Part shown: positions 1 to 64,000 of the stretch, in pieces
Position numbering within the stretch: the first letter of the stretch is position 1
Layout: each line of letters starts with the position of its first letter
NCBI GenBank assembly: GCA_003280485.1
Contig: QCEU01000001.1
Span: 1 to 64,000, forward strand
Length of the DNA: 64,000 bases
Source of the DNA: Pelagibacteraceae bacterium AG-359-O02
Lineage (GTDB): Bacteria; Pseudomonadota; Alphaproteobacteria; Pelagibacterales; Pelagibacteraceae
Direction: 5' to 3'
Made by a program: the position numbers and the translations under genes
Notes under the pieces: model-generated
What the model was told of the DNA's origin: nothing
Database searches by the model: none
Seen by the model: only the letters and a program-made list of their open reading frames with translations

Positions 1-648
1 CTAACAGAGGAAAGCAAAAAAAATATTCACAAACAAAACCCTCATAAGAATTTATTAAAAGATATAAAAGTTTTTTTTAAAACTAAAAAAGAGTTAGATA
101 AATACTGTAGAAGTGAAGACATTTTACATCAAGGATATGTTGCTGAAATAGAACATTTAGAAAATCCTGAACTAAAAGAGTTTATTAGAGGCAAAAATAA
201 TTTAATATTTGTTTGTTTGGATGAGGTTACTGATCCCAGAAACATTGGTTCATTAATTAGGAGCGCAGCTTCATTTAATATTGACGGACTTATTGTGAAA
301 GAGAGACATTTTCCAAGTGAGAGTAAACTATTGTATAAATCTGCAAGTGGCTGTGTTGAATACTTAAATATCTTTCAAGTGTCGAATATTAATACTACTT
401 TAAAATATTTAAGAGATAAAAATTTTTGGGTATATGGATTTACTGCTAATAGTGATAAAAATTTTACTGATGTTAAGTGGAGTGGAAATAATGTTTTGCT
501 TTTTGGTTCAGAAGGATATGGTTTAAATAAACATACAGAGAAGTATACAGATTTTTCAGTGAAGATTAATATTAACAAAAATGTTGAAAGTTTAAATATA
601 TCTAATAGTGCAGCAATAGTTTTTCATCATATAAATCAACAAAAATAA
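1..648 (+). CDS. TrmH/RlmB-family RNA 2'-O-ribose methyltransferase (5'-truncated by window)
   Basis: Open frame continues upstream of the listed ORF to base 1 (LTEESKKNIHKQNPHKNLLKD...); SpoU motifs DPRNIGSLIRSA, LFGSEGYGL, LNISNSAAI. Confidence 0.88.
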   Translation, partial: LTEESKKNIHKQNPHKNLLKDIKVFFKTKKELDKYCRSEDILHQGYVAEIEHLENPELKEFIRGKNNLIFVCLDEVTDPRNIGSLIRSAASFNIDGLIVKERHFPSESKLLYKSASGCVEYLNIFQVSNINTTLKYLRDKNFWVYGFTANSDKNFTDVKWSGNNVLLFGSEGYGLNKHTEKYTDFSVKININKNVESLNISNSAAIVFHHINQQK

Positions 649-689
649 TTTCTTGATAATATATTAAATACTATTAAAAAACCCCTCAT

Positions 690-765
690 GCCCTTGTAGC
701 TCAGTTGGTAGAGCAATTGATTTGTAATCAATAGGTCCGCGGTTCGAATCCGTGCGGGGGCACCA
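690..765 (+). tRNA. tRNA-Thr (UGU), CCA encoded
   Basis: 7-bp acceptor GCCCTTG/CGGGGGC, GGTTCGAATCC T-arm, anticodon loop TTTGTAA, 3' ACCA. Confidence 0.95.
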
Positions 766-768
766 TAA

Positions 769-1917
769 CTACTTTAATGATTTTAATGTAATTTTTTTTT
801 TTGGATCAAAAAAAGGTTTTTCAATAATTTCACACTTAAAATTTTTATCACCAATTGAAACTTCTACTTCTAAACCAATTTTTGAATAAATAATATCTAC
901 TATACCAAGAGCAATATTCTTTTTTAAACGTGGTGAATAAACAGCTGACGTTATTTTTCCTATAACCTTATTCTCAACCATCAATGGCCAGAATGTTGTA
1001 TTTGGTCCACTTAACTTTTCACATTTAATTTCTAAACCAACTTGTAATCTTTTTACACCCTCAGTTTTAATTCTTTTAAGTGCTTTTTTTCCAATAAAAT
1101 TAATATTTCCATTTAAGTTAACTAGACGATCTAAACCAAGTTCAAATGGGTTTGTGTTAATATCAGCATCAGCATGGTAAGAAAGCATACCACCTTCTAT
1201 TCTTCTGATAGATGAAGTGTGACCTGGTTTTAGTCCAAATTCCTTTCCTGCTAACATAATTTTTTCATATAGTTCATTTCCTTTTGAACCATCTCTTAAA
1301 AATAATTCATAGCCAAATTCGCTAGACCAACCTGTTCGAGAAACTATTAATGGAATTCCGTCTAGATCTAGTTCTTTAAACCAATAATATTTTATATCTT
1401 TTATGCTTTCGCCAAATAATTTAAACATTATTTCACCAGACTTTGGTCCTTGTAATTGCAATGGAGAAACATCGGGCTCTGTTATTTTCACATTCAATCC
1501 TGAGTTAACAGCTACACCCTGAGCCCATAATAAAATATCACTATCACCTAAAGATAACCAAAAGTGATTTTCTCCCAGTCTTAAAAGAACGGGATCATTT
1601 AATACACCACCATCGGCATTTGTAATTAAAACATATTTACATTGACCAACAGATAATTTTGATAAATCTCTAGGTGTTAATAATTGAATAAATTTAAAAG
1701 CATCTGGTCCAGTAATTTCAACTTGTCTTTCAACAGCAACGTCACATAAAATTGCTGTTTCAATTAAGTTCCAAAAGTTCTGCTCTGGATCACCGAAATC
1801 ACGAGGTATATACATATGATTATATACAGAAAAACCTTTTGCTCCCCATTTAACTGTGGAATCGAAATATGGAGATTTTCTAATTTGAGTTCCAAACCCA
1901 AAGTTTTTGTTACTCAT
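769..1917 (-). CDS. GcvT-family aminomethyltransferase, DmdA-like paralogue
   Basis: CDVAVERQVEITGPDAFKFIQLLTPRDLSK, LQLQGPKSGEIM, RTGWSSEFGYELF; similar throughout to DMSP demethylase/GcvT fold. Confidence 0.75.
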   Translation of the reverse strand: MSNKNFGFGTQIRKSPYFDSTVKWGAKGFSVYNHMYIPRDFGDPEQNFWNLIETAILCDVAVERQVEITGPDAFKFIQLLTPRDLSKLSVGQCKYVLITNADGGVLNDPVLLRLGENHFWLSLGDSDILLWAQGVAVNSGLNVKITEPDVSPLQLQGPKSGEIMFKLFGESIKDIKYYWFKELDLDGIPLIVSRTGWSSEFGYELFLRDGSKGNELYEKIMLAGKEFGLKPGHTSSIRRIEGGMLSYHADADINTNPFELGLDRLVNLNGNINFIGKKALKRIKTEGVKRLQVGLEIKCEKLSGPNTTFWPLMVENKVIGKITSAVYSPRLKKNIALGIVDIIYSKIGLEVEVSIGDKNFKCEIIEKPFFDPKKKITLKSLK

Positions 1918-2687
1918 TAATTTGTTTCTTTTCTGATTTGTTCTATTTTAATTTTTTTTTGAAGACTTCTGTTTGAATCATATAAAAGATTAAATTTAAC
2001 TTTTTTATTAATCTTAATAGATATTGTCTTTGCATTTCTAACCTCGTAATTGTCAGCAACTGCACTTATTGGTCTTTTACTAATATTTAGATTTTTAATT
2101 GTAATTTTTGATTTATCACTCACAATTCTTCCCTTCCATCTTCTAGGTCTAAAAGCACTTATGGGCCTAATTGATAATTTATTAGAGTCTAAATTTAATA
2201 TTGGTCCATATACTGACATATTGTATGCAGTACTACCTGCAGGTGTTGAAACTAATATTCCATCAGAAACTAATTTTTTTATAATTTTCTGAGATCCATT
2301 AGAAATTTCTAAAGATGCAGTTTGCCTACTTTGTCTTAGTATTGATACTTCATTTATTGCAATAGACTTCTTAGTTTTATTAAATTTGTTTTTAACAATC
2401 ATTTCTAAAGGTGAAATTGTAACTAGCTTTGCTTTAGACAAGTTTTTAAAAGTATTTTTAGTTGAAAACTTATTCATTAAAAAACCATAACTACCAGCAT
2501 TAATTCCATAAAATGGTATTTTATACTTATTATATTTTTTAAGTGCTGAAAGCATAAAACCGTCACCTCCAATAACAATTATTAGATTACATTTACCTAA
2601 TGATATATTTTTAATTTTATGGTCTAGAAAATTTTTAATTTTTTTTGAAGTTTTTGTATTATCAAAAAGAATATGTGGCTTTAACAT
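1917..2687 (-). CDS. nadK: NAD kinase
   Basis: GGDGFMLSAL, GINAGSYGFL, STPAGSTAYNMS motifs. Confidence 0.9.
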   Translation of the reverse strand: MLKPHILFDNTKTSKKIKNFLDHKIKNISLGKCNLIIVIGGDGFMLSALKKYNKYKIPFYGINAGSYGFLMNKFSTKNTFKNLSKAKLVTISPLEMIVKNKFNKTKKSIAINEVSILRQSRQTASLEISNGSQKIIKKLVSDGILVSTPAGSTAYNMSVYGPILNLDSNKLSIRPISAFRPRRWKGRIVSDKSKITIKNLNISKRPISAVADNYEVRNAKTISIKINKKVKFNLLYDSNRSLQKKIKIEQIRKETN

Positions 2688-2690
2688 TTA

Positions 2691-2776
2691 TGGTGCCCTC
2701 GGCCAGACTCGAACTGGCACTCCATAAATGGCAAGGATTTTAAGTCCTTTGTGTCTACCAATTTCACCACGAGGGC
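2691..2776 (-). tRNA. tRNA-Leu (UAA), CCA encoded
   Basis: Acceptor GCCCTCG/CGAGGGC, long variable arm, anticodon loop CTTAAAA, T-arm AGTTCGAGTCT, ACCA 3' end. Confidence 0.94.
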
Positions 2777-2894
2777 TCCTAGAGTTTGCATTGTTATATC
2801 TGTCTTTTGTTTTAACACAACTTCTTTTACTTGTTCAAGTTTTCTCGGTGTCTAACTGGTGACTAACTTTATTAAAAAATTATAGTAATTTAAT

Positions 2895-3689
2895 CTAATA
2901 TTTTACTACTTTACCCCATAGGGATTGAGATGGTCCATACCCTATTCGAGCATCTTCCATTTTGAGAACTCTACTATGATCAACCATCATATTTATACCT
3001 GGACCATAGATCTCTATGTATTTTGATAATACATCCTGATCATCAGCCTCAACCATAAACTGATTCAATTCTAGTGGACTAATGATTTTATCGATTACAT
3101 TCCATCTATAATCTTTCTTATCAAGGTTTTCTGTCAAACCCTCTGATTCTAGCAATATTTTCCAAGAACCTGCCTCAATAAATCTTTTAGATTGCATTTT
3201 AATTCTTTCCACAAAAATTTCTTCCTCGATAACCTTGGAATGTGCAAACGCAACTCCAACCTCATTAATAACTTTTATCCCTTTGCCTGTTGCATTTTCG
3301 ATAAGTCTACACATCTCATCATCATCTAAAGAACGAGCTATTCTTGAAATTTCAATTATATCAATACCAAGATTAACAACAGTATCTAGATAATCGTCTA
3401 CCACTTGTTTACCACCGGACATTGCAACGTCCATAATTGGATTTCCTAATGCTACTTGAACACTATGCTTTTTGCAGGTTTCGATAAATCTCAAAAGAGA
3501 TTTTTTGCTCATCATTGCACCTTGTTTTCCAGAAATCTTAAATATATCAACAAGGTTTGCATATGCCTCTAGGTAATCATCAATACAATTTCCCACCATA
3601 ACAGGTGCTCTTACATAATTTATACCCGTCTCACGAGGTTTTTCCTTTCTTTTTATGAAAGGTAAATTAGGAAATGTTACATCAGTCAT
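2895..3689 (-). CDS. ComA / phosphosulfolactate synthase family TIM-barrel protein
   Basis: KPRETGINYVRAP, DIIEISRIARSL, KVINEVG, WKILLESEG, PGINMMVDHSRVLKMEDARIGYGPSQSLWGK follow the ComA motif order. Confidence 0.65.
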   Translation of the reverse strand: MTDVTFPNLPFIKRKEKPRETGINYVRAPVMVGNCIDDYLEAYANLVDIFKISGKQGAMMSKKSLLRFIETCKKHSVQVALGNPIMDVAMSGGKQVVDDYLDTVVNLGIDIIEISRIARSLDDDEMCRLIENATGKGIKVINEVGVAFAHSKVIEEEIFVERIKMQSKRFIEAGSWKILLESEGLTENLDKKDYRWNVIDKIISPLELNQFMVEADDQDVLSKYIEIYGPGINMMVDHSRVLKMEDARIGYGPSQSLWGKVVKY

Positions 3690-3705
3690 TATAAATTCTA
3701 TTTAT

Positions 3706-5691
3706 TTAATTCATTTGACCGCCGAGCCACCAAGGCAAATCAATTAATAATCCTATCAAACCATTTGGAAACTGTAAAGTTAGCAGGGATGACAACGACC
3801 AGAGTATTACCATCAATACAGCAGAAATACAAATTGATGAGACATAAGCTTTTCTATTATGAAATAATATAAATATATTAATAAAAAGTGCTGCAGCAAT
3901 TGGAAAACCAAATATAAAATTCATTAATAGGAAACCAATAAAACTAAAATAATAAAAAAGTTGATTATTAAAGTTACCACTTATTTCAAAAATATTTGAT
4001 CGAGCAAATCTCATAAATGTATTATTTAAAAATGATAAATTTTTTAAGTCAGCAATTTTTATAATAAGTATAAAAACTAAGAGTGATAAAGCTATTACAC
4101 TTAGACTTATTGGAAACAAGTTAGCACGATAATCTAAACTACTAGTAAACCAAATCATAGATAGAGGTAGACAGAGTAATATGACTATATAATAAATTTG
4201 AGTAAGCTTACCTTTAATAAGATCAGATCTATAATTGCTATCAAACTTTTGTTTTGTCAAAAGAACGATAGTAGCAAGACACAAAATTATAAGAATTATT
4301 GAAACTGGACGGGATAAAAAACTTAAACCATATACTGCTTGAGTTTGATAGCTTAAGAGTTCAACTTTGCTTGATAAAAAGAATCCTATCAAAAGTGCAG
4401 GTCTTGACCAACCAAAGTTTTTAAAAGTAATACCAATTATACCAAATGACAATAATCCAATAAAATCATACCAGTCTCTATTAATATTAAATGTTGCAAA
4501 AAATATTAAACAAACCATGACAGGTGCAAGTATGTAATATGGAACTAGAGTGAATTTTGAAATTTGGGATGAAAAGCCCATACAAATCCCAGCACCTAAA
4601 ATATTTGCAATAGCTAATGACCAAATCATTAGATAGGTAAGATCAAGGTTTGTTGTTACCATATCTAAACCAGGTTCAATTCCTATTAGAACAAAACCTC
4701 CAAGTAATAAAACTTTATTACCAGATCCAGGTATTCCAAATATTAATGTTGGAATTAATGCTCCACCCTCTTTAGCATTATTAGCAGACTCAGGTGCTAT
4801 AACCCCTCGAATATCACCTTTACCAAATTGAGAAGTATCTTTTGTCGTTTGTTTTAAGTGACTATATGCAATCCAGTCAACGACTGTTCCTCCTAAACCG
4901 GGTAAAGCTCCAACTAGACAACCAAGAGTAGAACATCTTAAAACTAAAAACCAATTTTTTACTACATCTTTTAAGCCTGTGAACCACCCTTTTTTGGTAT
5001 TAAGTGATTTTGCAATTGAGCCTTTTGAATCAAGTAGGCCAACTATTTCTGGAATTGCAAACAATCCTAGTCCAACAACAACGAGAGGAACACCTTCTAA
5101 AAGATATAATGTATTAAATGTGTATCTTGGATCTCCTGTAATTGGGGCTGTTCCAATTGATCCAATAATTAATCCTAAAAAACATGATGCAATACCTTTA
5201 AATAAATTGTCACCTGTAAGAGCTCCCACCATTAATAAAGCAAGAACTACTAAAAGGAACTGTTCTCCAAATCCAAAAGCCATTATTATTGGGATGGCGT
5301 AATAAATAGATATAGATAATATAAAAGCTCCAAAGATACCTCCAAGCAATGAAGCACTAAAGGCAGCACTTAACGCTCTTGCAGCCATGCCTTTTTTGGA
5401 AAGTGGAAAACCATCCATTACTGTTGCTTGAGATCCTGCGGTACCAGGTACCCCCATAAGTACGGCAGGAAAAGTATCAGAAGTTGTTGTAGGAGCTAGA
5501 ACTCCAATCATCATTGCAAGAGCATGTGATGGTTCCATTGTAAAAACAAAAGGTAAAACAAGAGCTAAACCTGATGTTCCACCCATACCTGGTAGAATAC
5601 CAACAATTAAACCAAGTAAAGTACCTGCAAATAGAAATGCTAAATGAGTAGGCTCAAAAAGTTGAAAAAGTGCAGCTAATAATTGTTCCAT
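3706..5691 (-). CDS. Tripartite tricarboxylate transporter large subunit TctA with C-terminal TctB-like extension
   Basis: GLIVGILPGMGGTSGLALVLPFVF, PALLIGFFLSSKVE; about 160 aa hydrophobic C-terminal extension beyond the usual TctA length. Confidence 0.88.
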   Translation of the reverse strand: MEQLLAALFQLFEPTHLAFLFAGTLLGLIVGILPGMGGTSGLALVLPFVFTMEPSHALAMMIGVLAPTTTSDTFPAVLMGVPGTAGSQATVMDGFPLSKKGMAARALSAAFSASLLGGIFGAFILSISIYYAIPIIMAFGFGEQFLLVVLALLMVGALTGDNLFKGIASCFLGLIIGSIGTAPITGDPRYTFNTLYLLEGVPLVVVGLGLFAIPEIVGLLDSKGSIAKSLNTKKGWFTGLKDVVKNWFLVLRCSTLGCLVGALPGLGGTVVDWIAYSHLKQTTKDTSQFGKGDIRGVIAPESANNAKEGGALIPTLIFGIPGSGNKVLLLGGFVLIGIEPGLDMVTTNLDLTYLMIWSLAIANILGAGICMGFSSQISKFTLVPYYILAPVMVCLIFFATFNINRDWYDFIGLLSFGIIGITFKNFGWSRPALLIGFFLSSKVELLSYQTQAVYGLSFLSRPVSIILIILCLATIVLLTKQKFDSNYRSDLIKGKLTQIYYIVILLCLPLSMIWFTSSLDYRANLFPISLSVIALSLLVFILIIKIADLKNLSFLNNTFMRFARSNIFEISGNFNNQLFYYFSFIGFLLMNFIFGFPIAAALFINIFILFHNRKAYVSSICISAVLMVILWSLSSLLTLQFPNGLIGLLIDLPWWLGGQMN

Positions 5692-5728
5692 AAAAAAAGC
5701 TGCTAGCTATTAGCTAGCAGCACTTTTT
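5692..5728 (-). terminator. Hairpin GCTGCTAGCT-ATT-AGCTAGCAGC with flanking A/T tracts between tctC and tctA
   Basis: Perfect 10-bp stem at 5699-5721; on the minus strand followed by TTTTTTT then directly ATG of tctA. Confidence 0.8.
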
Positions 5729-5737
5729 TTATTTGTT

Positions 5738-6811
5738 CTATTGAACTCTATATGTGAATTTATGTTTCTTTAAAGCTGCATTTAGTTGCTTTTTAGTAGT
5801 ATCTGAAAATACTGCAGCCTTTTTGATAATTTCACCTGCTTCTTCTCCTATGATTAATGGAAATGGTCCAAGAGCTTTTACAGCCTTAGCCTTAAACTCT
5901 GGGTCATTTGTCATTTTAATAGCTGCATCTCTATATGCTTTTACTATTTCATCGGATGCATCTGCTGGAAGCATCATTGCTTTAGATGCTTGAGACCATG
6001 CAGCACCTATTGCATAGTATGCTTCTAAATCATCACCCTCAAGTTTTTTACCATTTACCTTCTCATACATTTCAGGAAATGTAGGTGCATTTGGTGCCAA
6101 AGGATTTCTAGAAACTGAACCGTCAGCTCCAATAATTCCTAATGTCATTAAATCTACAACTTTTCCTTTTTCTATTTCAGGCTTAACTTTTTTTACATAA
6201 TTCGCTGCACCATGTGAACTTAGATGAATTTCACCTCTTAAGAATGCTTGATAACCTCCTGAAGATGAAAGACCAGGTATAGGTTTAGCTCCTTTGATAC
6301 CAAGTTTCTCATAAATCCATATATGAAATAAATCTGCAGATGCAGGAGTTTTCAATGCATAAAGAACTAACTTTCTTTCTTTAATTTTAGATAGATCGTG
6401 AGGTTCAGCTAAATCTGAACGTGTGAACCAATGAGTATTTTGTGGTAACAAAACTACTGGTCGATATTCACTAAGATTATATTTAACAAGTGGATTTCCA
6501 GTAGCAACATTGACTATTACTGAAGTTGAGCATCCAAAAATAAAAGTTCCATCTGCTTTAGCATTTTTTTCAAAGTAATTTGAACCTTTAATAGCTCCAC
6601 CTCCTGGTATGTGCATGATTTGGACATCAGGATTTCCAGGTAAATATTTTTTTAAGAAAGGTTGAATAAATCTTGCAAATCTACTCGTACCACCACCTTC
6701 TTTAAATGGCACAACCCATGTAACTGTTTTGCCAGCGAAATTCACATCTGCATTTCCAATGGATACAAACGAGAATAACGACATTAATATTAATATTAGA
6801 ATTTTACGCAT
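5738..6811 (-). CDS. Tripartite tricarboxylate transporter periplasmic binding protein (TctC-like)
   Basis: Signal peptide MRKILILILMSLFSFVSIGNA; WVVPFKEGGGTSRFARFIQPFLKKYLPGNPDVQIMHIPGGGAIKGSNY; SD-like GGGGGG upstream. Confidence 0.88.
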   Translation of the reverse strand: MRKILILILMSLFSFVSIGNADVNFAGKTVTWVVPFKEGGGTSRFARFIQPFLKKYLPGNPDVQIMHIPGGGAIKGSNYFEKNAKADGTFIFGCSTSVIVNVATGNPLVKYNLSEYRPVVLLPQNTHWFTRSDLAEPHDLSKIKERKLVLYALKTPASADLFHIWIYEKLGIKGAKPIPGLSSSGGYQAFLRGEIHLSSHGAANYVKKVKPEIEKGKVVDLMTLGIIGADGSVSRNPLAPNAPTFPEMYEKVNGKKLEGDDLEAYYAIGAAWSQASKAMMLPADASDEIVKAYRDAAIKMTNDPEFKAKAVKALGPFPLIIGEEAGEIIKKAAVFSDTTKKQLNAALKKHKFTYRVQ

Positions 6812-6962
6812 AATTTCCCCCCTTGAGAATATTGATACACATAGTATAACGTGTTCATTATGGGTCTTTCAACTAATTATATTTTTTTACATCCTCAAGA
6901 ACTGTAAAAATGTCTAATTTAGTTAGAAATTTATCTATTTGACTAATATAAAAGCAAAAAAC

Positions 6963-7826
6963 ATGCCTAAAACAAAAAATTCGATATCAAAAGTATTTGA
7001 TTTAAATGCTATAGAATCCAAGCCCAGAACTAAATCACAACTATGGTTGAAAGATGTGGGTTTTGATGAAGGTCCTTGGTACCACGAAAGAATGGGACTT
7101 CGTGAATTAGAAGACTTTCTAGAGGTTGCAGGTAACAGGATTGACCATGTTAAAATTGCAACAATGCAAGTTCTGGGACATCCAAAGGAATGGTTAGAAC
7201 GTAAAAATGATCTTTACAAAAAACACTCGATAGAGCCTTACTTGGATCATGGTTATTTTATAAAAGCATTTAAAAAGGGAAAAGTAAATGAAGCAATTGA
7301 TGTTGCGGCAGATTTAGGATTTTCTGCAATGGAATTCATGAATACATTTGGAGACATCCCTGAAAATCAAATTAAAGCTTGGTGCAATCATGCGATTAAA
7401 AATGGAATGAATATAATTTATGAACATCATCCAGAAAGTGGATGGGATAAAACAAAAAAAAATACTCCTGCAACATTAAAACAAATTGTTGAAAGCGCAG
7501 AACCTTTTTTTGAATATGGAGCATTTTCAATGCTTATTGATCATGAAGAAATTGAACTTCATGATAGTAAGTCAGATGTACTAACTGGAGTGCTCGAACA
7601 CTTTGGTAAAAATAGGGTTGCATTTGAAGTTACATCACCAAAGGAAGCTGAAGTGAGATGGTATTCAGATATACTTAATTATTTTGAACTTTTTGGTACA
7701 GATTGTAATTTAACTAATATTATGCCTAGCCAAGTAATGCTGATTGATCCATTAAGGTCTGGAGAGCGACCTGCTGAAATCTTATTTGATAAGTATCCAG
7801 AATTAGTCTCAGTTAAAGATAAATAA
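6963..7826 (+). CDS. ComA-like (phosphosulfolactate synthase-related) TIM-barrel protein, second divergent copy
   Basis: ATG at 6963 preferred over upstream start. RELEDFLEVAGNRIDHVKIATMQV, FSAMEFMNTFGDIP, SMLIDHEE, NLTNIMPSQVMLIDPLRSG. Confidence 0.6.
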   Translation: MPKTKNSISKVFDLNAIESKPRTKSQLWLKDVGFDEGPWYHERMGLRELEDFLEVAGNRIDHVKIATMQVLGHPKEWLERKNDLYKKHSIEPYLDHGYFIKAFKKGKVNEAIDVAADLGFSAMEFMNTFGDIPENQIKAWCNHAIKNGMNIIYEHHPESGWDKTKKNTPATLKQIVESAEPFFEYGAFSMLIDHEEIELHDSKSDVLTGVLEHFGKNRVAFEVTSPKEAEVRWYSDILNYFELFGTDCNLTNIMPSQVMLIDPLRSGERPAEILFDKYPELVSVKDK

Positions 7827-7851
7827 AAATAATTAATTCTTAAAATTTTAT

Positions 7852-8859
7852 TTAACTCTTTGAATTATACTGAGGATGTTTTGATTGAGGTCTATTTTTA
7901 TGATTTACAACAATTGATCCATCAACAACTTTAATATCATAACCCCAATTATCCCATCCTTTTAATGACAATGGTTCGCCAAGTTTGTCCTCAAGTGTTC
8001 GTGGGTAAACATAACACCCTTCACTATCTCCATATTGAGCTCTCGCTTCTTCCATTTTTTTTTTAACTTCCATGTGTAAGTCTAATGGAACATTTAAATG
8101 TTGCCCAAGCAAGTAACTTAAATTCATATCTTTGCATGCTAAATCCATTGTAAACCCTGCTTCATATTTTTGATTAAAAATGTGAGGCACAACTGTTTCC
8201 CACGCAAAAGAATTTCCAGCTGAGACACGTATTGCATCAAAAAAATTCTCTAAATCTAATCCTGCTCTTTTAGCAATCATCATGCATTCAGATGCAGCAA
8301 CCATATTAGTAAATGCAAGCATATTTGAGACAACTTTTGCAATTGCCCCTGCTCCTATATTTCCGCATAATACAACAACTTCACCAATTGCATCTTGTAA
8401 AACTTCCTTCCAATTATTAAAAATTTCCTTATCTCCGCCAGCTAAGCAAACCATATTATTATTTTGTAAAGCATGAACGCCTCCAGTTAGAGTAGCTTCC
8501 AACATTGAAACACCATAGGTTTTTGCTTTTTCTGCTAACTTTTGGGTCTGTTTAAAATCAGTTGTAGATGTATCTATCCATATCAACCCAGAGATCGCAT
8601 TTTGTAATAGCCCATCTTCACCATCAACAGCTTGCAAAACATGTTCTGGTTTAGGTAAACAAGTTAAAACTGCCTTACATTTCTGTGCAAGGTCTTTGAT
8701 GGATTTAGCTTTGCTAATATCTTTTGGAACATCATTGAGTTTATTCTTATCAATATCAAAGGCTACAAGTTTATACTTCTTTGATTTGTATAAATTATTT
8801 AAAATTGGTGTACCAGCATTTCCTAAGCCAATCACCCCTATTTTTATGATATCGCTCAT
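7852..8859 (-). CDS. 3-hydroxyisobutyrate dehydrogenase-family NAD(P)-dependent oxidoreductase
   Basis: IGVIGLGNAGTPI Rossmann start, WIDTSTTDFKQ, EATLTGGVHAL, GAGAIAKVVSNML. Confidence 0.87.
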   Translation of the reverse strand: MSDIIKIGVIGLGNAGTPILNNLYKSKKYKLVAFDIDKNKLNDVPKDISKAKSIKDLAQKCKAVLTCLPKPEHVLQAVDGEDGLLQNAISGLIWIDTSTTDFKQTQKLAEKAKTYGVSMLEATLTGGVHALQNNNMVCLAGGDKEIFNNWKEVLQDAIGEVVVLCGNIGAGAIAKVVSNMLAFTNMVAASECMMIAKRAGLDLENFFDAIRVSAGNSFAWETVVPHIFNQKYEAGFTMDLACKDMNLSYLLGQHLNVPLDLHMEVKKKMEEARAQYGDSEGCYVYPRTLEDKLGEPLSLKGWDNWGYDIKVVDGSIVVNHKNRPQSKHPQYNSKS

Positions 8860-8877
8860 GATCTCTCCTTTCGTAAT

Positions 8878-9660
8878 TTAAATAAATGTTGAAGATACAT
8901 CTCCAAAAGCTGATGAGATAACTTCGATCAACTTTTTTTCATTAATAGGAACAGGAAATCCATATGCTCCTGTTAAAATTAAATCATTTTTTTTCAAAAT
9001 ATTATTTGTTTTTGCTTTATCTCTCACTAACCACTCTATTTCACCAAGCATATCAAAAGGCCATTTTTTATCTATCCATTTATCAACTACTTCATTGTCA
9101 TAGATTAGTTTTAAATCAGTGATTTCATTGCTGTTTGGAACTTTGTTCTCAGGTCCTAAAACAACTCCAGCATGAATTGCATTATTGGCTAAAAGTTCTG
9201 CACCATTTGGGGCATCGCCATTAAAAACTAAATTATGTATTTCTATTAAGGGATAAATTGATTGAACAGACTCCAGTATATAATCAAATGATACTAGGTC
9301 TGGATTAATATCTCTATTAAGTATAACTCCAAATTCTGCCTCCATTGCAGGATTGAAATAATCCTTTTTATTTAGTTCAACACCGCTTTGATGTAATTCA
9401 TGCTTCCAAAGCGTGCCTTTTGCTGGATTAGAAAGATCCATTTTTTTTTGAGTATCTTTTGAAATACAGCCTATTTTATAACCGATGATTTCCTCACCTC
9501 TTGATACTCTTAATTCAGTTACTTTATTTTGTATAAGTATAGCATCTTCGTTGCTTACCTTTACTTTATTTTTAAATATTTGGCTGGGTTTTTTTGCATC
9601 ATAATCTTCAAGAATTTGATTTGAATATAAATCTAATTCTTTTGAAGATAATTTGTTCAT
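8878..9660 (-). CDS. 2-keto-4-pentenoate hydratase-like (FAH superfamily)
   Basis: GEEIIGYKIGCISKDTQKKM, NPAMEAEFGVIL, IYPLIEIHNLVF, LTGAYGFPVPI. Confidence 0.8.
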   Translation of the reverse strand: MNKLSSKELDLYSNQILEDYDAKKPSQIFKNKVKVSNEDAILIQNKVTELRVSRGEEIIGYKIGCISKDTQKKMDLSNPAKGTLWKHELHQSGVELNKKDYFNPAMEAEFGVILNRDINPDLVSFDYILESVQSIYPLIEIHNLVFNGDAPNGAELLANNAIHAGVVLGPENKVPNSNEITDLKLIYDNEVVDKWIDKKWPFDMLGEIEWLVRDKAKTNNILKKNDLILTGAYGFPVPINEKKLIEVISSAFGDVSSTFI

Positions 9661-10049
9661 TAAATTAACATAACTACTAAGAATAACATCTGAACAAAAT
9701 TAATCACAACAGATATAAAGTGTGAATATTTAAATTTTTTATCCTGCTTTTCATCTCTATATTTATTAATCAAAGGCATTAATAAGTAATTTGAGGTAGC
9801 AAATAAAAGAGTGATTGCTAAAATTAAGTAAAAATCTATTCCTAATTTACTTAAAAATAAAAAAATTAATAAAACGATTAAACTTAATCCTAAGTTAACA
9901 TTATAGTAAAAAGGAAATATTCTTCTTATGAACTTTCGAGCATTATCTTCATCTAAAGTAGTAAATACTACTGGAGCAATAACAAATGAAAAGAATAACA
10001 TTATTCCTAAAATCATCGCTGTTAAATAAATACTAATCTGTTCAATCAT
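9660..10049 (-). CDS. DUF4149-like membrane protein
   Basis: Four hydrophobic segments, FFSFVIAPVVFTTL...ARKFIRRIFPFYY; stop/start overlap with downstream gene. Confidence 0.65.
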   Translation of the reverse strand: MIEQISIYLTAMILGIMLFFSFVIAPVVFTTLDEDNARKFIRRIFPFYYNVNLGLSLIVLLIFLFLSKLGIDFYLILAITLLFATSNYLLMPLINKYRDEKQDKKFKYSHFISVVINFVQMLFLVVMLI

Positions 10050-10059
10050 AATTTAGGTT

Positions 10060-10503
10060 TTAGTGGCAGGCTTGATTATGCTTTTTAAGTCTCCAATAAT
10101 TGTAAGGCCAGGGAGTAACAAATCCAACTGCTAACATTATAGGAACTACCCACCAGGTAAGTATTGCACCACCTGTTAATACATAATCTGTGATATTCAT
10201 AGCAACTTCCATACTAACCATAGAAATAAAGCTCATACCTAAAGCTGTCTTCAAAGCTTTTTGAAAAGTAAAATTTTGTTTAATTAAAATAAATGTCTCT
10301 AAAATTACACTTGTTATTAAGCCATTAGCAATAGCTAAAATCATAATACTTAAAACTGGAAATGGAATTTTGGTTAATTGAAAAAATAATATAGTTCCAA
10401 AATCACCAATAGCACAACCCAACAAACACCAAGCTGTATTCTTAGCACTTCTTCGCCAAGTATGTTTACATTTCCAATTAAGACTTAATGTTTCAGCGCT
10501 CAT
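10060..10503 (-). CDS. DUF4396-like membrane protein
   Basis: WRRSAKNTAWCLLGCAIGDFGTILFFQ, MEVAMNITDYVLTGG, VGFVTPWPYNYWRLKKHNQACH. Confidence 0.65.
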   Translation of the reverse strand: MSAETLSLNWKCKHTWRRSAKNTAWCLLGCAIGDFGTILFFQLTKIPFPVLSIMILAIANGLITSVILETFILIKQNFTFQKALKTALGMSFISMVSMEVAMNITDYVLTGGAILTWWVVPIMLAVGFVTPWPYNYWRLKKHNQACH

Positions 10504-10504
10504 A

Positions 10505-10681
10505 TTATTTAGCCATACCTTCTTTCACACACGTTTTGTATTTAAATGTGTCTCGATCAAAACCATCAAATAAACATTTTGTACTTACTTTTTGAAATTT
10601 AATATTTTTTTCTGCTAATTCTTTACTTGTTGTACAACTCAATGTTAACAATAATAATGCTAATATTAACAATTCCTTCAT
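10505..10681 (-). CDS. Small lipoprotein, 58 aa (below ORF-track cutoff)
   Basis: Own translation MKELLILALLLLTLSCTTSKELAEKNIKFQKVSTKCLFDGFDRDTFKYKTCVKEGMAK*; lipobox LTLSC; begins in the gap directly upstream of the DUF4396-like gene, same strand. Confidence 0.6.
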   Translation of the reverse strand: MKELLILALLLLTLSCTTSKELAEKNIKFQKVSTKCLFDGFDRDTFKYKTCVKEGMAK

Positions 10682-10735
10682 AAATACAGATATATATTAA
10701 TTAATAAAAGTAGTTATGTATAAAATTGACGTATC

Positions 10736-10804
10736 TTAAAGAATGTATTTATCACCCAAATACATTGCAAATGCGATAGCAGCGCCTAATAAAATATACT
10801 TCAT
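10736..10804 (-). CDS. Putative 22-aa single-TM micropeptide
   Basis: Own translation MKYILLGAAIAFAMYLGDKYIL*; ATG overlaps the TGA of the upstream gene (ATGA). Confidence 0.3.
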   Translation of the reverse strand: MKYILLGAAIAFAMYLGDKYIL

Positions 10805-11268
10805 GTTTCATCCTTTATTAATTTATCATCTTTATAAGTCCAGATTTCCAGATCAATTTTTTCACTAGGTATTTCATTAGTACCTTCTTTGTATTTTTCT
10901 ACTTTTTTAAAGTTTAAAAGTATTCCTTTTGTTACTTTTTTAATTATTTCATGATTATTATAAGGGGCTGATCTTAATTGAGATTTTAGCTGATGTCGGT
11001 TTGAATCATCAATTTTAGAAGCTTGTTTCATCTCAATAATTAAGTATTCCTCCAAATCATCATGAGGTGAAACAATAAAGTCTAACTCTAAAAAACCTAG
11101 GGGGTTCCCATCATAATAAATTTGAATACTTGGCTCTCTTAAATGAGGTATTTTTAACTTATCAAACTCAATAGATAATGCAGCCTGGATATGTTTCTCT
11201 TCAGTGCCGCCTATTTGATCATATATTTTTTCAGAAACAGTCCTAAGGTTTTCAATAAATTTATTCAT
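10801..11268 (-). CDS. GxxExxY-like protein (PD-(D/E)XK-type fold family)
   Basis: GGTEEKHIQAALSIEFDKLKIPHLREPSIQIYYDGNPLGFLELDFIVS...YLIIEMKQ...GILLNF pattern. Confidence 0.55.
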   Translation of the reverse strand: MNKFIENLRTVSEKIYDQIGGTEEKHIQAALSIEFDKLKIPHLREPSIQIYYDGNPLGFLELDFIVSPHDDLEEYLIIEMKQASKIDDSNRHQLKSQLRSAPYNNHEIIKKVTKGILLNFKKVEKYKEGTNEIPSEKIDLEIWTYKDDKLIKDET

Positions 11269-11293
11269 TATTTTTAATCATATAGTAAAAGTA

Positions 11294-11467
11294 TTATTTT
11301 TTGTTCTTTATTTTAAACCCATTTTTTTCAAGAACTTTTATCAAATTCTTGAGCCTTTCATCTCTTGAAGTGTTTTGATCTCCGATACTTTCAAAAAATA
11401 TAGGTTTTAAACCTTTTTTTTCTTTTGATTGAAAATATTCTTTTATTGATTGTATTATATATTTCAT
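11294..11467 (-). CDS. Small hypothetical protein, 57 aa (below ORF-track cutoff)
   Basis: Own translation MKYIIQSIKEYFQSKEKKGLKPIFFESIGDQNTSRDERLKNLIKVLEKNGFKIKNKK*; GGAGAAG SD-like sequence before ATG. Confidence 0.45.
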   Translation of the reverse strand: MKYIIQSIKEYFQSKEKKGLKPIFFESIGDQNTSRDERLKNLIKVLEKNGFKIKNKK

Positions 11468-11616
11468 GCTTCTCCTTTAGCGTTGTGTTTAAAGTCCCAG
11501 CAAGTAGAGTTAAGTTCTAAATCAGGACAGATAAATTTATATCATAGTTTAGTCATATTTTTTAGTTATTTTGTTAATTGTTAAAGTTATTTTTCAAACT
11601 TTAAAAAACTCAAAAC

Positions 11617-11946
11617 ATGCAACAATTAGAACTATTTGATTATAGAAAAGATTATATCTTTGATAGAGAAAATCAGATTGCACATTATTATGATATTTTA
11701 GGTGAAACAAGAGACACAATTAGTTATTCAGAGCATATAGATCCAAAAAAAGGTTTTTCTGTATGTGGAATGGATTATGAGGAATATGTTGATGTTAAGA
11801 AAATACACTTAGGAAATCTTACATATGATCAAATATTAGTATATTTAAAACAATCTGAGAAAGATCAAAGAATTCAAAAATATAAAGAACTTCTTAAGTT
11901 TAGAAATATTCCATATGAACATGACACATTCACTTGGAGCAATTAA
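11617..11946 (+). CDS. Hypothetical protein, 109 aa
   Basis: Intact ORF with no competing frame; no recognised domain. Confidence 0.5.
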   Translation: MQQLELFDYRKDYIFDRENQIAHYYDILGETRDTISYSEHIDPKKGFSVCGMDYEEYVDVKKIHLGNLTYDQILVYLKQSEKDQRIQKYKELLKFRNIPYEHDTFTWSN

Positions 11947-12008
11947 GATTTATAAATAAAATAGCCATTCATCTAACAACTTGGGGTCTCAAAATAACTA
12001 TCTTTGAA

Positions 12009-13298
12009 TTAATTTTTTGCTCTATTATCTTTTAGCTTTCTGATATTGGCCCAATCTACTGCTTCCTGTGGACTTAAGGCTTTTGATGATGGACCTTGTC
12101 GTATATATATATTTCCGTTCAAGGACGCAGTCTTTTCTACAGGTAGTTTTTCACACTTTACTATACCTATATTTTCTTTTGATAATATTTCAGGATGAAT
12201 ATAATTTTCAAGGAGCTCACCTCCTATTTGTTTTAAGACTTTATCTTTTAAAAACCTCAACCATTCATCGTTGCTTTTAAATCTATCTATCTGAATACCT
12301 ATAATTTTTTTATCGTCATCAACACCTATAACCAAAGTACCGCCTTTGGTATTTAAAAAAGCAACTATAGCCCTTAGGACTTCATATGTCATTTTTTCAT
12401 CAATTTGATTAGTTCTGATATTAACTCTTAAAGAAGACTTATATTCATGAATCACACTTTCATCTTTTGTAAGTAAATTTGCCTCATTTGTGTGCTCGGC
12501 ATAATCAAGTGCTAATGAAGCATCAGAGTAAGCTCTATCTGATAATTCTTGATATCTTTTATTTTCCTCTTTTTTATTTTTTGCATCTATAAAAACATAG
12601 TAAAAATTATTGTTTAAACCAATATATGCTTGGGCATATTCTGAAACTGTAATTTTTTTTGAGATTAAAAGAAATGGTAATAGTATTGAGCAATTACCCA
12701 ACATTGAATATAACGCATTTATGGAACCTTTTTCCTCATTACTTAAACCATTAAATATCTCAAAAATTTTTTTTGTTACTTTGGTATTTATAAAATCTTG
12801 ATCAGAAATAAATTTTCCTGGTCCTGGATCTTCACCATTTGTCATATTTCCATAATATTCTCCCCATGCATAACTAGTTAATTTTTCGTATTCATTTTTT
12901 CCAATTATTTCTATAATTTTATTATTTGCATTTCTTAATCTTACTTCCTGATCTAATTCAAAAGGAGGACCATTAGTCGATCTGTACAATAAATGATCAT
13001 ACTTAGGATAAAGATTTATGAGTTTATTTTGATATTCCATATTTTCTGATCCTTCGATCTGAGTTATTTGATCTGAAAAAATTGCATAAGCACAAAAAAT
13101 ATTATTAAAATTTATTGAGTTATTTTTTTTGAGTTTAAGTTCACCACATCTGTCAAGATCATTTTTAATAAATTCTATTATTTTTTTTGATTTATGCTTA
13201 ATTTTATTCTTTCCTTGGGCTGTTAGAATAGAAATATTTTCAAGCTTTAAAACATATTCACTATTTTCTTTTTCTATATTTAAATCATAAAAAAACAT
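12009..13298 (-). CDS. C-terminal AlbA_2 (Schlafen-type) domain protein; N-terminal half ATP12-like
   Basis: C-term: VIHEYKSSLRVN...VLRAIVAFLNTKGGTLVIGVDDDKKIIGI...EKTASLNGNIYIRQGPSSKALSPQEAVDW (AlbA_2). N-term: FFYDLNIEKENSEYVLKLENISILTAQGK...YDHLLYRSTNGPPFELDQE...LGNCSILLPFLLISKKITVSEYAQA (ATP12-like order). Confidence 0.65.
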   Translation of the reverse strand: MFFYDLNIEKENSEYVLKLENISILTAQGKNKIKHKSKKIIEFIKNDLDRCGELKLKKNNSINFNNIFCAYAIFSDQITQIEGSENMEYQNKLINLYPKYDHLLYRSTNGPPFELDQEVRLRNANNKIIEIIGKNEYEKLTSYAWGEYYGNMTNGEDPGPGKFISDQDFINTKVTKKIFEIFNGLSNEEKGSINALYSMLGNCSILLPFLLISKKITVSEYAQAYIGLNNNFYYVFIDAKNKKEENKRYQELSDRAYSDASLALDYAEHTNEANLLTKDESVIHEYKSSLRVNIRTNQIDEKMTYEVLRAIVAFLNTKGGTLVIGVDDDKKIIGIQIDRFKSNDEWLRFLKDKVLKQIGGELLENYIHPEILSKENIGIVKCEKLPVEKTASLNGNIYIRQGPSSKALSPQEAVDWANIRKLKDNRAKN

Positions 13299-13356
13299 TT
13301 TAATTATTAAAATTATTAATTATATTCTTTTGCAATATTTTTGATATATTAATTTT

Positions 13357-15846
13357 TCATGATATTGCATTTGGCCTTTTTTTGAATTCCTCAGGTGATA
13401 TGACTGTGTCCCACAAACCAATTTTATTTTTTTCGTGCATATTTGGCCCTAAGTATTGCAAGCTATGATCCTCATATCTTTTAAATAAAAAAATACTCTG
13501 ATTCATTAATAAACTGTTAAAGACCCCTAAACTAAGTAAAAGTTGAAATTCTTTTTTGGTTATTCCCACAACTTTGTTAAACAGTCCTGGTTGAATTTCA
13601 GAAATTACGTCCTTTAAGCATTTTTCTCGATGATCTGTTAAATACATAAAGACAGGAATACGTGTACCAAACCTTAATAGTTTTTCTCTAATTTTTTTTC
13701 TTGCGTTTTTATTATCTTTTTCTTCTTGAGAAAGTATTTTCTTTTGTTTTTCTTTAATTTTATCGTTCTCTTTTTTAATTTCTTTTATTTTCTTAGTTCT
13801 ATTAATTATTGTTGATATATCTTCATTAATATTTCTAAATCCCTCGATTTTTGAAAGAATATCCATAGCATTTTTGTTATTTAAAATTCTCGTTAATGTG
13901 TTGTCATCAACATTAACTAATTTGTCACTTTTCCATCTTCTTGCTAAGAGGGTTGCAGTAGTGCCACTAGTTACAATTTCCAGAATTCCTTTAGCATCGA
14001 TTTCCTTCATGCTACTTCCATCATAGCAAAGTATTGGTAAAAAATTTATTAATTCACTTACAGATTTCTCAGGATCATCGTTTTCTGCTTGATTTTTACT
14101 ACAATAATTTGAAATTAAATTTAATGCTCTATTGGGTGCAAAATCAAAAACATAACATTTTTCCTTATAGATAATCTCATTATTAATCTTTTCTTCATTT
14201 TTAATTGTCCAAGGTGACTGAACGCGAAACGCAGCTTGAAAATAAGTTTCTAGACTTGATGTATTTCTTAACATAAAAATTCCAGACCAAGGCTTTACTG
14301 TAACACCTGTCATTAGTTTACCACATGACAATGTTATAGTTTTACATTTAATTGGATCTGGTTTTTTCATTGCGTCTTGAACGGGTAATAGAGCTTTAGC
14401 GCCCATCCCTGCTGAAATTCCAGCAGCAACTATAATTTCATAATTATTAAAAAAATAATTTTGCCTTTTTAATAATAAATTTTTCATTGCATGACATGAA
14501 TTTATACTTGGTAAAAACCATACTGTATGTTGAAGTATCTCTTTTAAATCATTTTCCTGAAATGGCATTGGTGGTTTTGAATGACCCATTTTTAAGCTAT
14601 CAATACTATTTTCTTTGAGACTACCACATATAAATTCAATCCATTTTTGAACTTCATTTTCATGATTAAAAGTTGCAGCAGAACCTTTTCCTTTTGCAGA
14701 AAAAAAAGTATTTAAGTCAAATTCGTTAAATTCACCTCCTTTTGCAATATCTGCAACAACCTCTGGTATTTGATATGTCATCATTATCATTTGCGGTAAA
14801 GATAAATAAGGATTATTTTCACCTTTCCACATTAATTTTGCATTTTGTTCATCACTGTATGTCCAATTATAAATTTGTTCCTCTATGAACTCACCTTCTG
14901 TTAAAGCTCTAAACGGTGTACCTGATAAATATAGATAATGATCAGTAGTAATTGGCATCAAATCTTCGTCAAAAAAATCAATTCCTTCGCCTGTTAAAAG
15001 CTTTATTTCTTTTTTATCTTCACCATCAAAAAGCTCTTTAGATTTGTCCCTCCAGGCACCAAAATGATATTCATCAAATACTACGCAATCCCAATTTATC
15101 TCATGTGCCCATTGGTTTTTTAACTTTATGCCACCCGATTTTGATTTTCCAAGAAAATCTTGAAATGATGCAAAACAAACAAATTTTTTCTTTTTATTTA
15201 AATTTTGAAAAGTGTCGCTTTTTGCATTGAAAAACGTCCAATCAACAAAATCTTTATGTAATGTTAGGTCTTCTTCCCATGCGTGCTGTACAGCAGGTTT
15301 AAATGTTAAAATTAAAACTCTCTTCCAATTCATTCTTTTTGCTAAATGGTATGCTGCAAATGTTTTTCCAAATCTCATTTTAGCATTCCATAAGAAATGT
15401 GATGTATCCTGACTTTTTTCTTCTTTCAATTTTGTAAAATAGTTTACTGTCTTATTAATTGCATCTTTTTGCTCTGGTCTAAGTTTAAAATCAAAAATTC
15501 TATTTTTTTCAAATTCCTTATTATGTTTTAATGATAGGATTGCTGACTTTACATCGTTAACATTACATTTAATCCACTCACCTTTAATTTTCTTAAAACC
15601 TTTATTGATTAGTTTTCTACGAACTTCGTGATCAGTAATTATAGTACCATCATGTTTAACTGCACTTTCTTCCATAACAAGACTCCATGTTTTTTTTGGT
15701 CTTATCACAGGATATTGTTCTTTTATTCTTTTGACTGCATCATTGCTTGTGTAGCCAATTTTTAGCAAACCCTTAAAAGACTCATCTTCATAAGCGTAAA
15801 TTACTGGTAAAACTTTCTTTATTTTTGGAAAATATTTATTAACCAT
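13357..15846 (-). CDS. SF2 helicase with N-terminal GIY-YIG/T5orf172-like domain (restriction-type)
   Basis: Likely start MVNKYF at 15846. N-term VIYAYEDESFKGLLKIGYTSNDAVKRIKEQ...DHEVRRKLINKGFKKIKGEWIKC; helicase MRFGKTFAAYHLAKR, VVFDEYHFGAWRD, LYLSGTPFRAL, YFQAAFRVQSPW. Confidence 0.75.
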   Translation of the reverse strand: MVNKYFPKIKKVLPVIYAYEDESFKGLLKIGYTSNDAVKRIKEQYPVIRPKKTWSLVMEESAVKHDGTIITDHEVRRKLINKGFKKIKGEWIKCNVNDVKSAILSLKHNKEFEKNRIFDFKLRPEQKDAINKTVNYFTKLKEEKSQDTSHFLWNAKMRFGKTFAAYHLAKRMNWKRVLILTFKPAVQHAWEEDLTLHKDFVDWTFFNAKSDTFQNLNKKKKFVCFASFQDFLGKSKSGGIKLKNQWAHEINWDCVVFDEYHFGAWRDKSKELFDGEDKKEIKLLTGEGIDFFDEDLMPITTDHYLYLSGTPFRALTEGEFIEEQIYNWTYSDEQNAKLMWKGENNPYLSLPQMIMMTYQIPEVVADIAKGGEFNEFDLNTFFSAKGKGSAATFNHENEVQKWIEFICGSLKENSIDSLKMGHSKPPMPFQENDLKEILQHTVWFLPSINSCHAMKNLLLKRQNYFFNNYEIIVAAGISAGMGAKALLPVQDAMKKPDPIKCKTITLSCGKLMTGVTVKPWSGIFMLRNTSSLETYFQAAFRVQSPWTIKNEEKINNEIIYKEKCYVFDFAPNRALNLISNYCSKNQAENDDPEKSVSELINFLPILCYDGSSMKEIDAKGILEIVTSGTTATLLARRWKSDKLVNVDDNTLTRILNNKNAMDILSKIEGFRNINEDISTIINRTKKIKEIKKENDKIKEKQKKILSQEEKDNKNARKKIREKLLRFGTRIPVFMYLTDHREKCLKDVISEIQPGLFNKVVGITKKEFQLLLSLGVFNSLLMNQSIFLFKRYEDHSLQYLGPNMHEKNKIGLWDTVISPEEFKKRPNAIS

Positions 15847-17353
15847 CTGTAGGATGCACCATCTTTTCAATAAAATTTATTTCATTATCTGATAATTTAT
15901 ATTTTGAGTATAAATTTTTGTCATTCAACTCATTGTCGAAATTTTCTAATGGTACAAATTCATAAACACTTTTAGTAGTGTGTTGAGTATTCTTTTTTAG
16001 AGTGATTAAAAAATGAAAGAATTTTGTTTTAATATAACTAATTACGTTTAAACACTCTTTTTTTGTTTTAAAAGGACCAATATTCAAATAAGTTTCTGTA
16101 TTGCATGAACCTGGTTCTGAATAAATAGGTTTGATGTAATCTGTTTTACTATCACCAGTACCAACAGCATATGGAACAATTACTTTATGTTTGTTTACCC
16201 ATTGATGATTATTAACAATCATTTTTTGCTCTATGTATCCAATTCCACCTTTTTGATAAATTTTTATAGAATTTTTAAAAGATTTGCTTTTTCCCTTAAA
16301 TTCAGTTGTTATACCATAAGGCTTTCTTGAGCTAACTAAATCGCTAAAGCTGTTGTTGTTTATTTTTTGAATTTTTTTCAAAATAGAAATGGCATCATTA
16401 TATCTTATAAATGTAGAATAATTTGGTTCTAACAAAGGCCTAGTTCCATCTTGAATAACTTTGCCTTTATCATGTGTTATAATTTCACAATCACCTGTAT
16501 TGTCTCTATCCCAAAGGAAAAAACATACGCCACCTTTTATTGAAACACCATTTCCAAAACATTCAGAAGCATCTAAATAATCGTGAAGAATTCTTATTCT
16601 TTTATCATTCAGCATATTAGATCTGAATTCATCTAAACCCTTTCCACCAGTGAACCATCTTGAGGGTATTATCATACTTAAATATTTTGGATTAAGTTTT
16701 TTTGCTTGTTCGACAAACAATTGATAAATAGGTTTTGCACTTGCCTCGTGACCTCCATCTTTCAATTGATATGGTGGATTTCCTACAATTACATCAAATT
16801 TCATATTTTCATCAAATATTTTTGCTACATTTTCATTATGAATAAATTCGTAGGCATAATTTTCTAATTTTTTATCCCTATCATAAACATTATAGCTAGC
16901 TCCACAGTACTTACAATTTGTTTTATATTTATTCCAAACATGTTCTTTATTAGAATAATAAATATTACCATTATTATTGTTAAATATATCAGTTATTGAT
17001 TTTGATCCACTTGCATTAATAGAACAATATAATGATCTTCTTGTCATAAAAGATGTCAATTCAGTAACGCCAATTCCATATATCTGATTTTTTAATATAT
17101 GATTAATTCTTTTTTTTTCATTTTTTATCTCATGAATTAATCCATTATTTAATCGGGTTGCCACTTCTCTCAAAAAAACTCCCGTTTTAGAACCGGGGTC
17201 TAAAAATTTGATATTTTTATTTTTCCATATAGATTGTGGCAATAAATCCAATATCTTGTTAACTAATAAAGGTGAAGTGAATACTTCATCACTACTTAGA
17301 TTTGATATGCAGTCTAAAATATCTGGATTATATTTTCGTTGAACTTGTTTCAT
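15839..17353 (-). CDS. Eco57I-type N6-adenine DNA methyltransferase
   Basis: Motif I FLDPGSKTGVFLRE; motif IV IVGNPPYQLKDGG; KYLSMIIPSRWFTGGKGLDEFR. Confidence 0.82.
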   Translation of the reverse strand: MKQVQRKYNPDILDCISNLSSDEVFTSPLLVNKILDLLPQSIWKNKNIKFLDPGSKTGVFLREVATRLNNGLIHEIKNEKKRINHILKNQIYGIGVTELTSFMTRRSLYCSINASGSKSITDIFNNNNGNIYYSNKEHVWNKYKTNCKYCGASYNVYDRDKKLENYAYEFIHNENVAKIFDENMKFDVIVGNPPYQLKDGGHEASAKPIYQLFVEQAKKLNPKYLSMIIPSRWFTGGKGLDEFRSNMLNDKRIRILHDYLDASECFGNGVSIKGGVCFFLWDRDNTGDCEIITHDKGKVIQDGTRPLLEPNYSTFIRYNDAISILKKIQKINNNSFSDLVSSRKPYGITTEFKGKSKSFKNSIKIYQKGGIGYIEQKMIVNNHQWVNKHKVIVPYAVGTGDSKTDYIKPIYSEPGSCNTETYLNIGPFKTKKECLNVISYIKTKFFHFLITLKKNTQHTTKSVYEFVPLENFDNELNDKNLYSKYKLSDNEINFIEKMVHPTDG

Positions 17354-17996
17354 CGATTTTTAAAAAATGTTGTGGCGGGTATTCTCTAACAGGCTCAGGT
17401 ATAAAGGCCTCTTCCCCTAAATCAGAAAATAAGTTAAAACCTTCAAAAGGTCTTGTTTCTATAAGATGTTTAAATGTAAAGTCACGTCTTTTAATCATTG
17501 TTGAATTAAAAAAAGACCATTCACTAAAAACTATAGGTTTTTTTAATTTAACTAAAGTTAATGTCAAAGCATCACCATGAATTATGTTTTTCTTCAAAAT
17601 AAATTTTATTGATCGAATAAATTCATCTTTAATTTCTGCAAATATGTACTTAAATCTGTCAATTATTGTTTTTTCTAGCCTTTTTCTTGTTTCTAAAACA
17701 TTATCTTCAATAATATCAATACCATAAAGTGATGATAAAGCTAATAAAGAGTATTTTTCAGAATCAAATTGATTTTTTTTATACTTGTTTATTACAAAGT
17801 TTAATTTTTTATTTAAAATGTTATCTAAGAAATTACCTTCACCACATGCAGGTTCTAGGAATCTAGAATCAGGTCTATCAAGTTCATGACTAAATAAACT
17901 AACCATATTTTCAACCTCTTTTTCAGAGGTGAAAACTTCACCAAAATTTTGAACTCTTAATTTAGATTTAATTATATTTTGTTTAGATTTAACCAT
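17328..17996 (-). CDS. DNA methyltransferase-like protein without a canonical NPPY motif
   Basis: Likely start MVKSKQNI at 17996. FGEVFTSEKEVENMVSLF, RFLEPACGEGNFLDNIL, LYGIDIIEDNVLETRKRL; region expected to carry (D/N)PPY reads KKPIVFSEWSFFNSTMIKRRDFTF. Confidence 0.7.
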   Translation of the reverse strand: MVKSKQNIIKSKLRVQNFGEVFTSEKEVENMVSLFSHELDRPDSRFLEPACGEGNFLDNILNKKLNFVINKYKKNQFDSEKYSLLALSSLYGIDIIEDNVLETRKRLEKTIIDRFKYIFAEIKDEFIRSIKFILKKNIIHGDALTLTLVKLKKPIVFSEWSFFNSTMIKRRDFTFKHLIETRPFEGFNLFSDLGEEAFIPEPVREYPPQHFLKIDETSSTKI

Positions 17997-18076
17997 GTAA
18001 AAAAATACATCTTTTTCATATAAAAGACAAATTTGTAACTTAAAGTAAACAAATAGATTATTTAATAAAAATAATC

Positions 18077-18652
18077 GTGAGATTATCATTATTCTTTTTT
18101 CTTCATTTAGTAGCGTTTGTTATCCTTTTGATAGTCCACCCTCATGCTAGAGCTCAGGATGATGGGTGGGCTATAATTGAGAAAGATAAAAACTTTATTT
18201 ACATGTCTAAAAACGGTGAATTTATACATGGTGATAGAATTGTTTTATCTTTAAATTACAAGGATTGTGACACCGTTTATCATTTATTTACTTTTTTAAC
18301 GACAAAAGGTGATGCCAATATTTACCAATTTGAAAATCAAAATATTCCAATAAAAATAAATAATTTTGATTTTTTTGCTGAAGTTACTCATATAGAAAAA
18401 ATATTAGATCATAGAGCTCATTGGGTAGTATTTAAGTTAGGTTCCTACGATTCAAAAGAATATGCCCAAAAATTATCAGGGTTCATTGAGGAAAACGAGA
18501 GATACGAAATTTCATTAAATGATGGCTTAAATTTTGAGGTTAAAAATTATTTCGATATTAGAAGAAATAATTGGAAACTTGATTATTTCTCTGAAAATTT
18601 TAAGGAATTCTATAGGCGTTGTAACGAAAAAAATAAAATAAAGGAAAGTTAA
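18077..18652 (+). CDS. Secreted hypothetical protein (tandem paralogue A), GTG start
   Basis: Signal peptide LSLFFFLHLVAFVILLIVHPHARA; GEFIHGDRIVLSLNYKDCD...FTFLTTKG...IPIKINN shared with next gene. Confidence 0.65.
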   Translation: MRLSLFFFLHLVAFVILLIVHPHARAQDDGWAIIEKDKNFIYMSKNGEFIHGDRIVLSLNYKDCDTVYHLFTFLTTKGDANIYQFENQNIPIKINNFDFFAEVTHIEKILDHRAHWVVFKLGSYDSKEYAQKLSGFIEENERYEISLNDGLNFEVKNYFDIRRNNWKLDYFSENFKEFYRRCNEKNKIKES

Positions 18653-18706
18653 TGTTTGTAGGCATGGAAGCTTTAATAATAGTTAAAATAGCAGGATTGT
18701 TTTTAG

Positions 18707-19276
18707 GTGTTTTTTAAAATTTTAAGAAATTTTTTATTGGTTTCAGTTATTTTTACAACGTTTTCTTATGCTAGTGATGATGAATGGAATATTCATGATT
18801 TTGGGAGTTATGTTGTAGCGAGTGTGCCTGGCGAAGTAGTTCATGGAGATAAAATGAGATTTGTTCTTGAAAAAAGAAACTGCAATAAAATTGGAATAAT
18901 GTTTTCCTTTTTAACTTATAAAAGTTCAGAGACACCCGAATTACAAGGAAGAAAGGTTCCTATAAGAATAAATGGGTCTGATACATTAAATATTGCTGAC
19001 GTTGTACTTGTTAGACCAGCTTTTAGTAATATGGCTTTTTTTGTAATGTTTACAGCTCCTCAGTATTATCCTTTAGATGAATTTACCGATGGCATTATGA
19101 ACGATTATCGAAAAGATAAACAATTTAGTATAACTCTTGCTAAGTCTGATGATTTTGATCCTGAAAAATATTTTGATATATTGGATAACAACTGGAAATT
19201 AGATAAATTCCCAGAAAAAATTACTGAGGCTCATCTAATGTGTACAGGTAAACCTAATAAAATTTTCAAAGGCTGA
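18707..19276 (+). CDS. Secreted hypothetical protein (tandem paralogue B), GTG start
   Basis: Signal peptide FFKILRNFLLVSVIFTTFSYA; GEVVHGDKMRFVLEKRNCN...FSFLTYKS...VPIRING; YFDILDNNWKLDKFPE parallels YFDIRRNNWKLDYFSE. Confidence 0.65.
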   Translation: MFFKILRNFLLVSVIFTTFSYASDDEWNIHDFGSYVVASVPGEVVHGDKMRFVLEKRNCNKIGIMFSFLTYKSSETPELQGRKVPIRINGSDTLNIADVVLVRPAFSNMAFFVMFTAPQYYPLDEFTDGIMNDYRKDKQFSITLAKSDDFDPEKYFDILDNNWKLDKFPEKITEAHLMCTGKPNKIFKG

Positions 19277-19279
19277 TTA

Positions 19280-20179
19280 TTATCTACTTTTTTGAAGCTG
19301 ATAAATTGAAACATAATGTTTCTTTTTAGGTAATGGAATAATTACAGGCACATCAGTACATCTTGGTACTATTGATTTTTTTCCATAAATAATATTTGCA
19401 TCATAATTTTCAAAATTTGTCTCTGGGTGTGGATTGCCATCATTAATAATTGGCCATGCATCACAGGCTCTATAACCAAATAATATTAAAGGTCTAGAAC
19501 CATCAGTATGATTTAAACCTGAACCATGAATTGTTCGACAATGAAAGAAAGCAACTGAACCTGCTTTGCCAGTTAATGAAACAGATTTTTTCAAATTAAT
19601 CTTGTTTTTTTTAGTATTAATTTTACCTACAAAATAATTATCGTTACTATGATGACTAAATAATTCTTTTTTGTGAGAACCTTTAATAACTTTTAAAGGA
19701 CCATTTTTTTCATCACAATCCTCAAGATAAATACCTACTGTAATTAAATCATCATTTGTATGAGGATAAAAAGCAAAGTCCTGATGCCATTCAACTAAAC
19801 TTCCCTTTTTCTTATTGGGTAATTTAAAATTTAATTTTCCAAGATGAAATCTTACTGTTCCGCCAATAAGCTTTTTAACTATATCAATAATCTTTTTATT
19901 TCGTGATAAATCATAAAATAATTTATTGTTATTTTGAGGGTTATTTAATCTTAATATCTCTTTATTTTTTGACGAGTTGCTATTGAATACAAAATGGTAA
20001 TTATCATAACTTTGAGTTCCTCCTTGATCTTTAACTTTTCTTCTACTGTTCTTTTCTTTGGTTACGATTTTATTAATAAGAACATTTAATTTATTGATAT
20101 CTTTCTTTGAAATAAGTTCATCTTTTAATAAGAAGCCGTTCTTTTTGTAGAAATTACTCTCTGATCTGGTGATGCTCAT
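19280..20179 (-). CDS. Phytanoyl-CoA dioxygenase (PhyH) family protein
   Basis: WHQDFAFYPHTNDDLITVGIYLEDCDEKNGPLKVIKGSHK and CRTIHGSGLNHTDGSRPLILFGYRA (H-x-D...H...R). Confidence 0.88.
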   Translation of the reverse strand: MSITRSESNFYKKNGFLLKDELISKKDINKLNVLINKIVTKEKNSRRKVKDQGGTQSYDNYHFVFNSNSSKNKEILRLNNPQNNNKLFYDLSRNKKIIDIVKKLIGGTVRFHLGKLNFKLPNKKKGSLVEWHQDFAFYPHTNDDLITVGIYLEDCDEKNGPLKVIKGSHKKELFSHHSNDNYFVGKINTKKNKINLKKSVSLTGKAGSVAFFHCRTIHGSGLNHTDGSRPLILFGYRACDAWPIINDGNPHPETNFENYDANIIYGKKSIVPRCTDVPVIIPLPKKKHYVSIYQLQKSR

Positions 20180-20188
20180 GATTAAATT

Positions 20189-20500
20189 TTATAATAAAAA
20201 TATAATAATCCAATACGAAAATAATCCAGATATTATTGTTGCTATTACATTTCTTGAAAAATAACCAACTAATATGGCAACTATTGCACCAAATATTTTT
20301 GGATCATTCATTTCTATAAATGTTCCATAATCATTAATAAATATTCCTGGAAATATTATTGCTGGAAATACTGCTGATGGCACATATGCTAATACAGCTT
20401 TAACTCTTTCTCCTAATAGATCTCTGTCTACTAAAGCAACCATGGTCATTCTCATAAAGTAAGTAATTATGCCTGCAATTATAATTGTGAACCAAGTCAT
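20189..20500 (-). CDS. AzlD-family branched-chain amino acid exporter subunit
   Basis: Small 4-TM protein directly after AzlC; TYFMRMTMVALV, VKAVLAYVPSAVFPAIIFP. Confidence 0.8.
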   Translation of the reverse strand: MTWFTIIIAGIITYFMRMTMVALVDRDLLGERVKAVLAYVPSAVFPAIIFPGIFINDYGTFIEMNDPKIFGAIVAILVGYFSRNVIATIISGLFSYWIIIFLL

Positions 20501-21183
20501 TTTTTTAACCTCAGAACTAACGAAGCAATAAACAATGCAATTATAGGTGAAATAATTATGTAGGATTTAAAAGGTGCATCAAAAAATAATAATGAACTCA
20601 ACCCACAAGTAATCATAACTATTACATGGTCTAATTTTTTAATATCTTGAACAACAATTGCGATAAAAGTTAAAGGAACTGCAAATTTCAATCCTAATTC
20701 TTCAGGTACAAACGAGCCAAGAATTATTCCAGCTAATGTTGATATTTGCCAACAAACCCAAAGGGTTCCACCACTTCCTAATAAATGATAATGGAGATGT
20801 GTTTCATTTCTATTTTTTTGAAAAAACTTATTAGACTCTGCAAATCCTTGGTCTACAACCAAGTAAGATATCAAAAGCTTTTTGATAAATGATAATTTTT
20901 CTAAATATTCAGATAAGACAGCACCATATAATAAATGTCTAGAATTAATTACCCCGACTGAAGTTACTGCGATTAATGCAGAAGCTCCTCCAGATAGAAG
21001 TTGTAAAAAAACAATTTGAGATGCTCCACCAAATATAATGATAGACATTGCATAAACTAATACTGGGCTAAAACCTAATTCAATACCAATTGCTCCACAT
21101 ACAATACCAAAAGGAATTACTGAGAACATATGCGGTGCAACAGCCAATATTCCTTTAGTAAATATTTGTTTTTTTGATAACAT
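20497..21183 (-). CDS. AzlC-family branched-chain amino acid exporter subunit
   Basis: PFGIVCGAIGIELGFSPVLVYAMSIIIFGGASQIVFLQLL, NSRHLLYGA. Confidence 0.87.
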   Translation of the reverse strand: MLSKKQIFTKGILAVAPHMFSVIPFGIVCGAIGIELGFSPVLVYAMSIIIFGGASQIVFLQLLSGGASALIAVTSVGVINSRHLLYGAVLSEYLEKLSFIKKLLISYLVVDQGFAESNKFFQKNRNETHLHYHLLGSGGTLWVCWQISTLAGIILGSFVPEELGLKFAVPLTFIAIVVQDIKKLDHVIVMITCGLSSLLFFDAPFKSYIIISPIIALFIASLVLRLKK

Positions 21184-21591
21184 TTACTTAACTGGTTGAA
21201 GAGCAATTTTTAAGTATTTAGTGTCTAACTTACAATCTTTGTAACCTCGTTTAACAACATTCAAATATCTTTCAGTTGGATATCTAAATTCAGTTTTATT
21301 AACCATAATGTAAGTCATCACTGTCTTATTATAATAGGTAAAATAAAGTTTTTTATAAAGAATTGGATAATCTTCGTAAACATCTAGTTTTTTTTCATCA
21401 CTTTTTGATATTTCAAATAAAGCACCAGGAACTAATGAATTTTTACTTTTCTCAATGTCAGCAGCTCTATATGTGCTTCTAAAGTTTAATCTATAACCTT
21501 TAAGCTCATATTTTTTTATGAAGATAGAGTCTTTACATCTCCGTTTCATTTGAAAAAGATTAAGATTACTTCCGTAAGCAAAATATAACAT
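21184..21591 (-). CDS. Gamma-glutamylcyclotransferase-like (AIG2/GGCT) protein
   Basis: LYFAYGSNLNLFQMKRRC, VPGALFEIS, LDVYEDYP. Confidence 0.85.
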   Translation of the reverse strand: MLYFAYGSNLNLFQMKRRCKDSIFIKKYELKGYRLNFRSTYRAADIEKSKNSLVPGALFEISKSDEKKLDVYEDYPILYKKLYFTYYNKTVMTYIMVNKTEFRYPTERYLNVVKRGYKDCKLDTKYLKIALQPVK

Positions 21592-22343
21592 TACTCTAGT
21601 TCAACAATTTTAATATTTTTTGCTTTTACAAAATCAAGGATTAGTGAATTACATAAGTTTATTTTATCTTGATCTTTTGATCTTAACACAATTGATACAC
21701 CTAATTTACCTTGTCTAAAAAAAGGATAACTACCAATTTCTACATCTTTGTTATTATCTTGAACATCAGTTAATGAACTTGCTATTTCACTTTCATAGGT
21801 CATCAAATTTATTGTCTTACTAAGAATTGGATCGCCACCAACCAATACATTTCCAAGTCCACCAATCATTGCCTTTAATATTGATGGAACACCTGGAAGA
21901 GAAAAAACATTTTCTACATAAAATCCTGGAGCACCACTTGTTGGATTTAAAATTAAATTAGCTGTAACTGGCATCTTTGCCATTTTTTGTCTACCATCAT
22001 TAAAGTTACCTGGCTCATAATATTTTTCTAAAATAGCAAATGCCTCTTTATGAAATCCATATTCAATATTAAAAGCTTTTGATATTGATTCTGCAGTTAT
22101 GTCATCGTGAGTAGGACCAATACCCCCTGTAGTAAACACATAGTTGTATTTAACTCTTAACTCATGAACAGTGTCTATTATGGTTTTTTCCACATCAGGA
22201 ATTACTCTTACCTCTCCAACAGAAATTCCTAGAGAATTAAGCCAAGTAGCTAATGTGCTTGTATTCAAATCTTTTGTTCTGCCTGATAATACTTCGTTAC
22301 CTATGATGATAATTGCTGCAGATATTTCTTTTTTATTAGTCAT
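21591..22343 (-). CDS. Molybdopterin-binding domain / CinA-like protein
   Basis: Start MTNKKEISAAI at 22343 preferred (listed start overlaps divergent sfsA). IIIGNEVLSGRTKDLN, TTGGIGPTHDDIT, NPTSGAPGF. Confidence 0.82.
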   Translation of the reverse strand: MTNKKEISAAIIIIGNEVLSGRTKDLNTSTLATWLNSLGISVGEVRVIPDVEKTIIDTVHELRVKYNYVFTTGGIGPTHDDITAESISKAFNIEYGFHKEAFAILEKYYEPGNFNDGRQKMAKMPVTANLILNPTSGAPGFYVENVFSLPGVPSILKAMIGGLGNVLVGGDPILSKTINLMTYESEIASSLTDVQDNNKDVEIGSYPFFRQGKLGVSIVLRSKDQDKINLCNSLILDFVKAKNIKIVELE

Positions 22344-22365
22344 TTCTAAATATAAATAAAATTCT

Positions 22366-23052
22366 ATGAAATTTACCAACACTTTATTAAAAGGCAAATT
22401 ACAAAGGAGATATAAGAGATTTTTCACAGATATAGAAGTAAATAATAAAACTGTTGTAGCGCATTGTCCAAATACGGGCTCTATGATGGGTTTATTAGAT
22501 CAAGGAAATGAAGCTTGGATAAGCGAGCACAATGATCCAAAGCGCAAATTAAAATTCACTCTAGAGATGATAAAAGTAAAAAAAAGAATAATTGGAGTAA
22601 ATACTCATAGAGCAAATAGAATTGTCGAACATGCATTAGAAAATAAATTAATAAAAGAATTTAGCGCAATTAAAAATATACGAGCTGAATTTAAGTATTC
22701 TGATGATACTAGATTTGACTTTTTGTGTGATAAAAAAATATTAGAAGTAAAGAATACAACATTAATGAGAGAAGATGATTTGGCTGAGTTTCCAGATGCT
22801 GTTACATCAAGAGGCGCAAAACACCTCCAAAAGTTAAAGGAATCAATTAAAAAAGGATATAAGCCTTATGTCTTATTTTTAACTCAAATTCAGGGTATAA
22901 ATAATTTTAGAATAGCAAAAGATATAGACTCTACTTATTATAAAGAATATTTAGATGCTAAAAAATCTGGTGTAAGCTTTCTTGCTTACAGATGCAGTTT
23001 AAATTCTAAAGAAATTAAAATTGAAAAAAAAATAAAAATTATAGATGAGTAA
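22366..23052 (+). CDS. sfsA: SfsA DNA/RNA nuclease-family protein
   Basis: KGKLQRRYKRFFTDIE, VVAHCPNTGSMMGLL, EVKNTTLMRE, FPDAVTSRGAKHLQKL. Confidence 0.93.
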   Translation: MKFTNTLLKGKLQRRYKRFFTDIEVNNKTVVAHCPNTGSMMGLLDQGNEAWISEHNDPKRKLKFTLEMIKVKKRIIGVNTHRANRIVEHALENKLIKEFSAIKNIRAEFKYSDDTRFDFLCDKKILEVKNTTLMREDDLAEFPDAVTSRGAKHLQKLKESIKKGYKPYVLFLTQIQGINNFRIAKDIDSTYYKEYLDAKKSGVSFLAYRCSLNSKEIKIEKKIKIIDE

Positions 23053-23815
23053 TTATTCAGAAAAATTTGAAAAAATGAGAATTGCTGGGAAACTTGCATC
23101 TAGAACTTTAGACATGCTCACGGAAGAAGTTAAGGAAGGTGTTACAACAGATAAAATTGATCAATTAGGTTATGAGTTTATAAGGGACAATGGTGGACAC
23201 TCTGCTCCACTTTACTATAGAGGTTTTAAAAAATCTTTATGCACTTCTTTAAACCATGTTGTTTGTCATGGCATTCCCTCTGATAGAGTTTTAAATGAAG
23301 GAGATGTAGTTAATATCGATGTAACTGCAATAGTGAATGAATACTATGGTGATACTAGTCGAATGTTCACAATTGGAGATATACCAGTTAAAGCTAAAAA
23401 CTTAATTGAAACAACGTATGAGTCAATGATGAAAGGAATTAAAATTCTAAAACCAGGAATTAAATTAGGAGATATTGGTTATGAAATTCAATCCTTTGTT
23501 GAAGAAAGAGGATTTTCAGTAGTAAGAGATTTTTGTGGACATGGCATTAGCAATACTTTTCATGAGCAGCCTAATATTCTTCATTATGGTAAGAAAAATA
23601 CAGGTTATGAACTAACACCTGGTATGACTTTTACAATAGAGCCTATGATAAATGTGGGTAAATTAGATGTAAAAGTTCTTAATGATGGATGGACAGCAGT
23701 GACAAAGGACAAGTCTTTATCCGCACAATTTGAGCATACAATAGGGATAACAGAAGACTCTTATGAAATTTTTACAGAATCTGTTAAAGGTTATAAGAGG
23801 CCTCCATATAATTAA
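23045..23815 (+). CDS. map: Type I methionine aminopeptidase
   Basis: KKSLCTSLNHVVCHGIP, NIDVTAIVNEYYGDTSRMF, GHGISNTFHEQPNILHYG, FTIEPMI. Confidence 0.96.
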   Translation: MSNYSEKFEKMRIAGKLASRTLDMLTEEVKEGVTTDKIDQLGYEFIRDNGGHSAPLYYRGFKKSLCTSLNHVVCHGIPSDRVLNEGDVVNIDVTAIVNEYYGDTSRMFTIGDIPVKAKNLIETTYESMMKGIKILKPGIKLGDIGYEIQSFVEERGFSVVRDFCGHGISNTFHEQPNILHYGKKNTGYELTPGMTFTIEPMINVGKLDVKVLNDGWTAVTKDKSLSAQFEHTIGITEDSYEIFTESVKGYKRPPYN

Positions 23816-25107
23816 TGATAACAAGATACTCTAGAAAAGAACTTACGGATATTTGGTCCGAATATAATAAATATCAAATCTGGTTAGATGTCGAGATTGC
23901 TGCAGCTGAAGGAATGGAAAAATTAGGAACTATTCCAAAAGGTGTAGCAAGCGCTGTTAGAAAAAAAGCTAAAATTAATGTTAAAAGAATTCATAATATT
24001 GAGGCGAAAGTAAAACACGATGTTATAGCTTTCTTGACCTCTGTTACCGAAAAAGTAGGTATTAAAGCAAGATATTTACACCAAGGAATGACCTCATCAG
24101 ATGTTGTAGACACAAGTTTTAATATTCAGTTAGTTCAATCTGGAAAGATTTTAATAAAGGATATTGATCAAATATTAAAAGTTTTAAAATCAAAAGCTAA
24201 AAAATATAAATTCACACCATGTATGGGTAGAAGTCATGGTATTCATGCAGAACCAATTACTTTTGGACTTAAATTAGCTTCATATTACGAGGAATTTAAG
24301 AGAAATAAAAAAAGATTAATTAGTGCAATAGATGAAATATCAACTTGTGCAATATCTGGTGCTGTTGGAACATTTGCCAATATTAATCCTAATGTGGAAA
24401 AACATGTTGCTAAAAAACTGGGATTAAAAGTTGAGCCAATATCTACACAAGTTATCCCAAGAGATAGACATGCTTATTATTTTTCAGTTTTAGGAATTAT
24501 AGCAGGATCAATTGAAAGAGTTTCAATTGAAATTAGACATTTACAAAGAACTGAAGTTTATGAATTGCAGGAATTTTTTTCAAAAAAACAAAAAGGCTCA
24601 AGTGCAATGCCACATAAAAAAAATCCAATATTGTCTGAAAACTTAACAGGATTAGCAAGAATGGTTAGAAGTCATACTATTCCAGCACTAGAAAATATTG
24701 CCCTTTGGCATGAAAGGGATATTTCACATTCAAGCGTTGAGAGAAATATTGGTCCAGATGCTAATATAACTTTAGATTTTGCATTAATAAGGTTAGCAAA
24801 CTTATTAGACAAGATGATCGTCTATCCAAAAAAAATGCTTAATAACCTTAATATTACAAAAGGTACCATTTTCTCCCAAGAGCTGATGTTAGAACTAACA
24901 AAATCAGGTTTGACTAGAGAAAACTCTTATAGATTAGTTCAAGCACATGCCAAAAATTGCATAGCAGATAATCTTAATCTTTTTGATGTTGTGATGAGTG
25001 ACAAAAACATTACATCTAGAATATCAAGCAAGAAAATGAAAAAAATATTTGATTATTCTTCACACTTTAAGAATGTTAATTTAATTTTTAATAGGGTTTT
25101 CAAATAA
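23815..25107 (+). CDS. purB: Adenylosuccinate lyase
   Basis: HQGMTSSDVVDTS, GRSHGIHAEP, GSSAMPHKKNPILSENLTGLAR. Confidence 0.96.
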   Translation: MITRYSRKELTDIWSEYNKYQIWLDVEIAAAEGMEKLGTIPKGVASAVRKKAKINVKRIHNIEAKVKHDVIAFLTSVTEKVGIKARYLHQGMTSSDVVDTSFNIQLVQSGKILIKDIDQILKVLKSKAKKYKFTPCMGRSHGIHAEPITFGLKLASYYEEFKRNKKRLISAIDEISTCAISGAVGTFANINPNVEKHVAKKLGLKVEPISTQVIPRDRHAYYFSVLGIIAGSIERVSIEIRHLQRTEVYELQEFFSKKQKGSSAMPHKKNPILSENLTGLARMVRSHTIPALENIALWHERDISHSSVERNIGPDANITLDFALIRLANLLDKMIVYPKKMLNNLNITKGTIFSQELMLELTKSGLTRENSYRLVQAHAKNCIADNLNLFDVVMSDKNITSRISSKKMKKIFDYSSHFKNVNLIFNRVFK

Positions 25108-25892
25108 TGAAAAAAGGTAAAAAGTTATACGAAGGTAAAGCTAAAATAATCTATGCTAGCAATGATAAAAATTTAGTAATTCAACATTTCAAAGATGATG
25201 CAACCGCTTTTAATAATCAAAAAAAAGATGTCATTGAAGGAAAAGGAATTTTAAACAACAGGATTTCAGAACATATTCTTACTCAATTAAGCAATGTTGG
25301 TATCAAAAATCATTTAGTAAAAAGACTTAATATGAGGGAACAACTTGTTAAGTTAGTGGAAATTATTCCAATTGAATTTGTTGTTAGAAATATTGCAACA
25401 GGTTCTTTGACAAAAAGATTGGGAATAGAGGATGGGACAGTGCTTGATTATCCACTAGTTGAATATTGCTTAAAAAATGATGATCTTGGAGATCCTCTTG
25501 TAAGCAGAGAACATATTTTAGCATTTAAATGGATGGATGTTTTCGAATTAGATTTTATTTATGAAGAAGTAAGAAGAATAAATGACTTTCTGCAAGGCAT
25601 GTTTAGAGGTGTTGGAATTAAATTAGTAGATTTTAAAGTTGAATTTGGAAGATTTGAAGCCAATGGCAAAAGAGAAATTATGTTAGCTGATGAAATTAGT
25701 CCTGATACTTGCAGACTTTGGGACATGAGAACAGATAAAAAACTAGATAAAGATAGATTTAGAAATAACCTTGGAAACTTAGTTGAAGCATACCAAGAAG
25801 TGGCGATTAGGCTTAACATATTACATGAACGATCAAATATAAGACCATTAACTTATCCTAAACCTAAAGCAGTAAAAATTAAGAAAAAATGA
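25107..25892 (+). CDS. purC: SAICAR synthase
   Basis: LYEGKAKIIYASND, VVRNIATGSLTKRLGIEDG, DFKVEFGRF, LADEISPDTCRLWD. Confidence 0.97.
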   Translation: MKKGKKLYEGKAKIIYASNDKNLVIQHFKDDATAFNNQKKDVIEGKGILNNRISEHILTQLSNVGIKNHLVKRLNMREQLVKLVEIIPIEFVVRNIATGSLTKRLGIEDGTVLDYPLVEYCLKNDDLGDPLVSREHILAFKWMDVFELDFIYEEVRRINDFLQGMFRGVGIKLVDFKVEFGRFEANGKREIMLADEISPDTCRLWDMRTDKKLDKDRFRNNLGNLVEAYQEVAIRLNILHERSNIRPLTYPKPKAVKIKKK

Positions 25893-26122
25893 AAATAAAA
25901 GTAATAGTCACTTTAAAAAATGGAGTGCTAGATCCACAAGGTAAAGCAATTCAGCAAACTCTAAATGGAATGACTTTTGATAATGTTTCAGAGGTTAGAC
26001 AAGGTAAATATTTTGATATTGAGGTAAATGAGAGTGATGAAAATAAAGCTAAATCACAAGTAGAAGAAATGTGTAAAAAGCTTTTAGCAAACCTAGTTAT
26101 TGAGGATTATAAAATCTTGTAA
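25889..26122 (+). CDS. purS: FGAM synthase subunit PurS
   Basis: TLKNGVLDPQGKAIQQTLNGMTFDNVSEVRQGKYFDI between purC and purQ. Confidence 0.95.
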   Translation: MKIKVIVTLKNGVLDPQGKAIQQTLNGMTFDNVSEVRQGKYFDIEVNESDENKAKSQVEEMCKKLLANLVIEDYKIL

Positions 26123-26129
26123 CTACTGA

Positions 26130-26810
26130 ATGAAATCATCTGTAATTATATTCCCTGGTTCAAATTGTGATAGAGACATGGATGTGGCTTTGAAAAAATT
26201 TGGTTTTGAAAATGAAATGGTTTGGCATAATGATGCAGAAATACCTAAAAGTGATTTAATTGTTCTTCCAGGAGGTTTTTCTTACGGAGATTACCTTAGA
26301 TGTGGAAGTATTGCTGGAAAATCTAAGATTATTAAATCTGTAATCGATTTTGCAAATTCAGGGGGACTAGTTCTTGGGATTTGTAATGGTTTTCAGATTT
26401 TAACTGAGACGGGCCTACTTCCCGGAATACTCCAACAAAATAAATACTTAAACTTTATTTGCAAAAATGTTTTCGTAAAAATTAAAAATAAAGATAACAA
26501 ATATTTTAAAAAAATTAAAAAAGAAATTTTAGAACTCCATATTGCTCACAACGAAGGAAATTATTTTTGCTCAAAAGATGAGTTAAAATCAATTGAAGAT
26601 AATGGTCAAATTGCTGTTACTTATTGTGACCATAAAGGAAATGATGATGAAAAAAATAATCCAAACGGCGCCTTAAAAAATATAGCTGGAATATTTAATA
26701 AAGATAAAAATATTTTAGGTATGATGCCTCATCCAGAGAGAATGATTGATCCATTTCTTTCAGGTGAAGATGGATCATTATTTTTTGAGAATTTAATTGA
26801 AAGTTTATAA
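26130..26810 (+). CDS. purQ: FGAM synthase glutaminase subunit PurQ
   Basis: [46 protein letters not shown]. Confidence 0.97.
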
Positions 26811-29005
26811 TGGTTGAAGTTAACGAAAAAATAGCAATTGAGCATGGATTAAAAAGTGATGAATATAAGAAAATCTGTGATCTTTTAAAAAGAACACCAA
26901 ATATTACTGAATTAGGTATTTTTTCTGCAATGTGGAATGAGCACTGCTCTTACAAATCATCCAGAAGACATTTAAAAAAATTACACACCAAAGGTGAACA
27001 GGTAATTCAGGGTCCAGGAGAAAATGCTGGAGTTGTAGATATTGAAGACAATGATGCAATTGTATTTAAAATAGAAAGTCATAACCATCCTTCATTTATT
27101 GAGCCCTATCAAGGGGCAGCTACAGGTGTTGGTGGGATTATGAGAGATGTATTCACAATGGGTGCCAGACCCATTGCAAATTTAAACTCTATTCATTTTG
27201 GCTCACCAGACCATGAAAAAACAAGAAATCTATTAAGAGGAGTGGTTAAAGGGATTGGTGGATATGGTAACTGTATTGGTGTCCCAACAATAGCTGGTCA
27301 AACTTGCTTTGATGAATCTTATAATGGAAATATTTTAGTAAACGCAATGACATTGGGTTTGGTTAATAAAAATAAAATATTTTATTCAAAAGCTGCTGGA
27401 ATTAACAAACCAGTAATCTATGTTGGCTCAAAAACAGGAAGAGATGGGATACATGGAGCAAGTATGGCATCTGCTATTTTTGATGACAAAATAGAAGAAA
27501 AAAAACCTACTGTTCAAGTTGGTGATCCATTCACAGAAAAACTTCTTCTTGAGGCTTGTCTTGAACTAATGGCTGGGAAATCAATAATATCAATTCAAGA
27601 TATGGGTGCTGCAGGTTTGACATCATCTAGTATTGAAATGGCATCTAAAGGTGATTTGGGTATTGAAATAGATTTAACAAAAGTTCCTTGTAGAGAGGAA
27701 AATATGACACCTTACGAGATAATGCTATCAGAAAGCCAAGAGAGGATGCTTATAGTTTTAGAGGAAGGAAAAGAAAATGATGCAAAAAAAATATTTGATA
27801 AGTGGAACTTAGACTTTGCAGTAATTGGAAAAACAACAAGTAGTAAAAATATTGAATTGTTTTTCAATAATGAAAAAGTTGCTGAAATTCCAATTGATTT
27901 TTTAGCGGAGAATGCACCTATGTACGATCGAAAATGGATAAAAGCAAAACTTCCAAAAGAAAATAAATTTTCAAAAGATCAATTTAAACCTTTAAAACTT
28001 AGTGATTGTTTAAACAAAGTTTTAATTGATCCAAATATTGCAGATAAAGAATGGATTTGGGACCAGTATGATCATACAGTTATGGGCGACACTATACAAA
28101 AACCTGGAGGGAATGCAGGAGTTGTTAGAGTTCATGGCACAAACAAAGCTGTTGCTGCATCTGTAGACTCATCAGCAACTTATTGTCATGCACACCCATT
28201 AACGGGAGGTAAACAAGTAGTTTGTGAAAGCTGGAGAAATATCATTTCTGTAGGTGCAAAACCAATAGCAATTACAAATTGCCTTAATTTTGGTAATCCA
28301 GAAAAGGAGAAAAATATGGGTGAATTTGTTGAATGTGTTGAAGGTATTGCTGAGGCATCTAAATATTTAAATTACCCAGTAGTTTCAGGAAATGTCTCTT
28401 TTTATAATGAAACAAAAGATAAAGGAATTAAGCCCACACCCTCAATTGGAGGTATAGGACTATTATCTAACTACAAAAAGATGATGACAATGGAATTAAA
28501 AAATGAAGGTAATTATCTTTTCGTAATTGGTAAAACTGAGGGACACTTAGATCAATCAATATTTGCAAGAAATATATTATCTGAATTTAATGGTCCTCCA
28601 CCAGAAGTTAACTTATTCAACGAAAAACAAAATGGAATGAGTGTTTTAAATTTAAAAAATAGAAATTTAATAGAAACCTGTCATGACGTGTCTTTAGGAG
28701 GAATTTTAACTGCTATATCTAAAATGGGTATAAAGAGTGGTAAAGGTGTAAAATTATTTCCTTTAGAGGGCTTAGTAAATAAATTTGAGTATTTTTTTGG
28801 TGAGGATCAAGGAAGATATATAATTGAAATTAAACCTGAAAATTTAGAAAATGTTGAAAATATGCTTAAAAAGGACTCCATTCATTTTGATAAATTAGGT
28901 TTAGTGGAAGGTGATAAAATTACATATGAAAATGATATAAAATTATCAATTGACGATATCAAAGAAGGCTATAAAAAATGGCTAAAGGAATATATGGTTA
29001 ACTAA
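26810..29005 (+). CDS. purL: FGAM synthase large subunit PurL
   Basis: [55 protein letters not shown]. Confidence 0.97.
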
Positions 29006-29235
29006 TGGCAATGGATTTAAAAGAAATTGAAAGCTTAATAAAAGAGGCATTACCAGATGCTAAGATAGAAATTCAGGATCTTGCAGGAGATGGTAATCAC
29101 TACTCAGCTACAGTAATTTCGTCGCAATTTGCAGGAAAGAGTAAAATTCAACAACACAAAATGGTATATAATTCACTCAAAGGAAAAATGGGCAACGAAT
29201 TACATGCACTAGCAGTTAAAACAAAGGAGAACTAA
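29005..29235 (+). CDS. BolA family protein
   Basis: LPDAKIEIQDLAGDGNHYSATVIS, HKMVYNSLKGKMGNELHALAVKT. Confidence 0.92.
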   Translation: MAMDLKEIESLIKEALPDAKIEIQDLAGDGNHYSATVISSQFAGKSKIQQHKMVYNSLKGKMGNELHALAVKTKEN

Positions 29236-29574
29236 ATGGATAATCAAACAAATGAATTAATTAATAATGAAATTAAAAGTAACGAAGTTTGCTTGTTCAT
29301 GAAAGGAACACCAGACGCCCCTCAGTGTGGATTTTCTATGGCTGTTACAAATATATTAAAAATGCTAGAGGTGAATTTTAAAGGTGTGAATGTTTTAGCT
29401 GATCAAAATCTTAGAGAAGGAATTAAAGTTTATAGTGATTGGCCTACAATCCCACAGCTATATGTAAAAAATGAATTCATTGGTGGATGTGATATTGTTA
29501 AAGAAATGTACGAAAGTGGAGAATTAGCAAAACTGCTGGAAGATAACGGAATAGAATTTAAAAAGAAAAGCTAA
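29236..29574 (+). CDS. grxD: Monothiol glutaredoxin (Grx4/GrxD)
   Basis: LFMKGTPDAPQCGFS, WPTIPQLYVKNEFIGGCDIV. Confidence 0.94.
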   Translation: MDNQTNELINNEIKSNEVCLFMKGTPDAPQCGFSMAVTNILKMLEVNFKGVNVLADQNLREGIKVYSDWPTIPQLYVKNEFIGGCDIVKEMYESGELAKLLEDNGIEFKKKS

Positions 29575-29599
29575 GGTTATTTTAAGTCTTATAGATTTA

Positions 29600-30217
29600 T
29601 TATCTAGAATAATACTCAATTACAAGGTTAGGTTCCATTACAACAGGATAAGGAACTTCTTCAAATTTTGGAATTCTTACAAATTTAACTTTTTTATTTT
29701 TTTCATCTAATTGTAAATACTCAGGAACTTCTCTTTCTTTGTTAGCAAGAGCTATATCTATCAAAGCTAATTGTTTAGACTTGTCTCTTATTTCAATACT
29801 ATCTTCCTCTTTTACTTGATAGCTAGAGATATTAACTTTTTTACCGTTAACTCTAACGTGTCCATGGTTAATTAATTGTCTAGATGAAAAAATAGTATTT
29901 GATAATTTTGATCTATAAATTACTGCATCTAACCTTCTCTCAAGTAAACCAATTAAATTTTCTGCAGTATCACCTTTTTTCATAATGGCTTTCTTATATA
30001 CATTTCGAAACTGTCTTTCATTCATATTACCATAGTAGCATTTAAGTTTTTGTTTAGCTTGAAGTTGAATACCATAATCTGATGGTTTAGATGATTTTGT
30101 TTGTCCGTGTTGCCCTGGAGGATATGCTCTAGTGTTAAAAGGACTTTTAGGCCTACCCCATAAATTTACTTTAAGTCTTCTATCTACTTTATGTTTTGAG
30201 TTTAATCGTTTTGTCAT
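29600..30217 (-). CDS. rpsD: 30S ribosomal protein S4
   Basis: RAYPPGQHGQ, ERRLDAVIYRSKL, SRQLINHGHVRVNGKKVNISSY. Confidence 0.97.
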   Translation of the reverse strand: MTKRLNSKHKVDRRLKVNLWGRPKSPFNTRAYPPGQHGQTKSSKPSDYGIQLQAKQKLKCYYGNMNERQFRNVYKKAIMKKGDTAENLIGLLERRLDAVIYRSKLSNTIFSSRQLINHGHVRVNGKKVNISSYQVKEEDSIEIRDKSKQLALIDIALANKEREVPEYLQLDEKNKKVKFVRIPKFEEVPYPVVMEPNLVIEYYSR

Positions 30218-30260
30218 ATTGTGGTAATGGGGTTTATAGACATCAAATTATTTTTGTCAA

Positions 30261-30974
30261 TCAAGCTTTTTTAGTTAGACCGGCAAATACGCTTGATAAA
30301 ATGCGTATTTCTTTTTTAGAGAGTTCCATTTTATAAAAAATACTTCGTAAATTTTCTATCATAATAGGTTTTTTAGCCTTTTGTTTAAAAAAATTTTGGT
30401 TTTCTAGAGTAGATAGACAGAAGTTAAGCATACTAGATATTTCCTTCTTAGTAGCTGCTTGTATTTTTTTTGACTTTTTAAAATTAACTTTATTTATTGA
30501 GATTAAGTATGAAACTGTTTGAGCTACAATTACTACGCTATGTGATAAATTTAGTGATCTAAATTTACTATTACTTGGAATTTGTAAAGTATAATCAGCA
30601 TAACTTACCTCGTTATTTGTCAGTCCTGAAGCTTCGGAACCAAATAAAAAACTCACTTTCTTTGTAAAGTTTATTTTTTTTAGATCATCTAATGAAATAT
30701 GCTTGATATTTTTATTTCTAAATCTTGCTGAAGTTGCAATTAAAATATCAGTTTTGGCTAATGATTTTTCTAAATTTGAATAAACTTTAGTTTTTTTTAT
30801 TATATCTCTGGCTCCAACAGAAGTTGCTATAATTTTGTCATTTGGGAATATTGGTTTTGGATCTATTACTGATAAATTCTTGAAACCAAAATTTTTTATA
30901 GCCCTTGCACATAACCCTATGTTTTCAGATAGCTGAGGCTTGTGAAGAATAAATGAAATATTATTGAAATTCAT
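30261..30974 (-). CDS. RNA 2'-O-methyltransferase, TrmJ-like (SpoU)
   Basis: FILHKPQLSENIGLCARAIKNFGF, LFGSEASGLTNNEV, LNLSHSVVIVAQ. Confidence 0.87.
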   Translation of the reverse strand: MNFNNISFILHKPQLSENIGLCARAIKNFGFKNLSVIDPKPIFPNDKIIATSVGARDIIKKTKVYSNLEKSLAKTDILIATSARFRNKNIKHISLDDLKKINFTKKVSFLFGSEASGLTNNEVSYADYTLQIPSNSKFRSLNLSHSVVIVAQTVSYLISINKVNFKKSKKIQAATKKEISSMLNFCLSTLENQNFFKQKAKKPIMIENLRSIFYKMELSKKEIRILSSVFAGLTKKA

Positions 30975-32572
30975 TAAGCACTTGCTGGTGCATTATCTTT
31001 AAATAACTTATAATCAAGACTATCTATTAATGCTTTAAATGAAGCATCAATAATATTTGGTGATACACCTATTGTAAACCAATTCTTACCTTGAGAGTCT
31101 GTGCTTTCAATTGAAACTCTAGTCACGGCTTCTGTTCCTGTATTTAATATTCTTACTTTATAATCAACTAATCTTAAATCTTTAAGATAATCAGAATATT
31201 TAGAGATCTTTTTTATGTTGTTTCTAATTGCATTATCAAGAGCATTTACTGGGCCATTACCCTCACCTTCACAAACAATTGTTTCCCCATCGACTTCTAA
31301 TTCAGCTTTAGCTGATGAAACAATTTCTCCAGATGAATTTTTCTTAACAGATACATCGTAAGCTTTAATGATTAGATACCTTGGAATTTCTCCTACAATT
31401 CTTCTAGCTAATAATTCAAACGAAGCATCTGCACCATCATAACTATAACCAATAAATTCTCTTCCTTTAACCTCTTCTAAGAGTTGTTTTATTTTTGGAT
31501 CATTTTTTTCTATGCAAATTCCTATTGTTTCTAATCTAGACAAAATATTTGATTGCCCAGCTTGATCTGAAACAACAATATTTCTTGTATTTCCAACTTC
31601 TTTGGGATCAATGTGTTCATAAGTTTTTGGATCCTTTTGTACAGCCGAAACATGCATTCCACCTTTATGCGAAAATGCTGCAGCTCCAACATAAGGTAAA
31701 TGTTTATTTGGTTTTCTATTTAAAATTTCATCTAAAAGTCTGGAGCATTGTGTAAGATGTTTAATATTCTCATTATTTATATTTATTTCATAATTATTAG
31801 AAAATTCGTGTTTTAAATATAAAGATGGAATTAGTGACATTAAATTAGCATTGCCACATCTTTCTCCTAAACCATTAATAGTTCCCTGCACTTGTCTAAC
31901 ACCAGCTTGAATTGCAACTAATGAATTAGCAACGGCATTTTCTGTATCATTGTGTGCATGAATACCTAAATTTTTACCTGGAATGTGTTTTGACACATCT
32001 GCAACTATTTTAGATATTTCATGAGGCAATGTTCCACCATTAGTATCGCAAAGAACAATCCACCTCGCTCCTTGGTCAAATGCAGATTTAATACAACTTA
32101 AAGCATATTCTTTATTTGATTTATAACCATCAAAAAAATGTTCAGCATCAAACATAAATTCTTTTCCAGAATTAATAATGTGTTTTGCACTTTCACTAAT
32201 ATTTTTAAGATTTTGCTCTTTTGATATACCCAAAGCAACATCAACATGAAAATCCCAAGATTTACCAAACAAACAAATTGAATTTGCTTTAGAATTTATT
32301 AATGACGAAATCATTGGATCATTTTCAGCACTGTGATCAGACTTCTTAGTCATCCCAAAAGCAGTTAATATTGAATTTTTAAAAGAATGTTTTTTATTAA
32401 AAAATTCTGTATCTGTTGGATTTGCTCCTGGCCAACCACCTTCTATATAGTCTACTCCTAGATTATCTAATGCTACTGAGATTTTTTCTTTATCATCTAA
32501 AGAGAAATCAACTCCTTGTGTCTGTGCACCGTCACGTAAAGTAGTATCAAAAATATATATTTTATCTGTCAT
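30974..32572 (-). CDS. cimA: Citramalate synthase
   Basis: IFDTTLRDGAQTQGVDFSLDDK, DYIEGGWPGANPTD, GIHAHNDTENAVANS, AAFSHKGGMHVSAV. Confidence 0.93.
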   Translation of the reverse strand: MTDKIYIFDTTLRDGAQTQGVDFSLDDKEKISVALDNLGVDYIEGGWPGANPTDTEFFNKKHSFKNSILTAFGMTKKSDHSAENDPMISSLINSKANSICLFGKSWDFHVDVALGISKEQNLKNISESAKHIINSGKEFMFDAEHFFDGYKSNKEYALSCIKSAFDQGARWIVLCDTNGGTLPHEISKIVADVSKHIPGKNLGIHAHNDTENAVANSLVAIQAGVRQVQGTINGLGERCGNANLMSLIPSLYLKHEFSNNYEININNENIKHLTQCSRLLDEILNRKPNKHLPYVGAAAFSHKGGMHVSAVQKDPKTYEHIDPKEVGNTRNIVVSDQAGQSNILSRLETIGICIEKNDPKIKQLLEEVKGREFIGYSYDGADASFELLARRIVGEIPRYLIIKAYDVSVKKNSSGEIVSSAKAELEVDGETIVCEGEGNGPVNALDNAIRNNIKKISKYSDYLKDLRLVDYKVRILNTGTEAVTRVSIESTDSQGKNWFTIGVSPNIIDASFKALIDSLDYKLFKDNAPASA

Positions 32573-33933
32573 TATTTAAATTTCCACGAGGTTTTACCAT
32601 CTTTATCTTCTATTTGAACTCCTTTTTCCAAAAGCTCATTACGGATTTTATCTGCTAATTCGTAATTTTTGTCATCTCTAGCCTTATTTCTTTCTTTAAT
32701 TTTTGATTCAATTAATTCTTTGCTTAAAGTAGATTTATTTTTTTTAAAATTATTCCATTCTTCTTTAGTTTCAGTTAACAGTCCTGCAAAATTACATGCT
32801 GATACAAATACTTTTTTATCTTCTAAATTCCCTGATTGTGATTTTTCATATAGTTTATGAAGGTTAGCTATATACTTTGGTGTATTTAAATCATCGTATA
32901 AAGGATAAAGATCATCATCAGAGATTAGTTTAGGTTTATCTAATTTAATATAGCCGTTGTACCATTTATCAATTGTTTTCTGACTTTCTTCTAAAAGTTT
33001 ATCATTCCAATCTAATGGCTGTCTATAATGTGCACTCAAAAGAGCTAATCTTAAAACCTGACCATTAACATTTTCTTTAAAATCTCTTATTTTTAAAATA
33101 TTACCTTGTGACTTAGACATTTTTTCATTTGATTGCGTAATAAATCCATTGTGAACCCAATAATTAGAAAAAGTTTCAGTTCCGTTGGCACAACATGATT
33201 GTGCAATTTCATTATCATGGTGTGGAAATAATAAATCTCTACCACCTCCATGAATATCAAATTTATCACCAAGATATTTTTTTGACATTGCTGAACATTC
33301 TAAATGCCAGCCCGGTCTACCCTTTCCCCAAGGAGATGCCCAACATGGCTCATCTTCGTTTGAGGGTTTCCATAATACAAAATCTTCAGCATTTTTCTTG
33401 TTACTTGATACCTCTATTCTAGATCCAGATATTAAATCATCTATTTTTTTATTAGATAATTTTCCATAATCTTTGAATTTATTAACTTCAAAATAGACAT
33501 GATTCTCACTTTCATATGCAAAACCTTTTTCAATTAAAATTCTGATCATCTCTATCATCTCTTTAATGTTTTCTGTTGCTTTGGGTTGAAAGCTAGGTTT
33601 TTCACAAATAAGATAATTACAATCTTCTTGAAAATTATTGTTAATTTTAGTGGTAAGATCTTTGATTGAGATTTTTTTCTCTTTTGCGGATCGTATTATT
33701 TTATCATCAATATCTGTAATATTTCTTACATATGTAACTTTGTCATTACCATATTTGCACTTTAGTACTTTAAAAAGTAAATCAAATACAACCAATGGTC
33801 TTGCATTACCTATATGTGGATCATCATAAACTGTTGGGCCACAAACATACATTTTGATATTATTTATATCAATTGGTTGGAATTTTTCTTTTTTTCCACC
33901 ATAGCTATTTGTTAAAAAAATATCTTTATTCAT
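32572..33933 (-). CDS. cysS: Cysteinyl-tRNA synthetase
   Basis: [44 protein letters not shown]. Confidence 0.97.
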
Positions 33934-33978
33934 TTTTCTAGGAATATACTTAAATTATAGATTTGTGAATCTATTTGA

Positions 33979-34716
33979 TTAGTTAGGAATCTTACAAACT
34001 GGAATAGGATCCATTTTATGCAAGTTTGCGTTTCTTATTTGGATATATTTTTCTCTATTTTTTGAATTTTCATTTTCCATTGCTTCTTCAAGTTCTTTAT
34101 AACTTAAACCTAATTGGCCTTCATCAGTTCTGCCGTCATCCCACAAACCATCAGTTGGGGGAGCATCTATAATCTCTTGTAAAATATTTAACTCTTTACC
34201 TAATTGCCAAACTTCTGTTTTATTACAATCAGCTATTGGTGATATATCAACTCCACCATCACCGTACTTTGTGTAAAAACCTACACCAAAGTCTTCAACT
34301 TTATTTCCAGTACCAACCACTATTCCATTGTTTGCTGCAGCAACCTGATAAAGAGTAGTCATCCTTAATCTCGCTCTAGAGTTTGCCATTCCATGCAAAC
34401 TATTAAAATCTTTTAATGTATTTTCGAATGTAGAAAAAAGGCTATCAAGCTCTACTGTAATACCTTCAACATTTTTAAAATTTTGTTTTAACCACTCTTG
34501 ATGCTTTAAACTTAAATCATGTTGTGCACTTTTTTGTTTTATTGGCATAGATAAAACAATAGTTTTAAGTCCTGTCATCGCACTTAATGTGCTTGAAACA
34601 GACGAATCTATTCCACCTGATATTCCAATTACTAAAGACTCGGCTTTTTTTGGCATTGAATTAACGTAATTCAATATCCAGTCTTTGATGAATGTTACTT
34701 TTTGGTTTGGATCCAT
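33979..34716 (-). CDS. nadE: NAD synthetase (ammonia-dependent type)
   Basis: VIGISGGIDSSVSSTLSA, NSRARLRMTTLYQVAA, VVGTGNKVEDFGVGFYTKYGDGGVDI. Confidence 0.93.
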   Translation of the reverse strand: MDPNQKVTFIKDWILNYVNSMPKKAESLVIGISGGIDSSVSSTLSAMTGLKTIVLSMPIKQKSAQHDLSLKHQEWLKQNFKNVEGITVELDSLFSTFENTLKDFNSLHGMANSRARLRMTTLYQVAAANNGIVVGTGNKVEDFGVGFYTKYGDGGVDISPIADCNKTEVWQLGKELNILQEIIDAPPTDGLWDDGRTDEGQLGLSYKELEEAMENENSKNREKYIQIRNANLHKMDPIPVCKIPN

Positions 34717-34753
34717 AATTAAAATATAATAATTAATTTAAAAAATTAAATGA

Positions 34754-36139
34754 TTAAGATGCCGCTCTAATACCATTTTTAGCATACAAGGTATTCTTTT
34801 TAATCTCGTCTGATATTAAAAAAGCCAACTCAAGGGCTTGATTAGCATTAAGTCTTGGGTCACATTGAGTATGATATCTGCTTGATAAATCAGTGTCTGA
34901 TATTTTTTGGGCTCCACCAGTACATTCTGTCACATTTTGGCCAGTCATCTCAATATGAAGACCTCCAGCATAAGAGCCTTCGCTTTGATGCACACCAAAT
35001 ACATTTTTAACCTCATTTAAAACATTATTAAAAGGTCTTGTTTTAAATCCAGTTGTTGATTTAATCGTATTTCCATGCATTGGATCACAAGACCAGATCA
35101 CATTTAAACCTTCTTTTTTAATTCCTCTAATTAGTTTTGGTAAATATTTTTCTACCTTATCATGACCGAATCTAGAAATTAAAGTAATTTTCCCTTTTTC
35201 ATTTTTAGGATTAATTAATTCACAAATTTTAGCTATTTCCTCAGGTTTAGAGGTTGGTCCACATTTAATTCCAATTGGATTTTCAATTCCTTTACAAAAT
35301 TCAACATGTCCTCCATCAATTTGTCTTGTCCTATCACCAATCCAAACGAAATGTGCTGAGGTATCATGATATTCGCCAGTTGTTGAGTCTACTCTAGTCA
35401 TAGCCTCTTCAAATGGTAAATGTAGCGCTTCATGAGAAGTCCAGAAATTAACAGTATATAGTCTTCTATTAAAGTCAGATGTAATTCCACACGCTTCCAT
35501 AAAAGCTAAAGCATCAGCAATTTTATCTTCTAATTCTTTGAATTTTTTGGCTTGCGCAGCAGATTTAATATATCCTAAATTCCACATATGAACGTTTTTT
35601 AAGTCGGCAAAACCCCCATTAGAAAATGCTCTCAGTAAATTTAAAGTTGAAGCAGATTGTGAGTAAGCTCTAAATAATCTTTTTGGATCATAAGCTCTTC
35701 CTTTTTCAGTAAATTCTATAGAATTAATATTATCTCCCAGATAACTTGGAAGTTCTATATCTCCTATTTTTTCTGTTGGTGCACTTCTTGGCTTAGAAAA
35801 TTGTCCAGCAATTCTTCCAAGTTTAACAACAGGTAAAGACGCTGAATATGTGAGTACCAGAGACATCTGTAACATTAATTTAAAATAGTCTCTTATATTA
35901 TCCGGATGAAACTCTGCAAAACTCTCGGCACAATCTCCACCTTGTAACAAAAATGCTTTGCCATCTACAACGCTAGCTAACTGATCTTTAAGATGTCTGG
36001 TCTCACCTGCAAAGACTAAGGGAGGAAAGTTTTTTAATTTACTCAAAACTATGTTTAATTCATCCTGATCTTTGTATTCAGGAATGTGTTTAACAGGGAA
36101 GTTTCTCCAGCTATTTACTTTCCATTTTTTCATATTCAA
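34754..36139 (-). CDS. Class II 3-deoxy-7-phosphoheptulonate (DAHP) synthase
   Basis: FLLQGGDCAESFAEFHPDNIRD, GQFSKPRSAPTE, TSHEALHLPFEEAMTR, WSCDPMHGNT. Confidence 0.96.
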   Translation of the reverse strand: MNMKKWKVNSWRNFPVKHIPEYKDQDELNIVLSKLKNFPPLVFAGETRHLKDQLASVVDGKAFLLQGGDCAESFAEFHPDNIRDYFKLMLQMSLVLTYSASLPVVKLGRIAGQFSKPRSAPTEKIGDIELPSYLGDNINSIEFTEKGRAYDPKRLFRAYSQSASTLNLLRAFSNGGFADLKNVHMWNLGYIKSAAQAKKFKELEDKIADALAFMEACGITSDFNRRLYTVNFWTSHEALHLPFEEAMTRVDSTTGEYHDTSAHFVWIGDRTRQIDGGHVEFCKGIENPIGIKCGPTSKPEEIAKICELINPKNEKGKITLISRFGHDKVEKYLPKLIRGIKKEGLNVIWSCDPMHGNTIKSTTGFKTRPFNNVLNEVKNVFGVHQSEGSYAGGLHIEMTGQNVTECTGGAQKISDTDLSSRYHTQCDPRLNANQALELAFLISDEIKKNTLYAKNGIRAAS

Positions 36140-36168
36140 CCTACAAGTGTTCTAGCAGAGTTTATATA

Positions 36169-37989
36169 TTATTCAACAGTGACAGATTTTGCTAAATTTC
36201 TAGGTTTATCTATATCATATCCTTTTTCCAAAGCTGAATAAAAGGCTAGTTTTTGAAGAGGGATAGTCATTAAAAAAGGTATTAATTCATCATCAAGCTG
36301 ATCCACTTCAATCTTTTCCCAAATATTTTCTGAGATTACTTCATCTTTATTATTGTTAGTTATTAATAAAACTTTTGCACCTCTAGCAATTACCTCTTGC
36401 ATATTTGAAATTGTTTTTTTGTAATGTTCATCTCTTGGAGCTAAAACCACAACAGGCATTCCTTCTTCAATAAGAGCTAATGGGCCATGCTTCATTTCAC
36501 CAGCAGGGTAACCTTCAGCATGAACATATGCTAATTCTTTAAGTTTTAATGCTCCCTCTAAAGCAATAGGAAAAGAATAACCTCTTCCTAAAAACATTGA
36601 CCCTTTTGCATCAGCAAAAGTTTTGCCAACATTTAAAATTTTTTGATCTAGTTTTAATGTTTTTTTTGCAGCATCAGATAATGTTAGTAAATTATCTATC
36701 TTTGATTGATATTCTTTTCGAGAAATACATTTTTGATCAAAAGAAATTTTAGTAGATAAAATATACAAAACTAACATCTGACCAATAAATGCCTTAGTTG
36801 AAGCAACGCCAACTTCTTGTCCACAATAGATTGGTAACACTAAATCAGCATCTCTTGCTATTGAGCTTTCTATAACATTCACAACTGCACAAGTTTTCAT
36901 TTTGTTTCTTTTACATAAATCTAAAGCTGCGTGAGTATCAGCTGTTTCTCCAGACTGTGAAACAACAATATAAAGGCAGTTTTTTTTAAATTTTACTTTT
37001 CGATATCTAAATTCAGAGGCTATATCAACACTAACATCTAAATTGGTATTTTGTTCCATCCAGTATTTAGCCATCAAACACGAGTGGAAAGCTGTTCCAC
37101 AACCTATTAACATAACCGAGTCAATTAAGCTTATTTTCCATGGGAAATTATAAATATTGATTTGCTTGTTATGCTTATCAATGTACTCATTTATACAAGC
37201 AGTAATTGTTGATGGCTGTTCGTCAATTTCTTTCTCCATAAAATATTTGTAATCACCTTTATCATAGTCAATTTCATCTTTTGATAAATTCATCACTTTT
37301 TTATTTATTTTAGTACCCTCCGTATCAAAAAATTCAATTTGATCTTTTTTAACAATACAAAATTCTCCATCATCTAAATAAGAAATTTTATTAGTCATAG
37401 ATTTAAGCGCATATGAGTCTGAACCAATATAATTTTCATTTGGACCATAACCTACAGCTAATGGAGATCCTCTTTTCGCACCTACCATGAGATTACTTTG
37501 AGCTTTAAATATTATTCCAAGCGCAAAACTACCATGAAGTTTTTTGAGAACCTTTATTATTGTATCTTTTATTGAATTCTTTTTTAAATATTCAGTAACT
37601 AAATGAGCTATTACTTCAGTGTCTGTTTGTGATTTAAATTCATAACCTTTTTTTTCTAAAAATTTTTTTAATATCGTTGAATTTTCAATAATTCCATTAT
37701 GTACTACCGATACATGTTCAGATGAATGTGGATGAGCATTAATTTTACTTGGTTTGCCATGCGTTGCCCACCTCACATGTCCAATACCAATGTCACCTTT
37801 TAAATTAAATTTAGTAATATCCTTTTCTAATACTTCAACCCTACCCTCGCATTTGACTTCATTAATATTCCCATCAACTAATGTAGCTATACCGGCAGAG
37901 TCGTACCCACGATATTCAAGTTTCTTTAATGAGTTTAATATTCTTCCAGTAACCTCTTTAGAACTAATTATTCCAACTATTCCACACAT
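36169..37989 (-). CDS. glmS: Glutamine-fructose-6-phosphate aminotransferase
   Basis: MCGIVGIISS, LEYRGYDSAGIA, VRWATHGKPSKINAHPH, SQSGETADTHAAL, KSVTVE end. Confidence 0.97.
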   Translation of the reverse strand: MCGIVGIISSKEVTGRILNSLKKLEYRGYDSAGIATLVDGNINEVKCEGRVEVLEKDITKFNLKGDIGIGHVRWATHGKPSKINAHPHSSEHVSVVHNGIIENSTILKKFLEKKGYEFKSQTDTEVIAHLVTEYLKKNSIKDTIIKVLKKLHGSFALGIIFKAQSNLMVGAKRGSPLAVGYGPNENYIGSDSYALKSMTNKISYLDDGEFCIVKKDQIEFFDTEGTKINKKVMNLSKDEIDYDKGDYKYFMEKEIDEQPSTITACINEYIDKHNKQINIYNFPWKISLIDSVMLIGCGTAFHSCLMAKYWMEQNTNLDVSVDIASEFRYRKVKFKKNCLYIVVSQSGETADTHAALDLCKRNKMKTCAVVNVIESSIARDADLVLPIYCGQEVGVASTKAFIGQMLVLYILSTKISFDQKCISRKEYQSKIDNLLTLSDAAKKTLKLDQKILNVGKTFADAKGSMFLGRGYSFPIALEGALKLKELAYVHAEGYPAGEMKHGPLALIEEGMPVVVLAPRDEHYKKTISNMQEVIARGAKVLLITNNNKDEVISENIWEKIEVDQLDDELIPFLMTIPLQKLAFYSALEKGYDIDKPRNLAKSVTVE

Positions 37990-38610
37990 TTATTTTTTTC
38001 TTTTATAATTTTTAATTTCAATCTGCTCAGCTCTGGTTAAGGCTAGTGCTTTTTTAGAAACTTTTTTAGTTATAACTGACCCAGCACCAATTACACTTTT
38101 TTTTTCAAGCTTGATAGGAGCAACTAAAGATGAATTAGACCCAATAAATGCATCATCGTTGATTATTGTCTTGCTTTTTTTAATTCCATCATAATTACAT
38201 GTTATTGTTCCTGCTCCAATATTTACTCTTTTTCCTATTTTAGAATCTCCAATATATGATAAATGATTTAATTTTGAATTTTTTCCAATTACACTTTTTT
38301 TTACTTCAACAAAATTTCCAACCTTTGTTCCCGATTTAAGAATTGTTCCTGGTCTTAACCTTGCATAGGGTCCAATGCTAATGTTGTTTTCAATTTTTAC
38401 ACCCTCTAAATGAGAGAAAGATAATATTTTTACATTATTTCCTATTGATACCTTGTCAGCAATAACAACGTATGGCTCTATAGTTACATTTTTGCCTATT
38501 TTTGTATTTTTAGAAAAAAAAACAGTTTCTGGTGCAATCATTTTTACACCTTTTTTTAAAAATTTGTTTCTAAGCTCAGATTGAATATTTTTTAAATAAA
38601 TTTGTTTCAT
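37990..38610 (-). CDS. Left-handed beta-helix acetyltransferase equivalent to GlmU C-terminal domain (no uridyltransferase domain)
   Basis: Hexapeptide repeats; GPYARLRPGTIL, VGNFVEVKKSVIG, LNHLSYIGDSKIG, NIGAGTITCNYDGIKKSKTII, ALTRAEQ; 206 aa; adjacent to glmS. Confidence 0.9.
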   Translation of the reverse strand: MKQIYLKNIQSELRNKFLKKGVKMIAPETVFFSKNTKIGKNVTIEPYVVIADKVSIGNNVKILSFSHLEGVKIENNISIGPYARLRPGTILKSGTKVGNFVEVKKSVIGKNSKLNHLSYIGDSKIGKRVNIGAGTITCNYDGIKKSKTIINDDAFIGSNSSLVAPIKLEKKSVIGAGSVITKKVSKKALALTRAEQIEIKNYKRKK

Positions 38611-38677
38611 TGATATTTTTATATATTTGAGTATTAGTAAAATTAATTCACAATTTATTTCTTAATAATACTTTTAA

Positions 38678-39358
38678 ATGAGTCAAAAATTTACTGTTGT
38701 ATTTGATCTAGATGGAACCCTAGTTGATACTGCCCCAGATTTAATGCTTGCACATAATCACGTAATGAAGAAGTTTGGTTATCCAAGTAAATCGTTAGAT
38801 GAATTAAAGAGTGCTGTTGGTCATGGTGCAGGTGCCATGATTGGAAGATCAATTTGGAGCCAAGCTAAAAAAGAATTAAGTTCTATTAATGAAAAAATTA
38901 AAAATGAAATGACAGATGAATTTATTTCGTATTATAGCAAAAATATTTTAAATGAGAGCACTTTAGTTAGTGGTGTAAAAGATTTTTTAAAGTGGTGTAA
39001 AAAAAAAAATATATCTATGGCTGTATGTACAAATAAAACTGAACATCTGGCCGTTGATCTTTTAAAAAAAATTGGAATTTATGATTATTTTGAATATGTG
39101 GCAGGCTATAATACATTTGAGTATTGTAAGCCTGATCCAAGACACATAACGACAATTATAGAAATTCTTGACGGTGATATAAATAGATCAATTATGATTG
39201 GGGACAGTGAGTCCGATGCTAATGCTGCTAAAGCAGCTGAAATTCCAATGATTTTGTTAGAGGATGGATATACAGAAAAAAAAATTGATGAAATTTATCA
39301 TAATCACTTAATAAAAGACTTTGTAGATATTGATAAAATTATCTCCAAATATCTTTAA
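38678..39358 (+). CDS. gph: HAD-family phosphoglycolate phosphatase
   Basis: VVFDLDGTLVDTAPDLMLAHN, AVCTNKTEHLAVDLL, MIGDSESDANAAKAA. Confidence 0.9.
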   Translation: MSQKFTVVFDLDGTLVDTAPDLMLAHNHVMKKFGYPSKSLDELKSAVGHGAGAMIGRSIWSQAKKELSSINEKIKNEMTDEFISYYSKNILNESTLVSGVKDFLKWCKKKNISMAVCTNKTEHLAVDLLKKIGIYDYFEYVAGYNTFEYCKPDPRHITTIIEILDGDINRSIMIGDSESDANAAKAAEIPMILLEDGYTEKKIDEIYHNHLIKDFVDIDKIISKYL

Positions 39359-39411
39359 TATTGATTAATTTATTTTAACTATTAAAACAAAATTATAAGT
39401 AAGGAGTTATT

Positions 39412-40914
39412 TTGTTGTTAAACACTGTTAGAGTATATCCGTCAAAAATCAATCTTCCAAAGAAGAAACACCTCGCATGGAAAATTGCAGAAATTGCATC
39501 TGATAAGGCAAAATTAAATAATGATGCAATTGAAATGTCAATTAATAGAATTATCGATAATGCATCTGTTGCTATCGCCTCATTAAACAGAAAACCAGTG
39601 ATATCGGCTAGAGAAATGGCCAAAGGCCATTTAAGAAAATCAGGCTCAACCATATTTGGTATTAATTCTGGAATGAAATTTGATGCTGAATGGGCAGCGT
39701 GGGCAAATGGGACTGCTGTTAGAGAATTAGATTTTCACGATACTTTTTTGGCAGCTGATTATAGCCATCCGGGTGATAATATTCCTCCTATATTAGCTGT
39801 TGGTGAAAAGCTAAAAAAAAGTGGAGCAGACTTTCTAAGAGGAATTATTACAGCTTATGAAGTTCAAGTTAATTTAGTTAAAGGAATCTGTCTTCACAAA
39901 CATAAAATTGACCATATTGCTCATTTAGGACCAAGTGTGGCTGCAGGTATAGGTTCAATGTTAAAATTAAATACAGAAACTATATATCAAGCTGTTCAAC
40001 AGGCCCTTCATGTAACTATTTCTACTAGACAATCTAGAAAAGGTGAAATTTCAAGCTGGAAAGCTTATGCGCCAGCACATGCGGGTAAATTAGCAATTGA
40101 AGCAGTTGATAGAGCTATGAGAGGTGAAGGAGCTCCTAGTCCTATTTATGAGGGAGAAGACAGTGTAATTGCAAGAATATTAGATGGAAAAAGTGCAAGA
40201 TATAATGTGCCATTACCAAAAAAAAATGAGCCAAAAAAAGCTATCTTAGAAACGTACACAAAAGAATATTCAGCAGAATATCAAGCCCAGGCATTAATAG
40301 ATATAGGTAAAAAATTAAATAAAAGAATTTCAGATTTAAAAAATATAAAAAAAATAGATATCTATACCAGCCACCATACACATTACGTCATAGGAACTGG
40401 TGCAAATGATCCACAAAAGATGGACCCTAATGCATCTAGAGAAACTTTAGACCATTCGATAATGTATATATTTGCAGTTGCCTTAGAGGATGCGGACTGG
40501 CATCATGTAAGATCATATACAAAATCAAGAGCCAATAGAAAAAGTACTATAAAAATATGGAAATCTATAACAACACATGAAGATAAAAAATGGACTAAAA
40601 AATATCATCATCCAGATCCAAAAAAGAAATCATTTGGAGCAAAAGTTGTCGTTACTTTAAATAACGGAAAAAAAATATCTGAAGAATTAGAGAGAGCTGA
40701 TGCACATCCATACGGAGCGAGACCTTTTCAAAGAAAAGATTATATTAAGAAATTCTTAACTTTAACTAATAAAATATTATCTAAAAAAGAAAGTGATAGA
40801 TTTTTAAAAACTGTACAAAATTTAAAAAAGTTAAAAAAAGGCAGTCTAAATAAATTAAATATCGAAGTTAGCAAAAAATATTTAAAGAAAAATAATAAAA
40901 AAGGGATTTTTTAA
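39412..40914 (+). CDS. prpD: MmgE/PrpD family 2-methylcitrate dehydratase
   Basis: TTG start after [43 protein letters not shown]; followed by prpB-prpC. Confidence 0.92.
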
Positions 40915-41811
40915 ATGCATTTTGTTGAAAAAGATTTAACCCAAAAAAGAGTTGATCTAGATACCAAACTTAAATCCAATAAAATTTTAAGAGTACCTGG
41001 TGCACACAATCCTTTAACAGCTAAGTTAATAGAAGAAATCGGTTATGATGCAGTCTATGTGTCTGGTGGTGTAATGGCTAATGATTTAGGCTTTCCAGAC
41101 ATTGGTTTAACAACCCTTCAAGATGTTAGCACTAGATCTTATTTAATTTCTAGAGTAACAAATCTTCCAACAATAGTTGATATTGATACTGGATTTAAAT
41201 CATGCAAAGAAACAATTGAGACATTTGAAGAATTTGGTGTAGCTGCTGTTCATTTAGAGGATCAAATAGAACAAAAAAGATGTGGTCATCTAGATAACAA
41301 AGAGCTTATTTCTAAAGAAAAGATGGTTTCTAAGATAAAGGAATGTGTAAGTTCAAGAAAAGATAATAATTTTAAAATCATAGCTAGATCAGATGCAAAA
41401 AATGTAGAAGGAATAGACAGCATGATTGATAGATGTAAAGCATACGTAGATGCTGGTGCTGAGGTTATATTTCCTGAAGCTTTGAAAGATGAAAAAGAGT
41501 TTGAATTAGTTAGAAAATCCCTTGGATGTTATCTTTTAGCTAATATGACAGAGTTTGGAAAATCAAAATTACTCAATTACAAACAACTTGAGGACTTGGG
41601 ATATAATATTGTTATTTATCCAGTCTCCACCCAAAGATTAGCAATGAAAAATGTGGAGGATGGTTTACGTGCCATTTTTGCTGATGGACATCAAAACAAT
41701 ATTATTGATAAAATGCAAACGCGGAAAAGATTATATGATTTAGTTGAATACGAAAAATATAATGCTTTAGACGAAAAAATTTATAATTTTAATACTGATG
41801 GACACGAATAA
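40915..41811 (+). CDS. prpB: 2-methylisocitrate lyase
   Basis: VPGAHNPLTAKLIEEIGYDAVYVSGGVMA, VDIDTGF, AVHLEDQIEQKRCGHLD. Confidence 0.92.
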   Translation: MHFVEKDLTQKRVDLDTKLKSNKILRVPGAHNPLTAKLIEEIGYDAVYVSGGVMANDLGFPDIGLTTLQDVSTRSYLISRVTNLPTIVDIDTGFKSCKETIETFEEFGVAAVHLEDQIEQKRCGHLDNKELISKEKMVSKIKECVSSRKDNNFKIIARSDAKNVEGIDSMIDRCKAYVDAGAEVIFPEALKDEKEFELVRKSLGCYLLANMTEFGKSKLLNYKQLEDLGYNIVIYPVSTQRLAMKNVEDGLRAIFADGHQNNIIDKMQTRKRLYDLVEYEKYNALDEKIYNFNTDGHE

Positions 41812-42935
41812 TGAGTGACGAAATCAAAAAAGGTTTACTTGGTATAGTTGTTGACGAAACAGAAGTTTCTAAAGTAATGCCAGAGATTAATTCTTTGACC
41901 TATAGAGGATATGCTGCTCAAGATTTGTGCGCAAAGTGTAAATTTGAGGAAGTAGCTTATCTTATTTTAAATGGTGAACTTCCAGGTAAAAAACAATTAA
42001 AAAAATTTGAAAAAGAAGAGAGAAAAGAAAGAAAATTATCTAAAACATTATTAGATGATATAAAAAAATTTCCAAAGAAAGCACATCCAATGGATGTAGC
42101 AAGGACAGCAGTGAGTATCATGGGTCTAGAGGATAAAGAAACGAAAGATAATTCACCTAAAGCAAATATGAGAAAAGTAATGAGAATTTTCGCTAAAATG
42201 CCTGTTGCACTTGCAGCATTTTATAGGGCAAGAAAAGGAAAGAGAATTATACCTCCAAAAAACAAACTTTCTTTTTCTGAAAACTTTTTTTATATGTGTT
42301 TTGGCAAAGTACCCAACAAAGATATAGTTAAAGCTTTTGATGTTTCATTAATTTTATATGCAGAACATAGTTTTAATGTTTCAACCTTTACAGCTAGAAC
42401 AATAACAAGTAGTCTATCGGATATTCATGGCGCAATCACTGGTGCAATAGCAAGTTTAAAAGGACCTCTTCATGGAGGTGCTAATGAAGAAGTCATGCAT
42501 ATGATGAATAAAATCAAAAAACCAGAGAATGCACTTAAATGGATAAATAAAGCACTAGATAATAAAGATGTTGTAATGGGATTTGGCCATAGAGTTTATA
42601 AAAGTGGAGATTCAAGAGTACCTACAATGAGAGAATATTTTGGAAAAGTTGCTAAAATTAAAAAAGATAGAAAGTTTGAAAAAATTTACGACATTGTAGA
42701 AAAAGTAATGATAGATCGAAAAAATATCCATCCAAACGTAGATTACCCTACGGGACCTACTTACCATTTAATGGGATTTGATACTGATTTCTTTACACCA
42801 ATTTTTGTAATTTCAAGAATTACTGGCTGGTCAGCTCATATTATTGAACAGCATGCTGCTAATAAACTTATTAGACCTTTAGCAAGCTATAAAGGTAGCA
42901 AGCACCGTAAAGTATTGCGATTAAATCAAAGATAA
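41811..42935 (+). CDS. prpC: 2-methylcitrate synthase / citrate synthase family
   Basis: LTYRGYAAQDLC, LKGPLHGGANEEVM, GFGHRVYKSGDSRVP, RPLASYKG. Confidence 0.92.
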   Translation: MSDEIKKGLLGIVVDETEVSKVMPEINSLTYRGYAAQDLCAKCKFEEVAYLILNGELPGKKQLKKFEKEERKERKLSKTLLDDIKKFPKKAHPMDVARTAVSIMGLEDKETKDNSPKANMRKVMRIFAKMPVALAAFYRARKGKRIIPPKNKLSFSENFFYMCFGKVPNKDIVKAFDVSLILYAEHSFNVSTFTARTITSSLSDIHGAITGAIASLKGPLHGGANEEVMHMMNKIKKPENALKWINKALDNKDVVMGFGHRVYKSGDSRVPTMREYFGKVAKIKKDRKFEKIYDIVEKVMIDRKNIHPNVDYPTGPTYHLMGFDTDFFTPIFVISRITGWSAHIIEQHAANKLIRPLASYKGSKHRKVLRLNQR

Positions 42936-42937
42936 TC

Positions 42938-43954
42938 TTAAGAAAAAGCTTCTGTCCAAGATCCTCTTGTAGATGCTTTTGAATATTCTGTAGCTCTACC
43001 CTCAAAGAAGTTCATATGTTCCACTGCATTCAGCATGGTATCAAGCCATGTTAATGGATTTTTTTGAACATCATAAATTGGCTCTAAACCTAATTGATCC
43101 AATCTTCTGTTTGCAATAAATCTTATATATTCTTTAACTTCTTTAGCGGTTAAACCTTCCATTGGACCCATTTCAAAAGCTAAATCAATAAAAGAATCTT
43201 CATGCTCAACGATTGTTCTGCAAGCTTCATAAAGTTCTTTTTTAAGTTTTGGCGTCCATATTTCAGGGTTCTCTTTAATAAACTCCTTAAAGATTCTGAT
43301 CATTGAATTGCAGTGAAGTGTTTCATCTCTTACAGACCAAGTAACAATTTGGCCCATACCCTTCATTTTATTATGTCTTGGGAAGTTAAGTAAGATTGCA
43401 AAGCTTGCAAATAATTGCAGACCTTCTGTGAATGCACTAAATACTGCAACAGTTTTTGCAATGTCTTCTTTTGAATTTACATTGAAGTTTTGCATGTAAT
43501 CATATTTATCTTTCATCTCTTTATATTTCATGAATGCCGAGTATTCAGACTCGGGCATTCCAATTGTATCTAAAAGATGTGAATATGCTGCTACGTGAAC
43601 TGTTTCCATTGAAGCAAATGCAGTCATCATCATTAATACTTCAGTTGGTTTAAATACGGTTGTGTAGTGTCTTAAGTAACAATTATTAACTTCAACATCA
43701 GCTTGAGTAAAAAACCTAAAAATTTGAGTTAATAAGTTTTTTTCTGGTTGTGACAAGTTTTTTTGCCAGTCTCTAACATCATCTCCCAATGGAACTTCTT
43801 CAGGTAACCAATGAATTCTTTGTTGGGTTAACCATGCATCATAGCACCATGGGTATCTAAAAGGTTTGTAAACTGGGTTCTCAACTAATAGACCCATTTT
43901 TTTTGGTTGAATTATTTCTTTATTAATTTTTTCTGCTACTGACATGATAAACAC
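42938..43954 (-). CDS. nrdB: Ribonucleotide reductase beta subunit (class Ia)
   Basis: ASMETVHVAAYSHLLDTIG, SVRDETLHCNSMIRIFKEF, AVEHMNFFEGRATEYSKAS. Confidence 0.96.
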   Translation of the reverse strand: MFIMSVAEKINKEIIQPKKMGLLVENPVYKPFRYPWCYDAWLTQQRIHWLPEEVPLGDDVRDWQKNLSQPEKNLLTQIFRFFTQADVEVNNCYLRHYTTVFKPTEVLMMMTAFASMETVHVAAYSHLLDTIGMPESEYSAFMKYKEMKDKYDYMQNFNVNSKEDIAKTVAVFSAFTEGLQLFASFAILLNFPRHNKMKGMGQIVTWSVRDETLHCNSMIRIFKEFIKENPEIWTPKLKKELYEACRTIVEHEDSFIDLAFEMGPMEGLTAKEVKEYIRFIANRRLDQLGLEPIYDVQKNPLTWLDTMLNAVEHMNFFEGRATEYSKASTRGSWTEAFS

Positions 43955-45873
43955 TCCTCATAATCTTGTTGGTTGTTACTTTCATCTTTTGATTTATAAA
44001 CGTTTGCTGCAATGTCAGTTGAATTTGCATCATTAACATTTTCAGCACGTTGTATTGATTTAGACCTGCAATAGTAAAGGCTCTTCAATCCTTTCTTCCA
44101 TGCTTGGAAGTGAATTTGATGTAAATCTCTTTTGTGCACATCTGCAGGTAAAAATAAGTTAATAGATTGAGCTTGAGAAATATGAGGTGTTCTATCTGCA
44201 CTCAAATCAACAAGCCATCTTTGATCTAACTCAAAAGCTGTTTTAAAAACGTCTTTTTCATCTTGAGTTAAAAAATCTAAATGTGAAACAGACCCCTGAT
44301 TAGTTGTAATACTTGACCAAACTTCATCTGTATCTTTTCCGTGTTTTTCTAATAGCTGTCTTAAATATTTATTTCGAACATTAAATGAACCGGACAAAGT
44401 TTTGTGTGTAAAACTATTAGCTGCAATTGGTTCAACGCCTGGAGATGTCCCACCACATATTATTGAGATAGAAGCTGTAGGTGCTATCGCAGTTTTATTA
44501 GAAAATCTTTCCATTATACCATAATCTGCAGCATCAGGACATGAACCTCTCTCCTCAGCTAAATCTTTTGATGCCTTATCCACATTTTTATGAATGTGCT
44601 CAAAAATCTTTTTATTCCAGGCTTTACTCATTACAGATTCTATTGGAATCATCTTTTTTTGGTAATAAGAATGTAATCCCATTACACCCAATCCTACACT
44701 TCGTTCTCTCATTGCTGAATATGTGGCATCGCTAAATTGTTCAGGTGCATTTTCTATGAAGTCAGTCATAACATTATCTAGAAATCTCATAACATCTTGT
44801 ATAAAGTTTTCATCTTCTTTCCACTCATCATACTTTTCTACATTTAATGATGACAAACAACATACGGCAGTTCTATCTCTTCCATCTTTATCAATTCCTG
44901 TTGGAAGTGTAATCTCGCTACAAAGATTTGAAGTTTTAACAGTAAGACCAGCAAGTTTATGGTGTTGAGGGATTTGTCTATTAACAGTATCTATGAAAAC
45001 AATGTATGGTTCGCCTGTCTCAATTCTTGCTGTTAATAATCTTATCCATAAATTTCTAGCAGAAACAGTTGCTTGAACAGCGCCATCTTTTGGACTTTTA
45101 AGTCCCCATTGTTCATCTAGCTCAACGGCTCTCATGAAAGCATCTGAAACTAAAACACCGTGGTGTAAATTTAATGATTTTCTATTAGGATCTCCCCCAG
45201 TTGGTCTTCTCATCTCAATAAACTCTTCAATCTCTGGATGATCTATTGGTATATAACAGGCCGCAGAACCTCTTCTCAATGAACCTTGGCTAATTGCCAT
45301 TGTTAAAGAGTCCATTACCTTTATAAATGGAATTATTCCTGAAGTTTTGCCAACTCTTCCAATTTTTTCGCCTATTGATCTAAGGTTTCCCCAATAGCTT
45401 CCAATACCACCTCCTCGTGCTGCAAGCCAAACATTTTCACTCCATAGATCGAGAATACCATTAAGACTATCGCTAGCTTCATTTAGAAAACAAGATATCG
45501 GTAATCCTCTTGTAGTTCCTCCATTTGATAAAACTGGTGTTGCTGGCATAAACCAAAGATTACTAATGTAATTATACAATCTTTGAGCATGTAAATTATC
45601 GTCAGCATAATGGCTTGCGACTCTTGCAAATAAGTCCTGGAAAGATTCGTTAGCTCCTAAGTATCTATCTTTAAGAGTAGCTTTTCCAAAGTCAGTTAAA
45701 TTATCATCTCTGCTTCTATCAATTTTAATTGTTATGCCTTTTGAATTTTGAAATAATTCTGTTTCACTATTAAGAGAAAATAAATCTAATCTTTTATCTT
45801 TAGGATCTTGATTCAGTTGTGGTGTATAATCAGAGACAGCTTTCCTAATAGCTTGTGATAAAATCTTGTTCAT
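43936..45873 (-). CDS. nrdA: Ribonucleotide reductase alpha subunit (class Ia)
   Basis: MPATPVLSNGGTTRGLPISCFLN, TSNLCSEITLPTG, TASISIICGGTSPGVEP; C-terminal CLSCQ redox motif. Confidence 0.96.
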   Translation of the reverse strand: MNKILSQAIRKAVSDYTPQLNQDPKDKRLDLFSLNSETELFQNSKGITIKIDRSRDDNLTDFGKATLKDRYLGANESFQDLFARVASHYADDNLHAQRLYNYISNLWFMPATPVLSNGGTTRGLPISCFLNEASDSLNGILDLWSENVWLAARGGGIGSYWGNLRSIGEKIGRVGKTSGIIPFIKVMDSLTMAISQGSLRRGSAACYIPIDHPEIEEFIEMRRPTGGDPNRKSLNLHHGVLVSDAFMRAVELDEQWGLKSPKDGAVQATVSARNLWIRLLTARIETGEPYIVFIDTVNRQIPQHHKLAGLTVKTSNLCSEITLPTGIDKDGRDRTAVCCLSSLNVEKYDEWKEDENFIQDVMRFLDNVMTDFIENAPEQFSDATYSAMRERSVGLGVMGLHSYYQKKMIPIESVMSKAWNKKIFEHIHKNVDKASKDLAEERGSCPDAADYGIMERFSNKTAIAPTASISIICGGTSPGVEPIAANSFTHKTLSGSFNVRNKYLRQLLEKHGKDTDEVWSSITTNQGSVSHLDFLTQDEKDVFKTAFELDQRWLVDLSADRTPHISQAQSINLFLPADVHKRDLHQIHFQAWKKGLKSLYYCRSKSIQRAENVNDANSTDIAANVYKSKDESNNQQDYEECLSCQ

Positions 45874-45910
45874 TTAGCTCCTTTTTTGTACTATACTTAA
45901 TTTAGTAAAA

Positions 45911-45957
45911 CAACTAGATGTTGTATGATGGTTTGGTTAATATACTATATGACCAAC
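45911..45957. promoter_or_regulatory. Putative tandem NrdR boxes upstream of nrdA
   Basis: CAACTAGATGTTGTAT (45911-45926) and ATACTATATGACCAAC (45942-45957), 31 bp apart, resembling acaCwAtATaTwGtgt; 38-84 bp upstream of nrdA ATG. Confidence 0.4.
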
Positions 45958-46031
45958 AAATCAATAGAACATTTATAGAACTTGATAAAAAATTATCAAT
46001 AAAAAAATAAACAAAATATAAAAATATTAAC

Positions 46032-47486
46032 ATGAAAAATTCAATAAAAATTGATCCTTTTGGCTTTAGAGAGTACGACGCGCGATGGTTGTACCCCGAT
46101 AACATCAACTTAGAAGGTGTGACAAATTTGGGGAAAGGTTTAGGAACCCAGGTTGTTAATCATACAAAAAAAGAAAATCCAAGAATCATAGTTGGTCATG
46201 ATTACAGATCTTATAGCGAGGAAATAAAATCAGCTTTGAAAAAAGGGCTTATCTCTACGGGTTGTTACGTTGAAGATCTAGGATTAGCATTATCACCAAT
46301 GGTTTATTTTGCACAATTCAATTTAGAAAGTGATGCTGTTGCAATGGTAACAGCAAGTCATAATGAAAATGGTTGGACCGGTGTAAAGATGGGAATCACG
46401 AAAGGATTAACTCATGCACCAGAAGAGATGAAAGAATTAAAAGATATAACTTTAAACAACAAATTTATTGAAGGTAATGGAAATGAAAAAGAAATATCTA
46501 ATTTTCAAATTATTTATAAAGATGATCTTATAAAAAAAAATAAAATTAAGAAAAAAATTAAAGCTGTAGTTGCCTGTGGCAATGGAACAGCAGGAATATT
46601 TGCACCAGATATATTAAGAGGAATAGGATGTGAAGTAATAGAGCTAGATTGTAATTTGGACTATACTTTTCCAAAGTATAATCCTAATCCTGAAGATCTT
46701 AAAATGTTACATGCAATAAGTAAATCTGTAAAAGAAAATAATGCTGATATTGGATTTGGATTTGATGGAGATGGTGATCGTGTAGGCGTGATAGATAACG
46801 ATGGTAATGAAATTTTTTCAGATAAAATAGGACTACTAATTGCAAGGAACTTATCTTCAAACCATAAGGGATCTAAATTTGTTGTAGATGTTAAATCAAC
46901 TGGATTGTATTCAACAGATGATGTTTTAAAAAATAACTCATGTGAAACATTATATTGGAAAACAGGACATTCTCACATCAAAAGAAAAGTAAATAATGAA
47001 AAAGCACTTGCAGGCTTTGAAAAAAGTGGTCATTTCTTTTTCAATAAACCTCTAGGTTACGGATATGATGATGGTATAAATTCAGCTATACAAGTTTGCC
47101 ATTTACTAAATAATAATAATAAAAAAATGAGTGAAATCATAAGTGAATTACCTAATACCTATCAATCACCTACCATGGCTCCTTTTTGTGAAGACAATGA
47201 AAAATATCAGGTTGTTGAAGAAATAATTAAACAAATTGAGAATTTAAAATCGAAAAATGTTCAAATTGATAATCAAGAAATTGAGCGTATCCTTACTGTT
47301 AATGGTATTAGATTTTCATTCAAAGATGGTTCTTGGGGTTTAATAAGAGCTTCATCTAATAAACCTTCACTAGTAGTCGTTACCGAAAGTCCAACATCTG
47401 ATGAAAGAAAGAAAAAAATCTTCGATTTTATCGACGATTTACTTCAAAAAACTGGTAAAATAGGTGAATACGATCAAAAGCTTTAA
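46032..47486 (+). CDS. Phosphomannomutase/phosphoglucomutase
   Basis: FGFREYDARWLYP, VTASHNENGWTGVKMG, GFGFDGDGDRVGVID, GFEKSGHFFF. Confidence 0.93.
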   Translation: MKNSIKIDPFGFREYDARWLYPDNINLEGVTNLGKGLGTQVVNHTKKENPRIIVGHDYRSYSEEIKSALKKGLISTGCYVEDLGLALSPMVYFAQFNLESDAVAMVTASHNENGWTGVKMGITKGLTHAPEEMKELKDITLNNKFIEGNGNEKEISNFQIIYKDDLIKKNKIKKKIKAVVACGNGTAGIFAPDILRGIGCEVIELDCNLDYTFPKYNPNPEDLKMLHAISKSVKENNADIGFGFDGDGDRVGVIDNDGNEIFSDKIGLLIARNLSSNHKGSKFVVDVKSTGLYSTDDVLKNNSCETLYWKTGHSHIKRKVNNEKALAGFEKSGHFFFNKPLGYGYDDGINSAIQVCHLLNNNNKKMSEIISELPNTYQSPTMAPFCEDNEKYQVVEEIIKQIENLKSKNVQIDNQEIERILTVNGIRFSFKDGSWGLIRASSNKPSLVVVTESPTSDERKKKIFDFIDDLLQKTGKIGEYDQKL

Positions 47487-48317
47487 TTAAAGATCTAAAA
47501 ACCTAATTAAAAAGAGTGTCCCTATTACATATAAAAATACCCCAAACATCCTTTGAGTTTTATTTTTATCAGTGGTGTGAACCATATTTGCACCAACTCG
47601 AGCCATAAAAGATGTAATTGGAATAAATATCAAAAAAGCAGGAATGTTTACAAAACCTATGCTTAAAGGAATATTTGCATTTAGTAAAAAACCAGATGTC
47701 AAGAAACCAATTGATCCAATAGATGCTATCACAAATCCAATTGCAGCAGAACTTCCTATTGCTCTACTTATTGGATATCCAAAATATCTTAGAATTGGAA
47801 CATTCATCATAGCTCCTGTAATACCCATAGGTGCAGATATAAATCCTGAAATAAAGCCAAAAGTTGCTTTTGGTAGAAACTTAAATTTTTTATTTTTCTT
47901 TAACTCTTGTTTTACTAGTAATAAATATCCACCAAAAAAATATACAACTACAGCAAAAAATAAAACCAAAGATTTTGTATTTAATAATGCTGCCATGTAT
48001 GTACCAAGCAAAACTCCAAAGATAACGAATAGACCATAAGTTTTTAAAATATTTGTATCTACAGCTTTATGTTTTCTATGAGTCATAACTGAAACAAAAG
48101 CAGTAAAAATTGTAATAGAAAAAGCTGTTCCTACCGAAAGATGCATCAAATAAGATTTATCGACATCTGCTGTTTCAAAAATAAAAAAAAGTACAGGTAC
48201 AGATATTAAGCCTCCACCTATCCCAAAATAACCTGCAAAGAATCCAACTGGAAAAGCAGTTATTATCATTAATAAAATTAAAAGATAATACTGATTAGAA
48301 AGAATAGTATTAATCAA
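47487..48317 (-). CDS. TauE/SafE family sulfite exporter-like permease
   Basis: GFFAGYFGIGGGLISVPVLFF and GFISAPMGITGAMMNVPILRYFGYP repeat halves. Confidence 0.88.
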   Translation of the reverse strand: MINTILSNQYYLLILLMIITAFPVGFFAGYFGIGGGLISVPVLFFIFETADVDKSYLMHLSVGTAFSITIFTAFVSVMTHRKHKAVDTNILKTYGLFVIFGVLLGTYMAALLNTKSLVLFFAVVVYFFGGYLLLVKQELKKNKKFKFLPKATFGFISGFISAPMGITGAMMNVPILRYFGYPISRAIGSSAAIGFVIASIGSIGFLTSGFLLNANIPLSIGFVNIPAFLIFIPITSFMARVGANMVHTTDKNKTQRMFGVFLYVIGTLFLIRFLDL

Positions 48318-49311
48318 TTAGACCTGCCGAATGTAATTTAGGAGAAAGTCTAACCTTATCCATAATATGATCAATTTTTTTTACATCCGCATCTCTTACA
48401 CACATATTTTCACTCAAATATCTTTTCCAATGGCTTGAACCTGTTTGTCCATGAAATAAACCTAGTGTATGTCTCATAACTTGATTTACTCTTGTACCCA
48501 TTTGTACTTGAGCCTTAACATAATCAATTAACTCCTCAACAATTTCTTCCCGTTCTTTGATATCATGATTGTTGAATATTTCTTTTTCAATATCAGCTAA
48601 AAGATAAGGGGAATGATAAACTGATCTTCCAATCATTGTGCCATCCACTTTATCTAAATGATCTTTCACTTCCTCCGCTGAAGTTACACCACCATTAATA
48701 ATTATTTCAAGGTCTTTGAAGTCTTGTTTAAGTTTATATACATAATCATATTTTAAAGGAGGTATATTAAGGTTTTGCTTAGGTGTATATTTGCCCAACA
48801 TAGCTTTTCTTGCATGTATTATAAAAGTTTTAACCCCCGTCTCTTTTAAAGTTTTTATGAAATTATAAAAATGTTCGTAGTCTTCTACATCATCATAACC
48901 GATTCTAGTCTTAACTGTGACTGGCAAAGATGTTGAATTAATCATTTCTGATAAACAGTCTACTACTAGACTTGGTTCTTTGATTAAACATGCACCAAAT
49001 CTATTTTTTTGAACTTTTTTACTAGGGCAGCCTAAGTTTAAATTAATTTCATCATAACCATAATCTTCACCAATTTTTGCTGAATTTGCTAATAATTTTG
49101 GTGTGGAACCACCTAATTGTAAAGCTACTGGTTTTTCTCTTAAATCAAATGATAATAACTTGTCTTTATCTCCTCTATCAATTGCTTCTGAAACTACCAT
49201 TTCAGTGTAAAGAAGAACGTTTTTGCTTATCAATCTTAAAAAGTATCTTTCATGCCTGTCAGTACAATCCATCATAGGTGCAACTGATACCAATCTGTTA
49301 ATCTTAGACAT
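48310..49311 (-). CDS. dusA: tRNA-dihydrouridine synthase A
   Basis: VAPMMDCTDRHERYFLR, VALQLGGSTPKLLANSAKI, INLNLGCPSKKVQKNRFGACLI. Confidence 0.94.
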   Translation of the reverse strand: MSKINRLVSVAPMMDCTDRHERYFLRLISKNVLLYTEMVVSEAIDRGDKDKLLSFDLREKPVALQLGGSTPKLLANSAKIGEDYGYDEINLNLGCPSKKVQKNRFGACLIKEPSLVVDCLSEMINSTSLPVTVKTRIGYDDVEDYEHFYNFIKTLKETGVKTFIIHARKAMLGKYTPKQNLNIPPLKYDYVYKLKQDFKDLEIIINGGVTSAEEVKDHLDKVDGTMIGRSVYHSPYLLADIEKEIFNNHDIKEREEIVEELIDYVKAQVQMGTRVNQVMRHTLGLFHGQTGSSHWKRYLSENMCVRDADVKKIDHIMDKVRLSPKLHSAGLID

Positions 49312-50611
49312 GTTTTTTAACTTTATTCGAAATGTTAACTTTCTTTTCGTTTACATATTCTTGGTGATTTTTCTCAATTTTAGCTAATTCGTATCTATAG
49401 TTAACCATGACACCAAAAGACCTTTTGAAACCAACTTCAGAAACATTTGCATTTATAGCAATATCATCAATTTCAGCTCCATTTTTCAAATGAAATCTGC
49501 AAACGTCATTTATTGGAAAACCAAAATCATTTTTCTGTTTTGCTAAATAATTTACTGCTAACTTACTAATCAAAGCCTTGTTATCGGCAATTCTTTTATC
49601 TCCTATTTTTAAATCAGAAGACTTTAAAAAATCTAAACTATTTTTGTTTGCCTCTCCTAGTATTTCAGCAGCTTGAAAACTTTTCATTTTTTTAAACCAA
49701 TCAGCAAATCCTACCATTGGGGATAATGTTCCAAAATACTTTACATTCGGAAGTTCTTCTTGAAGCTCATAAACAACTCTTTTTATTAAAAAATTCCCTA
49801 ACGTTACTCTGGATAAACCTTCCTGACAGTTGCTAATTGAATAAAAAGTTGCTGTATCATAATCTTTTGTTTTTTCTTCTGAAGGTCTTGTTAATTCTTG
49901 TATTGACTGACTAAGACCTTTTGTTAAAGCAATTTCAACAAATATTATTGGTTCGTCATCTAATGCTGGATGGAAATAGGCAAAAAATCTTCTATCTTTT
50001 CCTAGTCTTCTTTTAAGTTCATTCATATCCTTCATGGAATGTACTTTTTCATACTTTAATAATTTTTCTAAAATATTTGCTTTTGTATCCCATGTAATCT
50101 TTCTTAATTTTAAAAAGCCTGGGTTAAACCAATTTTTAAATATATCTATTAAGTCATAATCTAAACTTTTAAGTTCAGGTTGGTCTTTTATTAAGTTTAA
50201 TAAATCCTCTCTTAAGGAGACTATCTCTGAGGTGCCGTTTGGAGCCATATTTAGTCTTACAAATAGCTCTTTTCTTATTCCTGATGCAACCCGAGATAGA
50301 TTTAATATAGATGAGGTATCCTTTGATTTGCTGTAACTTTTAATAGCTTCATCTATTTTTAATGCGTCAGGTTTATATTTATCATTTACTTGAATTAAAA
50401 ATTTGTTTTTATCCTCTAAAGATAAATTTTGATATCTGAATAAGATATCTCTTGCTAGTGTTATTCCAAAAGCTGCACCTTTAGTTGATAGTAAATCATC
50501 ACAAAGATCTAGAAGATCTCTTTTATTTGCAATGCTTTTGATAGATTTTTTTTCTAAAATCTTTTGTCCGGCATCAGCTATAGTCTCAAAAATTCTTTTT
50601 ATATTCAACAT
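49304..50611 (-). CDS. Malonyl-CoA decarboxylase
   Basis: FFAYFHPALDDEPIIFVEIALTKGLSQSIQEL, FYSISNCQEGLSRVTLGNFLIKRV, FGTLSPMVGF. Confidence 0.93.
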   Translation of the reverse strand: MLNIKRIFETIADAGQKILEKKSIKSIANKRDLLDLCDDLLSTKGAAFGITLARDILFRYQNLSLEDKNKFLIQVNDKYKPDALKIDEAIKSYSKSKDTSSILNLSRVASGIRKELFVRLNMAPNGTSEIVSLREDLLNLIKDQPELKSLDYDLIDIFKNWFNPGFLKLRKITWDTKANILEKLLKYEKVHSMKDMNELKRRLGKDRRFFAYFHPALDDEPIIFVEIALTKGLSQSIQELTRPSEEKTKDYDTATFYSISNCQEGLSRVTLGNFLIKRVVYELQEELPNVKYFGTLSPMVGFADWFKKMKSFQAAEILGEANKNSLDFLKSSDLKIGDKRIADNKALISKLAVNYLAKQKNDFGFPINDVCRFHLKNGAEIDDIAINANVSEVGFKRSFGVMVNYRYELAKIEKNHQEYVNEKKVNISNKVKKHV

Positions 50612-50626
50612 GATGTTTTTTATATA

Positions 50627-51958
50627 TTAAAAACCTAGACTTTTGCCCATTATTTTATCAGGCAGCCAGGTAACAATTTCAGGAAAAATACATAGTATTA
50701 ATATAGCTAAAGCCATAATTATCATAAAAGGTATAGATCCTTTTAATATTTCAGATAGACTAACGTCTGGTGTAATACCCTTGATTATATAAAGGTTTAG
50801 TCCAACAGGTGGAGTAATAAGGCCAATTTCCATATTTATCGTAAATACAATTGCAAACCAGTATGGATCAAAACCTAATGTAGTTATAACTGGTAACAAT
50901 ATTGCTGAAGTCATCACAATGACAGCAACCGGAGGCAAAAAGAAACCTGCTATTAATAGAAAAATGTTAATTAAAATAAATACGACCCATTTGTTTGAAC
51001 TTAACTCTACCATGCTTTGGGCTAATGATTGAGTTACGTAAAGTTGAGATAGTGTAAATGCAAAAAGATAAGATGCTGCAATGATGAACATTATCATCAC
51101 ACTTTCTTTCATCGAAACTTTAACAATATTCCATATTTTTTTTGGTTGATAAATTTTATAAACTACAGCTATCAATACAAAAACTAAAAATGCCCCAACA
51201 CCTGATGCTTCTGAAGGTGTCGCAACACCACCATATAAAACATATAAGACACCTGCTATAATTGCTAAAAAAGGAAGAATTCTTGGTAGCACCTCAATTT
51301 TTTCTTTAAATGTAGGAGGTGTTCTATTTTTTAAAGCCTTTGCTGAGTCTTTATCAATAAAATAACTATGTATAAGGGCCCATATCGCAAACATACCAGC
51401 CAACATAAACCCGGGTACTAACCCACATAAAAATAATCTTCCTATTGATGTTCCTGTTGCAATTCCATAAACAATTAAAACAATACTAGGAGGAATTAAA
51501 ACTCCCAAGGTTCCGCCAGCTGCAATTGTTCCAGTTGCTATTTGATCGGAATATCCTCTTTTTCTCATTTCAGGTATTCCCATGGTTCCGATTGCTGCAC
51601 AAGTTGCTGGGCTTGATCCACTCAGAGCAGCGAAAACTGAACAAGCCCCAATATTAGATATTACTAATCCACCTGGAACTCTCCAAAGCCATCTATCTAA
51701 TCCAGTATATAGGTCTTTTCCTGCTGGAGAATTAGCAACTGCCATTCCCATCAAAATAAACATTGGTATTGAGAGCAGAACAAAAGAGTTTAATCCTGCA
51801 TAAAAGGTTTCAGCAAAAACGTCTAACATTTGAAACCCTTCAAATGCTACTAAAAGTGCTATCGAGACAAAACTTAAACCAAACGCAATTGGTATTCCTG
51901 AAAATAAAACTATTAAAGTAAAGACTGCAACTATTACTGCTATTAATAAAGGATCCAT
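50627..51958 (-). CDS. TRAP transporter large permease (DctM)
   Basis: LLSIPMFILMGMAVANSPAGKDLY, SGSSPATCAAIGTMGIPEMRKRGY, GLITPPVGLNLYI. Confidence 0.95.
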   Translation of the reverse strand: MDPLLIAVIVAVFTLIVLFSGIPIAFGLSFVSIALLVAFEGFQMLDVFAETFYAGLNSFVLLSIPMFILMGMAVANSPAGKDLYTGLDRWLWRVPGGLVISNIGACSVFAALSGSSPATCAAIGTMGIPEMRKRGYSDQIATGTIAAGGTLGVLIPPSIVLIVYGIATGTSIGRLFLCGLVPGFMLAGMFAIWALIHSYFIDKDSAKALKNRTPPTFKEKIEVLPRILPFLAIIAGVLYVLYGGVATPSEASGVGAFLVFVLIAVVYKIYQPKKIWNIVKVSMKESVMIMFIIAASYLFAFTLSQLYVTQSLAQSMVELSSNKWVVFILINIFLLIAGFFLPPVAVIVMTSAILLPVITTLGFDPYWFAIVFTINMEIGLITPPVGLNLYIIKGITPDVSLSEILKGSIPFMIIMALAILILCIFPEIVTWLPDKIMGKSLGF

Positions 51959-52452
51959 TAATTAATACCTTCTTCGTCAAAAAGTTTAATAATTTCAGCA
52001 ATGTATTGAAGTATCATTAAAGCTGCTCCAATCATCATAGAAGAATAAGGTATCCATAAAGGTGGATCCCAAACCGTTCCTGTCGAATAATTTTTAGTAA
52101 AAGCTTCCTCCACCATTAAAAATCCAAAATAGAATAAAATTAAAAAAAATAATAAGCTTATTAATGATGTAAATATTTTAAGTCTTAGAATATTTTTTTT
52201 TGATAAAAAATCATAAATCCATTCCATACTGACATGTGCTTTTTCACTTAAAACATAGGCACTACCAATGAAAGTTGAAGCAACCAAAAGCATTGTGACC
52301 AACTCTGTTTGCCAAGTGATTGCTCTTTGAAAAAAATATCTTTCAAATACAAGCTCAACAATTACCAAAATTGATAAGATCAAGGCTAGAACAGCAAAGG
52401 CACCACAAGCCTTTGACGATAAATTACAAAATTTTAAATATTTCTCTTTCAT
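51958..52452 (-). CDS. TRAP transporter small permease (DctQ)
   Basis: 4-TM protein, TWQTELVTMLLVASTFIGSAYVLSEKAHVSMEWIYDFL. Confidence 0.9.
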   Translation of the reverse strand: MKEKYLKFCNLSSKACGAFAVLALILSILVIVELVFERYFFQRAITWQTELVTMLLVASTFIGSAYVLSEKAHVSMEWIYDFLSKKNILRLKIFTSLISLLFFLILFYFGFLMVEEAFTKNYSTGTVWDPPLWIPYSSMMIGAALMILQYIAEIIKLFDEEGIN

Positions 52453-52487
52453 AAAAAAAACCCCTATTTAATTTTCAAATAGGGGTT
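52453..52487 (-). terminator. Hairpin AACCCCTATTT-N7-AAATAGGGGTT between dctP and dctQ with U-tract abutting dctQ ATG
   Basis: Perfect 11-bp stem (52459-52469/52477-52487); minus strand continues TTTTTT then ATG. Confidence 0.82.
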
Positions 52488-52501
52488 CTTTATATATCTT
52501 T

Positions 52502-53512
52502 TTATTTAACTGCTAAAGCCATTTCCATCAGCTTATCGCCACCTGGAACTTTTTCAGCAAATGCTTTGTGAGAAGATTGTTTTGCAATCTCAACCCAAGC
52601 CGCATGGTCGTTTGCATCCATATATACTAACTTAACTCCTGCTGCTTTATATGCGTCTTCAAATTTTTTATCTAAATTTTCAACTTGCGCAGTCATATAT
52701 TTCTCAGCAACTTTACCTGCCTCCATTAAAGCATTTTGTTGTTTTGAATTTAATTTATCAAAACTCATCTTTGACATTAAAATTGGCTCATACATAAACC
52801 ATAATCCAAATTTTCCTGGAGGTGTTGCACAAGATACTTGTTCATAAATTTTGTAACTTACAAAACTTCCTGAACTAGTATTTGCACCAGTTAATACTCC
52901 AGTTTGTAATCCAGTATAAATTTCAGATGAAGGCATACTTTGAATACCCGCTCCTGCTGCTTCTAACATTTGGTTAAATGCTTTACCAGCTGCTCTCATT
53001 ACCTGTCCTTTAGCATCTGATGGATTTTTTATACATTTAGATTTTGATGCAAATCCACCACCAAGCCAAGCATCAGATAACACAACTACACCAGCATCAT
53101 TAATGATTCTCTTGATCTCAGTCATCATTGGACCTTTATTAAATCTTAAGGCATGATCATGATTTTTTACTGTTCCTGGCATTAGTGTTGCATCAAATTC
53201 AGGATGAAATTTTGATGCATATGCTAATGGAAATGCAGAAATATCTAGCTGACCAGTAGTCATTGGTTTCCATTGTTCTTTTGGTTTATAAAGTGACTTT
53301 GCTGGATAAATTCTAATATCCAAATCTACACCTGCTTTTTTTACTTCATCAGCAATTATTTGAACCATTTCATGTCTTGGATCAAAAGAACCATCGGCTC
53401 TTGGAGTACCTGGCCATTGGTGACTAGCTTTTAATGTAACAGCATAAGCTGATCCAATTAATGAGAAAGCTAAAAATAATGTTGTGAAATAAAAACTTAT
53501 TTTTTTAAACAT
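52502..53512 (-). CDS. TRAP transporter substrate-binding protein (DctP)
   Basis: Signal peptide; LKASHQWPG...DLDIRIYPAKSLYKPKEQW...LQTGVLTGANTSSGSFVSYKIYEQ; strong SD GAGGGGAAAAC. Confidence 0.92.
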   Translation of the reverse strand: MFKKISFYFTTLFLAFSLIGSAYAVTLKASHQWPGTPRADGSFDPRHEMVQIIADEVKKAGVDLDIRIYPAKSLYKPKEQWKPMTTGQLDISAFPLAYASKFHPEFDATLMPGTVKNHDHALRFNKGPMMTEIKRIINDAGVVVLSDAWLGGGFASKSKCIKNPSDAKGQVMRAAGKAFNQMLEAAGAGIQSMPSSEIYTGLQTGVLTGANTSSGSFVSYKIYEQVSCATPPGKFGLWFMYEPILMSKMSFDKLNSKQQNALMEAGKVAEKYMTAQVENLDKKFEDAYKAAGVKLVYMDANDHAAWVEIAKQSSHKAFAEKVPGGDKLMEMALAVK

Positions 53513-53600
53513 GTTTTCCCCTCTTTAAATTAATTTAATAAACATATTAAATTGAACTTATTAGTAAGAGTCAATATAAGGAAATGTCATATATTTAATT

Positions 53601-54743
53601 ATGGATGGACCATTAAAAAATTTATTAGTTGTTGATTTAACAAGGGTTTTAGTAGGACCTTATTGTACGATGATACTCTCAGATTTAGGTGCAAGAGTTA
53701 TAAAAATTGAAGCACCAGAAACAGGTGACGACTCTCGAAAATTTGGGCCTTTTGTTAAAGATTATTCTGCATACTTTATGTCCTTAAATAGAGGTAAAGA
53801 AAGTATAGCTTTAAACTTGAAAAACGAAGATGACAAAAAAATTTTTGATAAAATTTTATCTAAAGCAGATATTTTAGTTGAAAATTTTAAACCTGGCACA
53901 TTAGAAAAGTGGGGTTTTGGCTGGAAAGATGTAAGTAAAAAATATCCTAAATTAATTTATGCATCGGCATCAGGGTTTGGCCAAACTGGACCTTTAAAAG
54001 AGCTACCAGCATATGACATGGTCGTTCAAGGTATGGGAGGCTTGATGAGTGTAACTGGCCATCCGAACTCAGAACCAACAAGAGTTGGAACCTCTATCGG
54101 TGATATTACAGCAGGGCTTTTTACAGCAATTGGAATTAATGCAGCTTTATACGATAGACAAAAAACTGGTTTAGGAGCTTTTATAGATGTCTCAATGTTA
54201 GATTGCCAAATAGCAATTTTAGAAAATGCAATTGCAAGATATCTTTCCAAAAATGAAATTCCAGGACCAATGGGTTCAAGACATCCATCTATTGCTCCCT
54301 TTGAAGCTTTTAAAACGAAAGATAGTTATATAATTATTGCTGCAGGAAATGATAAACTTTTTACAAAACTTTGTGAAGTATTAAAAATTCCTGAAACTGC
54401 AAATGATGAAAGATTTAATTCTAATTCACTAAGATGTGAAAACATGGATCACTTAAAAGAAATTTTTGAAAAACAATTGAGCTCCAAATCTACAGATGAA
54501 TGGGTTAAAGAAATGGAAGAATTGAAAATTCCATGTGGACCAATTTTTAATATAAAACAAGCTGTAGAAAATCCTCAAATTCAAGAAAGAAATATGATTG
54601 TAAAATCATACCATAAAATTATTGGAGAATTTAAATCAGCAGGAAACCCTATCAAAATGTCTACCTACAAAGATGAAAATACCAGGGGTAATATTCCTGA
54701 TTTAGATGAGCACAGGGAAAAAATAATAAAGGAATTTAATTAA
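53601..54743 (+). CDS. CaiB/BaiF (class III) CoA-transferase
   Basis: VVDLTRVLVGPYCTMILSDLGARVIKIEAPETGDDSR, VENFKPGTLEKWGFGW, ASASGFGQTGP, AYDMVVQGMGGLMSVTG. Confidence 0.94.
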   Translation: MDGPLKNLLVVDLTRVLVGPYCTMILSDLGARVIKIEAPETGDDSRKFGPFVKDYSAYFMSLNRGKESIALNLKNEDDKKIFDKILSKADILVENFKPGTLEKWGFGWKDVSKKYPKLIYASASGFGQTGPLKELPAYDMVVQGMGGLMSVTGHPNSEPTRVGTSIGDITAGLFTAIGINAALYDRQKTGLGAFIDVSMLDCQIAILENAIARYLSKNEIPGPMGSRHPSIAPFEAFKTKDSYIIIAAGNDKLFTKLCEVLKIPETANDERFNSNSLRCENMDHLKEIFEKQLSSKSTDEWVKEMEELKIPCGPIFNIKQAVENPQIQERNMIVKSYHKIIGEFKSAGNPIKMSTYKDENTRGNIPDLDEHREKIIKEFN

Positions 54744-54744
54744 T

Positions 54745-55263
54745 TTATTCTTGGTTTTCTTTTTCGTCTGATACAGTCTCTTCTTGATCTTTCATTTCGT
54801 CCAATGAAACATCAGACTCTTCTTCTTGCATGTCTTCAACAGGTTCAGATGAGGCTTGTTCAGCTGTATTTTGTAACTCAGCTAAATCATCTTTAGAAAC
54901 TTGAATTTTTTCTGGAATTTTTCTAGCTCTCTTAGATGGAAGGATTGGCACTCCACTCTTTGAAATTTCACCTTTGTAAAGATTTTCAAAATCATCGCCA
55001 ATATCATCTTCTTCCTCTGATGAATCATCAACTTGCTCAACATGTTTTCTTAACTTGTAAACTGCAGCATCTGTTAAATCAGGAACTTTGATTGTTTCTT
55101 CAGCGATTTCTCTTAATGCTATGACAGTATTTTTATCATTATCTCTATCTAAAGTAGGCTCTAATCCTGAGTTAAGTTGTGTAGCTCTTTCCTTTGCAAC
55201 TAAAACTAATTCATAAGGACTATCTACTTTATCTATACAATCTTCTACTGTAACTCTTGCCAT
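54745..55263 (-). CDS. rpoZ: RNA polymerase omega subunit with long acidic C-terminal extension
   Basis: [33 protein letters not shown]...[17 protein letters not shown]; remaining C-terminus Glu/Asp/Ser-rich. Confidence 0.9.
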
Positions 55264-55305
55264 GGACGGTTAGATACACCTCGATTGTGAAAAAATCAAG
55301 CAGTA

Positions 55306-56514
55306 TTAGAGATAAACAGGATTTAATTTTTTTCTAATAGTGAAAAGTAAGGCTATAGAGCAAGCAATTGCAATTGCTGCAATAAATGCAATTTTTTCAA
55401 TTGAAAATCCAGCATCAATAAAAAAACCAAATAATGCTGTTCCAAAAGCTGTAGCAAACACCATCAAGGCAGTAGTTAATGCTTTTATTGATCCAATATA
55501 TCTTACACCGTAGATTTCTGCCCATGTTGATGATCCTAATAAATTCGCAAGACCATTAGATATTCCTACTAATCCAAGAAATAAAAAAGCTGACTGTGGG
55601 GCATCAAAAAATATGATCACTAAAGTTCCTAATAGTAATGGAATATTCATATAGATTAGTAATTTTCTACTTGTAAACTTATCAATTAAATAACCAGCAA
55701 TAATTAAAGTAATTACAGAAAAAATTGAGTAAGACATAAAAGATTGTGCAATTGTGTACTCACCCCACCCTTTAGAGTTTGAGACAAATGACTGATAGAC
55801 AAATACTCCTGTCGCTATCCATGGCATTGCCAACATATTTAATGATACAATGTAAAACCTATAATCACCAAGAACTTCAATTCTTTTCCAGTTTTTAATA
55901 TTTTCCTCTTTTAATTTTTCATTTTGGTTACTCTCTCTAGTGTCTAATTTAACATCTTTAACTAAAATGTAAGATGCTAAAGGTAAACAAATCAAAACTA
56001 GTAAAGAAAAGGTTATCCATAAATCTTGCCACACGAACAAAGTTAAAAGATAAACAATTAAGACTGGCATTATAAATTCAGCAGAAGATAAACCAAACCA
56101 TATAATACTTAATGCTTTACCTCTAGATTTTGTAAAATATCTTGAAATAGTAGTTGAAGCTGTGTGAGACATTAATCCTTGGCCAGAAAATCTCATTAAA
56201 AAAATAGCGACAAATAAAAAAGCTACAGATGATATTTTGGAAAAGAAAAAAGAGGAAAAAGATAAAAGTATTGTAACAAAGATAGCAAATTTTATAACAT
56301 TTACATCATCAATTTTTTTTCCAATCCAAATAAGAAGCAAGCTACTAAATAGAGTTGCAGATGCATAAATCGTGCCAAATTGTCCATGTGTTATAGAAAG
56401 AGTTTCTCTTATACTAGAATTAAATAGTCCTATAAAAAAACTCTGTCCAAAACACGAAAAAAATGTAAATATGAAACCAAAAATAATTACTTTAAAACTT
56501 AAATTTTTAAACAT
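55306..56514 (-). CDS. MFS transporter
   Basis: 12-TM hydrophobicity; ISRYFTKSRGKALSIIWFGLSSAEFIMP, GYLIDKFTSRKLL. Confidence 0.87.
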   Translation of the reverse strand: MFKNLSFKVIIFGFIFTFFSCFGQSFFIGLFNSSIRETLSITHGQFGTIYASATLFSSLLLIWIGKKIDDVNVIKFAIFVTILLSFSSFFFSKISSVAFLFVAIFLMRFSGQGLMSHTASTTISRYFTKSRGKALSIIWFGLSSAEFIMPVLIVYLLTLFVWQDLWITFSLLVLICLPLASYILVKDVKLDTRESNQNEKLKEENIKNWKRIEVLGDYRFYIVSLNMLAMPWIATGVFVYQSFVSNSKGWGEYTIAQSFMSYSIFSVITLIIAGYLIDKFTSRKLLIYMNIPLLLGTLVIIFFDAPQSAFLFLGLVGISNGLANLLGSSTWAEIYGVRYIGSIKALTTALMVFATAFGTALFGFFIDAGFSIEKIAFIAAIAIACSIALLFTIRKKLNPVYL

Positions 56515-56525
56515 ATAAATAAATT

Positions 56526-57401
56526 ATGACTTGTAATGTTGCTTTCATAGGTCTCGGGGTAATGGGTTATCCGATGGCTGGTTATATATCAAAAGCTGGG
56601 CATAATGTAAGTGTTTTTAATAGAACAACTGCCAAAGCTGAAAAATGGATTTCTGAATATAAAGGTAAAATGGCCTCAACACCAAAAGAAGCTGCAGAAG
56701 GTGCTGATTTTATTTTTACTTGTGTAGGAAACGATGAGGATTTGAAACAAGTTACTCTAGGTGAAAATGGATTATTTCATAGTGCTAAAGAAGGTTCAAT
56801 CTACGTAGATAATTCAACTGTATCTGCAGAAGTATCAAGAGAGCTTTATAACAAAGCGAAAGAAAAAGGATTTGCTTTTTTAGATGCACCAATTTCTGGA
56901 GGTCAATCTGGAGCTGAAGGCGGAATATTAACAGTTATGGTTGGGGGTGATGAAGAAGCTTTTAAAAAAGCAGAGCCAGTAATTGATTGCTATAGCAAAA
57001 AAGTAAAATTAATTGGTCAATCAGGAAGTGGCCAACTTACAAAAATGATGAATCAAATGTGTATTGCGGGAGTTGTTCAAGGTTTATCAGAGGCTATTAA
57101 TTTTGGAATAAATGCTGGTTTAGATATTGATAAAGTAATGGAGACAATTTCAAAAGGAGCTGCTCAATCTTGGCAGATGGAAAATAGATATAAAACTATG
57201 GTTGAGGATAAATTTGACTATGGTTTTGCTGTAGATTGGATGAGAAAAGATCTAAAAATTGTAATTGAGGAAGCAAAGAGAAATGGTTCGCCAGTTCCAA
57301 TAACAGAAATAGTTGATGAATATTATGCGGATGTTCAAAAAATGGGTGGTAACCGTTGGGATAGCTCTAGTCTGATTGCTAGACTTAAAAAAAAGAAATA
57401 A
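56526..57401 (+). CDS. 3-hydroxyisobutyrate dehydrogenase / tartronate semialdehyde reductase family
   Basis: VAFIGLGVMGYPMAGYISKAGH, DAPISGGQSGAEGGILTVMVGG, GSGQLTKMMNQM. Confidence 0.92.
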   Translation: MTCNVAFIGLGVMGYPMAGYISKAGHNVSVFNRTTAKAEKWISEYKGKMASTPKEAAEGADFIFTCVGNDEDLKQVTLGENGLFHSAKEGSIYVDNSTVSAEVSRELYNKAKEKGFAFLDAPISGGQSGAEGGILTVMVGGDEEAFKKAEPVIDCYSKKVKLIGQSGSGQLTKMMNQMCIAGVVQGLSEAINFGINAGLDIDKVMETISKGAAQSWQMENRYKTMVEDKFDYGFAVDWMRKDLKIVIEEAKRNGSPVPITEIVDEYYADVQKMGGNRWDSSSLIARLKKKK

Positions 57402-57405
57402 TCCT

Positions 57406-58011
57406 ATGTCAAATACTGTCCCATACTATGAGGACTTTTCTGAAATAAAGAAAAAAATTTGGTCAATGCTTGATGATGCTGTTATCAATAGATCATCACC
57501 TTTTCGAATTCCAGTATTTGTTTGTGGAGATCAATCAGACTTTGATGGAAGAATTGTTGTTCTTAGAAAATCCGACCAATCTAGAAATATGCTTCAATTC
57601 CATAGCGATATACGATCTGATAAAATTCCAAAGTTAAAAAAAAACAGCAGTGCAGCACTTATATTTTATGATAAAGAGGAAAAGATTCAGCTTAGGGTTA
57701 AAGTTAAGTGTGTTGTCAATCATAATAATGAAATAACTAAAAAATCATGGACAAAAACTGCTCACGTGAGTCGAAAATGTTATTTAGTAAATAATGGACC
57801 AGGAACAGAAACGAATGAACCAAGCTCAGGTTTAAGTGAAGATATTGAAAAATCAGGTTTTACAATGGAACAAAGCGAAGAAGGTTATAAAAACTTTACT
57901 GTAATTCAATGTAATATTGAAAGTATTGAGTGGCTTTATCTTGCAGCAAAAGGCCATAGAAGAGCAAGATTTGATATTTCAAATAATAAACAAAACTGGC
58001 TAGTTCCATAA
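57406..58011 (+). CDS. Pyridoxamine 5'-phosphate oxidase-like FMN-binding protein
   Basis: Start MSNTVPYY at 57406 preferred. GRIVVLRKSDQSRNMLQFHSDIRSDKIPKL, SSAALIFYDKEEKIQLRVK, RRARFDI. Confidence 0.78.
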   Translation: MSNTVPYYEDFSEIKKKIWSMLDDAVINRSSPFRIPVFVCGDQSDFDGRIVVLRKSDQSRNMLQFHSDIRSDKIPKLKKNSSAALIFYDKEEKIQLRVKVKCVVNHNNEITKKSWTKTAHVSRKCYLVNNGPGTETNEPSSGLSEDIEKSGFTMEQSEEGYKNFTVIQCNIESIEWLYLAAKGHRRARFDISNNKQNWLVP

Positions 58012-58013
58012 AA

Positions 58014-58217
58014 ATGCTAAGTGGATTTATTATTGCTATTGCACTTGTATTAGGTGGCTTAGCTGTAATGAGATTTGGTATTTTCCAAATCAGAAAATTT
58101 AAAAAGGGTGAAACTAAAGTTACTAAGAAAGCTAGTGAACAAATAGCTTTTTTAATATTTTTTGTAATTATTTTAGGATTAATTGTTTATTCTGTTAATG
58201 ATTTGATTTTTAGATAA
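58014..58217 (+). CDS. Small two-TM membrane protein, 67 aa
   Basis: Two hydrophobic segments, 2-bp gap from upstream gene. Confidence 0.55.
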   Translation: MLSGFIIAIALVLGGLAVMRFGIFQIRKFKKGETKVTKKASEQIAFLIFFVIILGLIVYSVNDLIFR

Positions 58218-58218
58218 A

Positions 58219-59208
58219 TTAGTTTTCCTGATAAATGTCTAACTCATCTTCCCAAGATGCAGTAACATCTCTTCTAGCATAAAAACATTGATATCCAATA
58301 CCTTCTTCAGGTTCAAATTTTATATAATCATGTTTAGTAACTTTCCATTTATCTTTTGAAAGGCAGGTTACTTCAAATGGGTCAAAAGGAGTATTCGATG
58401 TAGGAGTAAAATAAACACTATCTTGCATATCTGGACAGCTTTCAATGTCATGACCCCAATAATCATCATTCTTTGGATCTAAAGTATGATTTGTTCCATC
58501 ACCTGACCTGCTCATCATGTCTTTTGTTTTTTTGGTATTATGTCCTTCAATATAATTTGATGAACATGTATAAATTCCTCCCATAGCATGTAAAACTTCG
58601 TGTAAAATAAAATATCCAACCTCTTTGTTGTTAAGTGGCCATTTTTTTTGATGTTTAGAAAATACATTAAATATTGGAAATCCACCAGAAAATGGCCAAT
58701 CCTTATAACTGAAGTCTCCAAAGTTAAAATAAATTTTTTTAGGATTATTCATACCATTGTTAATTATAGATCTTCCGAATACATTTGCACAACTTCCCCA
58801 TTTTGATTTTTTCATATCTTTTTTGGTTCTATTAACTCTAAGAAATGTAATATCCAGCTTTCCATCTTCACGTCTATCCCATTTTAATTTCTGACCTTCT
58901 CCATTATTAAAATTTGATTTTTTATTTGCTTTAGCAGTTTTCTTCAAAATCCAATCATCTGCAATTTCTACCCATTTCTCTAAATCTCCATTAATATCTC
59001 CTTCTTTATCTTTAGAGTCCTTTAATAAGGTGTAAACAATATGAACTTGAAAATCATCATTAACATCTGGTTGATCTTCGAAAAATCTACCTAGTTTTTT
59101 ATCGCTATCTAAAATTATTGGAGTTGTGTCGCTATCATAGCATTTATCAGCATGTGCATTTGAAATTATTAAAATTAATGAAATAAATATTATTAATATT
59201 TTTTTCAT
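58219..59208 (-). CDS. Secreted hypothetical protein with HExxH motif (tandem paralogue A)
   Basis: Signal peptide MKKILIIFISLILIISNAHA; GRFFEDQPDVNDDFQVHIVYTLLKDSKDKEGDING; YFILHEVLHAMGGIYTC. Confidence 0.7.
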   Translation of the reverse strand: MKKILIIFISLILIISNAHADKCYDSDTTPIILDSDKKLGRFFEDQPDVNDDFQVHIVYTLLKDSKDKEGDINGDLEKWVEIADDWILKKTAKANKKSNFNNGEGQKLKWDRREDGKLDITFLRVNRTKKDMKKSKWGSCANVFGRSIINNGMNNPKKIYFNFGDFSYKDWPFSGGFPIFNVFSKHQKKWPLNNKEVGYFILHEVLHAMGGIYTCSSNYIEGHNTKKTKDMMSRSGDGTNHTLDPKNDDYWGHDIESCPDMQDSVYFTPTSNTPFDPFEVTCLSKDKWKVTKHDYIKFEPEEGIGYQCFYARRDVTASWEDELDIYQEN

Positions 59209-59210
59209 CT

Positions 59211-60080
59211 CTAGAAATTATTGAAATTTTTATATAAATTATATGTACACCAAGTTCTTTTCTTTTTAATTTTTTTTAGTTTTTTATGAGAATATCTATC
59301 TCTCCATTCATAATTAATATCAGGAGAAATACCTCGACCAACCTCTGCAGCCATTGCACATTTTAAGTAAACAGGGTTAAATGGTGTGCTAGAAGTTGGT
59401 TCTAAAAAAACAGAATCTTTAAAATCAGGACAAGTAGGATCTTTAAGATTATACAATGATGAGCCCAAATTATACTTGTCTCCCCCGTCAGGCCCTCCAA
59501 TTATTGTCCCAAACTTGTGTGATTTTTTAGCTCCTTTTGTGCATGGCCAAGCAAATCCATTTACATGCATTAATTCATGTAAGGTAATTAAAATTCTTTT
59601 ATTTTTGTTTGTGTTATATTTACTTTTTAAAAAAATATATCCATGGTGAACAGCTCCTTGTCCCCCATCTCTATGTCCTACATCAACCCATGAAAAGTAC
59701 AATTTATTAGGATTATTAAAACCTAATTTTGTCAAATATGCATCAGGGTATTCCATATTATAGTTTCCTTTATATTGTTTATCCAATCTAACAAAAGAAA
59801 TATCCATTTTGCCGTCTTCCCTTAAATCATATCTAAACTTCTGATTACCCTTTGTCATTTCAAGCATCTTTTCATTGGCCTCTAATAGTTCCTTCTCCAT
59901 TTTTCCATTTATATCCCACTCTCTATCTTCACTATCTTTGTTTAAGAGATAAATAAAATGAACTTGAGGTTCATCAGTAACATCTGGTTGATCTTCAAAA
60001 TATCTTCCAGGTTTTTCATCTGAGGCAAAAGAAAAGGATGAAAATAAAAATATTATAAAAAATATAATTATTTTTTTCAT
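59211..60080 (-). CDS. Secreted hypothetical protein with HExxH motif (tandem paralogue B)
   Basis: Start at 60080 preferred (listed start overlaps upstream gene). Signal peptide MKKIIIFFIIFLFSSFSFA; GRYFEDQPDVTDEPQVHFIYLLNKDSEDREWDING; LITLHELMHVNGFAWPC. Confidence 0.7.
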   Translation of the reverse strand: MKKIIIFFIIFLFSSFSFASDEKPGRYFEDQPDVTDEPQVHFIYLLNKDSEDREWDINGKMEKELLEANEKMLEMTKGNQKFRYDLREDGKMDISFVRLDKQYKGNYNMEYPDAYLTKLGFNNPNKLYFSWVDVGHRDGGQGAVHHGYIFLKSKYNTNKNKRILITLHELMHVNGFAWPCTKGAKKSHKFGTIIGGPDGGDKYNLGSSLYNLKDPTCPDFKDSVFLEPTSSTPFNPVYLKCAMAAEVGRGISPDINYEWRDRYSHKKLKKIKKKRTWCTYNLYKNFNNF

Positions 60081-60084
60081 TTTT

Positions 60085-60597
60085 TTAAAATACAGATTTA
60101 GAATATTTTTTCCAGTTTTCTTGATATCTAATAGCATTTTGCTTTACCGCCTCAATTTCATCAACAGTTAACTGACGAATTATTTTTCCAGGTGAGCCCA
60201 TTACTAAAGAATTATCTGGAATTTCTTTATTTTCTGTAATTAATGATTTAGCTCCAATGATGCAGTTTTTTCCAATTTTAGATTTATTAAGCACTACAGC
60301 TCCAATGCCAATTAAAGAATTGTCATCAATTGTGCAGCCATGAAGCATTACTAAATGACCTATAGTTACATTCTTTCCAATTTTTAATGGATAACCAGGG
60401 TCAGTATGCAAAACACTTCCGTCTTGAACATTTGACCCTTCTCCTAAATGAATATTTTCTATATCACCTCTTAATGTTGCATTAAACCAGACACTAGAGT
60501 TTTTCTCTAATGTTACATCACCAATTATAACAGCATTGGGAGCTACCCAATTTTCGCCAAGGTTTTTTGGTTTTTTATCTTTTAAATCGTAAAACAT
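60085..60597 (-). CDS. Gamma-class carbonic anhydrase-like hexapeptide protein (YrdA/PaaY type)
   Basis: APNAVIIGDVTLEKNSSVWFNATLRGDIENIHLGEGSNVQDGSVLHTD, NVTIGHLVMLHGC, NSLVMGSPGKIIR. Confidence 0.92.
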   Translation of the reverse strand: MFYDLKDKKPKNLGENWVAPNAVIIGDVTLEKNSSVWFNATLRGDIENIHLGEGSNVQDGSVLHTDPGYPLKIGKNVTIGHLVMLHGCTIDDNSLIGIGAVVLNKSKIGKNCIIGAKSLITENKEIPDNSLVMGSPGKIIRQLTVDEIEAVKQNAIRYQENWKKYSKSVF

Positions 60598-60617
60598 AAA
60601 TTATATAGTCTTTTAAC

Positions 60618-61169
60618 ATGGCATTAACCAAAACACCAATATGTGACTTCGGCAAAAAAGCTGATAACTTTGAACTCAAATCTATAGATAATAAAATAAT
60701 TTCCTTGAATGATGCAAAAGGTGAAAATGGAACACTAATAATGTTTATCTGTAATCACTGTCCATATGTATTAGCTGTCATAAATAATGTTGTCGAAGAT
60801 TGTAAAGAATTAGAAAATAATGGAATTAAATCTATAGCAATAATGTCAAATGACCCAAAAAGATATGAAGAAGACTCATTTGATAACATGATTAAATTTT
60901 CAAAAAATCATAATTTTAATTTTCCATATGTAATAGATGAAACTCAAGAAGTAGCAAAAACTTATGGTGCGGTCTGCACTCCAGATTTTTTTGGATACAA
61001 TAAAGATCTTGAACTTCAATATAGAGGAAGAATAAGAGAGTTAAAAAATTTGAAACCAATAGAAAGTGGAGATAGTGAACTTAAAAATGCAATGAAAATG
61101 ATTGCAAAATCAAACAATGGTCCAAAAGAACAATTTCCTAGCATGGGCTGCAGTATTAAATGGTTTTAA
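60618..61169 (+). CDS. Thioredoxin-fold peroxiredoxin-like (AhpC/TSA) protein
   Basis: LIMFICNHCPYVLAV, FPYVIDETQEVAKTYGAVCTPDFFGYNKD. Confidence 0.88.
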   Translation: MALTKTPICDFGKKADNFELKSIDNKIISLNDAKGENGTLIMFICNHCPYVLAVINNVVEDCKELENNGIKSIAIMSNDPKRYEEDSFDNMIKFSKNHNFNFPYVIDETQEVAKTYGAVCTPDFFGYNKDLELQYRGRIRELKNLKPIESGDSELKNAMKMIAKSNNGPKEQFPSMGCSIKWF

Positions 61170-61175
61170 CAACTA

Positions 61176-62258
61176 ATGTATTTAATAGTAACTAGAACTT
61201 TTCCTCCAGAATTAGGAGGTATGCAAAATCTCATGTGGGGACTAGCAAGATCTCTTTCAAAACTTAACCTTATAAAAGTTTTTGCAGATTATCATGAAAA
61301 TCATGAAGAGTTTGATAAGTCAGTTTCATTTTCAATAGAAAGAGTAAGTGGAATGAAGCTTATTAGAAAATATAGAAAATCATATATGATTAATGATTAT
61401 CTTGAGCAAAATAATAAGGTACAATGTATAATCGCTGACCATTGGAAAAGTTTGGAGCTTATAAAAACAAATAAAAAAAAAATCTGCTTAATTCATTCAA
61501 AAGAGATTAATCACACAAAAGGTTCAAGTTTAAATAAAAAAGTATTATCAGTTCTTAATAATGTTGATCATATTGTAGCAAATTCAAATTATACGAAAAA
61601 TTTAGCAATAGACTTGGGTGTTGACGAAAAAAAAATTGTTATAATTAACCCTGGAATTGACCAAGTCAGTGAGGTTCCTGAGAAATATTTGAATGAGGCA
61701 GAAGAAATACTTAAAGGCAAAAAATATAGAATAATTACAGTTTCTAGATTCGATAAAAGAAAAAATCATGAAAAAGTAATTATGGCTGTTAGAAATTTAA
61801 AAGAAATTTATCCAGAAATTGTCTATACATGTATCGGATACGGTGAGGAGGAGGAAAAATTAAAAAAATTAGTAATTGAACTTAAATTAGAAGAACAAGT
61901 AACTTTCTTAAAAGATATTCCTTCAGATTTAAAAAATGCTCTTATCGTAAAATCAGATATTTTTGTAATGCCTTCAGTAATTTATAAAAAATCTGTTGAG
62001 GGATTTGGTATTGCTTATGTAGAAGCTGCACAATATGGAATCCCATCTATTGGGGGTAAAGATGGAGGTGCCTCTGATGCAATAATCCATGAAAAAACTG
62101 GCTTGATATGTGATGGAAATAAACTTGAGGATATCTATTCAAGTATAGAGAACCTTTTTAAAGATAATAAGTATTTAGAATACGGAAAAGAGGCAAAAAT
62201 TAATGCTGAAAACTTCCTTTGGGATAGAATAATTGAAAATTATAAAAGAATCTTATAG
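61176..62258 (+). CDS. Glycosyltransferase family 4 (GT-B)
   Basis: VTRTFPPELGGMQNLMWGLARSL, ITVSRFDKRKNHEKVI, EGFGIAYVEAAQYGIPSIGGKDGGASDAI. Confidence 0.9.
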   Translation: MYLIVTRTFPPELGGMQNLMWGLARSLSKLNLIKVFADYHENHEEFDKSVSFSIERVSGMKLIRKYRKSYMINDYLEQNNKVQCIIADHWKSLELIKTNKKKICLIHSKEINHTKGSSLNKKVLSVLNNVDHIVANSNYTKNLAIDLGVDEKKIVIINPGIDQVSEVPEKYLNEAEEILKGKKYRIITVSRFDKRKNHEKVIMAVRNLKEIYPEIVYTCIGYGEEEEKLKKLVIELKLEEQVTFLKDIPSDLKNALIVKSDIFVMPSVIYKKSVEGFGIAYVEAAQYGIPSIGGKDGGASDAIIHEKTGLICDGNKLEDIYSSIENLFKDNKYLEYGKEAKINAENFLWDRIIENYKRIL

Positions 62259-62267
62259 AATTTAGTT

Positions 62268-62687
62268 ATGATAGCAAAATTTAATAATATTTTTTACTTA
62301 ATTATCTTTCTTGCACATTTTATAGCGATAGCCGCATATTGTTTTCAAACAATTGTAGGAACCAAAAAATTTATGGATAAGTTTGGTATAGATCACAGTG
62401 CAGCTGTAATGGTTAGATTTGTTGGAGCGCTAATGCTTGGTTGGGTAATAATGGCTATTTATATAATGTTTGTTAGACCAAATGGAGTTGAAGGTACTTG
62501 GGCATTTTTTAATTTAATATTTATTATACATGCATGCGTTTTAGGAACAAATTTCTACTCGCTTAAGATTGATAAAACTGGTCTAAATGAAAAAGTTACA
62601 AATGAAGGAATTATAGCGCCTGCAGTCTTTTTAATTATGATGGCTATACTTTGTTACGGTTTATCAGATAAAATTTATATTACTTAA
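62268..62687 (+). CDS. Hypothetical 4-TM membrane protein, 139 aa
   Basis: Four hydrophobic segments; no recognised family. Confidence 0.55.
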   Translation: MIAKFNNIFYLIIFLAHFIAIAAYCFQTIVGTKKFMDKFGIDHSAAVMVRFVGALMLGWVIMAIYIMFVRPNGVEGTWAFFNLIFIIHACVLGTNFYSLKIDKTGLNEKVTNEGIIAPAVFLIMMAILCYGLSDKIYIT

Positions 62688-64000
62688 ACAAAACTTAATA
62701 CTTCTTTTGCTACTCTTGCTCCACTTCTATCAGCTCCGTGGACTGTTCCATAATTTTTTGCTGTAGCTTCCCCTGCAAAAAAAAGTTTATCTGCAACTGA
62801 AGTTTTAATATTTTTTCTTAAATTAGCTTTTCCTGGTGTTGCTGAGGCCCAAGCGCCCAATACAAATGGATTTTTACCCCAACTAGTCATATGTCCTTTC
62901 ACAAAAAATTTATCAAAATCAGATCCAAAAGTATCTCGTAAGGTTTGTAAAACGAAATCTATACCTGCCTTGCTTCCTGCTTTTTCTAAATCTTTTGCAA
63001 ATTGTCCTCCCACATCAAAATATGATATTTTAGAGTCATGCAAATTCATCGTTGAACAGTATCCCTCTGGAGATTTAAGGCCTTTAGTTGTAATTTTTGG
63101 GGTAAAATACATGTCTGGTTTTACTTTATACTCTTTATAAAAATCATCTTTTAACTGTAATGTTACATGATTATAATTTGAACAGGAAAAAGCATCATAA
63201 GCTTCGTACTTTTCAATAGGTAGTGCCGGCGTAAATTTAATTTTTCCTGAATTAAATGCTGAGGTAGAAACTGTTATAACGCAGGCTTTTGCACTTATAG
63301 TTCCTTTGTTTGTGACTACCTTAACTCCATTGCCATCCCATTTAACCTCATTAACAGTTGTTTGTAGTTGAACTGGCACATTTTTTCTATAATGAGCAAG
63401 TAAAGCGCCATATCCTTGTTTTACAAATCCATCACCACCCTGACTACCTTCGCCATAACTTTCCCAATTAAGTTTACCATCAGCAGCTGTATATTGATCT
63501 ATATCTTTTCCAGACTCACAAGGAAATCTTATTTGATGTGCTGTTGCAAACCATTCATTTTCTAACCATTTTTCTTTTATTTTATTACTTAAAGGAATGT
63601 CATCTTTTGTTTTATTTTTTAACTTTCCTAACTTCTTGTACATTCCATAAAGTTTCATTCCCTTAATTTTTTTTTGACCGTCATAAATCATGACTGTGTC
63701 TGGATCTTTATAAATATCAAATATATCTTTTTGTTTCTTTCCATACTGTGCAATTTGATTAAAATTAAAATTATGTAACCAATGCGCTCCAAGATCATAC
63801 GGAACACCAAATATCGAGGTGTTTGTAAAACATCGCCCACCCTTTCTGCTCATTGCATCAAGACAAACAACTGATTTTCCTTTTTTCATTAATTCAGCTG
63901 TTACTGATAATCCCGAGGAACCACCACCAATTACCACAACATCTGGATTTGATTGTGAAAATGAAATTTTTGGTATGGCTGCAAATGCTAATGCTGATAG
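62684..64000 (-). CDS. FAD-dependent amine oxidase / flavin monooxygenase-like, N-terminus beyond window
   Basis: VVVIGGGSSGLSVTAELMKKGKSVVCLDAMSRKGGRCFT, LGAHWLHNF, LFFAGEATAKNYGTVHGADRSGARVA; frame continues to base 64000 as LSALAFAAIPKISFSQSNPD (signal-like). Confidence 0.88.
   Translation of the reverse strand, partial: LSALAFAAIPKISFSQSNPDVVVIGGGSSGLSVTAELMKKGKSVVCLDAMSRKGGRCFTNTSIFGVPYDLGAHWLHNFNFNQIAQYGKKQKDIFDIYKDPDTVMIYDGQKKIKGMKLYGMYKKLGKLKNKTKDDIPLSNKIKEKWLENEWFATAHQIRFPCESGKDIDQYTAADGKLNWESYGEGSQGGDGFVKQGYGALLAHYRKNVPVQLQTTVNEVKWDGNGVKVVTNKGTISAKACVITVSTSAFNSGKIKFTPALPIEKYEAYDAFSCSNYNHVTLQLKDDFYKEYKVKPDMYFTPKITTKGLKSPEGYCSTMNLHDSKISYFDVGGQFAKDLEKAGSKAGIDFVLQTLRDTFGSDFDKFFVKGHMTSWGKNPFVLGAWASATPGKANLRKNIKTSVADKLFFAGEATAKNYGTVHGADRSGARVAKEVLSFV

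What the first reader, a model, noticed from the sequence alone, without database searches (positions are those of the whole stretch)
12009..17996. Compact defence-like island: two MTase-like proteins + GIY-YIG/T5orf172-helicase + AlbA_2 protein
Four consecutive minus-strand genes in an otherwise housekeeping stretch; the two MTase-like ORFs overlap at 17328-17353 and the Eco57I-type MTase overlaps the helicase ORF at about 15839-15846. The set combines a complete Eco57I-type MTase (DPGSKTG, NPPY), an MTase-like partner, and a protein joining a T5orf172-like GIY-YIG domain (GLLKIGYTSNDAVKRIKEQ) to an SF2 helicase (DEYH, LSGTPFRAL). It matches no complete named system I know (type I, classical type III, BREX, DISARM). 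If functional, the GIY-YIG domain would be the nuclease and the helicase the translocator. Restriction-modification systems are thought to be uncommon in streamlined SAR11-like genomes, making this a candidate undescribed or poorly described R-M/antiphage system.
Basis: partly seen in the sequence, partly recalled or inferred. Interest (0 to 1): 0.82.

Follow-up and report, generated by a model that had tools for sequence, protein, structure and literature searches.

The report
DrdVI-type restriction-modification cassette in SAR11
Three of the four genes are a horizontally acquired copy of an already named but little studied restriction-modification system (DrdVI type: two methyltransferase subunits plus a nuclease-helicase), sitting in a streamlined ocean bacterium (SAR11) where such systems are uncommon; the fourth gene is an unrelated neighbour.

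Summary
Three of them match, one for one and in order, the DrdVI system of Deinococcus wulumuqiensis plasmid pDrdVI: M1 43%, M2 48%, nuclease-translocase 49% identical over nearly full length. In the literature M1-2.DrdVI was cloned in E. coli (GCAGCC, 6mA, "IIG"), and DrdVI is described as a fused translocase and GIY-YIG-type endonuclease. The cassette is common: 105 fetched loci keep the order M1-M2-R, and at least 582 stretches in species-representative genomes encode R. The AlbA_2 gene is not part of it. Here the set lies in one ~7.2 kb insertion; a close SAR11 relative has ~48 bp there. About 1% of sampled SAR11 genomes carry the cassette. Verdict: new member of a known kind. One detail I found in no paper I read: M1 always keeps the SAM-binding motif but lacks NPPY, while M2 always keeps NPPY but has an invariant Lys in its SAM motif. 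The window's R lies on a long branch with 11 of 226 conserved columns changed, so restriction may be weakened, although every catalytic motif is intact.

The parts
17328..17996 (-). M1: 222-aa MTase-like subunit (M1.DrdVI homologue); intact SAM motif I, no NPPY
   Evidence: 43% identical to M1.DrdVI over 213 aa; AlphaFold2 model pLDDT 88.7 with a Rossmann-like half; motif counts over 105 distinct M1
17826..17861 (-). M1 motif I, FLEPACGEGNFL
   Evidence: E-P and G-x-G invariant in 105/105 M1
17508..17534 (-). M1 motif-IV position: IVFSEWSFF in place of NPPY
   Evidence: Trp160 invariant 105/105; no NPPY at this position in any
15839..17353 (-). M2: Eco57I-type N6-adenine MTase with C-terminal target recognition domain (M2.DrdVI homologue)
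   Evidence: 48% identical to M2.DrdVI over 528 alignment columns; PF07669 4e-37; model pLDDT 87.9, best PDB matches CamA, BrxX/PglX, M.BseCI, E down to 7e-19
16556..17089 (-). Eco57I domain of M2 with NPPYQ
   Evidence: NPPY 114/114 in M2 homologues
16838..16942 (-). Insert in M2 with invariant H138, C147, C150, H172: possible zinc site
   Evidence: invariant in the 46-sequence alignment A5; zinc binding is inference
16079..16486 (-). Hypervariable part of M2 (residues 290-425), taken as the target recognition domain
   Evidence: mean identity to homologues 33% here against 58% in residues 8-240
13357..15846 (-). R: GIY-YIG (T5orf172) nuclease fused to SF2 helicase/translocase (DrdVI homologue)
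   Evidence: 49% identical to DrdVI over 852 alignment columns; T5orf172 and ResIII Pfam matches
15538..15804 (-). GIY-YIG/T5orf172 nuclease domain of R
   Evidence: Pfam residues 15-103; Y17, K29, G31, R40, E90 conserved in 133 of 133 R with residues there
14212..15489 (-). SF2 helicase core of R (MRFGKT, DEYH, SGTPF, QAAFRVQ)
   Evidence: motif residues invariant or nearly so in 134 distinct R
12009..13298 (-). AlbA_2 (Schlafen) protein, in the same insertion but not part of the conserved cassette
   Evidence: PF04326; no homologue in the four other cassette loci from SAR11 bins, none in plasmids, only the domain in 2 other of 298 SAR11 genomes
10801..11268 (-). GxxExxY/PDDEXK_3 protein, passenger in the same insertion
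   Evidence: PF13366 4e-12, TIGR04256 1e-10
10805..18014 (.). Extent of the ~7.2 kb insertion relative to the empty site in SAR11 genome G004
   Evidence: nucleotide homology to G004 (87%) stops at window 10804 and resumes at 18015, with ~48 bp between in G004

Best explanation
A DrdVI-type restriction-modification system acquired horizontally by a SAR11 bacterium. Inferred working: M2 (with M1 as obligate partner) puts 6mA on one strand of an asymmetric, roughly 6-bp site set by the M2 recognition domain, so host DNA is protected. On unmethylated incoming DNA the M1-M2 complex recruits or activates R, whose SF2 motor translocates with ATP and whose N-terminal GIY-YIG domain cuts. Shown here: gene content, order, homology, motif conservation, insertion into an empty site. 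Shown in the literature for the named relative only: 6mA methylation at GCAGCC by cloned M1-2.DrdVI. Inferred: translocation, cleavage, phage restriction, and that this copy is active. Its recognition site is unknown; its recognition domain is not close enough to M2.DrdVI's to assume GCAGCC.
For: One-for-one match in order to pDrdVI genes: 43%, 48%, 49% identity. PADLOC model PDLC03626 (Type IIG REase-MTase) covers both R (profile 117-801) and M2 (864-1322) of the window, and fused R-M2 proteins exist. Catalytic residues invariant. M2 recognition region far more variable than the rest, as expected of R-M specificity domains. Clean empty site in a relative.
Against: No activity data for this copy. 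Window R sits on a long branch (0.72) and departs from 11 of 226 columns that are at least 97% conserved, second highest of 133 rows. Restriction by DrdVI itself is not reported in the papers I could read, only methylation. The related DnmA-YeeB-YeeC set of B. subtilis gave no protection against three phages (PMC9973331).
Confidence: 0.8

Rival explanations
1. A relic: M1-M2 still methylate, but R is weakened or dead, leaving in effect an orphan methylase, as proposed for DnmA in B. subtilis.
For: Long branch and 11 of 226 conserved R columns changed while M2 has 0 of 66 changed; precedent in PMC9973331.
Against: R reads through in full with no stop or frameshift, and every nuclease and helicase motif residue checked is intact; the changed positions are outside those motifs, though P532L lies next to the motif beginning E533.
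Confidence: 0.2
2. An undescribed four-gene defence system in which AlbA_2 is a working component.
For: The AlbA_2 gene lies 58 bp downstream of R on the same strand. One other locus (L072) has a different AlbA_2 protein between M2 and R, and pDrdVI has another on the opposite strand.
Against: P0004 shares only a short AlbA_2 stretch with the pDrdVI one; no P0004 match in the four other cassette loci from SAR11 bins and only two other weak loci in the wider set. Varied cargo (DUF1016, Bro-N, RhuM, PDDEXK_3) is found inside other copies of the cassette.
Confidence: 0.04
3. Mis-binned or mis-assembled foreign contig rather than a SAR11 locus.
For: Such a case exists among relatives: G363's copy lies on a contig unlike SAR11. 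The window's genome is 84.7% complete in 34 contigs.
Against: Both flanks are 87% identical in nucleotides, and mostly 88-98% in protein, to SAR11 genome G004, with the empty site between. Two other SAR11 species share a copy at one orthologous site.
Confidence: 0.02

Closest known systems
DrdVI / M1-2.DrdVI, Deinococcus wulumuqiensis NEB 479, plasmid pDrdVI (PMC6430315, PMC4996451)
   Same: Same three genes, same order, 43-49% identity, same domains and motifs including M1 without NPPY and M2 with Lys in motif I
   Different: Chromosomal island rather than plasmid; recognition region of M2 only moderately similar, so the site may differ from GCAGCC; island carries AlbA_2 and GxxExxY genes
Fused R-M2 single-chain version (e.g. 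Enterococcus faecium L012, Pediococcus pRS5 L011; PADLOC PDLC03626 Type IIG)
   Same: GIY-YIG, helicase and Eco57I MTase in the same functional set with a separate M1-like gene upstream
   Different: Nuclease-helicase and M2 fused in one ~1400-aa chain; here they are separate genes
OspHL35III kind / DnmA-YeeB-YeeC (PMC4752239, PMC9973331)
   Same: MTase with TRD plus translocase plus GIY-YIG (T5orf172) nuclease
   Different: MmeI-type single MTase, and translocase and GIY-YIG on separate proteins; no M1
Type ISP (LlaGI, LlaBIII)
   Same: SF2 motor plus gamma-type N6A MTase plus TRD, asymmetric site (from general knowledge)
   Different: Single chain with an Mrr-type nuclease instead of GIY-YIG (general knowledge); only fold-level similarity of the MTase
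CglI (PMC5737866)
   Different: R.CglI and H.CglI are separate proteins (abstract); works as a mechanistic comparison only

Membership tests
DrdVI-type R-M | M1, M2 and R genes homologous to M1.DrdVI, M2.DrdVI, DrdVI over nearly full length | tested here: met
   43%, 48%, 49% identity
DrdVI-type R-M | Gene order M1-M2-R on one strand, closely packed or overlapping | tested here: met
DrdVI-type R-M | GIY-YIG nuclease fused N-terminally to SF2 translocase | tested here: met
DrdVI-type R-M | 6mA methylation of an asymmetric site by M1+M2 | not testable with these tools
   Shown for M1-2.DrdVI only (PMC6430315); TRD similarity too low to assume GCAGCC
DrdVI-type R-M | ATP-dependent cleavage of unmethylated DNA | not testable with these tools
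   catalytic motifs intact; no activity data
[quoted passage not shown]
   GIY-YIG and helicase are one protein; M2 is Eco57I type
BREX | PglX with PglZ and BrxC genes | tested here: not met
   no PglZ or BrxC among the genes of the insertion; PglX models match M1/M2 only weakly
DISARM / MADS | DrmA/B or the MAD gene set | tested here: not met
   DrmMI and mad2 matches weak and partial, NCBIfam MAD2 22 bits against cut-off 720

The most novel reading that the evidence does not exclude
M1 and M2 are complementary halves of one methyltransferase: M1 supplies SAM binding (invariant motif I, no NPPY) and M2 supplies catalysis and target recognition (invariant NPPY, Lys in place of the first Gly of motif I), giving an active site or SAM control shared across two chains. 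This pairing would be a general feature of the DrdVI kind.
Probability: 0.12. Interest if true: 0.55.

Novelty: new member of a known kind. Interest (0 to 1): 0.33.

Why it matters
It removes a false lead (an undescribed four-gene system) and replaces it with a named kind that is far more widespread than the few papers on it suggest: hundreds of loci across bacteria, archaea, plasmids and viral contigs. It documents an intact R-M cassette with a clean empty site in SAR11, where a marine methylome study reported finding none in its own genomes (PMC9516812). It also points to a conserved, testable oddity in the two MTase subunits.

Tried and rejected
(1) P0003 alone against viral contigs found no relatives; an alignment query found 55. 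(2) Idea that the window M2 recognises GCAGCC: its recognition region (290-425) is closest to L063 (59%), and Rhizobium L003, which shares 68% with M2.DrdVI there, has only 42% with the window, so no site is predicted. (3) Idea that in a distant phage clade M2 has lost its SAM half and M1 supplies it: wrong. Reading L136, L139, L143, L147, L148 showed M2 with its own motif I (for example FDPACGYGTF) and NPPY, and a short M1 beside it where the gene is seen (L139, L147, L148). This lowers the composite-site reading. (4) AlbA_2 as a component: rejected. (5) G363 as a SAR11 carrier: rejected, foreign contig. (6) SAR11 copies as one ancestral acquisition: not supported. Two of them group with SAR116 (99), the window copy does not, with a long-branch warning. 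(7) Flanking repeats and promoters: nothing beyond chance for promoter-like and terminator-like sites, and no repeat pair spans both junctions. (8) Sequence search against PDB: nothing for R, only weak hits for M1 and M2.

Full report
WHAT IS THERE. The four genes are real and intact: 17328-17996, 15839-17353, 13357-15846 and 12009-13298, all on the minus strand, with overlaps of 26 and 8 bp between the first three. Pfam gives Eco57I in the second, T5orf172 (GIY-YIG kind) plus ResIII helicase in the third, and SLFN_AlbA_2 in the fourth; the first has only weak MTase matches and no NPPY.

HOST AND INSERTION. The 16S gene of the window's genome matches the targets of the SAR11 probes 441R, 542R and 732R exactly (probe sequences recalled from memory). 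In SAR11 genome G004 most of the compared flanking proteins are 88-98% identical, and the nucleotide alignment stops at window 10804 and resumes at 18015, with about 48 bp between in G004. So one ~7.2 kb insertion carries, in window order, a GxxExxY/PDDEXK gene, a plus-strand ORF, the AlbA_2 gene, and the three R-M genes. No flanking repeat or integrase was seen.

IDENTITY. A plasmid search found 81 records, among them Deinococcus wulumuqiensis NEB 479 plasmid pDrdVI with three genes in the same order. Identities are 43% (M1), 48% (M2) and 49% (R) over nearly full length. The genome paper lists M1-2.DrdVI on that plasmid with motif GCAGCC, 6mA, type IIG, cloned and expressed in E. coli ER2796 (PMC6430315). 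[quoted passage not shown] The set is therefore a DrdVI-type R-M, not an undescribed system.

HOW COMMON. Viral contigs gave 55. Of the loci fetched, 105 have M1, M2 and R in that order, 76 with M2 and R adjacent. In the others, cargo sits between, including DUF1016, Bro-N, RhuM, PDDEXK_3 and one AlbA_2 protein. Some lineages fuse R and M2. Among 398 SAR11-order genomes, five besides a short weak match hold R: the window's, G252, G138, G326 and G363; the last is on a foreign contig. G138 and G326 share one site, next to a gene that looks like hisG, and G252 lies elsewhere (gene names here are read from the sequence). For context, strong N6_Mtase hits (over 100 bits) occur in 24 of 298 SAR11 genomes and strong Eco57I hits (over 90 bits) in 10 (counted from the printed rows). 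R-M is uncommon there but not absent.

MOTIFS. Over 105 distinct M1, 114 M2 and 134 R: M1 motif I has E-P and G-x-G invariant, while the motif-IV position reads x-E/Q-W with Trp invariant and never NPPY. M2 has NPPY in all, and a Lys in place of the first Gly of motif I in all 112 with residues there. R keeps the GIY-YIG residues, MRFGKT, DEYH, SGTPF and QAAFRVQ. M2 also has invariant H138, C147, C150 and H172, a possible zinc site. AlphaFold2 models are confident (pLDDT 88.7 and 87.9). M2 matches CamA, BrxX and M.BseCI; M1 resembles only the first half of such MTases, weakly (E 0.01 or worse).

MECHANISM. Inferred: M1-M2 methylate one adenine of an asymmetric site; on unmethylated DNA R, an ATP-driven motor with a GIY-YIG cutter, is engaged. 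The recognition part of M2 is variable (33% against 58% for the rest), as expected. The site cannot be predicted. That M1 and M2 form a complex is suggested by the M1-2 naming, by a Bibersteinia gene similar to M1 at one end and M2 at the other (PMC4996451), and by a PHROG that matches both. A composite active site is one reading of the motif pattern, but in a distant phage clade M2 has a canonical motif I, which speaks against M1 simply replacing it.

DOUBTS. R of the window has a long branch and 11 changed positions among 226 highly conserved ones, second of 133; none is in the catalytic motifs checked. M2 has none of 66, M1 two of 29. The system may methylate without restricting well, as reported for DnmA-YeeB-YeeC of B. 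subtilis (PMC9973331).

ALBA_2. P0004 shares only a short AlbA_2 stretch with the pDrdVI protein, has no match in the other cassette loci from SAR11 bins, no plasmid match, and only its domain is found in two other SAR11-order genomes. It is treated as a passenger.

Noticed in passing
window 10801-11268: GxxExxY/PDDEXK_3 gene inside the same insertion; a relative of it lies between M1 and M2 in locus L033, so this family recurs as R-M operon cargo.
   Followed up: partly
window 18077-18652 and 18707-19276: Two neighbouring paralogous, apparently exported small proteins beside the insertion; in G004 only the first 38 residues of the first remain recognisable.
   Followed up: partly
L157 (G363:C12:20500-40000): A cassette-bearing contig in a SAR11 bin that does not look like SAR11: bin contamination.
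   Followed up: partly
L136, L139, L143, L147, L148 (viral contigs): Distant phage version: R and a complete MTase with canonical motif I, with a very short motif-I-only M1 (149-179 aa) downstream where the gene is seen (L139, L147, L148); order R-M2-M1.
   Followed up: partly
L029, L033, L043, L058, L072 and others: Accessory genes (DUF1016/YhcG, Bro-N, RhuM, AlbA_2) inserted between M2 and R.
   Followed up: partly
L155, L156 (G138, G326): A ~370-aa ORF follows R directly in both SAR11 copies at the shared site; function not examined.
   Followed up: no
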